Shown here piece after piece: positions 1-64,000 of a stretch of DNA of 64,000 bases. A program made the position numbers and the translations under genes. Location of the stretch: NCBI GenBank assembly GCA_036785705.1, contig JAWUZG010000033.1:496001-560000 (forward strand). Reading direction: 5' to 3'. The DNA is from Acanthornis magna (Eukaryota > Chordata > Aves > Passeriformes > Acanthizidae). Below the pieces are notes generated by a model. It was given only the letters and a program-made list of their open reading frames with translations. It did not search any database and was not told where the DNA came from. Numbering within the stretch: the first letter of the stretch is position 1; the number at the start of each line of letters is the position of its first letter.

Positions 1-3000
1 TCCTCTCTCCAAGATTTCGAGTCAGCATAAAGCCAAGCCCAGCAAAGGAAATTATTCAAATCTCTGGAACCTTGGAATTCTTATACTGGAAGTTCTCCAA
101 GGTAATTTTATCACTACTGCTTTCAAAGAAATGTCATATATACAAGCCCAGACATATTTAAATTTTTCAAACAAGATGTAATGCACCTCAAGGGTCACCA
201 AAAGAAGATGTAGAAAGATCCCTCAAATCTGAGATCACCAGGGAATAAGAACTCCACATTGAGTTAACAAGGAAACCATTTCACAGAGTTTGTTCTTAAT
301 TCTTTGGAGTGATCTTCATTGATCAGTGAAGACATGACACATCAATTGGGAGCCTTAAACTACAGGGGTGTGCAATATTAAAAAAAAAAAAAACAAAAAC
401 AAAAAAAAAAAACAGAAAACCCAAATGATCTCACAGCATCAATCAGGGGAAATTTACAGATCTCCCACAGAGCCTGTTAAGAGCTCCTGGCTCTTTTCAG
501 CAGCTCATCTGAAGCTTTAACTCAGTAATTCCTAAAGCAAGTACTATATACATATATCACTTTCTATTGAATTTTTGAAGAAATTAATGTGAAGAAATTT
601 AATAGTAAACTTTAATGTTTAAGCAGAATTCTATTTTAAAGGTTATGAACAGTTTTGTGGAAATCTATTATTAGCAACTGGATAATGATGATGATAACTT
701 AATATTTTGACATGACATTTCACAGTATTTCATATGTGCAACACTGAAAATGCTCAAGTCTATAGGTTTAATGCACTTCATAAAGAAAAAGCCAAGAAAC
801 AAGGTTAAATATTTTAAAATAGACTTAATGAATAACCTTAGCTGGTTCTCCTCAGCTGGAAGGGATGAAGCATCAATCTATCTCTGCAAGGATTCAATGC
901 ATAAGATCCTGAGGATAAAGATGACCAGTTCTAATCCTAGCTCAGAGTGTACCAAATTACGTTAGTTTTAAATTGTATATCATTTGCACTAGCATTTATT
1001 TCATAGTTGAATTTACCTCAAAACACTTGGGTCTCCTCTGACGGTGATTCTAATTTTCTGAATAAAGTTTCATTCATTGCACATAAACTCTGCTTCCTGT
1101 AGAGCAGCCTTATTTTTATTTTCCAAGCTTCAAAGGTATGAAAAATTATTCCCATCATTCCTGCCCTGTCCAATCACAATATTCCATGACTCAGCACAGC
1201 CACATTATGTCACAAATTTTTTTCAATATGTGTTTAAGTAAATATAAGTAGATATAATTATTTAAGTAATTTTAGGTAAAAACACTAAGTTAATTTGAAA
1301 AAATTTAAGCTAAACATTAGGGAATCTATTTCTGAGAACTCCAAAAACCATTCTTACCTCCCTGACTTTAAATCCTTACAACTGATAGAGAATAGAGGAT
1401 GTAATCACTAGAAAGCCAGAGCTGAGAACCCACTTTGCAAACTTCTTTGCAACCTGATCATCACAATCTCAGAATTATCATACAACTTATCATCAGACAT
1501 GATCTGAGGTCAGGCAAGTCACTAGACCTCACATATATTAAGATTTAAAAAACTATCTCTCTTTTCCTGTATGTCTGAAATATCAGGTTATTGAAAAGGT
1601 AATTAAAAGTTCATCAACAAATATACATTTGACCTGGATAGAGGTGAAAAAATACTTTAGCTCTTTCCAAAATAAAAACACATGAATCATATATGCCTTG
1701 AAATAACTATCTAATTTCATTTAATTGCCCAGAGGACTTCTATGCTTATTTGGATGATTCCCTGGATATTCTCGATACTTCAAACTACTTAGCATTGTTC
1801 AAATTTTACTCTAAACTCACTAAATTCACACTGTAATTGATCTTTTGCTGATATTATGCTGCTCTAATTCTGCTGCTCTTTTTACTCCCTCATCTTCTAA
1901 ATGAAAACTACAGAAGCTGAATGGATGTGCATTGTCCGAGAGCTTTGGAATCTAAATTTATTTTGTTCACACCTATGGAGATCTTTCTCTGATAATACAT
2001 TATCATGATTTATTTTTATCATTATTTAATTACCAACCCAGGCAATTGCTAATCCATTGCCAAATGGATTACTAAATGGCTCATCATGCCTTTCTGATGA
2101 ATGAAGATACCTGAACCATAAAGCTGGTGAATGGATGTCCAGAATCTGAACTAGGATTTCAAAAGCTCAAAAGCTCCTGAAATGTTTTTAAATAATATTT
2201 TTATCATATATTCAGACAATGGATTTTTTTTTTTTTTAGAATAGAGAATTGGACAGACAATTACTAACATGCATTTTAATTTTCTAAAGATCAAGTAATG
2301 GCAACTTGAAAATGCTCACAAAAATAAATCAGAAATTGAAGTTTAAACCATGCAATTTAGTTCGACTACTTGCATGCAGAAAACTATGATAATCATCAAA
2401 GTCCATGCCATTTCACGTGAAATAGGCACTTAACCTACTGTTAAAACGTCACCTATCACAAAAATATTTTCTCGCAACATAGCGAAAATTTATACTGAAG
2501 ATCAAATACTGGACCCTTTCTTCACGTTTTATGTGTTACAGACAAATATTGCTTCTTTACCTGTGCTTGAGCCAGAATATGCCATGATGTTTCACATGTC
2601 CACATGTAGAAAAATAATGTATGTAGAGGAAGTTAAAAACGTTCATTATTCAGTTCAAATAAAATTAGTTTAGTGGTATGCGGAGTTAATTTTATTATCA
2701 GTTTTCCCACTGAAATATCTAAAAGAAAACATGCAAATATTTGCACATGAGATCCTTTCTTCAAGCAAGCAAGCTCTGACCATAACATTTGAATTGTAAA
2801 GCTTTAGTGGCTGAGAAGAAAGAAGACAAAAGGAAATGGGGTGGAGGGACAGGGGAAAGAAAACTGATGGAGATAAAATGAAGAAATTAGCTGTGGGTGT
2901 TCTAAAATATTAATAAATGCCAACAACCTTGTCATCCAGCCTTTCAAAAGCAGTAAATTTTGTAATAAATTGTCCATCCTAGGCATATTTTCATGTAACT

Positions 3001-4229
3001 TCCTCACATCTCTGTTTCTCAAACCACCAACACATTTTTAGCATAAGTATGGGTAAGGTCTCCATCCCAATTCCATCTCTGATTAAAAATTAAGTCAGAG
3101 GCCTTTTTGATTATAATTGCTCCTTCCCAACACCTATCACAGAAAATTATCTTGTAAGAAACATAAGCATTTCTTTCTCAGAAAGAAAACACCTTGAAAA
3201 TTACAATACTCTCCAATGAAGTCTTAAAGATCACAGTTGCCTTTATCAAACACTGTTTAGGCCACAGAAGGATTTTGCCATGAGATAAGCATGGAGTGGA
3301 CACAAAGGGCCTAACTCCAAGCCTGGTGGAGAAAAGGTCTGGTTAGCACATCCTGGGTGCATATCCAGACAGAAATTACCACTGTGGTAAACTGTAAAGA
3401 AAAGAAATTCATACTCATATCACCAGTCAGACAAAGATCCCCTTGAGTTATGGGACAGGTGACATCTGGGAGGACGGAAGCTCCCCACCCTGAATATGCC
3501 TCTGTGGATACCTGAAGCTTAGACTATAAGTTAAGCCACCAAGACAGGAACTTGAGATAAAATAAAGGTGTTGCTGTTGTCTGTTAGCTCAGGCAGAGAT
3601 GGAGGAAAGCAAAGCTGGGGGAGAAAAATGAATCACTGATAATGGCAGAATGTATGTGCCACGAGGAAAGGCAACTCAGCAACTGTGCTGAAATCAGCTT
3701 GGACTGGGTGAAAGCTGATTCAGGCAAGGAGAGATCATAACCACTGGCAGCTCAAAAGAAGTAAAAGACTGAAGAGGGGACTAAGTAGCATTAGAAGCGA
3801 GGGAATCATTTAACCAAGAGAATAAGAGAGCAGTATAACAAATGAGCATTAATTTCTTTGTTTGCTAAAATATAATGAGAAGTTTTGAATGACTTGAGGA
3901 TCCCCACTGTTGAGAAGCCTAGGCTGAAGAGGGACCAAGAGGATGCTGCTGGATCTATGGGTGATGACTTTCTTCTGCTTTATCTGTCTCTCTCTCTCCT
4001 CTCCCACTCTCACCCCTCAAAACTTTCTATTTCTCTCTATCTCTCTACCTCACATTTACTATTAAATGACATCCCTATTTCTGACTTTGGGACATGATCT
4101 TGTTCGCACCTTAATTTGGACAGAAGCGTCTCTCAATAATAGGATATTAACATGTCCCATAATATGCCCCAACAGATATCATGCCTCTCTATCATTAGAG
4201 ATGTACTTAGCCACTCTTACCTTAATTAT
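1..4229. other. AT-rich non-coding DNA
   Basis: No open frame here has a recognisable domain or coding-like composition. The stretch holds short A or T runs (about 380-412 and 2,223-2,238) and an A+T-rich background. Its last 900 bases may include an old LTR, listed separately. I see no RNA gene, exon or promoter I could defend. Confidence 0.6.
3240..4125 (+). mobile_element. Possible old ERV LTR (plus strand)
   Basis: The 3' part, from about 3,935, has a layout typical of avian LTR ends: a GATGCTGCTGGATC motif, a long TCTC-rich pyrimidine tract (3,985-4,055), a decayed poly(A)-signal-like ATTAAA (4,061-4,066), then TTCTGACTTTGGGACATG and CTTGTTCGCACC. I recognise this as resembling ERV LTR 3' ends in birds, but I cannot place the 5' end and find no target duplication. 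It could instead be unique sequence with a pyrimidine tract. Confidence 0.35.
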
Positions 4230-5295
4230 TGTCATGGTTTGACCCTGGCCAAATGCCAGGCACCCACGACAGCTGCTCCCTCACTCTCCGCTGCCACAAT
4301 GGGCAGAGGAGAGAAAAAACTTTAGCAAAGCAGTCATGAGTTGAGATAAGGACAGGTAGGAAACAACAAGGGCCAAACAGGCTCAACTTAAGAGTTACAA
4401 AGTGAATTTATTGCTAACAGAGTCAGAGGAGGATAATGAGAAGTAAAATAAGCCATTAAAGACACCCTTTCTTCCCCCAGCCTCTCCCTCCTCCCCACCA
4501 ACAGTGCAGGGAACAGGGTGTGGGGTTTGGTCAGTTCATCACTGGGATCTTCTTCTGCCACTCAGAGAGAGAAGTCTTTCCCCTGCTTCGCTGTGGGGTC
4601 CCTCCCGTGGGAGACAGTTCTCCGCGAGCCCCTCCAACGAGGTTCCAAACTCACAAGCAGAAGTTCTCCCAAAACTGCTGCAATGTGAGTCCCTCCCACA
4701 AGCAGACAGTCGTCCCAAAACTGCTGCAGCGTGGGTCAGAGCTCCATGGGGTGCAGTCCTCCAAGAACAGGCTGCTCCAGCCTGGAATCAAGGGCTCTCT
4801 CTCCACTGGGACTCCCACTGGATCACAGCCTCCTCCAGGCATCACCTGCTCTGGCGTGGGCACCTCCCCACGGGCTGGGGGTGGATCTCTGCATCCCGTG
4901 GACCCCATGGGCTGCAGGGGCACGGCTGCTCCACCATGGTCCTCACCACACCCAGCAGAGGAACCTCAGCTCCACACCTGGAGCACCTCCTCCCCTCCTT
5001 CTCCACTGACCTTGGTGTCTCCACATTGTTTCACTCACATGTTCTCACCTCCTCCTCTTCTCTGCTTAGGAAAAACTGTGTGCCCACTTCATTTTGATTT
5101 CTTGTCAAATATGTTTTCACAGAGGCGTAACTAACATCTCTAATTGGCCCAGGCTTGGCCAGCAGTGTGTCCATCGTCTTCAGAGCATCAGAGATTGGCT
5201 CTGCTGGACATGGTGGAAGTTTCCAGAAACGTCTCACAAGAGCCATCTTTGTGGCTGCTCCACTACCAAAAACCAGGCCAAGCAAAACCAGCACA
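4230..5295 (-). mobile_element. Solo ERV LTR with 5-bp target duplication
   Basis: The element begins TGTCATGGTTTGACCCTGG and ends CCAGCACA on the plus strand, so it has TG...CA ends. It is flanked on both sides by the identical 5-mer ATTAT (4,225-4,229 and 5,296-5,300), a perfect target-site duplication. The sense strand is minus: read that way it starts TGTGCTGGTTTTGCTTGGCC, and an AATAAA signal lies at 4,412-4,407. The U3 carries the repeated CTCCAGC/CCACGGG blocks common in this bird LTR family. There is no internal gag-pol-env, so this is a solo LTR left by recombination. A 5-bp duplication fits ERVL-type integration. The open frames across 4,504-5,134 are by-products of GC-rich U3 sequence. 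Confidence 0.9.
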
Positions 5296-6772
5296 ATTAT
5301 TTAGCTCATGTGTGTGTCTGCAGCCTATAAATTCTTCATGCTTTCCCACAGCATTCTCAGAGAATTCTCTCACAATCCTTCCTTGTTTCTGTACTGCAAA
5401 AGGTGGGATGTTGCTGCCTTCTCTCTCCTCATTTTCTACCAGTTGGGAGAAAATTAATTCATAAAGTCAATTATTATGAGAAGAGATAGCAATTTCAATT
5501 AGCACAGCAATTTTCATATAACATTCTGTCCCAAGGGACTTGAAAATAATATATTGTAAAAGGACTGGGTTATTTTTAGTGTCATTTTTAACTCTTGTCA
5601 CCTACTTTACCAACTCACTTTCCTTCTGCGTGCTTCACTTGAAGTACAGATCATGAATAACTCTCTGCAATTAACTAGTCAGAGCAGGAAGACAGAAAGA
5701 GCAGCAGTTTTTAATTCATTAGCTTTTCACCTTTGAAGACCTGTGCTTAAAGCTTACTTCATCTCTGTCTGCCCCGGGCTCATGTTGATGTATCTGTCTC
5801 TCTTTCTGAGCCCAAGTCATTGTTAAAGGCAACCATACACCAAAGGGAAAAAAAAAAAAAAAAAGAAAAAGGGAACAGCAAAACCTTGCATTTCTCACTG
5901 ATCAGACTTTTCAGCCCTCTTCCTTTTTACGTCTATTTTAATCTTCCCTTCTTTGGGAGGAGGTAATTGGGAAATTGCAAGTGGTGCTGTATACTGGCTC
6001 TCTTTCTGAACTGACTTCTTTCATTTGTCACTAGCATAGGCTACTGGGTATGTCAGCTTGGGAACATTCTGCAGTGACTTTCTCTCTAAATTAGCTCTGA
6101 ATGATTTCAGGTTCTCTTCATCATGAAGAACAATGTTCTTCAGCATACTGAATTTCTACACATCAAATATTACCAGCATTTGCTGGTCTTTCGCCCTTAG
6201 GGGCTCCTACATTTCTCATCAGGAGCTTCCAGTGGAAAGTGTGGCCAATGTTCTGGACACTCTATTTATTCAATCCAAGCACATGTTTATTCACCTGGCC
6301 CTGACAAAGTTGTAAAAGAGCACCCAGAGACCCTGGAGTGTTGAAAAGCCTTATCTTCTGCAAATTCTATCAGTATAAAATCAACAAACTAATACAAAAT
6401 ATTATGTGTGTGAGTGGTCCAGCTATCCAAAATTATCTCTTACGGCTGTTTTCAGCCCTGCTTTTCTGTCAATCTGACTGACTATGGAGCTGTTGAATTT
6501 ACATTTACAACTTTCTTTTGAAAAGGTTGAAAAACAAGTCAGTCCTTCTTTACCATACTTTCATAACTTCACAGTCACTAACAGATTTTAACTCCCAATG
6601 CCTTGTACAGGAAAATCCCTATTTTAAAGAGCAGAAACTGAGGCAATTGACTGATCCATTCCACACTCACACAGACACACACACAAATCTGTAAAAGGTT
6701 GAGAAATTTTTCGCATAGGTGGAAGCTATTAATTAAACTCTAGAGTTCTATATTGTCTGGTGCAGAAATACT

Positions 6773-6842
6773 CCTTTTTTCTTCTTTTTTTTTCTTTTTT
6801 TTTTTGTGCATCTTTTTGCATTTTTGTGCTTTTTTTTTTTTA
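6773..6842. repeat. T-rich low-complexity tract
   Basis: About 70 bases of almost uninterrupted T with scattered C and G, including runs of 9-12 T. On the other strand this is an A-rich tract and could be the tail of an old retroposed sequence, but I recognise no element next to it. Confidence 0.75.
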
Positions 6843-9800
6843 TATTGCTGTGGTGCGCCACAAATTCCTATGCATCATGATGGCAGCCAAAGAAAGACTA
6901 TACAGATAATGACACTGAAATTGTCTGAAGGCCAAACTCTTTGGTCAAATTGTATGTTGTTTAATCTGTGTTGGTTGTACCAGAAGTTTAAATACTTGAA
7001 ATAGCTCTAACCACCTATGAGATCCTGTCAAAACAGTGGAATGAAGGAAGAACTCTAACCCAGCAAATACCCTATTTTAAAGCTTCTCTTGAGACAGATT
7101 GCCCATAGATGCAGAAAATCAATGTTCTGCAAATGTTGTGAAGTATTTAACAATGTAAAATAAATTTTAAAAGGACCTTTCCAGCTTGAAAGCTTTTGTG
7201 TTACAAATTGTGTGTTACTCCCACTGCGGTTCTGTTGAGATTACCTCTATCTGGACCTGATACATATGCAATGTACTGCTGCTTTTCAACTTCGATTATT
7301 GCCTTGTCCTTTAAAATTGCAACTGCCTTGAGCCTTTCTCTTATTTCCATAAAAGGGATCTTCTCACTTCATTCAATTATGTGTTAGACTGTGAATTTAA
7401 ACTGGTTGCCTCTTGCAAGCTTTGTGGTAGGCAGCTGCTTTCAACAGTTTTATATATATATATATCATAATATTGCTGTGTGTCCTTTCAAATTACTTGC
7501 AACACACCTAAATGAACAGTGTCACTGTGAAATATGTAGCCATCAAGTCTAGTGTCCCACAGACTCCATACTTTGTGTTGTAAAGAGCACAGCAGTTTAA
7601 GCACTTCCTATCACACCCACAGATCTAGACAAATAACAATTTAATAGTCTTTATCCTAATTACATTAATGAAGGCATCTTTTACATCCATCAGACTGCAA
7701 AATCTAGTCCATTATACATAAAAGCTGTGTAAATGAAACAACCTCAGGAAACACTCTCCCACCTGAATCTGGTTATCTAGAAGTGTCTGTAAATGTCATG
7801 GTTTCAACATAAAACCAACCACCCAATCATTTGGAGATCACCATCACAAGTCGTTTACTTTTCATCCCTTAGCTGTCTTATGCCAGAATATGCCTCCTAT
7901 GCACATGCATGGTTACAATTAATGACATTCAGAAAACACATCTAAATACATTTTCCAGTAGAAAACATAAGGTGAGGGCCTGCAGAATGGGACTGAACCA
8001 AGTTCAATTTACTGTGATATCTTTATGCACTGCCTTAGGTTCTGCGTTCAGTGAACCTTCTACCTCGCAGCACGCCAGGGGTGGGAATGTGACTTTCAGA
8101 CTGAAAGCTTTTCTGACCCTTCCTTGTGTATTTTTAAATTGTTTTCATCATCTCAAGCATTTTCAGGAAGAAGGACCCTATTACTTTCAATGTACAACTG
8201 CTCTCCATAACATCTCTTTTGCTGTCTTTAAAGAGGGCATTAAAAGACACCCTACACTTAAATATTTAACAATGCACTTATGTGGAAATTCTGCTGCAGA
8301 CAGCCATGCAGGACAGATCTCACAGGGACGTTTTTTGAATATATTACCTCATTTGGAAAGCATCATTTCTCTAGACTTAGCATTCAAACATGATATTAAG
8401 TGTTTCAAGAAGCTCAGAAGGATAGTTTTCCATGTTTTCCAGGGTTCAGATGCTAGCTAGGTTTTCAAATCTAATTTAACCAACTCTGTAATTCTACTTA
8501 GTCTTAGCTCAAGCACTTTGTATTACTTCCCCTCACCTGGTGACTGTGCAACAATTCAGTTGCTGAAGTTCTTCTTCCAGAAAGTGCACTTGATCTCCTG
8601 TAATGTTTATTCTGGCAGAAACAAGACTCTGGTGTCAAATGATGCAAACTTTACCCTGTATTCTAACTGATTTTCTCTTTCTGTTTGGGTAAATCATCTC
8701 ATTATATGTTTTCTGTAAGATTTATTCATCACATTTGTAATTGAGTTTTGCAATCACATAAATTAAATATTGCTGTAAATCAATCTAATTTTGTACCAAG
8801 CCAAACAGAAATCAGGAACGTAGACTTTTACAGGTTTTTTGGAGAAGGCACAAATAAATTCTTCAGGTACAAATACAGTAGTAGTAGCTGTGACAAGTGA
8901 AGGACAATCTCAATCAAAAAGATGTCAATCTACCCAGGTAAACTCCTGCTTTTCATTAGAGATCCATTTTGTACTGTGTTATAAAAGTTCCCTTCTCTGT
9001 TATCCCCAAACACTCTTTATGTTATGAAAATATACTAACTTTGTGTATGTGTATATATGTATATATCTCAGTTCACATTAGATATTGCGATGTAATGAGT
9101 TAGTCAAATTTGACAGGAGATTTTGGTATTGTTCATGCTTAAATAAAACAAACTATCCAGCAGCCTGTCCCTGGAAATAAGGACTTTGCTTCTTGAAAGC
9201 TTAGAGCTGTCCATGAAGATCGAAGGACACCCTGTACAACTGAGGTAACACCAACATCCTAGCCCCTAACACACCTTTGAAATCCTACCTGCAGGGTCTG
9301 GCATCGAAGGTACATCACTACTGCAAGACTGATCCCAGGGACAAATAGATAAGCTGCAAGAATACTGCAAAATACAGTTTATTTGGAATCTCTTACTGTG
9401 GTTATTAATGAGCAACGTGGGTGCTAGGGCTTAGTCAAATCATGTTGTAACTGAATATTTGAAGTAATAATCCTGTGTAAAATCATGTTAGGACACCCCA
9501 ATATAAATAGAACACCTCACGTGCATGAAGCAAAACTTACATTCATAATTTTATACTTTGCATCCTACAATGTCTCCTTGTTTGGCAAGGCCAGTTGCAA
9601 ATCCTCAGCCCAGCACCAAATGTGACATTCATATACATGAACACAGATTCTGCATTTCATGAGAGCAATAGGATCCAAAATTATTCTGATTTTCTAAATT
9701 GCTGAGGTAGACTGACAACTTCTCTGTGCAGATATTTGAGATACAGAAGAGTTAGTGAAAAGAAGTTGTGTATGGGAAAAAAACCGCTTTACTATAATTA

Positions 9801-10469
9801 GGCTTTTTTCATTATTACTATTTCATTACTAAATATTTCTCCTATATCTTGCTTGTAGAAAATGGAGAAAGACTATTGCCTACATTTTACTGATGGAGAA
9901 TGAAGGCACAATGAAAGCAACATCCCAAGAGTGAAAAATAGGAAGTTGAAAGCAATTCAAGAAATTGGTTCAAGTCTGGTTCAAGTCCCAGACTCTAAAT
10001 CATGAGTTTGTTTGAACAATCACACAGTTGAAACTCTCCAGAGTAGGTGCTCTCAAATAAGTTAACAGTGGAAAGTAGTATCTAGAGAAGTTCATTTTCA
10101 GATTCTTCAGAGATACTTTTAAAAGCAGCCTTAAACAAATAATGGATGCTCTGCTAACATCAGGACAGCATAAAGACAGAGGTTGGTAATATTGGCATTT
10201 TTGCAATGGTACTACATACTCAAGAACCCAATCAGTTACCTCTGGGAGCCCCATAAATCATATAAGGCACAAACCAAGGGGAATTTGAGATCAAGAATTC
10301 CCAAAGTACATGCAGAATTAGATGTAAAATGTTTGAATACAGTGATGAGGACAAAGTGTAAACTGGTGTTTCGCCTGGTGGTGCCAGGCAAAACAGTAAT
10401 GAGACAGACTGAATAATCTTCCCTCCCCTTTCAGTTGCTCCCACCTTAGCCCCTGGACCTGTAAGAGGT

Positions 10470-10660
10470 AAAAAAAAAAAAACAAACACCCAAAACAAAA
10501 CAAACAAACAAAAAAAACAAAACACACACACACAAAAAAAAAAACAAACCAAAAAACAACAACAAAAAAACCCCCAAAAAAAACCCCAAAAAACCCAAAA
10601 AAACCCAAAACAAAAACCCAGCAGCAGCAACAAATAAGCCCCCAAAAAAACAAATCAACC
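10470..10660. repeat. A/C-only low-complexity tract
   Basis: About 190 bases made almost entirely of A and C, mixing CAAA, CAAAA, CA and CCCAAAA units, with only a few G near 10,620-10,640. The strand asymmetry is extreme: the minus strand is G/T-only. Three overlapping minus-strand open frames made of Phe, Cys, Gly, Val and Trp come from this tract and are not proteins. Confidence 0.9.
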
Positions 10661-13600
10661 ACCCAAAAGTGATTCTTTTAGCTTTATTCTGCTCTGTCCC
10701 AAATTCTTCTGTTCCCCACCCTTAACACAGAGCTACAAAGCATCACTGCTTCTACAGCTGAGGGGCATTTCAGAAAAGAGAGAGGAAATTGATCTATGTT
10801 CAAAGGATTATCATTTCTGTGTTGTATGTCTCTCAGATGAGATATGAAGAGTTGTGCAAGTGCATTCTGTAAAATTCCGCTTTTGTTAGTTTATCTCACC
10901 CCCAGAAGCAAATTCTGTAGATCTCAGATAATCATCTTAACAAGGCCCTGCTCTGTGTCTCCTGTACTAATATGGGATAAGAGAGCTCCGCTGATAGAAT
11001 GTGAAATGTTTACTTCTGCAAGCATACATTACATCTCACAGAGGAATTGGGGCAGGGGGGCAGGAGGAACAGACGTCTCTGTGAAATTATTTGAATTGAA
11101 GCAGCTCTGCAAATAAAGCAAACGGTGAACTGTAGAATTCATATATTTTCAGCGGATCACTGAAAATCCCTGTATAAATAGCTCTGATATTCAAATTCCT
11201 ATTGAAAGTAATAGTTGAACAAATTCTAAACAACTATGAGGCTGCAAAGCTGGAACATGCTATCAGCTTTTTTTTTTTTTTTTTTGGCAAATGCAGGCAG
11301 CCTTTCTGCCAATTTACACTTAACAGCAGCAAGAATCTGGACCACAGAAAAGAAGTGGTCCTGTTCTTAAATGCACTGCTTATTAATGCTGTGAAAAGAA
11401 AATAAACTGAACAGCTAGAATTTTCTGCTGCAGCTTATGCTACGGTATAAGATGATCATGGAAGGTGTGTTTTGAAAAATAAACAAATGAACAAATGTTA
11501 TGGCTTGGAATCAATTCTCAAAACATAAAGGAGTGAATTTCTCTCTCCTTAGAGATTTTAGTAAAACAGAATAGCAAAAGCTAATGCCCTGCCAGGTATT
11601 CACCATGGGAATCTCCCCCTACAGAAATTTAAGAAGGAACTTAATTTTGAATTTATGGGGTCATTTTCCTTATCTTCTTTACATGTTCCTTTCATTATAC
11701 TCTTGCTTGTTCATGTCATTCTCTGTTTCAGTACTTAGTACTGTTCTCCCCTGCCAGAAGTGCCACAGTGTAGCTGTATCACTGTTGTTCATCATTGCAT
11801 TAGCACAAGATGTGTTTAACTTTCCCTTCATGCTTTTATCTTTCCCTGCTTGTCAAGGCAGAGCCAGGAGCTCTAATAAAGGGATCCGTAGGAAAACTCA
11901 TGTTGCTTTGTCTACTTGTGGTCTCATCAATTAATCAAATTAAGAGAATAAAACATAGCTAAAGACAATGTAGAAGAAAAGCAATATTGCAACAGCAATG
12001 ATTTCCTTGGTATAAAATATTGTATCTCTTGAAATATTGAAATATTTCAAAAGTCATGCATCTAAACCAAATACTTGTCTATTTAAACAGAAAAATAAGA
12101 AATTGATTTGCAGGTTTGAGACTAAATTGAAAGGGCAAGAACTGAAGTAAATCTGTTGAGAAAAACCAGAAAATCCTTACTGAGGATTTTGGTTTTCCTT
12201 TTTGGTCAAGAAACATTTTAATGTGCTTTTGAAATAATTTTCATTTCCCAAGAACTATGAGCTGTCTATGCCAATCAGGTTCATAAATAAGAGTGTGGGG
12301 TTTGCAGCACTTATGCTTCATGTTAAAAATTGTTTATGCAAGAAACAGGGAAAAAACTATGGATAAATCATTGTGGACCATATATGCGTGATTTCTATCT
12401 TGCATGTTTGTCAATAAGGAACAGCTCAAGGAAGTCAATGATGTAAAGCTGGAATAAAACTGTTCTGGGTGAGAAAGCATAGGTGTCAAAGACATATTCA
12501 GAAAAGTCCTAGAAAGTCACCTAGACTGAAACTGAATCTTTCAAGATTCCTCAGTCAGAACTTGTGAGTTTTACTTCGTGCTGGAGGAAGAACTTAGTAC
12601 AGAGATGACGTTTTCCTTTGTTTGGGGAGCTTAGGACAAATTTTTTCTATTTGACTTCTTCATTGATTATGAAAACAGAGTAAGGGTAGCTACATGTGAA
12701 AAGGAGAAAACATCACCCCAGAATAAAGGTCACAAAAAAGAGTCACTGCAAAGTTCATGATCATACATAAGAAGTGAGGAGAGATACATGCACACTTGTC
12801 TCCTAATTTATATAAAAAAGACATCATTCTTTTCTAAGGAAGAAAACATTCTGAAAAAGGATCAGTCTCTGAAGGGACGATTAATTTCACCCAGTTGCTC
12901 TCTGGAATAAAACAAGCTTTAAAAGCAAAGACAAAGAGGGAGAGAGTATTTATAACCAGAAGCGTCACCAATAGTTCCAACTTTTCCGACCTTCTATTTT
13001 ACAGAGGAAAACTATCTGAAAACTTCGGATATATATACACAAATGCACAAATGATAGGAAGCTGTGTGTTACGGGCATAATGCTTTCCAGAAAACTGTAC
13101 AGAGACACTCAGTTCCATTGGCAAAACCAGTTTGGAACAAAACAGAATCATAAGGGAGACCTTAACACACTTTCAAATAGAGAGGACTGAAAAAGCACTT
13201 GAGATTGCCGTGGCTATTTTGTCATCTTCTTAGACTTTGAAAGGCAATAGTTTCACTGGTATAGCTCTCTAATATATTTAGGCATTCTCCAGTAGCTCAG
13301 TAAGGTTCTCTCTTCCTCCTGCCCATCTACTGTGATAACTGTGTGTCTGAAGATCCTAATTTAGGCATGCAGATTTGAGGCAAAGGAACCAACCTGTTTT
13401 GTGACCATGAATTCTGGAATGATGTTTTGTGTCCAGCAGCAGAGTTAACACAACTGTTAATGAGCTAAATACTTGTGATCTCTGTCTTCATGGTGTCAGT
13501 AGCGTACAGAAAAACCAAGGGTTACATTGTACTGCATAAAACAAATAGATTCAACTGACATTTCTAAAATTTCATGTGTTTGGGACGTTAACTACTTGCT

Positions 13601-16254
13601 GTTTCTATTTTCCAGTTACATCTCTGCGGACAAGATTAAGAAAATGGTATTATTTGAAGATTATAAACTATTATTGTTAGAATATTCTCTTCACTTTATG
13701 TTGTTTGACTTGCTACTACCAAAAAATGAGATATTCTTGGAGGTGCTCTAGGATGAAAAACTACAAAATGAAAATGATCACACTATTATTTTAATTATTG
13801 TGATAAAGAGACTTGGAAAGTAAACATTTTAACATAAAATCATTTCAGTCTGCAGACTTACTAAGCATGAGATGGAAGTTAAACAAGGTGTTCTGAATAG
13901 ATGAAAAATTATGTTGATAAATCAAATTATTTCAGTGACCTCACTTGAATTTCAGAAGAGTACTGTTGTTTTCTAACATAAGAGATATGAACAGGTATTT
14001 GAGAATCAGTGCCTTCATCCTACAAATAGATAAAGATGTAAGTTCATAGGCAAATGATTGAGTTAACATTTTTTTTTTTTATTTTAAAAACTTCGCATAG
14101 CTTCATGATATAAACACCCTACAGAACATCTTTTGCTGTAACATATCACCATAACACCTGTGAAGTCAACAGATGTGCACCAACCGAGAGCCTGGTGTAC
14201 TGTGTGCAGTCAAGAGCAATTGCGTGGCAACTGTAATTGATGTTGCAGGGATACGAAGAATTAATAAATCACAAATTGGAAGACATGTTAATTTGTATTC
14301 ACTTTTATCCTTCAGAAGACATGTATAATCTTTGCTAATAATTTGCTTAAGCAACACAGATAATTGAATCTTTAATATGCTTTTTTTTCTTTTAATGTGT
14401 TAACCCATTAAATCTATCATTATTATCATGACCAGGACATAAAATTTGCAACTTTTTTTTTTATTACTAACATAGATCCTAAGAGAATATAGATTTTCAC
14501 TGGTTTGAATACCTTTCTACACCAAAATATCCTTGAAGTTGTTTGTTCTTCCTGTTATGGACAGCTGCTTTTCCCAAATATTTCAATAATTAGCCAGATG
14601 TTCCAGGTCACTCTAAAAGTCATAGACTAGAAGGCAAGGTCTTTTAACTCTGCTTCATGCTCCAAATATTATTGTTCATGTTTTTATTTCATCTTTCGAT
14701 ATAAAAACTCATTAATGAATACTCTCAAAATTTGTCACTCTTACTCTGACAAGTTCTATAAAGGGTTTAATTAATACAGGGTATGCAATTACAGTACCCT
14801 CCCTCTGATTGTCAACTTTGTTTGGAGTTCAGTGCAGATTACTTTAGCTGCAGGTAATAGGTTAAATTAGTCCCTGCTGTGCACCAAACTGCAGTAGCAA
14901 AACTGCTATTGCTTTCTGAGTCGATTAACTTACTTTTAGTCCACTTGTTTTTACATTTCACGGCAGCGTAAATATAATGTAGATTCAGCATATAAAATGG
15001 AAACAGTTCAGAAAGTAACTAAGGTCTTTTCCTTTTGAGTATAATTGAACTGTTTTAATATACAGAAAGCAAGAGGTTTCCCATCAAAATAAATTGAATT
15101 GATTTTAAACTGGAAAAAAAAAACCAAAACCAACAACACCCTCCCCCTTCCCCAAAACAGAGATACTGAAAGAAAGCCGAGTTTGAGTATCTAATAGTTC
15201 CTATCACAGGAACTTAGGAAAAAAACTTCAAGCACTCATTGATTGACTACACCAGAATCTTTAAACAGGCACATAGGAAGTTGCAGGAACACTTCTATAT
15301 GGAGACATGAAGAAATTCTTAATGCTATATTCCCCTTTGCCTGCAGTCGGGAAAGAATTATGTCAGAATTCAATTATCATACACACGGTACAGCTCTGGA
15401 TATTCTTATTAATACATAGGAAATATGTTCTACCTTTTTATCAGGTTATCAGGTTTTGAATATCATCAATTCCTGTGCCAATGAGTTCTAGAGATTTATA
15501 TAAGCACTAAGTTCAATGTAATTAAAAGTGAGAAATTAAAAAACCTTCTAGAAATTGTGTGCTTCATGTATTTAATTTTAAATGTTCCTCTTTTTAACTG
15601 TACTTGTTCTTCCACTAAAAACTGTAACTTTGGAGCCAGAGATGGTGAATTTTGTATAGAAAGAGAAATCTATCAATACCCAGAGAAGAGACAGACATAT
15701 CTCCTAGCACTGAATAGTCCATATGGATTTAACACTCATTTTACTCTTTTGAAGTTACTTCCTTTGTTAACTTTGAGATCAGACCTTTCGTATTGTAGTA
15801 TCAAAGGTCTCTGAATTGCAGTAGTTGGACTCCTCTCTCTGTGGTGAAACCTTTTAAAAACAGAACTGGTCAACAAACTCAACTTCCATCTCCTGATTTA
15901 TGTTTGAAAATTTCCAAAATATTTCTTAGACTAGACCGTACCTAGGGAAAATCCTGGCCATTTTTAATTCCATGACATCAGGTCTGACACTTCTTTACTT
16001 CTGGTCCTGCCAGAAACTTGGTAAAAAGAGTCTTATGAACCTGTATATTTAGTACAGTAACTATTTTTGCAGTTTAAGGCAAGAATTTTTTAAGATGTAT
16101 CTTTTTTACTGTTTCTTTTTTATCAGTTAAAGAAATCACCCTGAGTTCTCAAAATTAAGCCATTCTTCCCAGATCATCACCACCTACAAGAAATCTGTGG
16201 GCCAAGAGCTTCACAGCAGTAATTCCTTTTTAAGTTCATTATATATCTTTCTAT

Positions 16255-16500
16255 GAGTATGCCAGCCAGGAAAGGAAGGTCCGAGAAGTGATACCCTCAC
16301 TGATAAACAAGGCTGGCGAGTGGTGGCAGCAGATGAGAAGGCTGAGGTACTCAAATTCTGCCTCAGTCCTCACTTCTAACTTCCCTTATCACTCAGGTGG
16401 ATAGGGTGCAAGACATGGACAGGGAACCAAAGTCCCTCCCACAAGAGAGAGAAGATCACAGATTCATTACTACCTGAGGAGCAGGAATATGAGACATGCA
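16255..16500 (+). mobile_element. Possible internal CR1 LINE fragment
   Basis: The stretch around 16,290-16,370 reads CTGATAAACAAGGCTGG, then GATGAGAAGGCTGAGGTACT and TGCCTCAGTCCTCAC. I recognise this as resembling the avian CR1 region between the endonuclease and reverse-transcriptase parts, where bird copies carry a similar AAGGCTGAGGT...TTTGCCTCAGTCT phrase. It is short and diverged with no intact reading frame. Alignment to CR1 consensus sequences would settle it. Confidence 0.45.
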
Positions 16501-19500
16501 TAATGTCTTAGAGTTTTCTAAGCTCTGGAAGAATACAGAAAACTTTCAGAATATATTTAATATCTATTTCCTGTAAAAATTTGCTAAAGTATCAAATATT
16601 TTCTAAAGTATCCAGTATATTGACAACATCTACAGATCTCGCTGTTTTATTATTACTTTATTCCAAAATACAAATCGGAATTAAAAGTAGTTTAATGATC
16701 CCAAAAGTTTGTTGCTTGAATGAAATTATGCACTAATGAAGGTCAATGTTATGAAATTTCTTAAGGTTAGGAAACACAAGAAATGTATCACTTACTCATA
16801 ACTGTTAAATTTTGTACAGGAGAGCAAACCTGGCAAAGAATGAGCTAATTGCTAGACCTCAGATGGCAAACAGTTATTCCCAGCTCTGTGTAGTACATAA
16901 GGTCAGACAGGCTATCTCATCTTGAATAAACTGCTTACAGGCTGCTTTTCCAAGATATCAATTTCCTCTTTTCTGTCCTTACCAGAGACCAAAAAATTTT
17001 GAAATTGCAACTGAACAATTTCTACACTGTCCTTGACCTAGATATTCAAAAGAGTTCTAGGATTACTGCAACATCTGAAAAACATTGCAATTTCTGCTCG
17101 TAATTCCATCCACTTTTTTCTTCCCTACATAAATATTACTAAAACAGGTAGGTAGTCTCTTTTTAATCACGTAAACTTCAGACACTATCAGTACATCTCT
17201 TGTGTCAAAAGGAAAAATAAAGCACTCAGAAAATCAAGATCCTAAATATAAAAATATTCCTGAATGCTTAAGCCCTTGAGAGAACACTCTAGACTTCAGT
17301 TATGTGTAGTTTTCCTCTGAAATGTTGTCTTTTACAGCCACTGTAAGGAATTTCTCTTTACATGAACAAATCAGATATTTTTCCTAATGCCATATTAAAT
17401 ATATGCTTACTGTTTATATAAACATATATGTATTGTTTATATAAACTGTTTATATGCACTCTTATGTTTATACATGCCTTCAAATTCTGTAATTATGAAT
17501 GTATTCTTATTTATTCTCATATTGTTAACCAGGTCTCTGACTTCAGAGTAGTAAATACAGAAATTATTTACCTTACCTAATTAAAAAAATTTGCAACTCC
17601 ATTCCCAAAACCTTCTTAAATGAGATAATATTAGCAGGAAAATCAGAAAGGGGTTAGTTTGGGTGGGAGCTTTTTTCATATCAACAGAATAAGTTGATCA
17701 ATTATCCACTAATCCTGCTTAACTACTGAAGAGCTGGGCAGTAAGTCACTAAAGAAAGACAAGAAAACTTTATTCCATAGAGAAAATACAGCAGTGATGT
17801 ACTGGCATTACAACATTCCAGACATTCTGGATAACATTTTATCCTATTGTATCTTTCAGATGTATGTCAAAATACTTTTCTGACAGAAAAGTTTTCTTCC
17901 AGCTGCAGCCATGTCATGTTCTCTCCTGAGAATCTGAGAATATCTGATAACTACAGCTCATATTTAACTGCAAGAACAGAAGAGAACAGTTGGAACCTGA
18001 GGAAAGGTTTTGGGTAGAAATTTGCAAAATTTTAGTCAATAAAGTATCCCAATGTATAATAAAGGATGAGAAATGAGTAGGAGAGAACCTTTAAAATTTC
18101 CATTCTTCAGTTAACTCTTAATAAAATCTTTTCTTCCTGAATTTGCCACTTTTTCAGATAGCTGCTCTTCCTTTGTACTTTTCAATGGAAATTCACTTGA
18201 CACACCTTTTATATTTTAAGAAAGAGAGAGATACAGAGAAAAGCCACTCTCTAGGAGGAATTTTGTTTTGCACAATGGGACTCACAAGCTTTCTGAATTC
18301 CAGTAAGAAAAATACTATTAAGAAAGGTTTTATAACTTTCCAAGAGCAACTGATAGCACATTATAAAATTTTACATCTCTTCTGATGCAGATAAACCTGA
18401 GATGAGAGAGCATTGGATGGACCTCTGGTAAGGGCACAACGTGCTGAACAGATCTACTATTCATTGGGAGACCTAATGGTGCCATGGTTGAGTTTTTATT
18501 GAACTTTCTTAGAAATAAGCATCTATATTCAACTTCCATATTTTCATCAAAATTATGTTCATATGGGAACACTTTGCTTCACTTTATGACAAAGACATGC
18601 TACTGGCATCACCAGCAGCACCAAGCGGGTGCCACCTGGAGAGCCTTCCTCAATGGTTATCCAGCCAAGCTCATCCCAAGCTCATCAAGAGGCACGCGCA
18701 GCACAGAGCAGTCCTGAAGGCAAAGCCGTGTGTGCAGCACAGAGCACTGCAGACCACCGTGTCTGCTGAGCTGGACCACTGACGCTTGCTGTACAACAAA
18801 CTTCCTCTTCGGACCACTGAATATCAAGTTGTCTAAAGAGGATCTATTCCACTTAGAGGAGCTCACCCACACATTTGTATTCCTTGTGTAACTATAAGAA
18901 TTTCAGGCTCAGCATTATCCCCAAGATCTCCAACCCATTCCTGAAGATATTGAAAGGATGACAAATACTGAGCTTCTTCAAAAATAAGCTAGCCCAGTGT
19001 AAAAAAAAAAACAAAAAGACCTCAGGCTTGTATGACAGAAAAGTAGTGCACAGAGCAGCACTTTGGGAAGAGCTGGAGAGAAAATGCTCCCTCTCCCCAT
19101 GGCACCTTAGAGTTTATTGGCTGTTAAGGATCTCAAAAGAAAATCTACAACAATACAAAGACACAAGAAATGCCATGAAAGTTTAATAATTTAATTATTT
19201 TCAGGAAAAAGAAAAGCTTTTCATTATCAGGATAATCCTAACAGAGAAGAATCTTTAGTTCTTAAATAAAGGCAAAGACATGAAGTGAGCACTGCTGACC
19301 CAACACATAATTGCCTCCTTTGTGTCTCTTTTCTACCTGAGTTGCCTGTCCATGCTAGATTTGGAAAAGGCAAAATAATTTCCCCTCCTAGCTACTGCAT
19401 AAATAAACAAAAGACTAAGCACTGTAATGCCCTTAAATGTTTGTTTAAAAAAAAAAACAAACAAACACAAAAACAAAAAGTTAAAATTATATTTAAGCAT

Positions 19501-21506
19501 ACTTTTAAAAAGAAAAAAATCTACCTTTCTATGTGCTGTGACAAATTTGTACAGAGTAAAAAGCCACCATGGTCACACCCTGCTGGAACTGAATATCACC
19601 TTTAAGACTGAAAAAATTTAAGGTTTTAGAGAGGTTCCCATTGGGAATGGCCCAGTCTACCTCCATCTTCCTTCTGCTGTCCCATTCAGGAAGAGATTAA
19701 ATCTCTCTGGACAAGCATCTATGTATTTTTGTTTTCTGCTTTCCACAGGTATACCACACCTACTTTATAATGCTACAGTGTCCAGTCAACAGTTTCTATC
19801 AGCTGAGCCCTAGAGCAAGGACAATGATGTAAAAGAAAGTTTGTCTTGCTGTATTTTTTTAGCTGACAATGTCTACCGATGTTAGACACACACATGGGAA
19901 GACAGCAGATGAAACTTCTTGTCACCACAGAGAAAGCACAGCAGAATCACAGCGAGCAATCTCTGTGTAAGAGCAAGATATAGGAAGAAACTTGAATGAG
20001 TTTTATAATCTGATCTAGTTAGTAAAATGCAAAACAAAAGAAAACATCCATGGTATCTTCTTACCAGTAGCAGCAAAATGGGAAAAAAGTCTTTCCAGAC
20101 TCCACTTTCATAACTGAATTTTTCCAACAAATAACGTGTGCAGAGCCAGCTACATCTGCTCTGAACTAAATACCACCTGAACAAGGCCTTGAATTCAAGC
20201 AAAGCATTTCAATAAAAAATTGAAAAGTCAGTATTCTCCATGTCAAACCTTGTATTTGTCTGTCCAGGCTCTGTTTCTTAGTAGTGGCCATTATGAGCCT
20301 TTTTGCTAGTTCGGTAATCCTATCTCTATCTCATATTTCCCTTAAGTAGTGGTGCCATTTAATTTTAAATGTCGTTTGCTGAAGGATTCAAAGGAAAATG
20401 TGGGATGTATGTATATATATTGCCTAGTTTTAGATGAACAATAATGGAGAAATATATGTTAGAATAAAATTTCTATACATCAAAAACTATTTAATTTTCT
20501 GTGGTCATGTAAAAGGTAGCACTGTTTCAATCCATAATTCAGATTCCATAATCTCTTATAGATATCATTGACCTTCTCTGCAAACTTCTGTCACACAGAG
20601 AACAGTTCTGGAGGGATCACATTAAATCGTACTGCAATGGTGACAGCCAGTTACTTGTAGATAATTTAGCCCACTTTAACAAGTTTTAACCATGAATTGT
20701 ACTTTTCCATATCCTTATTCTTCACATAGTAGTGTAACAAAGCTGGCATCTCTGTGCATTTTATGTGAATAAAAATCTATGCAAAAATGCAAACCTCCAA
20801 CAGGTTTCACATGTTTCACTGAGAGTAATCTCCCAGGAGAACTATTAGGATTCTCGTACAGGGATTTAGATACACATTTTCAATCAGTAGTGAACAGAAT
20901 GATCTAATGTTTCCATAGAGTATCTTAGATCAATATTTTTTACTGGCACACCTTTGACATATTTGGGAATAAAAAATTCCTTTTAAAATAATAATTGTCA
21001 ATAAATAATGAAAAAATCCCTTAGCCAGCTACCACTCTAAAGCTATTTATTCTCACAAAGTGGTGAATTTTAGCACTGGAATGAGAATGAAGAGTGGCAC
21101 AGGTTCTAAACAAACAATAAGTACTGAGAAAGGTGGGAAAGTAATATTAAAAATTTGCCACTAAAAAAGGCTAGTTACCCAGTTTGGACATTTAGAATAC
21201 AGTACATACTATAAAAAGGATTCCTGCCTATCTAAACATTGTCAAATTGATCATCTCCGACAAAGGATGGAGAAAAACAAGAAAGCCACAGGAAATCAGA
21301 ATGTCTACTTCCTCCTTTCCTCACTCAGAAAACATTCAGTGGAGCCGAGCCTGCACATAAGCAATAGCCCACGTGTAGAGAGCTGCCTCGAGCATCTGAA
21401 ATTTTATTTTATAGCTACAACCAGAACCACAGCTGCCAGAGGTTTCCATGGAAGGGGAAGGGTAACTTCTTATAGTTTTTCATAGTTACACAGATTATTC
21501 TCCTTT

Positions 21507-22030
21507 CACAGAATCACAGAATGGGTCAGGTTGGGAAGAGACCACAGTGGCTCATCTGGTACAACCTCCCTGCTCCAGCAGGATCATCCCAGAGCATATG
21601 GCCAAAATTGCATCCTTACAGTTCTGGAATATCTCCAGTGAGGGAGACTCCGTAACCTCTCTGGACTATCTGCTCCAGGGCTCAGTCACTTCACAGTAAA
21701 AGGTGGAACTTCTGTGCATCAGTTTCTACTCATTTCCTCTTGTCCTATGGTTGGGTACCACCGAGCAGAGCCTGGTCCATCCTCTGACACCTCCCTTCAC
21801 ACAATCACATGCATGAGATCTCCTCTCTCTCGTCTCTTCTCCAGCCTGCACACCCCCAGCTCCATTAATCTTTCCTCACGAGAGAGATGCTCCTGTCCCT
21901 TACTCATTTTTTTGCCCTTCACTGGACCTGCTCCAGGAGCTTCATGTTTCTGTTGCACTGAGGAGCCCAGAACTGAACAGAGAACTCAACTACTGCTCCG
22001 CTTTGCGGAACTACTGCTTATGCTCTTCAC
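21507..22030 (-). mobile_element. CR1 LINE 3' fragment
   Basis: The plus strand starts CACAGAATCACAGAATGGG, the reverse complement of the CR1 3' end with its short ATTCTGTG-type terminal repeats. It continues GTTGGGAAGAGACC...TCATCTGGTACAACC...CTGCTCCAGCAGGATCATCCCAGAG, which matches the reverse complement of the CR1 3' UTR and C-terminal reverse-transcriptase region. It is 5'-truncated, as nearly all avian CR1 copies are, and carries many substitutions. CR1 is the dominant non-LTR retrotransposon of birds, so this is good evidence for a bird genome. Confidence 0.9.
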
Positions 22031-25010
22031 TAAACCACCTTTGGTTTTCTCCTTTAGCTGAGAAAATTGCGTTTTATTTTGTAAATTAAGGTAGAAAAAA
22101 AGGGAGTGAAACTGTGCATTTTTATTTGTCTCTGGTTTTACCATCTTTTACAGATGCACAGTCTTCCACATTGTCATATTTACCAAATAAGAACAGAAGA
22201 AACTCAAAATGTTTAAGGGCTTTCTGGAAAAAGCACATGAATTTCCTTTTTATCTATTTTGATTCCTAAGAAAAATAAACACACAGTTATTTTTAGAATC
22301 ATTTCGATTCTGTGAATCTTTCTGGACTATAACAAGCAGAAATTCCTATGGAATTAGGTCACTTCACCTTCACTTTTTTTTTTTTTTTTAACAAAATATC
22401 CCATTGTGATAACTATATCAATAAAATGTCTCTTTATTTACCTGTCAATGCACAACATGGCGTGGAAACACAAATATTGAAATACTGCACTGTGGAAGAT
22501 AAAGTTTTATTTTAAAAATGTTACATGGCTGTGATGTGACTGGTTTTTCTGGGCTTGAGGACAAAATTTTTATGCATTTAGGCATGATAGATGCAGATGA
22601 TTTGAATTGCGGTTAATCTAAACTTTTAATTTTTCATGTTTCCTTAGCATATTTTTGGGGAAAGCTGGGATGCCAATGTTAGTGTTTCTCAAGTAATCAT
22701 TTGCTGGCTGGAGCTGGGTTCACCCAACAATGCAAGGTTCAAGGAAATCTCAAGGATAACTGATTTTTATCCTGCTCATTAAACAGCTTTACAGAGAACT
22801 GAGGACCACTGAACCAATATGATTACTAAAGCTGTCGGGGGGGAAATGGAAGACCATTAAGAAAATGCGGAATGAAAAAAGCAAATACCACTCATATGGC
22901 AGCTAAGACAGATTTTCATTCAAAACAAGGCTTTTTAATGGATTTTTTGAATCCTTTGAAAAACTTCTCTATTGCTCTCTAATTCATTTTTGCTTAGCTT
23001 AAGCAAAAGGTGAATTAAATTTTGTATTTAGTGTCATTCACTGTAGTTAAATAAGCATCATTCACCATAATAGCTTTGTAGAACACTTGATGCTTCAAGA
23101 ACACATAAAAACAGAGGAGAAAAGAACCCTTAAATATAAAACCATTTTAAAGTCCCTTGTCATTTGAAGGATACTATCAAAGGATCTTCTACAAAAGATG
23201 ATTCAAAGTGATATATGCAAAAATCATTTGCAGAATAGATTTTTCTCATTTACCTAGCACTTTCCACATATACAGTCTGTTGTGCACATGAGGTCTATCC
23301 CACAGCAACCTCAAGCAGATACTAGTGCTTTATAAGAAAATTGTGATGGTAACCTCTTTAGTCTGCTTTATCTTTAGAATGGGTTGTAGCGAAGAGGTGG
23401 AAGAAAATACTGAGATTAAGAAAAAATATGGTTCTTATTAATAACTTTACATCAATTTATACTGACTGACTGACTGACTACATTGAAATTGTTAGGTTAA
23501 AGAATCTACATCGCCAAGATTTTCTGAACATCTCAATATCTACCACTATGCCCATGCTTTTAGTATAGTTCAACTCACATCCAGAGCCTCATAAAGTTTT
23601 ATTAAGAAAAGCATAAAGCCTCAGCACAATTCCAGTTTAAGTGCCTAGATCTTAAAACAGTTGCTGGAGAGCTCCTGGCATCTCTGCAAAGGATTTACAA
23701 GTATCAGAAAACTGAGCCACTTTATTTCCATGTAACACAGATGGCAGGGCAGGTCTATTTCTTTTCTACAGATGTGGCAACATCTATGTCACGATCTTTT
23801 TTGGTGTTGCATTTCTTCCCCATACTATTTTTCTTTCATTTTTATTAAGTTATGAGTCCTTCAGGATATATTTATGTTGTATATAGAAATATTCCCATTT
23901 TGTAAATATTCTTATTGTGCAGTAAAGACTGGGAGCAAGCCTTTCTCATTATCATTTTATATATTCATTAATGTTTGAAGACTAAGCACTACTTATAGAT
24001 AAAATGCAAAATACCAGAGGATTCCCACCAGCATCTCTTCAGGATAATCAGTTCTTCTGTGGATTTGTAGTGGCAGTGAATTGCATGAGAACAGCATTTT
24101 TTTCAACAACAAGGTTATAAAATCAGGTTGTGTTATTAAAACTTGATGTTTATTAAAAACAAACAAAAAGTTTTCTCCATTACTTTAAATTCATAGTGTG
24201 AGAGCTGAAAAAACAACCTACTTCTTATTTTATTTACAATGTTTTATCTACCTCTAGTAACCAGAAGAATTTATTTGTCTGTGACAAACTGTGATTGTTA
24301 AGGTTGTTTGACTTATATGAAATAATCTTTGGCACAGTTCAAATCCCTAGAAGTAGCCAATTTAAACAAATAAGCATCTAAATGAATTTTAAAAAATAAA
24401 AAAGAAAAAAAACCAAGCTAGAATAAAGTCCTGCTGAGTTACATTTCTCTTAATAGTTGTTTCCTAATGGACTTTAGAAGACTATTTGACAGGATGGTGT
24501 CTATATTCTGATGATGTCAAAATGTCAAATGAAAATCCACCTCTTTTAGCAGGAAAGTAATATGTTTTCAAAAATGCAACACAGCAGCTGGCATTCTGCC
24601 TGGTATCCAGAGAACTGAGAGAAAATCCTTTGTGGTCCTAACATGGAATTAGTATTTACACAGTCTAATCCTGAGGAGGGGAGAGAGAACAAACAAAACA
24701 AACTGATATACCTGTGGTCTTAATCAGTAAAATATCAGACTTTTTCCTCCTTAATAATGCTTAAAACCAACCTAATGAAACTGGATATTATTATTCTCCA
24801 TTAACTCTAAATTGTCATTTTAAGGCTTGGCACCTTGAAATAAAAAAGGCTTCTGATGATTTATTTTATTTCTTCTTGCCATCCCTAACCAGAAAACCTC
24901 CAAAAACTAAAAAACATCAAGAAAAATATGAAACAGAACTTCCATGTGTTGTCAGTGTATTTCATTCAAACCTGGTGTGAATATTAATTTCTTTTTTTTT
25001 TGTTCTCCAG
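22031..25010. other. AT-rich non-coding DNA
   Basis: No supportable gene. It holds a T run at 22,374-22,389 and a short ACTG tetranucleotide repeat (about 23,460-23,480). The stretch ends in a T run at about 24,992-25,001, immediately before base composition switches to GC-rich. Confidence 0.6.
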
Positions 25011-26567
25011 ATCCTTAAAGCAGAAGCCTGTATCAAAACTTAGATAGGCAAATCTCCCCCACGCGTGCACAAGTTTACGGGCACTTGGAAGCCATGCTGG
25101 GGGTGAGGTTGGGCTGGCTTGGGGAGGGGGCTGGGACAATTTGGGTGGCTTTTTGGGGTGTCCCGGTGTCAATCCCCACCCCCAATCTCGCCCCTCCTCT
25201 GGTGCCCTCTCCCCCATGCCGATGACACCAATGTCACCTGCACACCTGAGGAGTCTCTGGGGGGTTCCACACCGAGAGTGTGACGGGACAGGCACAGTTG
25301 TGGGGGCTGAGCCGGGCGTGGGGACAGAAGGGCTGATGGCACTGTCTGCACTGTGTCCCTGCGGCCTGTCCTCCAGACGCTGAGGGGGCAGGAGCTCCCA
25401 CCCCTCACTGTCACCTTTCCCTGTCCTTGAGGAAACAGGGACATTGTTGAATGCCATCACCGTGTGTGAGGGGAGAGTGCAGTTCCAGGCACTGGGGACA
25501 CAGGGAACACTCTGTGCCTCCCGATGGGACCTCTCGGACACCCACGTTCTCTGTGGCCACCTCAAGTGCTGGTTTGCCAGGTCCATTCCCGAACTTTGGG
25601 AGGGAAACCAGAGCTGTCTGGAAGGACTCGTTCCACTGCCATGGGACTGAAGCCCACCCGGAGCAGTGCCCAGTGACTGCCCTGGGGCCTCACTCTGCTC
25701 CCACGGGAACGCTGCTGCTGTCCTTGGCTCAGGTGAGTGTTGGGAAAATTCCACCCCACCCGCAGGGGCTGCCCAAGAGCCCCCAGCAGCAGCAGCAGCA
25801 GCCGGGGGCTCCCCAGGGCAGTGACATCTCTGCTGTCCCCAGGCCCTGCTGTCTCCGTGTCCCAGCCTGGACAGAGCCCATGTGTGTGTGTGCCCGTGGG
25901 TCTGTGCTGCAGGAGATACCCGCAGCTCTTGTGACCTGCACAGCAGAGCAGCCGCAGAGGGAACAAGATGGGGCCACTTGTGCTGTCCCTGGGGCTGTGG
26001 GGGGATCTGCAGATGTGTCCCTTTCCCTGTTGGAGCTGCTCTGGCTATGCTCAGCTGTGTCCATCTGGGTTTCCTTGCAGATGCTGCATTCAGCACTTTC
26101 CCTCTGGGAGTCTCCACCTTGGCTGATCTGTGCCTTCATGGGGCTCCAGTCACTGCCCAGCCCAGGCACACACAGGCCTGCAGATACTCTGCCTTGTCCA
26201 GGCAGCTCCAGATTCTTCTCCTGGAGCACATTCTGTGCCCTGTGCCACGTGGGACACCCCTGGGTACGTACCTCAGTCACCTGTCACCATCTCCACCGTC
26301 AGCACACAACAGTGGCTTTGCCCAAATCAAACTCTTGGCCTTTAGCAGCTGCCAATGTCAGCACTTTCCCTCTGCACAATCCATGGAGCTACAGAGGCTT
26401 TTTGGGGGGAAATTCTCTTGGCTCAAATTGACATGAGCTTGGAAAAAGAGCCAAAGCTTCAGGCAGTGCCCTGGGGAGATCTCACTTTATTGCCAAGATG
26501 CTCTGAGAGCAGCAGCTCTGGGCCCTGTCAGACACACTCTGGAGGCTCCAGGAGGGACTGAGCTGCT
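25011..26567. other. GC-rich non-coding sequence, left part of GC block
   Basis: Composition changes abruptly near 25,015 from AT-rich to GC-rich. The stretch contains a (CAG)6 run near 25,784-25,802 and long stop-poor frames on both strands (up to 377 codons on the minus strand at 24,984-26,117). These have low-complexity Pro/Ser/Gly-rich translations and no domain I recognise. A minus-strand AATAAA at 26,491-26,486 lies about 80 bases beyond the stop of the olfactory-receptor fragment and may be its old poly(A) signal. Confidence 0.55.
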
Positions 26568-26861
26568 TCATCCTTGGTAGTCATTGGAATCCAAATATTC
26601 ATCTAGGGAAATAATAAACACAAATAACAATACAGCTAATGATACTGAAATCAGTTTTCTGATGGCCTCCTTGAGCTCCTGGTTCCTCAGGCTGTAGAGG
26701 AGGAGGTTCAGTGCTGGAGGCACCACTGAGTGCAGAAGTGCCACCAGCAGATCCAGGGATGGCAAGGAGATGCACGAGGGCTTCAGATGGGCAAACACAG
26801 CAGTGCTGACAAACAGGGACAGCATGGCCATGGGAGGGAGGTACGTGCTGGGCAGGCACAA
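26568..26861 (-). pseudogene. Olfactory receptor C-terminal fragment
   Basis: The minus-strand frame encodes the end of a rhodopsin-like odorant receptor. Visible in order are: STYLPPMAMLSLFVSTAVF, matching the TM6 block usually written STCLPHLAVVSLFVSTA; an extracellular loop 3 with LKPSCISLPSLDLL; then TM7 with PALNLLLYSLRNQELKEA, matching the family signature PxxNPxIYSxRNxELK. The Pro of the NPxxY motif is replaced by Leu. Homology stops abruptly just upstream of STYLPP (plus strand about 26,850). TM1-TM5, the MAYDRYVAIC region and the start codon are absent, so only about 80 of the usual 310-320 residues remain. The tail after RKLIS is longer and more hydrophobic than usual. The type resembles the large OR14-like group expanded in birds, by memory only. 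It is a dead fragment, not an intact receptor. Confidence 0.85.
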
Positions 26862-29017
26862 GTGGGCTCCTCCCTACAGCCACTGCAGAGCCCTGTTGGG
26901 ACACCTCGGGTGCCGCGAGGGCAGCCAGGGATGGCAGTGACTCCTCAGGAAGGCAGGGAGGAGGGTGAGGAGCTGGACAGGAGCTGTGAGCAAAGGCAAG
27001 GCTGGTGTGCACAGAGCCTTTCCTTGGAGGAAGCCTCATGCTCACAGGTCCTCAAGATCACAGGGATTGCCACCCCACAGTGTGCTGGGAGGGCAGCAGG
27101 GCTGGGCACAAAGCAACCCAGGAGAGCCCAGGGGGTGATGGGGACAACATCTGGACAGGGATGGTGGAGGGGCTGACAAGGACTCCTTTCCTACAGACAA
27201 GGTACATGCAAAACTGCCATTGGATGTGGGCAAATGAATTCATTGGATTAATTTGGTCTCATGAGGGAAGCAGACATTGGTGGCCACCTTGGGCGCAGCG
27301 ACCATGGAGCAGCTGAGTTGAAAGTCTCTGTTGACAGGAGGGAAAGAGCCACCAAACCTTCAACCCTGGGCATGAGGAGAGCAGATGCAGCAGCTCAGGG
27401 AACTACCAGTGGGTAACGTCCCCTGGGAAAACTCTTAGGAAGGTGCTGGGGTCACTCTTGAAGCACCACTCCCTAAGGGCACAGGAACAGGCAATTGCTG
27501 AGGGTCAGAAGTGAAGTAGGTGAGGGTGGGCAGAGGTCAGGGCAGGGCTGGCAGTGGCAGGGCAGGGCCAGGGGGACAGCGAGATGGGAGTGTGCAGCCT
27601 GCAGGGACACAGCAGCAGCTGTGGGACAGCGCAGGACAAGCTGTGCTGGACATGGCCAAGGGCCCTGGCCAGGCTGGCAGTGCCCAGGAGAAGTCAAGTC
27701 TCGGTGCCCTGGGCCACAGCAGCGTCTGTGCCACCAAGGGCTGTGAGGAGACACCTTGTCCTGAGGCCCTGGGGCCTCCTGGCACAGCCCCAGCAAGGCT
27801 GGGCACTGTCACCCCCTTGTCCTGCTCTCAGCATCCTCCCCACATCCCAGTGGCCCAGCAGAGCCCTGAGCAAGGCAGGAGGGACAGGATGTGCCTTCCT
27901 CGGGGCTGGGGCTCAGGCCTTGGCCTTTCTGCTGCCTCCAGTGAGCCCAGGCTTGCTTGCTTATCTCCCTCATTCTACAATTTCAAGATGATTGCCATCT
28001 ATTTTTTTTCCCAGTTGAAAAATGCCCTTTGGAATGAACAGTTCCAGGTGGCTGTGTTGGGGTTGACCCTCTTGCCCTCCATCGGGTGGGTCCCAGCCCC
28101 CTCCTGCTCCCCTTGGGGGTCCTACTGTCTGCTTTTCCTGCTCTCTCCTACTCTCCCATTTTCCCCCCACTTCCCAGCCCCACCTCTCTTAGTTTGGGGT
28201 GGTTTTGGGGCATTCCACCCACACTTCCCCCCCTCTTCTCCTTTTTCCCACCACCCCTCTCCCTCCCTTCCTGCTCACCCCAGAGCTCTTTGCCCGCACC
28301 AGGCCCACCGGGCTCCCCCCGCACTCAGCCTCCCCCTCCCCAAATTCCACTCCCGGGGGGCACTGGGAGCAAGGGGGGTGCAGGTGGGGCCCAGACATGC
28401 CGGAGCCATGTGTCCCCCCGCTGCCAGTGCCACCCTGGCAGGATTAGGGGTACCCAAAACTCCCTCAGATGTGGGGATACCCTGCAAGCCCCTAAGGAGT
28501 GGGGTCCCCCCAGCTTCATCACCCCGAACCTTCAGCTGCCTCATCCCAGGCCCCGTCCCACCCATCCCCCTCCCCCAGACTTCATCCCACACCCCAATGC
28601 ACACCCCACCCTTCCCAGGCCCCATCCCACCCCATCCCACCCCATCCCACCCCGTCACATTTTTCCTGGCAGCTGCCACCGGGACCCCCCAAAAAACTCG
28701 CGTCTAGGGGACACCCCAACATCCCCCCAGGGGCATGTGCGACTCGCACTCGGAATCCTGCAAGATCCAAACATCCGCCCTCTCCCCCCAGCCCAAAGAA
28801 AACCCCTCCCAGCAACCAACGAAGACATTTGGGACTCGGTGCTGGAGTCTTCCAAGGCCCAAAAACTCCCCCCTCCTAAAAAGAACCCCAAGGACTGGCC
28901 AAGATATTTGGGGCGAGCTCCCCCTGTCCGGTCACCCGCGGGATGCAGGGGGGCGATGCTCCCGGGGCCGAGGGCTGCGGACACAGAGAGCGATGGACGC
29001 GCGTGACAACTCCTTCT
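26862..29017. other. GC-rich non-coding sequence
   Basis: No recognisable coding region. Both strands have long open frames (for example 27,520-28,707 plus, 395 codons), explained by high GC and scarce stop codons. Translations are Pro/Gly/Ser-rich and the alternative frames are equally open. The right part (about 28,540-28,670) is C-rich, with repeated CCCATCCCACC units. Sequence upstream of the olfactory-receptor break does not resemble a receptor in any frame. Confidence 0.55.
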
Positions 29018-29212
29018 GCAGCTTCTCTTTCTGCTCCTCTATCCCTCCTCTACCTCCCACTCCTCCTCCTTTATGTCTCCTCCCCGCCCTGCTCCTGCTC
29101 CTCCACCTCCTCCATCCCTCCTTCCCCCACTGCGCTTTCTCCTTTTCTGTACCTCCTCCTCCTCTCCTGCCCTCTCCTCCTCCTGCTCCTCCTCCTTCTC
29201 CTCCTCCTGTTC
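29018..29212. repeat. Polypyrimidine (TCC/CTC) tract
   Basis: Almost 200 bases of C and T dominated by CTC, TCC and CTCCTG triplet units. Such tracts can form triplex structures and slip during replication. The complementary strand gives an Arg/Glu/Gly-rich open frame (29,071-29,259) that should not be read as a protein. Confidence 0.85.
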
Positions 29213-29615
29213 TTTGGCACTCCCATTCCAGCTTTGTCTGACATCACCCCCGGGGCCATCCCGTGCTCAGCAGAGCATCCTGTGCTCTGTCAGCCCTCTC
29301 TGCTGCTTAGGGAAGGATTTGGGATTTATCCCGGGCACACACACTGATCCTCACCCCAAACTGCCCTGCTCCCATTGCTGTCCCCTGGGCGCTGGGCAGG
29401 TGCTGTCCCAGGGGAACCAGGGACACAAAGGAAGCCAACTCCAGCCCAGCTGCCCGGGCTGATCCAGACGAGCCCCAGGGACAAGGTCCTGCAGAGCCCC
29501 ACGGAGCCCTGGGCTCCTCCCTGGGAACGAGCTGTGTTGTGGCTGCCCCAGCGGCCACAGCGAGTCCTGGAGCTCCCCCAGCGCTGCTGCAGCAGGACCC
29601 AGGTGCCACCTTCTG

Positions 29616-29912
29616 TGCCAGGCCCTGCCCAGGGGCCATCAGATCCATTGGCTCCGTGCAAAGGGGCAAGACAAGAAGAACGGATTGGAGGCAGCCCCCA
29701 AGGACCTCGAGCAAATTGTTCAGGAACATGCAGACCTTGAGCTGACGTGTGCAAAGCTGCAGCTGGCAGAGTTCTGTGGTGCAGGAGACCCAGCACGGGA
29801 AGAGGAGACCTACAAGGTGCTGCAGGAGAAACACCCTGAGGCTCAAAGGCCATCGTGCCCTGAATCTCTGCCGGAGAAAGTTCTTCGTCTCTGGGAAGAG
29901 ATCCCGGGATAA
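29616..29912 (+). CDS. Unrecognised short open frame, possible exon relic
   Basis: A plus-strand frame runs through IHWLRAKGQDKKN, then from the Met at 29,685 (MEAAPKDLEQIVQEH...) to a TAA at 29,910-29,912. Unlike the surrounding GC-rich frames its translation is a balanced, charged, helix-like sequence (DLELTCAKLQLAEFCGAG, then REEETYKVLQEKHPEAQ and EKVLRLWEEIPG), which looks more like real protein. I do not recognise the family. No convincing splice sites or promoter frame it. About 80 bases after the stop an LTR fragment begins, carrying an AATAAA at 30,071. It may be a relic exon or chance. Confidence 0.25.
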   Translation, partial: CQALPRGHQIHWLRAKGQDKKNGLEAAPKDLEQIVQEHADLELTCAKLQLAEFCGAGDPAREEETYKVLQEKHPEAQRPSCPESLPEKVLRLWEEIPG

Positions 29913-29989
29913 GGCAAAAGCAAAGTTCATGGCTGGTGACAAGATTCCCGTGCAGAGAGAGCAGAGGAGGGACTGCGGGCGGAGGCTGG

Positions 29990-30155
29990 GAGCCCGGGAG
30001 GAGGGAGGGGTGGGGAGGGTGTTTTTAGGGTTTGTTTTAGTTCTCCTTCTCCTACTGGGATTTCTTTAGAAATAAATTCCATTACTTTCCCCAGCTTGGG
30101 TTTCTTGTGTACCTGATGGTGAGCAGTGAGTGACTTCTCCCTGCCCTTAGCCCAG
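29990..30155 (+). mobile_element. LTR fragment (R/U5 part), same family as solo LTR
   Basis: The phrase GGGTGTTTTTAGGGTTTG, then TTCTCCTTCTCCTACTGGGATTT, AATAAATTCCATTACTTTCCCC and GAGTGACTTCTCCCTGCCCTTA, corresponds to the R/U5 section of the bird LTR family represented by the copy at 4,230-5,295, here in plus orientation. The poly(A) signal AATAAA is intact at 30,071-30,076. Both the U3 and the terminal CA end are missing, so this is an internal LTR fragment. Confidence 0.7.
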
Positions 30156-31184
30156 CCCAGGAGCCTTTCCTGCTGTGTTCTGTGTCCTGCACCTGTGAGG
30201 AGAGTGCCAGAGCGGCTCTGGTGGCACCGGGCACCCGGCCAGGGCCAGTCCAGTCCAATAATCCCTGCCATTCATTCCCTGCACTCCATCCTGAAGCGGC
30301 TGCAGGGCGGGTCCGGCTGCGTGGGCAGGCAGCTCCAGAAGCACCAACTGCGCCAAACGAGACAGAAGGAGGAGGCAGGGGGTGCCGGGGGGTGAATCTC
30401 CTTCCTCCGAGCCGGCAAGGACAGGAGGGACAGACTGGAGAAAAGGAAACAGGAGAGGGGGGACGAGCTGAGGGACGAGGGAAGCTGCAGGAATGCAGGG
30501 GCACCTGGGAATTTAGTTTTCCAAATCTCTGGGGTGAAAGGAAGCGCTGTGAAATCCGTCATGGAAAAGAAAGGAGAAATAGCGATTGATGGAAATCGAC
30601 TCAGTTTATCCCTGTGGATTGCAAAGCTGACAGACGCCGAGCGCCGGCGGACACGCGTCACCGATGTCACGTCCCAAGGGATCAGAGCTCCGTCTGGTGG
30701 GGCTGGAAGCTCCGTCCAGCAGCTCCATTCCCGCCCCCAAAGCTCAGGCTGGACCGTGGGGTCTGGGACACAGCCCCGTGCTGGGGGCAGAGCCGCTGCT
30801 GGGGCCATCGCTGTGTCCAGGGCATCCTTTATGTCCCTCGTGCAGCTCCGAGCTCCCGAGGGCTCCCCGAGGCTTTCTGGGGCTGTCCCTCCTCCCCAAA
30901 TCTGTTGGGTTTAATGGCCGAGTGCGGCACCCCGTGCCCTGTGGCAGCAGCCGGTGCCGGGCCACAGCCCCGGGAGCCGAGCTAATGCCCGGCCGTGCCC
31001 GGGAGGGGCTGAGGGCAGGGGGAGTTCATAAGGCACCCCCAGCAGCCCTCGCTGTGCTGAAAAGGTATTTTAGCGCATAGGGGTGATTTCCTGGGGTTTC
31101 GGGGCTCCGTGGGGTTGCGGCGGCGGCAGCGGGACCGGCGGGGCCCGGCCCGTGGGGGCGGCCGGGGTTGAAAAGTGCGCGGCG
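30156..31184. other. GC-rich, CpG-rich non-coding sequence
   Basis: No gene recognised. GC and CpG content rise from about 30,640 into the island at 31,080-32,190. A TTCATAAGGCAC motif near 31,024 could pass for a weak TATA box, but nothing downstream supports a transcript. Long overlapping frames on all strands are composition artefacts. Confidence 0.5.
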
Positions 31185-31440
31185 GCGCCAGCGCGGTGCG
31201 TGAGGGCTGAGCGGAGCTGGGTGGGAACAGCCCCCGGAACCCCCCCGGTGCCCGAGGGCTGAGCGGAGCTGTTGGGAACAACCCCCGGAACCCCCCGGTG
31301 CCCGAGGGCTGAGCGGAGCTGGGTGGGAACAGCCCCCGGAACCCCCCGGTGCGTGAGGGCTGAGCGGAGCTGGGTGGGAACAGCCCCCGGAACCCTCCGG
31401 TGCCCGAGGGCTGAGCGGAGCTGGGTGGGATCACCCCGCT
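31185..31440. repeat. 51-bp GC-rich tandem repeat, about 5 copies
   Basis: The unit reads GAGGGCTGAGCGGAGCTGGG, then TGGGAACAGCCCCCGGAACC and a CCCCGGTG(C) junction. The GAGCGG anchor occurs at 31,209, 31,261, 31,311, 31,362 and 31,413, spacings of 52, 50, 51 and 51 bases. Copies differ by a few substitutions and small indels; copy 2 has GTTGGGAACAACC. The repeat lies inside a CpG island and accounts for repetitive open frames on both strands. Confidence 0.9.
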
Positions 31441-31559
31441 CGTCTCCGCCGCTCGAAGCCCTTCCCCGGCTCCGGCTGCCGCCGCCGCTCGGCCCCGGCT
31501 CGGTCCCGGGGGTCGCCGCTCGTCGCGACTCTGGAGGGGTCGATCCGAGCCGCGCCCCT

Positions 31560-31920
31560 CCCGTTCCTCGCTGCGGCTCTTTCGGTGACACGGAGCAGCC
31601 GAAACCCCCCGGTGCCGCCCCGACGGTCCCTCGGTGCAGCTTTTTTAGTCGCAGGCAGCGGCCACTCCCGGTGCTGTTCTTTTATAATTTTTTCTCTGAA
31701 TCTCTATATTTTATTCTATTCGCACCTCCCATCCCACGCCCCTCCGCCGCGGCTCTTTCACCGCCGCCGCTGCTCGCCGGTCTCTCGGTGCAGCTCTTCA
31801 GTGGCACGGCCGGCAGAGACGCCCCTCAGTGCGGCTCTTTGATTGTATTTTATTCTTTTCTCTGTCTTTTCTGTCGTTCGCACCTCGCCCGTCCCGCGGA
31901 GCGACTCCTTCAGGGTCCCG
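31560..31920. repeat. Imperfect repeats around CGGCTCTTT motifs
   Basis: The motif GCGGCTCTTT occurs near 31,573, 31,750 and 31,832, and CTCGGTGCAGCT near 31,631 and 31,784. Two T-rich patches ending in TTCGCACCTC (about 31,700-31,730 and 31,850-31,886) are also related. This suggests an old, diverged duplication of 80-180 bases within the CpG island. No function is evident. Confidence 0.5.
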
Positions 31921-32189
31921 GGGCGGCACAAAGCCCTCGGGGCAGCTCCAAAGGGCCCCGCCCGCGGCCGCTCCCCGAGGCCTCCCCGCTGCTCGCGGGG
32001 ATCGGACACCGCCGGCGGCCCCGGCCCTTCTTGTTCTTCTTGTTCTCCTTGCTCCTGCCGGGATTCAGCCCCCGCCGCCGCCCGGCTCCTTCTGCCGGCC
32101 CTGCCCGGCACGGAGCGGCGCTGCCGCTGACGGGGCCGGAGCGCGGCTGCGACACGACTGCCCCGCGCCTCGGGACCGGGCCGGGGAGT

Positions 32190-32605
32190 GACCGCACGGG
32201 TGGGGAGGGACCCCCGCTGGACAGGAGAGGGACTGAGCCCATGGGAGGGACCCCCGCTGGACAGGGCAGGGAGTGACCCCATGGGAGGGATCCCACGCCG
32301 GAGCAGGGGAAGGATTCCTGCCCCTGAGGGGAAGCAGCGGCAGGAACTGACCGTGACTCCCATCCCTTCTCTCTGCACCGCTGGGCAGAGCACGGAGGGA
32401 GCTGGGGATAAAGTGAAGTCTGTGAAGGGGAAAGAGGTCGGGAGAAGGTGTTTTTCAGGATTTATTTTATTCCTCACTCTCCTGTTCTGATTTGCTGAGT
32501 CCCAAATTCAGTTCATTTCCCCACGTCGGGGCTGTTGTGCCCGTGATGGCAATCCCTGAGTGACCTCACCCTTCCCTTATCCCGACTCACAAGGACTCGG
32601 ATTTG
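32190..32605 (+). mobile_element. ERV LTR fragment, plus strand
   Basis: It shows the U3 pattern of the same LTR family as the copy at 4,230-5,295: repeated CCGCTGGACAG and CCCATGGGAGGGA blocks, ACGCCGGAGCAGGGGAAGG, CAGGAACTGACCGTGACTCC, then GAGAAGGTGTTTTTCAGGAT, CTCTCCTGTTCTGATTTGCTG and CCCGTGATGGCAATCCCTGAG. The position where other copies have AATAAA reads GAGTCCCAAATTC here, so the poly(A) signal is lost. The 5' end and the terminal CA end are not visible. Confidence 0.75.
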
Positions 32606-33267
32606 TTTCAATTCCGTGGAATTGACTGTGATTTGGGGCAGCCACAGCAAAGCAGCTGGAAACCACAGGGGGCTTGAGAGGGACTAAAGCAGGGCAGGAG
32701 TTGAGGCTGCCCCGAGGGAACTCTTCCAACACGAACCTTCGTGGGGTCTTTCTACGGGAATTTTATTGAACTTTTACACTCACCATTACAAATCAGAATG
32801 AAAAGTGGAGCTGAGCTTTCAACTGGAAATGAAGGAATCCAACGTGTGCTCTGGGACCTCTGCAACCTCAAGTTGTTACTTGATACTTTAGTTTCGGAAA
32901 TATTCAGCCTCACAGCATCAATGTCTCTCTCAGCCGACTGGTTTCTGGCTCAGACTCAGCTCAGAGATCGGACAAGAAACTCTAAGCCCCATCAGAACAA
33001 ACCCTGCCGTTATTTCCTTTTTTTATAGTAATGTTATGCTATTTTATTGTATATTCTATTTTACTTTTATTTTTGCTTTTATTTCTGTTTTTTTCTCCTT
33101 CTATAAAATCGTGGTTTTGCTCGACTTCACCCACACATAGCCTTTGTTGTCCTCCCAGAGGTTTGTGGTGAGTTGCTGCCTCACTGGTTCTCCCCCAGAA
33201 ACCAATGAAATTAATCAAAATAATGATGAATTTTTGAACTCTTTCTGCTGCAGTTTCCAGAAGGCCC
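32606..33267. other. Mixed-composition spacer, possible LTR relic
   Basis: Composition falls from GC-rich to AT-rich here. On the minus strand a TTCAATAAAATTCCCG motif (about 32,756-32,772) followed by GTAGAAAGACCCCACGAAGG could be an R/U5 end of another LTR. A T-rich zone (33,017-33,100) and TATAAAATCGTGG (33,101-33,113) follow on the plus strand. I find no paired ends or target duplication, so this stays unassigned. Confidence 0.35.
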
Positions 33268-33914
33268 TGTTATAAATGAATTCACAAGCTGAAATTTTAG
33301 CAACATAATATTGAACATTTATTAATAGAGCAAAGGCAAAAACAGCACTGGGCGCTTAGCAATTTTGCCAGAGGCACAATCCGTTCATTTTACTGTGAAC
33401 TTAAGTACTTTCTTTAACTGTTACATATTGATTAAGCCTAGAAGGTAATTTACACTTCACTCAACTCTCCCCCCTCTGGTCCCTGCCCCCTTCTGCTAGC
33501 TCGGCGCCTGTCTTGGAGTCTTGGATCCTCTGGATTGCCTCAGAACTGAAGGCAGAAATCCTCCCGTGTATGTTTCCTCAGTTCCAACTTAATTTGTAGT
33601 TGACAGTTCCTTTGGGAGGTGTGACTCAAGAGAACAGACTTCCTGGGATGCCTGTGGTTATCTTCTTTGTTTCTTTAAGATGTCTTGATCCCTGGCTCTG
33701 TGGTTTATCAGTTTAAAAGACATTTATTACCATGTATTTATTACTACATTTTCTAACATATTACAACTATTTCGAAGTTACAATTCACCCTAACCTTGTT
33801 TCTACTTAATTATATTTTATCTTAACACTATTTTTTTACACAGTACATTATCACTTGTAACTGTTAAATTCATGTATGCGAAAGCCAGCATTTATCATTC
33901 ACTCATTTATCACA
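33268..33914 (-). mobile_element. ERV LTR with terminal inverted repeats
   Basis: Ends are well defined: plus strand starts TGTTATAAATG and ends CATTTATCACA, so the 11-base termini are inverted copies differing at one base. Flanking 5-mers are GGCCC (33,263-33,267) and GTCCC (33,915-33,919), a target duplication with one mismatch. The minus strand is sense: AATAAA (from CATTTATTAATAG near 33,320) lies close to the 33,268 end. At 647 bp with no internal genes this is a solo LTR. It sits directly against a degraded copy of the MHC class I-like promoter, so it entered that duplicated region. I recognise the GAACATTTATTAATAGAGC phrase as songbird ERV sequence. Confidence 0.75.
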
Positions 33915-33998
33915 GTCCCGGGATATCACAGTCCCCGATATCCCAGACGGGGCCGGGAGGGGGTCCCGGTGCCGGGGGCACTCAGCGGTCGCTGGGTG

Positions 33999-34043
33999 GA
34001 TCCCGATGGCGCAGGTTGGGAGACACGACAGTGCCCGAGGGAG
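33999..34043 (-). promoter_or_regulatory. Degraded second copy of MHC-like promoter segment
   Basis: GATCCCGATGGCGCAGGTTG followed by GGAGACACGACAGTGCCCGAGG closely matches 34,911-34,957 (GATCCCGGCGGCGCAGGTTG, then GGAGAGACCAAAGCC...GTGCCCGAGG). The copy lacks the ISRE-like core and, further in, the CRE and CCAAT elements. It is a partial duplicate of the upstream flank of the class I-like promoter, cut short by the neighbouring LTR. No exon follows it. Confidence 0.65.
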
Positions 34044-34059
34044 CGCGGGGGGCGGGGGA

Positions 34060-34690
34060 AGAGGGGGTGCAAGGGATTATCGGTGCAGGATAAGGGGGCT
34101 CAGGGGGGTCTCCGTGCCGGGGATGGAGGTGCAGGGGGTCCCCGTGCACGGCAGTGGGGGGTTCACACCTGGGTATGGGGGTGCAAGGAGGTCCCAGTGC
34201 CGGGAATGGGGGGGCAAGTGGTCCTGTTGTCGGGGCACGGGGGGCAGTGGGGGTCCCTGGCCCCGAAATAATTTCAGGGGTGTCCCAGGGCCCAGAAATG
34301 GTGGATCAGGGGGTTTGCTGGGACGGGGAATGTGGGTTTAGGGAAGTCCCCTTCCCGGGAATGGGGGTTCAGGGAGGTCCCGGTGCCCGAGAATGGAGGT
34401 TCAAAGAGGTCCCCATGCCAGGAATGGGGGTTCAGGGACGTCCTCGTGCTAGATAAGAGGGAACAGCGTGTCCCGGTGCTGGGTAGGGGGATGCAGGGGG
34501 TCACAGTACATAGGAATGGCAGTTCTGGGGTATTCAGGGAGATCCCGGGACTAGATAAGGGGGAACATGGGGGTTCTGGCGCTGGGGAAGGGGATGCAGG
34601 GGGGTCACAGTACTCAGGAATGGGGGTGGAGGGTGTTCTAGTACCTGGAAATGGAAGTTCAGGGAGTTCCCAGCGCCCAGGAATTGCGGT
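34060..34690. repeat. G-rich minisatellite in presumed intron 1
   Basis: Diverged units of roughly 29-34 bases, of the form GAATGGGGGTTCAGGGAGGTC followed by CCGGTGCC, recur across the stretch (AATGG anchors at about 34,295, 34,327, 34,358, 34,392 and 34,421). It lies immediately downstream (minus sense) of the leader-exon donor site, where class I intron 1 would be. Runs of four to six G could form quadruplexes. No class I alpha-1 exon is visible inside it. Confidence 0.75.
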
Positions 34691-34723
34691 GTGAGGGTTC
34701 CCGGTGCCGGGGGTCCCACTCAC

Positions 34724-34792
34724 CTCTGGCTGTCCCTTCCCCGTGTCCCACAGGAGCCCCAGGAATGTTCCCAGCCCCAGCGCTGGAGCCAA
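34724..34792 (-). pseudogene. MHC class I-like leader exon (exon 1) remnant
   Basis: On the minus strand the 23 codons read LAPALGLGTFLGLLWDTGKG and then QPE, followed by a perfect splice donor, GAG|GTGAGTGGG (intron from 34,723). The APALGLG..LGLL core matches songbird MHC class I signal peptides as I remember them. Class I exon 1 encodes the leader that sends the heavy chain into the endoplasmic reticulum. Two defects show: the expected ATG is TTG, and the exon ends in phase 0 whereas class I exon 1 normally ends in phase 1, implying a small indel. The hydrophobic core is also interrupted by WDTGKG. No alpha-1, alpha-2, alpha-3 or membrane exons are found downstream to 33,900 or anywhere else in the window. 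I infer a pseudogene fragment. Confidence 0.65.
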
Positions 34793-35230
34793 GGCGCTGC
34801 TCCGCCGCGGCCCCGCCCCCAGAGCCGCCTCCGGCCCCGCGATTGGCGCCGCTCTTTCCTGCCCGCCAATGGCAGCTTCAGTTGTTCCTGACGTCATCGG
34901 ACGCCGGGCAGATCCCGGCGGCGCAGGTTGGGAGAGACCAAAGCCAAAGTGCCCGAGGAGGGGAGAGGGGAATTCCGGGAATTCCGGGAATTCCGGGGAA
35001 TTCACCTGGATCCCCTCCTGGGATCCCTCTGGGACCCTCCACGGCCACGCACTGCGGGACCCCCGGGCCGGGCGGTGCTGAACTCGCGGGGCCCTGCGCT
35101 CAAGCTCTGCCCGGAACTCGCTGCGCTCGGCCCAAAGCGGGAGAAGCATTCGGATCCAGCTGTTCCTGCGCCTGCGGGTCCCCATCCGCGACGGAGCAGG
35201 ACTGGGCGCTGTGACCCCGATCCCTGACTC
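34790..35230. promoter_or_regulatory. CpG island at MHC-like promoter
   Basis: CpG density is high from the GC box through the region upstream of the kB repeats (for example CGCTCGGCCCAAAGCGGG near 35,124). This overlaps the class I-like promoter and fits a housekeeping-plus-inducible promoter of that family. Confidence 0.6.
34809..35003 (-). promoter_or_regulatory. MHC class I-like promoter (kB, ISRE-like, X2/Y, CCAAT, GC box)
   Basis: Read on the minus strand towards the leader exon, elements come in the order known for MHC class I genes. First, four 9-bp tandem GGGAATTCC-type NF-kB sites (35,003-34,967). Second, an ISRE-like site (34,949-34,938) where both GAAA cores have become CAAA on the plus strand. 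Third, an X2/CRE box TGACGTCA (34,896-34,889), preceded by GATG as in X1 boxes. Fourth, a Y-box ATTGG (34,870-34,866), 18 bases after the CRE, the X-Y spacing expected for RFX/CREB/NF-Y binding. Last come a second CCAAT (34,846-34,842) and a GC box (34,820-34,809). The X1 body matches only loosely and I cannot place an S box. Confidence 0.65.
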
Positions 35231-35930
35231 CCGATCTCCTTCTCTCTCCCTCTGTCTTCTTCTCTCCCTTTCCTTTGGGTGATCAGAAATCCCAGGGCGG
35301 CTCTAGAGCCCCGTGCCCAGTTCGGGTTCCCAGGAAAGGGAGGCCTGGGGGTGAGGTGAGCTGGGACGGCCGGGAATGGGGGTCCGGGGGTCCCCGGGGT
35401 CAAGGAAACAGGGGATCCAGGGACCGGGAGAGGCGGATACCCGGGCGAGGGGGTGCGGGGGGTATTGGTGTAGGATAAGGGGGTGCGGGGGTTATTGGTG
35501 TAGGATAAGGGGGTACAGGGGGTATTGGTGTAGGATAAGGGGGTCCGGGCTGTCCAAGTGCCCAGGAATGGGCATTCAGAGGGGTCCCAGGGTCAAGGAA
35601 AAGAGGGGCTCCCCAAAGCCCCCTCCGGGAGTAGCAGGAGCTGGGTCAGGAGCTCAGTGGGAGAGGAAAGGGGGGGATCCGGGGGGTCACACACTCCGGG
35701 AGGGACACGACCCCCGGGGTCCCCCCATCACCTCCTCCCGCAGGTGGAGGCCGAGCCCCAGCCCAGGCAAAGCCCCGCACGAAGCCCCCGACCCCTGTCA
35801 ACATCTTGGGGGGCGTCCAAGATGCTGACAAGATGCCCGTCCAAGATGCCCGGCGGCAGCTCCGGGGGGTGGGGGAATGGGGCACGATCCGGGAAACGGC
35901 AGCAGCTGCCGGCAAGGGACCGGGACAGGC
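35231..35930. other. G-rich spacer upstream of MHC-like promoter
   Basis: A pyrimidine tract (35,233-35,277) is followed by G-rich sequence with a 30-bp repeat (35,451-35,540). A pyrimidine-rich run ending CCCGCAG|GTGGAGGCCGAG near 35,742 looks like a plus-strand splice acceptor. The frame after it (VEAEPQPRQSPARSPR) is not a domain I recognise, so I do not call an exon. Confidence 0.45.
35451..35540. repeat. 30-bp tandem repeat, 3 copies
   Basis: Three units with exact 30-base spacing, each beginning GGGTGCGGGG (or GGGTACAGGG) and continuing GGTATTGGTGTAGGATAAGG. Related single units occur at about 34,065-34,100 and 36,590-36,625, so the same motif is dispersed through this G-rich domain. 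Confidence 0.9.
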
Positions 35931-36400
35931 TGGGATGGACTGGGACAGACTGGGACACCAGGATACACCGGGAACAGGACTGGAACCCAGCAGGTCCATA
36001 ACTGGGGCAATAAGGATCATAGTGGGAGCCACTGGGATATACTGGGAGTGACTGAGTGTCTGGAATGATACTGGTGAAAATTGGAACCTTACTGGGACAA
36101 CTGGGTGTGACTGGGAATGACTACAAGTACGCTGAGGGCAACTGGGATATACTGGGAGTGTCCCTAACCGTACTGGAGGTGACTGGGAACACTGAGAGTG
36201 ACTGGGAGTGGCAGGGTCTACACTGGGGACAACTGGGATTGACTGGGACCATGCTGGCTGAGACTGGGATCATACTGGACTCATACTGGGATCATACATG
36301 GAATGACTGTGTCTATGCTAGGGGCAACTGAAAGCAACTGGGATTAGACTGGGAGGAGCTGGGAGCAATTAGGACCATGCTGGGGACAACAGTCAAGGGA
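35930..36400. repeat. ACTGGGA-type minisatellite, forward orientation
   Basis: Diverged units of about 10-20 bases centred on ACTGGGA, with variants ACTGGGATATACTGGGAGTG, GACTGGGAACACTG and TGGGATCATACTGG. I recall such arrays from introns and flanks of genes in GC-rich songbird DNA, including MHC genes. The array is not coding. Confidence 0.85.
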
Positions 36401-37160
36401 AGGGGGGTGCAGTGACTGGGAGAGGTGGGATGGGGTGCCCAGGGAATCCTGTGCCCAGGAAAGGGGTGCCAGGGATCCTCAGTGTGAGGGAAGGAGGGGC
36501 AGGGGGCTGGGAAATGCAGCAATGGGGGCCAGGGTCAAGGCAAAGGGTGGCTCTGGGGGCTGGGAGAGGCAATGTGACTGGGAAAAGGTTGTGTTGGTGC
36601 CGGATGAGGGGGTGCAGGGGGGTCTCAGTGCTGGGGAAAGGGAAAAAGGGCATCTCGGTTCTCAGGAATGGGGGTCCAGGGGGGTCTCAGGGTCGAGGAA
36701 ATGGCAGGGCAGGGTCTTGGAGAGGTAGGAGGGAGTTCCAGGGGGTCTTTGTGCCCAGGAAAGGGGAGTCCAGGGTTTCCCAGAAAAGGGAGGTAACAGG
36801 GTGGGGACACCTGGGCTGTCCTGGAAGAGGGAGTTCAAGGGCTCTCTGGTTTTGAGGAAAGGTGGGGCTGGTGGCTGGGAAAGGCAGGAATGGGAGTCCA
36901 AGGCATTCCAGGGCATCCCAGGGTCAAGAACATGGAAAGTCTGGAGGCTGGGAGACACAGGATGGCCGGGAAAAGGGGAGCAGGGGCATCCTGATATGGA
37001 GAAATAGGGGATTTGGGGGGCCCTGTGCAGGATAAGGGGAGCAGGAGGATCACGGTTCCAGGAACAGTGGTTCAGGAGATCCCCGTTCACAGAAATGGCA
37101 GTTCAGGGGATCCCAGTTCCACGAATGGCGGTTAAGGTGATCCCAGTTCCAGGAATGGCG
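36401..37160. repeat. G-rich degenerate repeats between the two inverted arrays
   Basis: About 30-40-base degenerate units containing GGGAATGGGGGTCCAGGG, GGTGCCGGATGAGGGGGTG and GTCAAGG...GGGGCTGGGAGAGGCA. These resemble the minisatellite at 34,060-34,690. Long open frames on both strands here are repeat artefacts. Confidence 0.65.
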
Positions 37161-37515
37161 GCTCAGGGGTTACAGACACTCCCAGTGTATCCCAGTTGTC
37201 CTCAGCATGTCCTTAGTCATTCCCAGACACTCCCAGTGGTCCCAGTAAGGTGTTGGTTATCCCACTATGATCCCAGTCACCTCCAGCATGATCCCAGTTC
37301 ATTGCAGTAGGAGCCCAATTGCTTCCAATCACCCCCAGGATGCACCCAGCCACTCCCAGTTCCTCCCAGTTGCTCCTAACATGATCCCAGTTGCTCACAA
37401 CTGCTCCCAGTCACCCTCAGGATGATCCCAGTCACTCCCAGTATATCCCATTTGCTTTCAACATCGTCTCAGTTGCCCTCCCCAGGCTGCTATTCACTCC
37501 CAGTATGATCCCAGT
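37161..37515. repeat. TCCCAGT-type minisatellite, inverted orientation
   Basis: Diverged units centred on TCCCAGT (GATCCCAGTCACTCCCAGTA, TCCCAGTTGCTCCTAACATG). This is the reverse complement of the ACTGGGA array at 35,930-36,400, so the two form a large imperfect inverted repeat around 36,400-37,160. The GC-rich block ends here. Confidence 0.85.
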
Positions 37516-40500
37516 ATGAGTATGTGTGAAACGTTTGGCTACAGAGTGCTCATTTTCTTACGGTGTTCTTCAGAGACCAATAGCCTTGGGCTGGGGACTG
37601 AAGCTGCAGAGGATCTCATACGTCAGAACAACAATATTTGAGGGTGGGTAGCAGGAACTAGCTGGGACTGAGATAATTTCTGTGCACTCTCTTCTTCAGT
37701 GCTGTCAGGAAGGATAATTGTGAAGGGACTATGGTCAGATGGGTTGTGCACACACAGGTTGTATTTGTATCTTCATTTTGGCTGTGTCAGTCCAAAGGCA
37801 GGTCCGTTTTCTCCCTGTGACTTGGCGGCTTTGTTTTCCTGGAGCCAGCTATCAGGGCTGCCTTCTGGCAGTGCCTTTTGTAAAAAGAAGGAAGCACAAT
37901 CTTAAAAAAAAAAAAAAAAAGTCTGCTCTGACTTAACTGGGTTATAGAGTCTGATTATTTCAGTGAAGGTAAAGATTATTCCTTTCCCTCCCCCTCCATC
38001 CTCTGTGTAGTTGAATTCCAGACCATCTGGTGCTATGAATATATCTACTGTTAAATTTCACAGAGATCTCCAAGCAGCAGAGAAGAGTTAAGTGGTCATG
38101 GAATTGGTCCACAACCTTACCACTCTGCTTAAAGGCTTACTGTACCTAACACATCTTTAAGCAGTGTGTAAATTCTGAGCTAAAACACCTCTTCTGGGGC
38201 TAAAAGAGAAATTAATTTCATGAAGCATTGGTTCTGCAACCATTTTTGGAGGCCAAACTCCTGTTAACCAGTGCCACATGTGGCGGGTTTCTTGATCTGG
38301 AATAGAGCACTGAGCAGACCACATCTGGCTCATATAAAACTTTAGGACATAATTGCATATGGCTTTCATCACTATCGTCTTATGATGCATTTTAATTTAT
38401 CTTATGGAGTTGAAGGGCTCTTTGTGCTCTTACCAATGATCTTCAGTTGTTCAGGCCACTTCTTTTAGATTGTTTGAATTACTTTGTAAACAGCTGTAGG
38501 TACAAACTACAGCTCTGGAAAAAAAATCAAAATGATACTAAATGCATTAAAGAATGTTAATGATATGCACCATTTTATCATGAAAACAAAGCAAAGATTG
38601 GGAAGGAGTAGAGACAGGGAAGATGAAAGCAGGAGACACATTTTCAGTATGCTAGAAAAAAATGATTGAAGAAGATTCAAGAAAATTCTTCACTTCTCTG
38701 CTTTCCTTCCTATTTGGGGGGGTAGAGGGAGAAAGTACTTTTTGTTCCCTTCTAGAAAGAGGCAGAGGTTGTCCTTTTGCAGATTTTCTGATTTTTTTTT
38801 ATTTTTTATGTCAAGATTTGCATGGAAGTCTTTTAGGAGGTACAAAGTAACAGGAAAACAGAAAAAAGCTGTCAAAAAAAGGTTTAGGAGAAAGGAAACA
38901 GAGAAGCAAATGCAGCAAAACCCCTTTCACTTGTATGCTTGTACACTTATTCTTTTCCCTATTCCATCTTTCTTCTGCTCACACCTGCATCACACTTTTT
39001 GTCTCTTGCTTAGTTCTGCCACGATGATTCATGATCACCCTGTACACTGTTTTTCAGGATCTTTAGTACAGGGTTCACACACTGACAGAGCTTTAGAAAA
39101 TTGTCCCAGGAGCTGAGTCAGAACTGTGCGCTAGAGAGGTCATTCTGCTGATTTTGATGCTGTGTGGCTGTTGGAGCTGAAAGGGAACAGGAGAGAGTTC
39201 TTTCAGAGTGAACTGTGCTGTGATTAGGGAGCTGATGAAGCTTTACTGACCTCTCAGCTCTTTCTAAGGAACTGTGGTTTGGCATCCCTAAATAATATGA
39301 GGACTAAATGGCATAGAAGTCTCAAAATTTGAAAACCTTTAGTATCTAGAATATATAAACTAAACGTGGTAAGCCATACAATAGTGTACCATCTGTTCTG
39401 TGCAGTTTCTCAATAACTTCCAAATCCGAGAGTTGCGTAAAGGGCGAGTCTGAAGACAGAATGAAAGGCGAGGCCTGTGTGACTTTGTGTATTGTGTGGC
39501 CAATCAGCACCACTGAGAGGCTGTTTTATATTAGAGTGGATCAAAGTGCAGCATGAGCAAAGGTGTCACACACTTTTTACCTGGATGCTTTGCCCCTCAG
39601 AAAGCTTACCGTGCCATTCGGAAAACACAGCCCATAGTTTAGCCAAAGGTTTCAGTTTGTACCAAATGTACAATATGTACCTTTTTTTTTTTCCCCTCTG
39701 TGTCAAAAAAAGATTAGATGTTTCAGGTTTATGCCCAATCTAGGCATGGAACAAAATTGAAAGTTGTAAATTAGATCAGAGGCCTTTAGGATAGCCTGTA
39801 ATTTCAAATGGCCAGTGCCTGGTTTGTGGATACAGCAGTGCTGGAGAGTGTCTGCAGGATGACTGAGAATTATAAACTGTGATTCTAGATTTATAGGAAA
39901 TGTCATACTTTTGATACACTGTGAACAGTTTGGCAGACAGTTCTTTCCTTAGTGCTTCAATGTTGGATTTTTTTTCACAGAAACAGCATGGCTTTTTGAC
40001 CATACTTCTTGAGACATTTGGGGTTTTTACTCATTGCAGATCATGATGTTTCAAGAATGTCATCTGTTGCACTCCTGTATTTTGCAAATGGAGTTGATCC
40101 TATAATTAGCTGTGCCAAACATACTCAGTGAAGCTGTGTTTTTGAAGTGCTTGCCAGAAGCATGTGACTTACCACGTCTTTTATAAACATAGAGATATTG
40201 CCGTGTGCTAGCAACTTAAGCTAGCATTTGGAAATTCATGGTATAACAGTAAAATTACTAGTGTGGTAATTGCACTGAGGGGTCCCAGAATGTAATAGTA
40301 ACAAACTCTATATCTAATTCATTTTGCTGACATGAAAAGGACATCTAGCCAAACATGCATAGTCCAGATTAAATCCAAATTTTTGCCTTTGTAAATCCAT
40401 GACTCCTGCAGAGAACCACGTGTTTCTTGACCCCTTCTAGATTAGCATATGTGTTTTCTGAAGTCATTAATGTCTGACTTTGTAAGATCCCAAACAATCC

Positions 40501-40864
40501 ACAACTGGCTAATGGAACCTGCTGAGCACATGGTAGAAAAAGACCCAAAATATTATTCTGTTGAGACCTTTCAGTCAGCTATTGCATTTCACATCAGAGG
40601 ATAAGGCATTTTGCTGGTGGCTGAAGTGAAACTGTTGTAACCTTTGTCAAATTATGGCAATGTTGTTAGAATTAATTAGCTGACAATTTTAAACTTTTTG
40701 AGATCCTGAGGTTACATCCTGTGGAAGTGAAATAATTGCTTTATGCTTGCAAGAAATTTTGGTCATAGTAAATTAATAAAAATTATGGTGAATCATTATG
40801 CAGAAAATCCATAAAATCATGATTGAAATAGAGGAACCAACTGATAGAATATAATGAATAGAAT

Positions 40865-40915
40865 TAATATAATATAATATAATATAATATAATATAATAT
40901 AATATAATATAATAT
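40865..40915. repeat. (AATAT)n microsatellite, about 10 copies
   Basis: Perfect 5-base period of AATAT/ATAAT over about 50 bases. Confidence 0.95.
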
Positions 40916-41519
40916 TTAAGATTGTGATGATTAGTCTCAAGATGAAGTATTGTAGGTTCTTGACAACACAGTTAAAAATTTATGTAGGGAAATAAAGTGT
41001 CCTATTTTTGCTGAACACACCTGCTATCCATTGTATTTGAAAATGTAAATATTGTAAAGTTTATTAAAACTGGATCATTCCTATGACTGCTAATGTTATT
41101 TTTATGAAGAGTGCCTATGTCAGAGCATGTAAATTGCATTATGATTATTGAGAAGAGGCAGATGAATATTTTCTCTTGCACTGCCTTCAAAAAACCTGCT
41201 TTTGCCTTAAAATAGTAATTTCCCACTTGTTACAGAACAATTTAGTGTAACATTAATATAAACAAGTTAAATGAGCTCTGTGTTAATAGTGGAACCTGTA
41301 ACAGAGCCAATCATTCCTCATGCCTACTCTATCATGCTTTTTAGAGGGAGGCTTGCCTTTTGCAAGCAGGGTCTTCATAGCCTCACTGGCAATATTAATT
41401 GCAGTCTCCTCTGCAATGTGAGATTGAAGTTAGGCACAGGAGAACAGATGAGCTTTATTGTTCAGACTCGCCTCCAGAAAGGAAAGGTGCTTGTAACCAT
41501 TCATCTTTTCTCTTTCCAG

Positions 41520-41724
41520 AGGAAAAGCCTGTAAAGTTCAGCTGCTGTGACTGCGACACGTGCTCCTCACACCTCACCTGCTCATCCTCTGAGACGCAGA
41601 TGGACTGCAACACATTCCCAGCACAGCTCCACGATGTGTCTCTGGCTCCTGACTGTTTCTGTGGAGAGCACTCCCAGGTCATTGCACTGCAGCCAGGCCT
41701 GGATCTTTGGAGAGAAATGCAGGC
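41520..41724 (+). other. Cys-rich exon-like open frame next to minisatellite
   Basis: A good acceptor-like sequence, TCTTTTCTCTTTCCAG (ending 41,519), is followed by an open frame with eight Cys in about 60 codons: FSCCDCDTCSSHLTC, then MDC and PDCFCGEHSQ, and on into ALQPGLDLWREMQ. The frame runs straight into the tandem repeat, which ends it with a stop at 41,813-41,815. I do not recognise a family. The clustered Cys and intact acceptor argue weakly for a real or former exon; the lack of a donor and the repeat-encoded C-terminus argue against. Confidence 0.2.
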
Positions 41725-42452
41725 TCGAAAAAGGTTGGCTGAGGGTGTGTTCCCAAGGCTCAGAGAAGGTTGGCTGAGGGTGTGTTCCCAAGGCTCGAAG
41801 AAGGTTGGCTGAGGGAGTGTTCCTAAGGCTCGAAGAAGGTTGGCTGAGGGTGTGTTCCCAAGGCTCGAAAAAGGTTGGCTGAGGGTGTGTTCAAAGGCTC
41901 AGAGAAGGTTGGCTGAGGGTGTGTTCCCAAGGCTCGAAAAAGGTTGGCTGAGGGTGTGTTCAGAGGCTCAGAGAAGGTTGGCTGAGGGTGTGTTCCCAAG
42001 GCTCAGAGAAGGTTGGCTGAGGGTGTGTTCAAAGGCTCAGAGAAGGTTGGCTGAGGGTGTGTTCCCAAGGCTCAGAGAAGGTTGGCTGAGGGTGTGTTCA
42101 AAGGCTCAGAGAAGGTTGGCTGAGGGTGTGTTCCCAAGGCTCAGAGAAGGTTGGCTGAGGGTGTGTTCCCAAGGCTCAGAGAAGGTTGGCTGAGGGTGTG
42201 TTCCCAAGGCTCAGAGAAGGTTGGCTGAGGGTGTGTTCCCAAGGCTCGAAGAAGGTTGGCTGAGGGTGTGTTCAAAGGCTCAGAGAAGGTTGGCTGAGGG
42301 TGTGTTCAAAGGCTCAGAGAAGGTTGGCTGAGGGTGTGTTCCCAAGGCTCAGAGAAGGTTGGCTGAGGGTGTGTTCCCAAGGCTCAGAGAAGGTTGGCTG
42401 AGGGTGTGTTCCCCAGGCTCGAAGAAGGTTGGCTGAGGGTGTGTTCCCCAGG
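41725..42452. repeat. 34/35-bp minisatellite, 21 copies
   Basis: The unit is GGTTGGCTGAGGGTGTGTTC followed by CCAAGGCTCAGAGAA. I count 21 copies of GGTTGGCTGAGG. Units with TTCCCAAGG are 35 bases; units with TTCAAAGG (or TTCAGAGG) are 34. Between about 41,840 and 42,120 the two types alternate strictly, giving a 69-base higher-order dimer. Because 69 is divisible by three, this creates a 117-codon open frame that is a repeat artefact. Similarity between copies is very high, so the array is probably polymorphic in length. Confidence 0.95.
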
Positions 42453-44849
42453 CATGGGCTGCAGTGTGGTTGTGTCCATCACTTGCCCTGTCCAGCGTGC
42501 AGCACACCCATCGTGTAACTGCACATATGTACACACCTGTCCTGTGGCTGTAGAGCACCACAGGCCTTTCCTGCAGCTCTTCTGCCTGATCAAATAATTG
42601 CGTTCTTGTACATCAGCATTCAGGGATCTTGCAAAGCTTTGTCCAGTAGGAGGTAGAACTTGAAACGAGTAAGTCAAACTTGAAAAGATCTTTAAAACAT
42701 ACTTAAGAGTTTTTTACTCTTTGGAACAAAAAGAGTGCTGGATTGTTATCAGGCATAAATGGGTATAATTTGTGAGTACAAAGAAATGCAGGCAAGTTTG
42801 TTGACTCATTGCAGTTGTTAGACAAGCAATAATTTTAGTTAGATTGTAATGAAAATTAAATGTCGTGTCATGTTCCCCTCGCTTCTCCCCTGGCAAATTC
42901 ATTAGCTGATTAGTCAAAAGGCATAAATAATTCCTTTACATTTACATTCCGTTTTGCCAAGCGATATGGATTTTTCCTTCACACATACAAAGAAATTAAA
43001 CTGACTAATAATGAAATCAATGACCATGCTTAACCATATAAAGAACCTTTTAAAACCAGAATATAAAGGTGGGTCCTGCACAAAACAATCTGAATTTCCT
43101 ATCAGAATAACAGAATGGAGGTGGTCCGGACACAGCTGGTTGGTTCCTTCTCATTTCTGATGGCCTTCAGGCAGGCTTACGCTCTTTGATCCAAATGAAC
43201 AAAATACAATTTTTTTTTGGTCTTAGATCATCAGGTTTTCCTGTGCATATTTTTGTCTACAGAGGCCTATTTCTATCCAGGAGAAGGAAGTGAAGGGGTG
43301 AGTGTTTGCTTTTATACACATATTCATTCCATCTTGCAGGACGGGTGATGTGCCAGTATCCTCCAGGAGAAAAGGCAGAACTCAGAACATCTGCACAAGA
43401 ATGGTTTTTATACATTCTAGAATGAAATTGACCTGATACTCTATATCTAATGATTTAATCTACAGAGAATTGTATCTATTCTATCTATAGACTCTACAGA
43501 GTCTATCATCTCTCTCCTCCCTTTCTGAAGGGAGTTACAGAAAAAAGACTGGGAATTGAAAAGGAAGTTAAGTGCCTCATACTCACAGACCCTTTCATAA
43601 TCAAAATTTCTGTTATATCATGAGCAAGTATTTAAACACATCTTCAGTGCAAGCCATTTCTAAATGGTAGAAAGGCTACCCCAAAGCTGCTAAGGGGTTA
43701 TTACCATTACAGTAGAGTCATTCAGGCAATTCTATTTAATTTGATTTGTTTTCTGTTATACTTCCAGATACGTTTCAGCCATACGATTCTTTTTGTTTGG
43801 AGTCTAATCCATACCTCATTAAATCTGATCAACTTGCATTTAAATAGTTCTGGACATTATTTGCATCAATGTATATCAGTGGGATGTAAGAGACAGGATT
43901 TAAAAACCCTCTTTGGGTCATTAAGTGAGGACCTTTACTATCACACCTGAGCCTATCTTAGAATCCTGTTCATTAGCTGATCAAACTGTAATTTAAAACC
44001 AAACTTACTTACTCTCCTGCATCTATAGAATCTAAATTTGATTCTTCTGAAGGTCAGAGAGTAGCAACTGGATAATCTGTCCTTTTATCTCATAGGCAAG
44101 TAGTACTACGCATCAAATCACTGTTAGAATACATACGTTTCCACAGATAGATAAGATTTGTGTAAGAATGTTTAAAATTATTTTGTAAAATTTGGTGGTT
44201 TTCTGAATTTTTGAGATTCTGTATATAACACTTCCTTCTAACATGGAAGCAACAGTGGCTTTTTCTTTCCCTCTGCTGACCTCTCATTCACTGATACACC
44301 TTCCCTCATGGCAATCTAAAGCACTGCCCACAAAAGATGCTTTGCCGTGTGTTGAATCTGTCAAGCTTTTAACTAGTTTCTCCTCAGGTGTCCACTGGAG
44401 ATGAAGCAGGTTTTGAACAAATGTGTCTCGGGGCCTGTTTGTTGGCTAATTTTTCATCTGAGTTTCCAGCTGCACCAGCAACCTGAGCAAGGAAAAAAGA
44501 AGGTGATTTTCAAGACAAATTCTCACTGAAACAGAATAAGCAATGCAGTGTTTGCTATTTGTCTTTTGAGATAAATTACTTTAACCAGTTCCCTTCATCT
44601 GTTGTTTAGTTATCCCTATGTTCATTTAAATCACCAGCAGTACAAAATTTGTCTGGAAATACAAGCAGAGATCTTTTAAGCACATTTTTCTTGTACTTCC
44701 TAGAAATTAAACCAAAATTTCTATTTCTGCAATAGGGAATTTCTAATTTTGAAACAGTCGGGGGTCAAAAGTCATTCATAACACTGACAGTGTCTAATAA
44801 TCTTAAAAGTAGTTCTGTTTCATTATGAGATAATAAAGTAATCAAATAA
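42453..44849. other. AT-rich non-coding DNA
   Basis: No recognisable gene, RNA or mobile element. A small inverted repeat (AGACTCT/AGAGTCT) lies near 43,488-43,504. Confidence 0.55.
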
Positions 44850-45247
44850 TCTGTCTCCCATGCTGCCAGTGAGTGCCTTCACAAGAAGCCAGGGGAGAGC
44901 ATGGCCAGGAGAAGTGATCCAAACTGACCAAAGAGATATTTCATACACAGAAGGAGGTATGAAATATTCCGTATATGCTCAGTACGGAGAGTGGGGGTCC
45001 TGATTGCTGCCCGAGGACACTCTCAGCATCAGTTGGCAGACCGTGAGCATTTGTATTGTGCATTCATTTGACTTCTTGGGTTTTATTCCTCTCTTTTACT
45101 ACTTTTCATTATTATTATTATGTGGATTTTTAGATTTTTTTACTTTTTCCAATTCTCCTCCCTGTCCAGGCTTGGTGAGGGGAAGGGGAGTGAGTGAGTG
45201 AGTGGCTGCATGATAATTAATGACCCACTGGGGCTTGAACCACCACA
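44850..45247 (+). mobile_element. ERV LTR 3' part
   Basis: It carries the phrases GCCAGTGAGTGCCTTCACAAG, AAGCCAGGGGAGAGCATGGCC, CCAAACTGACCAAAGAGATA, a decayed TATA region (about 44,970-44,978), CAGCATCAGTTGGCAGACCG, GAGCATTTGTATTGTGCAT and a (TTA)n-like tract. It ends in GGGGCTTGAACCACCACA with CA at 45,246-45,247. I recognise this as a widespread bird LTR family with U3-R-U5 in plus orientation. The 5' part of U3 is missing or too diverged to see. Confidence 0.8.
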
Positions 45248-47703
45248 CCTACTAATGCCTCCATGTGCTGATCTTTCTCAGCATTATTAAATCAACATTT
45301 TCTTACAGTGCCCATTAGACACTGTACAAAAGAATTCTGGCTAAATAATTCCTGCAAATCACCCACGAAGGATTAAAGTCCAGGGAAGACTTGACATGAG
45401 TTTAATTGATAGGTGTTGAAACATTTACCCTTCTGCTTTGCAGTACTGTGTATATGGGTTTTCTTACATGCATCCTCTGACATGGGAGTTTTCTCTTTTG
45501 CTCTGAAAGTCTTCAGAGGTTTTTTCTTTGCTGTTTATTGTAACGTAGAAATCATTGAGTAGAATAGTCAATTAATTTGGCCTTCCAATTCTTTAACCTC
45601 AGAATTCTGAAATGCCTAGCAGCTTTACCAAGAGTGAAGATATTTGGATTTTTTTCTTTTGTCATTGAAAAGTTTAGATTTTTATGTGAATATTAAGAAT
45701 GTATTGCTTAGTAACCACGCTGTATCTAAAAGTTCTAATCATCTGCATTCCATGAGGTTATTGAGTATTGAGTTTTCTTCCTGTTATTACACTTCCATCA
45801 AAATCCTTGAGTCTTAACATAACAAGATCTCACTTTGTCCAGAACAGAATTTGGATATGTAGGAAATTTTTCACGGCTGCTTCTCAAGCTGTGTGTAATC
45901 TGGACAGTTTGTGGGTGATTTGTCTCCTGGGCTCCCTACAGCATATTTCACAAAGGCTGAAATTCAGCTTTGAAAGAAAACACTTACTTACTTCTCAGAC
46001 AAACTAGCAGGTAACTTCTCCTAATGTTTTGACTTTAATAAGCTGTGTGCTTCATGTTCCCATGAGTTTTGCTTTCTTTTTCAGACAAAATACAAGTGAG
46101 ATTTTTGTACATCCAAAACTAAGTTAGAAAAGGAGAAGCAAACCAGCTTCAAGGATGCTGTATCACAAAGCTGTTAGGAAATCTTTGTTAGGAAATCTTT
46201 TTTCAGTTAGAGATCTTCTACTGTGAAGCAACAATTTCTCGTTTGAGGTCAAGACATGTAAAAGAGGAGATCACATTAACCTAGCTTGTAGTGAAGTGAG
46301 ACACAGTATCAGATTGAAATAATGTGCACACAGATAATGTAGCACCCTTCATTTTAGACAGATAATAAAATTAGTGAAAATAAGGAATTTGAGAAGTAGT
46401 TCAGAAATGAATGAACTATTTAAAACTGAATATGTGCAGAGGTGCTTCTGCTAGGCAGGTAAATATATTCTTTTGCCACTTATCTAACTGTTGCTTTTAT
46501 AATACTTCATAGCCTTTTGAATGGGTCAGACTATGGTTCTGACCATTCTAAATTAAAAATAATGGCAAAAGATAGGTGTTACAGAACATTTACAGGTCTA
46601 AACACAGATTGCAGTGTGCTTTTTCTAGCTTTAAAATTTTTTGAATGGAAATCCTGTATAAAGATAATAAAGGTTCTGTATCATTTTGAAGAGTGATGTA
46701 AATTGTATAATCAGTTCAATAAAAAGATGTTTGTAATAAATTTATTTAACAAACTGAGTGAAAAGTAGCTTGGATTCACTTGCATGGTACATTTGTGCTT
46801 TCTCTGGACTTGCAGGTGCTGGTAGTAAAATTCAGTTCTAAGTAGGTGACAAAGGATGTATTCCTGTTATTGATTTCATATTTATATCTGGCTGTACAGT
46901 TCCTGATTCGTGCCTCTCTGATGGCTTTGATGGCAGCAAGGCTCTTTACTGCTGTCACTGTGTGTGACACACGGCTGAGCAAAGGGCTGGCAGAACCTGG
47001 TGGTTTTACAGTGCCATTCCACTCTGCTATTCAGAGTCCAAGCTGAAATTAATAGTTTTTGAGACTGTCACCTGGAGACCTTACACTGAAGACATACTTT
47101 TACCTTGGGGAAAAGATCAGCTGAATGCATTCATAACAAATGTGTGCCACACATTTCTTACTTTTTTTTCTTAGTTTATAATCTTGAAATATCAAAAACT
47201 CTCAAAGAGATGTCAAGAAATGTATAAGCAAGAGTTCTGTAACTAACATTTCAGTAGATTTAGTGACACATATGAAAAGTTTTGAAAACTACTTGAACTC
47301 TATGTAAATCACATGCTAATACAAAATAATTTACTCTGGTGTTTTTTTTTTTTTTAATAATATTACTACAGTCCAATATATATAATGGAATAAGTCTCTT
47401 CTGAGTTGCAAAAAATGGTATTCACAGAAAACATGACAATTTTAATTAAGGGGAATAAATGTGTTTCTGCATTTAATCTCACTCCCCCTAGTCTGGGGCA
47501 TTGACAAACTCAGCCTCATAGCATTGTCCTTCCATTCTGATTGTATTCCTGTCACAAAAAGCACATCAATGCTTAAAAAATTCATTTAAAAAATCTCTGA
47601 ACTCTAGACAGGTATCTCTTCATAATTGGTTCCTGATATCTGCCCAGGTGTAGCCAAGAAAGTACAGAGAGCCATTTAAAACTGTTCAAGTTCACAAAGA
47701 AAG
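45248..47703. other. AT-rich non-coding DNA
   Basis: No supportable gene or element. A direct repeat GTTAGGAAATCTTT lies at about 46,171-46,200. Confidence 0.55.
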
Positions 47704-48165
47704 TTTTGGTGGGCTGACCTCAGCTGGCAGCCAGACACCCACCCAGCCACTCTTGTAGTGCTCCTCTTCACCAGGCTGGTGGGAGAAGATAAGATGGAAA
47801 AGTCCACGGGTCAAAGTAAGGACAGGGAGATCCCTCACCAATTACCAGCATGGACAGAACAGCCTCAACGTTGGAAAAATTATTTGATTGCCACTTAAAA
47901 TAGAATGGAATTGTGAGAAACAGAAACAGATAAAAAACTTCTCCCTAACCCCTGTTTGTCTCAGGTTTGTGATTGTGACACTTCACAAATAAAAATGTGG
48001 AATATAAGAAGTTTTTCAAAGCTATTTTAACACTACCTGTGTCCTGTCAATAACATGCCAATAAGAAAACTCATTCTCTGCTTCATTCTCAGCTTCTCAA
48101 GGAATGGGGGCTGTGGTCAGCGCGCAATGGGTCCTCTCTGCTCCCTCATCCTCCTCACATTTGTT
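47704..48165 (-). mobile_element. Diverged ERV LTR
   Basis: The plus strand reads TTGGTGGGCTGACCTCAGCTG, GCAGCCAGACACCCACCCAGC, then CACGGGTCAAAGTAAGGACA, GGGAGATCCCTCACCAATTA and CCAGCATGGACAGAACAGCC. This is the reverse complement of the U5/R part of the bird LTR family also seen, less diverged, at 4,230-5,295. It continues through GGGGGCTGTGGTCAGCGCGC near 48,106, which corresponds to U3. The copy is old, with no clear target duplication. Confidence 0.75.
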
Positions 48166-49689
48166 TGCTGCACTTCACTGTGTTTGGTCTAAGTGTCTTT
48201 ATTGACCAAGAACTCTAGGTACTGATGGACTCTGCTGTTATTCTTCAGGATAATGGATAACTGATAATTGGTACCTCGTTTATTGCTCATGGCAGCATCC
48301 ACTAATTCATCACATAAGTGTTGGCTACAAATACCTCTTTAATGCTTTCTACTTTGTTTTGAAATAAGTGGACTTAAAATCATATTTTGTGTTTCAGTGA
48401 CACTGTTCACACTAGTATAACTGTAAGTATATCGTTATTTGGCAAATACTTTATCTGCAAAGGTTAATAAGTTAGTCATTAACACAACTGTTAAGGAAAT
48501 TAAGTATTCATGTATTGAATGAAGTAATAGAATATTATTCCCAAGAGAAAAAGCAACATGTTCATTAAGGATTTTGAAACCTGCAAAATAATTTTTTAAA
48601 TTTTACATCTTAAAATGCAAGACTGTGTCATATGACAAAGATAACAGGAAAACAAAGGTTAAACGTGCCTAATTTGCATTTCAAGAAATGATATCAACAT
48701 GCGGTAACAAACCAAGCATCTGGAATTCATTCCTTTCTCCCCTGACTTGCTCTGTGGTTTTCTTACTGCTCCAGAGACACATCCTCAGCAGCTGTAAACT
48801 CTCTTAGCTCTGACATCAAGAGATCTAGGAAAGCTTGTAGTACTGAGGATATGCTGCTGCTCTTTTTCTATCTATTAACTGTGCTTTTCCTGATAGATTC
48901 CAGAGTCTCGCAGAGAATGGACAGGAAATGCTAAGCCTTCCAGTTCACTTCAAACTAGCACTCCTGGCAGTATTCTTTTTGTAGTAAGGCTTTCTCATTA
49001 AATAACCATTATGTATAACTTCTAGCACTTCAATTTTTTTTTTATTTTTATTATCACTGAGAAATAATCTGAAATATTTTATAATTCACACCTTGAGTAA
49101 ACAGCACTGGTAGCCCAGTGATTCCTCAGGATGAGTCAGATGTAAGCACAAGCTGAACTCTCCTCTGGGAATCCTATGTGTAGAATTAAAGGACACCATG
49201 TAGTTCTAGGAAAAATATAATCATTTTGTGTGCTTAATTCCACGCTTCTTTTTTTCCCTGTATTTTTGAGTTAACCTTCTTTTTGCCACTTTGCTGTGTC
49301 CAAATGCAGAAAAACAATTTCATATTTACTGACTCATGACAATGCCTATTAACTTCTGCATCATCTAGATCTGATAATAAAACTGGCTTATCAAACAAGT
49401 GAAGATGACTTCTGGGGTGTCCTGTTTAGTCCTTTGTGGCTATTTGCCTGAATCACAGAGCTGCAAGAGCAGATAACTTCTGTCAGGCCCTGCACAGGGG
49501 AGGTCCAGATCAAGAACAGCAGGGGTGTTACAGATCACGACTGAAATGCATTCACAGAGCTCTGCAGGGAAGTTTGTGTAGCATCTGCTAGTACCATGTC
49601 TTCTTGTCGTTGCTCTTGAAGCCACCTGCCTGCCCTTCGCTGTCCTCACCTGGGACATGAGCTGCCGGCCCACCACAGGCTACTGCTGG
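48166..49689. other. AT-rich non-coding DNA
   Basis: No recognisable gene. The last 250 bases (from about 49,440) are more GC-rich and may be sequence adjoining the LTR that follows. Confidence 0.5.
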
Positions 49690-50174
49690 GATGTTTCCAG
49701 CTGAGGTGGGGCTGTTCCCAGCAAGCAGATGAGCAAGATGCCGGTGATGAAAGAGGCGTGATAAGATTAAGGGTGCAGGAGGGGGTCTCCTCTGTGGTCT
49801 CCATTTATTATGGGGTCAGGGTGCTGGGTAGTCAGGAGGGAGGACGAAGGAGAATCCCAAGGGCTCTCCCCGGGGCGGCTGGTTATAAAGGGGGAAGGGT
49901 AACCAGCAGGAGAGGAGACGAAGGGAGGGAACGAGGGTCCAAGGTCCAATCACAAAATAACAGGGGAGGGTACAACGAACGATAACCAATAACACAATAA
50001 ACTCAACAGAAGCTTCTGGAAGAGGGGGCGGATCCAGAGCCCTGGGCACGCCATCCCTACCAGCCCTGGGGTGGGTCTTAGGCCCCTGAGTCCTTCTCCA
50101 GCAGGGCTTCTCCTTCTGCAGAGGTGGAGCTGGCTCGGGAAACGGCTGCTACAAGGGATGGACCCTCCACAACA
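49690..50174 (-). mobile_element. ERV LTR with TATA box and poly(A) signal
   Basis: Read on the minus strand, the element starts TGTTGTGGAGGGTCCATCCC at 50,174. Its U3 includes TTATTTTGTGATTGGACCTTGG (CCAAT-type), a TATA box CTTTATAACC (49,890-49,881) and, about 80 bases later, AATAAA (49,809-49,804). That is the U3-R-U5 order and spacing of a retroviral LTR. The U5 end is unclear, so the 49,690 boundary is approximate, and I found no target duplication. No gag, pol or env is adjacent. Signal integrity suggests a fairly young copy. Confidence 0.75.
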
Positions 50175-53100
50175 TCTGGCATCTTTAACCACTGCTATCA
50201 ATTCCTTACTTGAACAAATACAGTAGGAATTCTCTCCAAGCCTTAGAAAACCTCCATCAATCCATGAAAGAGAATAGAGGCTTATATACAACAACAAAGT
50301 TGAAGACCTATATTTCAGGAACAAAAGCAGAGATGCTAATGAAAAGGAGGTAAAGGAAATAATCTATGCATTGAACATGCTGTCTATAGCTTTTGCAGTT
50401 GCAGTTTTTCCTCCTGATCGTGGGCAGGGCATAATTTAAGAAATGGAATTAGGAGTCTAGGTGTAAAAAATGCAGGTATGTTTTGCATCTTCATTGGTGT
50501 TTGCAGGAAAAACACTTGCAAATGAATTTTTTATAGTTTGCCTAGTGTGTCGTATGTATCTTGGGCTCTTTTTTTCTTCCAAATATGGTCCTTATTTTAA
50601 AATTCTTTGAAAGATGAATTATTTGAGAGGATTACAAATACTATGTAAAGGAGTAAGATCTTTAGAAAAGAGACTGAAGCATAGATGAGGAGAGCTACAG
50701 TACTGTTAGAGTGGAATATGCATCTTAGTTGCTAAAAACGACCTTGGAAAAGAAAGGTGAAGATAAAAGTGTCTCTGTCTTTCTTCCACCTCTCCTTGTA
50801 AACTGCACCAGGAGCACTGTGAGCTCTATTTTGTTTTTCTGAACAGTTGCCAATATCCAGACTACGAAAGGAACATTGAAGATTGTAGTGGTGTAATAAG
50901 ACAACTCATTTTGGGCAGCTTCCATGTTTTTATGCAATGTGCTTTTAAATCTTCATGTCAGTCATTGAAAACTGGAATTCACTTCTGCTATCTTCTTTAT
51001 GGAGAGTTTTGATTTCTCACATTTCTATGAATGGGGACACACATTTCTCTTCCATCTTATTTAAAGACAGTAATGCATCTTAGAAGATTTTTTCCCTTTT
51101 AGACCAAGTGAAGACCGAGGTAACAGACATCATAGCAAGGGCAGAACTGAGAGCTTGGAGTAGAATGTGCCTAGAGAGAAATATTCTGAAAGAGACACCA
51201 CAATATTTATAAACTTCTTCATTCACACATGTAAACTAATACAATAACTAACAAAGTTTGAAGTGCTAGTACCATGTGATGAAAGGTAAGTACAACTAAA
51301 ACTTAGTGTAAAATATTCCAGTTCTATGGAATTACAAACCCTGATGATTAAAGAGAATATAGTTCTTGTTAACTTGCAATTTCCTTAGACAGAAAAAGAA
51401 TGGATATGCTTTAATCATTATTTTTTTATAGATGGGTACCTTTGTTTTCATTGGAATGATCACTTTTTTATGTTTAGTGGGGAAGGAGAGGCTTAATATT
51501 AATTCCAGGCCTCTGAGAAATTAAGTTCCACTTTCAGGTGCCTCTTCAGAGTTCTACTTTGTGCTATTATGTATGAAAGTAATAGTTACGAATGCTGGGC
51601 CTGTAAGAGGCTTGCGTGTTTATGAAAACCTTTTCTAATGGGCCTTGTTAGCTCATCAGTATAACAAACCTTTTGCTCAGAAAAAATTTAGAAATTGTGA
51701 ATAATTTCAGCCAGGGTAGAACAGGAAAACTGACTGGTAGCCCTGAATACAATGGTCCAAGAGCTGAGGAAATACTCAGAGGTGCATGATCAAGTGTGAA
51801 GTTGCGTGGATTTTGAGAATGCTTTTAACTGTTACCAGCAATTCCTGAAATTTATGGACAGGAACATGTTGCAGCTCCTTCTGTATTTTTGCAATTTGCA
51901 GTGCTTTTTATTATATTACTGCAAATGATTCTGGGACATTTCAAGTTGGTTTGTGTCAAAAAAGAGGAGAAAGTACTATAGTGGACAGCTGCAGTTACTG
52001 CAAAACCATGAGTTGCTGAGCTTTTTGACACATGCCTGCTAACTACATTCGAAGAAGAATAACCAGTCGGGCTTTCATGCTTAACTTGAAACGGAAAGAT
52101 TTTTCCCTGGGAATATTTTTCCACTGATGATAAGACATTTCTAAAGGTTTGCCTTCCTACACCATTTGTGTCTGAAAACAAATAGCAAAATATGGCAGTA
52201 GATATTGCATGCCACATGCAAAAAGTCAGTAAAGTCACAGATGACATCATAAGTTCCCATCCTTATGAGTGTAAATAGGAAGTTTGTGTAGTTTAAAGGA
52301 AAGAACAGTTAGACAGAACTGTGGATAAGAACAAGGAAAGAGAGAAAACACGACTCTATGATTGTGGTGCAGAGGTTAAATGAGAGGAGGATCTGAGGGT
52401 GATAGCAGAATTCCATCAAATAGCACTAAAAATTCTAGGCTGCTTAGCTAGCTATATAAAACATAACATGGGAACCCTGTATATAACTCTGAATGTGAAG
52501 AAGTTCAAAATAGGAAAAAGTGTAATTGTATGACATAGGAGTGACATTCTTACATTACAGTTCAGCCTAAGGACTGAAAAAACCCCAACCCTAACCCTGT
52601 ATATAATAGGCTGGGTATTTTTCTGCCTTGTGTACTGTAGGCATGATTTCTTAATTTTGAGTTTTCTTTCATTTGGAAAGCATTGTACCAATGGTCACTT
52701 GAAAAAGAAGAACAAAAACTTTGAACTGATTGGACACTAACTGGTGGTCAACCAGGTAAATAAGGATTTAGATCCTATTTTGAAAATGCATATTTACTCT
52801 GGAAAGTATAATCGTTTGAGGGGGGAATAAAGGCCTAATTATGCTCTATCACCTATATATGCATTTTCAGCACTTTAAAAAGTGAATTAAATGGCTCTTT
52901 TTGACTAATAAAAAGAGCTCAAATCTAATGAGTGCATACAAAAGGAAACAGCGTAATACATTCAAGTGGCAGTAAAACATTTCTTCTGCCACCTAGAATA
53001 AGACCTCTAGTATTTTAATCTACCATTGATTTATTCACAGTCACTAATCTTGAAGGTCCAGTTTTTATTTTACAGTTTTAGAGCTATGTCACTATTAATT

Positions 53101-53418
53101 TTGAACTTTTTGGTAACCTCTGTGTTGCTATATGAATCTATAGAGTTAATTAACATAGAGGCACTAAGATTTTCAATGCGTTTTGTTGTTTCTTTAAATA
53201 AATTAGTTGTAGATAGAAACATAGTTTGGATTCAGGGACCATTCATGGGAATAGGGTTGAAATTCTTTCCTCTAAAAAAACAGGTTTACCAACTTTGTTG
53301 ACCTTAGTGGTATATAAATCAGTGTCCAAACAGATTGTACTGATTTCCTTGAAGTCTTTTTAGGAGGAAAAACACTCAAAAAAGTTATTTAGGAGTACTG
53401 ACTTGTTGCATTCCACAG
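50175..53418. other. AT-rich non-coding DNA
   Basis: No recognisable gene. A two-copy telomere-like CCCTAA motif at 52,583-52,598 is too short to matter. Confidence 0.55.
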
Positions 53419-54250
53419 TGGGGAGCCGCGAGGAGTTCTTTTAACAACAGATGGTCTAGGATGAAATTAAGTCAAGCAAGACAACATTGTATCTGACAAC
53501 CATTTATTGGTAAAGAACAAACAAAACCAGAAGTAATTGCCCCCTAAAGAGGACTTGGAAAGACAGAAAAGGAGGAAGGAAAATGAAACAGGAGGGGGAG
53601 ACAGAGAGAAAAAGCGGGCGTTACCCCCGAGGGCTGCGCAGCGCCATGGCCGCAGGTGCGGCGCTCTGTGCGCTGCCTGCCGGGAGCCCGTGCGGCTCCG
53701 GAGAGGCTCCGCACGCACAGCTCCTGCGGCCACGGGCGCTGGGAAACGCGGGGAGCAGGGATCGGGCAGGAGATGCGGGACCCTGGGCAGGGTCGCAGCG
53801 GGGATCGTGGGCTGGATCGGAGGCGGGCAGGGTTGGACACAGGTGGCTCAGGTAGGCACGCAGGGATGAAGCAGGTAGAGCGTCAGTCAGTGAAGCAGGT
53901 AGAGTGTCAGTCAGGGCCACAGGGAGGCAGGACTGATGTGAGGGCGAGCAAGGGTCGGTGAGGGCAGAAGAGCCAAAAGGCAGGCTGGAGCCAGGGCAGA
54001 AAGGATAAAATACAGGCCAGAGTCAGGGCAAGAAGCAGACCTCAGCAGGCTGGAGCCAAATTAAAAAACACAAGCCCAAAAAGATCAAAAGGACAAGACT
54101 CACAAGCCCTGACTCAAAAAAGCCCCAAGCAAAAAGCTCCAGCACCAAAGTCCTAACCAAAAAAGCCAAGATCCCAAAAAAAACAACCAAACAAGCCACA
54201 CTCCGAAGCACCCAAGAGCTTGTGACACAGTTACTGTTTATGTTCCCTGG
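53419..54250 (-). mobile_element. Probable ERV LTR with CpG-rich section
   Basis: On the minus strand the 3' end reads CTTTACCAATAAATGGTTGTC (AATAAA near 53,507-53,502), then AATGTTGTCTTGCTTGACTT and AACTCCTCGCGGCTCCCCA, ending in CA at 53,419. This is the R/U5 layout of an LTR and I recognise the phrase from songbird ERVs. Upstream, 53,620-53,830 is CpG-rich. Further upstream lies a repetitive U3-like zone with a GCAGGTAGAGYGTCAGTCAG duplication (53,873-53,920) and G/T-rich sequence on the minus strand. The 5' end is not determined. Frames in the CpG-rich section are not genes. Confidence 0.55.
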
Positions 54251-55382
54251 CTCCTCCCAAAGTCTGCCTGCTGACAAGAGACCATTGGCTCAGTCCAACA
54301 TTCTGATGCATCCTTTGGCAGAGACCTTTCACCATCTAATTTGACGGTGTCTCTGGAGGGTACAGTGTCTTTGTAGTTCCCCTGCTGACTGCCTGTCCCA
54401 TGTGAGACATGAAATGTTGCCAGAAAAAGACTCCCCAGAGACATGGCTGTATCCCATCTTCTCCTAGCTACCTCCTGAAAGGGGCACATGTAAAACTCTT
54501 CCCTCACATGCCTCTGACAATCAGTGTTGAGAAAAATCAAACTTAATTTGGCTCCCCACAGGAGCCCCGAGCTGGACACACACGAGGCCAAGGCTCAGCT
54601 CCCTGCAGCTGCTGCCAAGGCTGTGCCTCCTGCAGGCCCACACGCCGTCAGCTTTCTTGACCACAGGGGATCTTTGGCCCCTCCAAATTGCTCAGCTTGG
54701 CCTCCAGCAGGAGCTGCTTTCACAGCTGCCTCTTCCAAAGCCTCTACTGCTGCAAGGGCTTCTTCCTCCTTCTCCTCTTCCTCCTCCTGCCCCTTCTCCT
54801 TCCTGGCTGCAGGACTTGCCTCTTCTGCTGCATGTTCACTTGCAGCAGCTCCAATGTCCCATTCTTTCTAACAACTGAAAAAAATTATGGCATGTGATCC
54901 TGGTGAATAGCTTTTTGACATCTATTCAAAGAACACAGCTGCAATTTTTAACTTTTCATATTGATGAAATAATTTTCTTGTATTTCTAAATGTACATAAC
55001 CCACTATAATTAATTTTATATTTTTTGTATGTAAAGATTATACCTACAAAGTTCTAGCATAAAGTATTAATTTGTAGTTTTCATTAAAATATTGGTTTCT
55101 AGCAGTTGCATACATCAGCTGCTTGCGGGTGCTTACAAAATATTCTTTCGATTAATTTCCAGAATTAATTGTTCTATATCTGAATTCCTTGGAAAAGCTG
55201 TTTCTTTAATTGAGGTCTGACATGGTAACATCACTTGAAAAGTTAATATGGCATATGTTAGTGCATTTTATCAAAGGATGGGACGGACAGGGTTGTTAGT
55301 GAGGATTTATTGGATAGTGTGTGTCTAGAGCATAATATAAAACTATGGTATGAAGGGTGGATAATGTGCTTGGTTTGACTGA
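54251..55382. other. Non-coding stretch with Glu-rich-looking tract
   Basis: Most is AT-rich and empty. At 54,545-54,870 a CTCCTT-rich segment gives, on the minus strand, a frame such as EEASPAARKEKGQEEEEEKE. This is a purine/pyrimidine tract and I recognise no protein, though a decayed retropseudogene is possible. Confidence 0.4.
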
Positions 55383-55895
55383 GATAGACTTATTTTTCCT
55401 CAGAGTAGCTGATGAATTTGTGCTGAATACTGTGTTGATAAGTCATGGATATTTTAGTATTGCTGGGCAGGGCTTGCACTGAGACAAGGGCTCTTCTACC
55501 ACTCACTTCACTGATAATCAGGCTGGAGATACACAAAGAGTTGGAAGGGAACACAGCCAGGACAGGTGACAATGTCCACAGGGACATTCCAGACCATATG
55601 GAGTCATGCTCACCACGTAGAGCTGAAGGGAGCAGAAGGAGCAGAAGGAGCAGAAGGAGCAGAAGGAGCAGAAGGAAGAGGGTGTGATGGTGTTTGCATT
55701 CCCAAGTCACTGTTATGTGTGATCGACCTCTGCTTTCCCAGGATCAGCTGAACACCTGCCTGTCCATGGGAAGCAGTCAATGTTGTTTACCTTTCCTTGT
55801 CTACACGGCTTTCACTTTACCTGTTATATTGCCTTTATCTCAACTCACAAGTTTTCTCACTTCTCTAATTCTCCCTCCCCATCTGAGGCTTAAGC
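55383..55895 (+). mobile_element. ERV LTR interrupted by expanded 9-bp repeat
   Basis: From 5' to 3' it shows GTATTGCTGGGCAGGGCTTG, AACACAGCCAGGACAGGTGAC, GGGACATTCCAGACCATATGG, AGTCATGCTCACC, then GGGAAGCAGTCAATG and GCCTTTATCTCAACTCACAAG, with TTTTCTCACTTCTCTAATTC at the end. This order matches a common bird LTR family, related to the copy at 44,850-45,247, in plus orientation. A GGAGCAGAA repeat (55,628-55,676) sits where other copies have a short AGAAGGAG motif, so the repeat grew inside the LTR. The terminal CA end and a target duplication are not identified. Confidence 0.75.
55628..55676. repeat. 9-bp repeat (GGAGCAGAA)n, about 5 copies
   Basis: Five near-perfect tandem units inside an ERV LTR. 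It is the source of the Arg/Ser-rich open frame over 55,445-55,687. Confidence 0.9.
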
Positions 55896-58800
55896 TGGCT
55901 AGCCTGGACACAAGGACTGCAGAACACACCGACTCACTATGCTACTGTTTTCTATTTGGCTTCTGGGAAGTTCACAGTGGTGGCAAAATATCTTCATGTC
56001 TTTCTGAAATATGACTTGGAGTTATGCTTTCAGGTGAATCTTGCCTGTTTCGGCAGATGGGGCCAGTCTTGCACAATTCTGTGAATGGAACTGAACAAGC
56101 GAAACAGCAAGAGTCATTCCATTCCCCAAAACAATGGATAATCAAGGACTATCATGCTCCCTGATAGAGCTTACAGAACATCAGTGTGCCTTGCAATGGC
56201 TCATCAATTGCTAGGGTCATTTCCCAATCAGTGTTTGAGTTAGCAGTGACCTTTTTACATGGTTGTTATCCTGCTAGCACCAGTTTTGCTCCATCTGAGG
56301 ACTCTGCTGCATTCCCTGCCCAGCTGAAGTTTAAGCCAATAAGAAAGCATATTTTGGCCATCAGAGTAGTAAAAGGGGGTCACAAAAGAACTAAAATCAA
56401 GATTCAGATTTGTTTCAAGTAGTGATGACAGGAGTATACAAGCTGAAAGGCAGTAACAAAAAATAATTTGAGAGAGAGAAAGGGAATTTTAAAAAACCTG
56501 TGAGCACTGGTTCTGCCAGATGTATGAAATTAAAGCACTTGGAAGGAAATGATATTGCATAGTGTGTTATGACTGCTGCTAGCATGACTTAGTCAACATC
56601 ACAAGGGAGGTGTTCAAGAAGGTATCTGTTTTAGAATAGTGTTTTTCAAATGGTGTGCTATTACAAGAAAAAAATGCACTACTATTGGTAAGAGACTATT
56701 ATTAGTAATATCAGCAAAATTGTTGTCCTCTGCCTAGCCTCCCAGAACAAAAAAATTCTCTATTATACAGATTTAAAATATCTGGTGTATTTGGAGCCTG
56801 TTCCACAATGCTGACACCTCAGGGTGGACAGATCAGACAGAGAGATCATTCACAGAGAAGGTAAGTATGTCACAATATGACTCCAAAGAACAAGAATGTT
56901 AGACCTTTCTCTTCTTATTCCTGCTTCTTTCTTCATAAAGAAGAAAGACTATTTTTTTTTCTTTTCAAATCCATGAGTTTCTTGAATCTAAAAACAGCTC
57001 TCCTGCATTTTTCTAACTGTGGGAACTGCTGGCTTGTAGTGAGACCTAACTTGCAGTAGGAACTGTTAGTTTGCCTTGGTTCACAGGCATCGATTCTAGC
57101 TCAAAACAAGCAAGAAGCACAAAGATAACAAGAGACTCGCAGCCATTGTTATTGCAAGATGTTGTTCTAAATATGGGTACCCAATGACGTTGTGGGGTGG
57201 TGAATTGGGAGCCAATGGATATGTGACACGAATGTTAGAAATAGCATAAAAGAGGCCTTGTAAAATAGAGTAGTTCCTTTCTTTGACCGGAAGCCATTGT
57301 GGTGAGTCTTTATGTGTCATTTCTGTCTCAACAATGACATCTAACCAGGCCAAAGAAAGCAACTTCAGCTGATATTGAATGTCATGGAAACTTACAAGTA
57401 CATAGCCAAGAAATTGAACACAAGAATTTTTGAATTTTGGCATTTTTATAATTGTCAAATTGATGTCTACCTGGTCATTTAAATGCATGCTGCATACAAA
57501 TAGTTTCAACTACTGTCCCTGTATCTCTGTTCTGCTTTCAGTTTTCTTTTATTTTCCCATTTTTGGCTGTGCTTTCCTCCAATGCTCTCATGCAGAAGAT
57601 CTACACTAATGATCAGGAAGCTTACTAATTTATTCGTCTTTGGAAGCAAAGAAATAGACTTTAAAAGTCACAGCATGAACCACGGATTTCAAAACAGTCC
57701 GTACAAGCTGTAGAGGTCCACTGTGCATGTTTCACAACAGGACTCTGCTTCAGAAAATGGAAACTAATCTTAATGACAGAGGGAAGAGATGAAAGTTATG
57801 TCTCCTGTACTTTGGGGCTTTGACTTCTGAGGAAGTAGGAATGTAAATTATATTATCTAGACCCTAAAGATGAGAGAAAAGGATCATGTATGGTCAGATT
57901 CTTGTTCTACAAGCTCAACACATTTTGTGGCTGGTTTGCTTTGAAACTCAAACTTCTGGCAATGCAAGGTACAAGAGCCAAATGGGCATCAATTCCTTTC
58001 AAAATGTCCATCTGCTGCTGCAAAACCTACACACATTGTTACATAGCAACCTGTATTTCCTCTTGCAGTTGGAATCCCTGGGTTACTGTTGTTTGCTCTG
58101 TGAGTGTGTTGTCCTTGATAGAGACAGAGTAAATCCTGTTGTGATGCCAAAGCTTTCCCCAGTAAATGCTGGAGCTTACTATAAAACGTGCTTATATAAA
58201 TGCTGTTTTGCAGATGGTTATGACATAGAAAACGTGGTTGTACCTGAATAAAACATCACTTCTCTCCTCCCCATTCTCCACTCAAAATGAACCACTGATT
58301 ATCATCTACCTTTTCATTTACAGTGAAACAACACACATTTAGATTTACAACCACATTCAGTATGAAATGATAACTAAGGGAAACTAGAACCTTGATTAAA
58401 AAAGATTGGCAATGTTACATTGGGTACGTGATAAGGAGATATATTTCAGTTTATGGTACATGGAGAGTGTATTTTTAAGTAGCAGTATATGTTGCCAGGA
58501 CCAATTTTGCAATAACAGTAATGCAGTGCATAGTCGTAGCTGATTACAGGCTTTTACATGGGTGTTTTTCTGAACAGCTATTTTAATACTATGCAACCTG
58601 ATATTAATACACTGTTTTCATAGAAAAACTATAGAGTTTTGCTTGTAATTACCATACTGACTTTGAATTTTTTCCCTTTCCATTTTGCCATTTTCTGACA
58701 ACTGGCAAATATTATACATTTAGTAGTACATTTATTTTTCTCATTCAAGAATTACCATGAGGAAGAGACAAAGATTATTAAAGCTGTTTGTTAATGTGAA

Positions 58801-60387
58801 GAGGCTAAATGGTGATTTCTTGGTATCATTGTGTACCAAGATTTTTCAGACTTATAATTCCATTTGGAAATGGAGAACGGCTGGTGCTGACAAATTTCCT
58901 CTCTCTCTTGATGAGATCACAACAGTGTGTAAAGCAATTTCCCTTTCTTTGTAAATTCTTCTCTTCTGGCAAACAAGGTGATTTAAAAGCAAAGGGGTTG
59001 TATTCTGAGCTGCAGTTTACACTTACTGAGAATTTGAAAATTTTAGGGAAGCACTCAGAATTAAGTTAAGCTATCTCTCGTGACATTGCTTATTCTATGG
59101 TTTCCAAGATCCTTTCTCAAAAATATCAGTGAATTGTCAGTTTAAACTTAGAAAATAATAACTTAGATAGTACTGAAATCCTTTGATGGAATGTTTTTAT
59201 TTGATTATTTTATTCATGTTTTGCTATTATCATTATATATTATTTATATGTAAAATGTTAATGTTACTAATTTGTTTATTGGATCAATGTAAATAAAGAT
59301 TTTTATAACAGAAATAAATTTCACATATTTCTATGAGACCTTTGGACTTATAGGAAACTATTTTTTATCAGAAAAGGGCTCAGTGATAAGGCTTTTCCAG
59401 CAATTATTTTATACAGCTATTAAATGGGCGGTTTTTTTACTACTAGGAGGATCTCTGACCTTCCTTATTTTTCAAATATTTTTTAATTATATTGCACTTG
59501 AGCAGCAGACATTTTAGATAAACTTGACAGCATGGAAATGTCAACAAATTGAAATTGTGTCTGATAAAACAACAGCATATTAATATTCATGTATCATTAA
59601 TTTTCATTTGGAATATGAATAGATTTGTTTGCATAAATAGTTAAGATCTAAAATATTCTTTAATATTCCAATGTAGAATATGTAATATTCTACATCTAAA
59701 ATATTCTTTAATGTGACTTGTTTTTCCATACTGACATATTTGGTGAACTGTAATAACATAAATGTTTTCCCTTTGTTATTACCATAATATTACATATTTA
59801 TATGTTTCCAAAGACTACTTTAGTGTAGGAGACAAAGCTCTGAGAGGACATAGAAGGCAGAGGAGAAATACTGATAGGTCTACAAAATTCATTAATTTTT
59901 ATAGATGATGAATGGGAAATATAATTTTCCCATTTCAAAAAAACTCCAAAATACATCAGTGAGGTACATAAAGGACATGGTTTTTTAATGGAAAGAGTAA
60001 TTGAACATAGAAAAAACAATGCTACTTTGTTACACTGGTACAAATGAGAGTGTCAAGGAAATAAAAGTGGTAAAACAGAGACTAGATCAATTTCTGAAAC
60101 AGCAGCTTAATGGCACCTATCAAGCACATTGATTCCCCACATCAAGATTTCCCTAATTCAATGATTGACAGAAGAATGCATCAGAAGAATTTAATGTCAT
60201 GTACATATTTTCTTTTCCCCCTAAATATCCACTGCCAATAATTTATCAATATCGTCATCCGGATGGGTAGCCTAAGTGAAAAGTATGAAAAATCTTTGAA
60301 CTTAAAAACTGGAAAGAGTTTAAAATAAGAGAAAAATTTGGTTGAATAACTCTTGAATCAGATAGTAATTTGAAACAATTTATGCTG
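55896..60387. other. AT-rich gene-poor DNA
   Basis: No recognisable gene. It contains an unrecognised minus-strand open frame of 137 codons (57,096-57,509) with a hydrophobic C-terminus, and a hairpin flanked by direct repeats (59,646-59,712), both discussed as observations. Confidence 0.5.
59646..59712. repeat. Hairpin flanked by 19-bp direct repeats
   Basis: Identical 19-mers ATCTAAAATATTCTTTAAT lie at 59,646-59,664 and 59,694-59,712. Between them is a perfect 10-bp inverted repeat, TGTAGAATAT/ATATTCTACA (59,672-59,681 and 59,685-59,694), with a 3-base loop. Confidence 0.9.
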
Positions 60388-60547
60388 GCACAGGTTGCCC
60401 AGAGAAGTCGATGTCCAATCCATGGAAATGTTTAAGGCCAGGATGGATGGAGGTCTGAGCAGCCTGGTCTAGTGGAAAGTGTTGGAAATAGATGATCTTT
60501 AAGGTCCCTTTGAACATGAGCCTTTCTATGATTTTATGACTCTATGG
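60388..60547 (+). mobile_element. CR1 LINE 3' end fragment
   Basis: It starts GGCACAGGTTGCCCAGAGAAG, continues GGCCAGGATGGATGGAGGTC, GAGCAGCCTGGTCTAGTGG and GATCTTTAAGGTCCCTTTGA, and ends in the CR1 terminal repeats TCTATGATTTTATGACTCTATG. This is a classic 5'-truncated avian CR1 in sense orientation, about 160 bases long. Confidence 0.95.
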
Positions 60548-63500
60548 TATTTGTTCAGGTTTGGTTTTTTTTTTTTAATATATTGCTGTTTTAACTTGAA
60601 CATCTTTCCCAAACAGAAAAAACATCAGAAGAATCTTTTCAGGAAGGTAATCACAGATTACAGTTACCTGTGTGCATGGAAGGGAAAAGTCAACCTTATA
60701 AAAAAGATTTTGTTTTCAGTGAAAACAAAATAAAACTAACAGGCATTTAAGTCAGAGGGTGCTCTGATTTGTTCCAAGAAAGGAAATTCCAGCATTTTGG
60801 GAAACTGAAGGGCCAATGAAATCACGGCATAAAAAACTGAGGAGAAATAAACTGTAGAACTGAGAGTAATAAGAATATTTTTATGGTCCAACTTTATTAG
60901 ATTTTTTTCCCAGCAATACAGTGAACAGTGATAACACAGAACTTTGTTAATCTTTCCTTTATATTACACTGTGAGAAATAATTTCTTTCCAGACAATCTT
61001 CCAAAACCAACCAAATGAATAACAAACAAAACTTTACAAGACCAAACTTCCCTGGGCTTGGGAATTCTGGTTCTGTTGAAATTGGGGAAAGGAATGAAAG
61101 AGTTTGGCTCAGGATGTAAACTCTCATGATGTCTTTAAAGAAGCAGAAGAGAACAGACCTCAGTCTATAATAGAAACTCCAATGTAGAAACAGTATCCAG
61201 AATTATCATATGTTAGTAATCTCACAAATACACCTGCATATATATGGACTTAGTAGGTTAAACCCCAACACTCAATAAATTTTTAAATAATTACTCTGAA
61301 TAATTGTATTTTTTTTTATTTTGTAAGTAGATAGTATGAGGACATAATGAAAGGATTTAATTAAAATAACATCAATTCATTTCCATTCAAAATATGAATC
61401 AAGGGCAGAATTTTGTCCTCCTTTCATTTAAAAGAAATGTTTAGCTATTCCTCCTCCCAAAGCAAACATTAGTTGACTAGTTATGTTACTGCTTTGTAAA
61501 GTACTGCAGCATTAACATTTCTATACTTTTCAAACAAAACAGTTGAGTTATTAGCGATTTGTACTTATGTGGAAATTGGGAGGGATGCTTTTTTACAGTT
61601 CTAGTATAATAAAACTTTGGCATCAGATTTATTGAGAAAATTATGAGTAAAAAAGAAGAACTGCCCCAAATCAAAGTCTGATTTACACTTTGTGGTAAAA
61701 GTAAGAAAAGTTATTGAGTTCTGAACAGTCTGGTCTTTTTGGGGGGATCCTTTTTCCTCAAGTCTCTAGCAGAAAAAATACTGAAAGTGTTTAAAAAGGA
61801 CAGATAGGCGAAAGCCATACCTTAAAAGAGAGTCAAATGACTGATTTTTACAATGTTTTCTTTTAGGAAGACTAGTTCTGTGAATCTTTTAAAAACTTTC
61901 AAACAATTAGTAACTATCCTGTGACATGAGTATGAAAATTGTTATGTAATCTATCTTTATGAGTGTAAATAGTATCAGAATTCTATAATCAAGGAGCTAT
62001 ATTCTAATGATAAATAGGGCCAAAAAAATTACATGGATCAAGACATATCTGATTGCTTTCCTGACCAATTGTTCATAAACAAAAAGCAAACAAACAAAAA
62101 AAAAAGGACACCCATCTTTCTGCTCCCTCCCTCCCTGCCCTCCTTTCTGCAGACTGTAGGGACAAAACCCAAAAAATACAACCAAACAAAATAATTCAGA
62201 AAGACAAATATTTGTAGCTGCCTGCCTTGCATTTAAAATCTCTAGCGGAATGTCAAGGTAACTCATGAATCTAAATGTTTCTGAATATGTCAGCAAAGAA
62301 GATGTAGCTGGAAATCTTCCTTCACAGGTGTGATTCACAGTTTGGGAATTTCAGTACTCAACTCAGAGCTGTTTGATTCTACTTCTAAACAGGAGAGTAA
62401 GGAATAGTATTTCTCCCAGGCAACCAGTTCCATTATTGTCACAGAGTTATTTTTCTTTTTCTTTAGCCTAGTCGGGCATTATTAGACTAATTAGCTTTAC
62501 CAGAAGGATTTGTCAATATTTTAGGCAGTTCTTTTGGGTAGCAATTTCCCCTCCCTGAAGGTTTCATGGCATTCAGCAAATTGAGATAATACAGTGTGTT
62601 TTTGTCTCTCAAATTTCAGTGCTCCATCAACCTGGCAACCACTATGAACTGGCATAAAAGATCCATATAAGTGTCAAGAAACTATTTTTGCTTTTGGGGA
62701 TGGAAAACTGGATTTTTTTGTGCTTATTTGGTATTTTATTTAAATGGTTGCCTGGAAAAAAAGAAAGGATTTACTAAAAAGAATTCTTTCTGGATAAAAT
62801 AAGCAGAGAATAAATTTCTTGGCACGTCATTTTGAGATGCTTTTTTGATGCCTTTTCACCATTCCTTTTTCAATGAGAATCAAGACAAATGAACTAAATC
62901 CAGTGCACTGTCTAAAGGTCACTACCTTTGCATCTCTGATGGTTTGCACCTCGTGCTGCTTGGCTTCATAGCTGGCAAAGATAAAGACTGACCTCAGGCA
63001 CAGATTTATGAAAAGGCAAGTGTCCAGCACTGTTTGCTTTCTTTGGTTCAGTGATCTGTCCTGTGGTGATTTCCACATGGCGTGTAAAAAGGAAGGTCAC
63101 ACAATTTTTCACTCTTATCTAACAGTCTAAATATGTGGGGATGAAAAGTGTGTTCTAGTTTAATAGATTCATTCCATATTAAAGAAAAAAAAAATCAATG
63201 ATGTAGACTAAAGATCACTCAATGCAGAGAAAGTTTCTGCCTTGAGGAAACTGGAGAAAAATGCTTCAATGACAGTATTAAACTCTGTAACAGACAGACA
63301 AATGCCTCAGTCACTGGCATACAATTCAACATCAAATAGATGGATGAGTAATGATACCATGCCTCTGGAGAACAAACAAGATGAAATGCCCAAAGCTGGG
63401 TTTTTTCCCTTTCATTGCAGTTTCAAAGGGGCAGGGTGAAACATCTTACAGCTTTTACACACAAAGAATACCTGATACAAACACTTAGGAAAAACTCACA

Positions 63501-64000
63501 ACCTCAGAAAATTATAACAGAGCAACTGAAACTGACACATTGCAAAGAAGAACCCATCTCAGCTAAAATAAAATATAGCACAATGATAACTTATTTATGG
63601 CATTTCAACCAAAAGGGTACAGAACAGTCAGTTACAGAAAAAGCACATCTCTCCTCTTTGTATCATAAAAGTACATGTTAATTTGTTTGCAGACAGATGC
63701 ACAGACTTTTTAGAGTTAATGGGAATTTTACAATGGAAGATATCTGGGGAAGTGATACAGGCACAGCCCATCAGCAGCTGCCTTACCATCTGACAGACAT
63801 GCTAGTTGTAAGTTGCCAGTTGTCTGCAAAACCTGCCAAGAAGCCAGATGCTACCATGGGTTAACAGACATCAGAAATTCCCACCCTAAGTGAAAAACAG
63901 TTTAGCATGATGTTGTGTTGGTTAAAAAAGCATGAATCTTCCTTATAGTTGAAAACTAAGGATTTTATTAAGAAGCTCAATAACTAGTAGAAATTGAAGT
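60548..64000. other. AT-rich non-coding DNA
   Basis: No recognisable gene, RNA or mobile element. It holds short A and T runs (60,565-60,575; 62,098-62,105; 63,184-63,193). Confidence 0.55.

Follow-up and report, generated by a model that had tools for sequence, protein, structure and literature searches.

Control elements and leader exon at the locus

The window, by which we mean the whole 64-kb stretch of DNA analyzed here, carries on its minus strand a series of elements that runs from 35,003 to 34,718 in the order kB-like 9-mers, ISRE-like site, X2, Y, CCAAT, GC box, leader and splice donor. All of the elements that a sequence-only reading of this DNA had listed are present in the order it gave, but the details of its GATG, kB and ISRE sites needed correction. 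In the position of enhancer A are tandem kB-like 9-mers (GGAATTCCC/GGGAATTCC; 35,003-34,967), with GGAATTCCC units at 34,994-34,986, 34,985-34,977 and 34,976-34,968 (minus strand, as are all promoter and exon coordinates below), making up a 9-bp tandem array of 3.9 copies. The description of these as tandem kB sites holds insofar as three 9-mers lie in tandem, but one unit alone satisfies the 10-bp kB consensus GGGRNWYYCC, and three 9-mers are also reached in 12 of 100 shuffles, so that the count is not significant by itself. The ISRE-like site, the degenerate TTTGGCTTT at 34,948-34,940, is weaker than had been implied: the strict consensus (GAAANNGAAA) is absent, and only the degenerate AAAGCCAAA was found. 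Because the ISRE between enhancer A and the SXY module takes only this degenerate form, we call the locus a decayed remnant rather than an intact class I promoter.

Farther along the strand, GATGACGTCA (34,898-34,889) is the X2/CRE box of an SXY-type module, and its codon register is shared with three avian class I records. Both GATG and TGACGTCA (34,896-34,889) are present as had been noted, but GATG overlaps TGACGTCA rather than preceding it, the two together forming GATGACGTCA. The ATTGG Y box at 34,870-34,866 does lie 18 nt past X2, exactly as described, and three further motifs, the second CCAAT (34,846-34,842), the GC box GGGGCGGGG (34,819-34,811) and the GTGAGT splice donor (34,723-34,718), were likewise read correctly. 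The X2, Y, CCAAT, GC and kB elements appear intact enough that they could bind RFX/CREB/NF-Y/NLRC5 and NF-kB. CpG observed/expected is 0.77 across the promoter and exon 1, compared with 0.42 in the intron-like array, a retention that would fit a young relic as well as a promoter that is still unmethylated in the germ line.

Between the GC box and the donor is an exon 1 remnant of 69 nt (34,792-34,724; frame LAPALGLGTFLGLLWDTGKGQPE). At 34,792-34,790, where the start codon would be expected, it has TTG and no ATG, which confirms the lost start codon of the earlier reading. The frame itself, previously called leader-like, does match class I leaders: LAPALGLG here corresponds to the MAPALGLG of class I records, and the class I leader peptide APALGLG...LGLL is present. 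A MAPALGLG leader is found in 53 of the 119 records that were among the best listed for the antbird query P0114, as against 0 of 119 other records from the first search, and since P0114 itself begins MAPALGLG, this fraction describes passerine-like records and not all birds. It is the leader that points to a passerine as the bearer of the locus. Among the records listed, the leader end GQPE resembles manakin records such as P0134, and the 5'UTR is closest to Sylvia, a mixture compatible with either a suboscine or an oscine.

Exon 1 also seems to end in the wrong phase at this donor. The residue before VLHS, in 106 of 119 records, is K in 62, E in 26, R in 14, P in 3 and L in 1. In the three records with P, intron 1 seems to have been read through, which would split the V codon after its first base; on the strength of these three we would expect exon 1 to end in phase 1. 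The distance from TTG to the donor is 69 nt, which gives phase 0.

Homology to avian class I records

Motifs alone are insufficient to identify such a locus, and class I identity was therefore settled by homology. The frame tested comprises 79 residues, the promoter and exon 1 read in the leader frame. It was compared with 238 proteins, made up of the best 120 of 806 records for a composite class I query and the best 120 of 716 for the P0114 query (P0001, which is in both lists, is counted in the first set, and the control of 119 in the leader comparison is the first set without P0114). The frame aligns with P0154, a class I record of Sylvia borin, at 64% over 67 columns (6 gaps; window 34,933-34,751) with 75.1 bits, whereas 500 shuffled frames, run against those 238 proteins, scored 32.7 bits at best. 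P0154 is a class I isoform record whose prediction runs upstream into its own promoter. It is also the top match when the 238 proteins are run against the window by tblastn (34,990-34,751, 78.6 bits), a search in which 85 of the 238 queries match the promoter/leader place at E<=1. The reversed window gave a best match of 45.8 bits, to a low-complexity extension of P0227, and because it produced 161 hits against 347 in the real window, we treat tblastn hits below about 46 bits as no evidence. Low-complexity matches of P0227, P0095 and others were also obtained in the window itself.

P0070, a class I record of Grus americana, aligns through X2 and Y with a score of 108; the highest score among 500 shuffles was 60. 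The number of residues from X2 (MTS/VTS) to Y (IG) is identical in P0154, P0133 and P0070, which argues that the X2-Y spacing is conserved; P0227, which reaches equally far upstream, is without that residue count. The segment where S and X1 boxes would lie aligns with P0154 and P0070. The sequence-only reading had taken the arrangement of enhancer A, ISRE, SXY and exon 1 for that of a class I gene. Its order holds, with a degenerate ISRE, and the alignment confirms a class I 5' end: promoter, 5'UTR and leader, read in frame, all align with avian class I protein records. The alignment of 34,700-35,050 to songbird class I sequence that had been suggested was carried through at the protein level, where the frame matches class I records; all homology comparisons are to predicted proteins, and this window is the only bird genomic DNA covered.

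Two negative results belong with this alignment. When the promoter and leader frame was used to query the whole protein collection, nothing was returned at E<=10 among 728 candidates. Scored directly at that collection's size, P0154 has an E value of 1.3e-9, and for this reason it probably lay outside the 728 candidates. In a limited literature search, no description of an avian class I promoter or of a passerine exon 1 was found.

The SXY motif also occurs in class II promoters (PMC3837245), and a class II B gene sharing that module might conceivably have supplied this 5' end. We reject this origin as very improbable: the 5'UTR and leader match class I records, and the passages of PMC3837245 on class II promoters describe NF-kB and ISRE sites as absent from them. 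With a passerine class IIB N-terminal sequence the score is 24, which 394 of 500 shuffles equal or better; this control is weak because no class II database record was among those retrieved. Even less credible is an unrelated CpG-island promoter with chance motifs. The locus does lie in a GC-rich block with many GC-rich reading frames, but the class I alignment, at 75 bits where 500 shuffles reach no more than 33, contradicts such an origin, and so does the exact X2-18-Y string (TGACGTCA-18-ATTGG), which is expected about 0.0019 times per 64 kb at the composition of the window and was found once. With two mismatches allowed, X2-18-Y is found twice, the shuffle mean being 1.0 and at least two occurring in 28 of 100 shuffles. 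The sequence-only reading had named a lack of avian class I likeness, or a better match to an unrelated CpG island, as what would count against it; what was found is an alignment of 75.1 bits to P0154.

The missing gene body and the repeats around it

The earlier reading held that the domain exons had been lost, and in agreement with it no MHC domain exon was recognized in the 64-kb window by either of two tblastn searches. With HLA-A2, passerine alpha-1 and HLA-DRB1 queries the best E value was 0.17, and with the 238 proteins no domain exon was among the 14 best clusters; very decayed exons could escape both searches. The match at E 0.17 is a short alpha-1-like string (PGPGVPQCVAV....GIP) at 35,072-35,019 on the minus strand, a short way 5' of the kB sites, and might be a scrap of exon 2. 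Its score against the 238 proteins, 58, is reached by 2 of 200 shuffles. Ten reading frames, that of the promoter among them, were chosen for Pfam searches. These returned no MHC domain, and the olfactory-receptor match and four other weak matches that they did return were all below cut-offs. No Rfam family reaches its gathering threshold in the 64-kb window.

Downstream of exon 1, the minus strand continues into about 600 nt of intron-1-like, GC-rich imperfect repeats (34,717-34,121). Part of this stretch, 34,417-34,322, resembles the read-through that precedes VLHS in P0161, a class I record (53% over 32 residues, E 9e-5), a match that would suit intron 1 yet is no stronger than composition gives in the reversed window and is thus not clearly above composition. 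At 34,120-34,061 (minus strand) the repeats are closer to 5'-flank arrays than to the intron-like ones, and we propose that this is the junction zone. Beyond it, at 34,040-33,982 on the same strand, the promoter core occurs a second time in decayed form (75% identity to 34,894-34,958), without kB, X2, Y or exon 1. This copy lies 0.9 kb downstream of the main one; its score is 55, whereas 1000 first-order Markov controls reached no more than 36. Upstream of the better of the two promoter copies, the 5' flank carries a repeat array at 35,610-35,370 (minus strand). When self-masked windows were taken across the intron-like array, 16 of 18 were best or tied with other intron-like units, and the best match of three windows below 34,120, beside and into the second copy, was to the 5'-flank arrays; these windows overlap and are not independent. 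Two rows were dropped, 34,136-34,180 as it was not self-masked, and 34,106-34,150, which is outside the 18, for an 11-base overlap with the reference.

These repeats suggest a route by which the gene body could have been lost. GC-rich intron-1 repeats of one class I gene would have recombined with similar 5'-flank repeats of its neighbor, deleting the body between them and leaving the neighbor's decayed promoter as the second copy at 33,982-34,040. Recombination of this kind is the most likely way for the body to have been removed, although the repeats in question are short and of low complexity. The decayed second promoter copy, the probable splice-phase lesion and this likely route of loss are all additions to what had been read earlier. 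A break of the same appearance might instead have arisen in the assembly, where a misjoin or collapsed haplotype would have truncated a class I gene, itself intact, downstream of intron 1. The difficulty of assembling duplicated MHC genes of birds is described in PMC7875000, and the intron-like repeats here run out into AT-rich sequence. We nevertheless consider an artefact quite unlikely, as the window is without N, the exon itself is broken by its TTG, and the state of decay of the second promoter copy suggests that the rearrangement is old.

The wider surroundings are rich in repeats and composition changes. The stretch ~25,000-37,500 is a mostly GC-rich block within AT-rich sequence. Its GC per kb rises to as much as 0.70, an AT-rich gap interrupts it at 33-34 kb, and a search of its edges for a duplicated target site gave nothing convincing, the longest shared string being 9 bp. 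Adjoining the second promoter copy, ~33,930-33,266 on the minus strand is AT-rich and LTR-like by eye (TG...CA ends, AATAAA); for this stretch the search for a target-site duplication gave two 5-bp coincidences and one of 4 bp, none at the expected ends. Inverted copies of a CCCAGT-type repeat (80%) at 36,056-36,169 and 37,168-37,280 flank an array upstream of the promoter, and a 35-bp tandem array of ~21 copies with 93% matches occupies 41,731-42,453. On the minus strand, 26,571-26,873 is a fragment that looks like the C terminus of an olfactory receptor, although its match to Pfam 7tm_4 (E 0.001) stays below the curated cut-off. The minus strand at 31,743-31,609 matches the Empidonax traillii class I prediction P0141 over residues 360-403 (56% over 45, E 1.5e-6). 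Those residues lie beyond the class I domains, and the match may reflect a repeat that also occurs 3' of class I genes. Class I proteins of the suboscines Pithys albifrons and Pseudopipra pipra are on contigs of 62 and 66 Mb, and class I genes in these species would sit on very large scaffolds.

Present state and comparison with known systems

In the reading that we consider likely, a passerine MHC class I gene has left only its severed 5' end here, comprising the promoter and 5'UTR, the leader exon and the beginning of intron 1. On this reading the leader is broken, the body was lost through recombination between GC-rich repeats, and what remains now serves at most as a weak start for non-coding RNA. 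The locus looks like a genuine, fairly ordinary gene relic, noteworthy for the apparently intact state of most of its control sites. An inert relic is the default expectation, and any present role would go no further than the weak, cytokine-responsive initiation of a non-coding transcript. Roles in class I promoters are described for NF-kB, RFX/CREB/NF-Y and NLRC5 (PMC3837245), and by analogy this promoter could be responsive to NF-kB and NLRC5. Because the ISRE is degenerate, a weaker response to IRF1 would be expected.

A more demanding possibility is that the locus is a non-coding gene like human HCP5, whose orphan promoter and leader exon are transcribed and spliced at 34,724/34,723 into non-MHC sequence, with the RNA kept for regulation. 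The core promoter elements and the GTGAGT donor survive though the start codon does not, CpG is kept in the promoter (o/e 0.77), and HCP5, which has such anatomy, is reported as NLRC5-induced in the account given by PMC6562477. We think this unlikely, given that no Rfam family reaches its gathering score within the window, that the ISRE is degenerate, and that the retained CpG and motifs may merely reflect a young relic. An independent bird counterpart of HCP5, in which a repeat deletion would have freed a promoter and leader that still respond to NF-kB and NLRC5 and drive an immune-inducible non-coding RNA, strikes us as doubtful to the same degree. If the locus is transcribed, the HCP5 arrangement arose more than once, and the idea that MHC turnover is a route to immune-inducible lncRNAs becomes testable. 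If it is merely a relic, it documents one mode of passerine class I break-up, in which promoter and leader are left and the body is lost between GC-rich repeats. In addition, promoters can be compared through protein predictions that extend into them: the crane, antbird and warbler records keep the X2-Y register of this fragment.

Compared with passerine class I genes (Sylvia, Acrocephalus, manakin), many of which share the APALGLG leader start among the records listed, the locus retains the expected beginning, and the records that extend far enough share its 5'UTR reading and X2-Y spacing. Unlike those genes, it has no ATG and no recognized exon 2 onwards, and its donor appears to be in another phase. 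Partial class I pseudogenes of the zebra finch are likewise passerine remnants with some exons only, and the fragments described in PMC2907588 comprise one exon 2, one set of exons 4-6 and one of exons 1-3. The fragment here instead ends after exon 1 and keeps its promoter; the terms 'promoter' and 'exon 1' are absent from the main text of PMC2907588. Chicken BF1 was lost by a deletion between imperfect 32-nt direct repeats, and its loss in the B14 and B15 haplotypes (PMC10514180) parallels the route proposed here in that a class I gene is lost between imperfect direct repeats with one end in the promoter. The BF1 deletion starts within enhancer A (PMC10514180), whereas here the promoter and exon 1 remain.

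With zebra finch partial pseudogenes and HCP5 on record, this type of fragment is already known. HCP5 is the closest known arrangement, and the locus resembles it in its first half. Both have a class I promoter, leader exon and part of intron 1 severed from the gene body and set beside other sequence, and both have kB, SXY and CAAT-type control elements (PMC6562477 for HCP5). HCP5 is a transcribed lncRNA joined to an identified ERV16 LTR (PMC6562477), whereas the locus here is known from DNA alone and its AT-rich neighbor is only LTR-like. It further differs from HCP5, as that source presents it, in its TTG first codon and its second, decayed promoter copy (PMC6562477). Any likeness between the two would be convergent.
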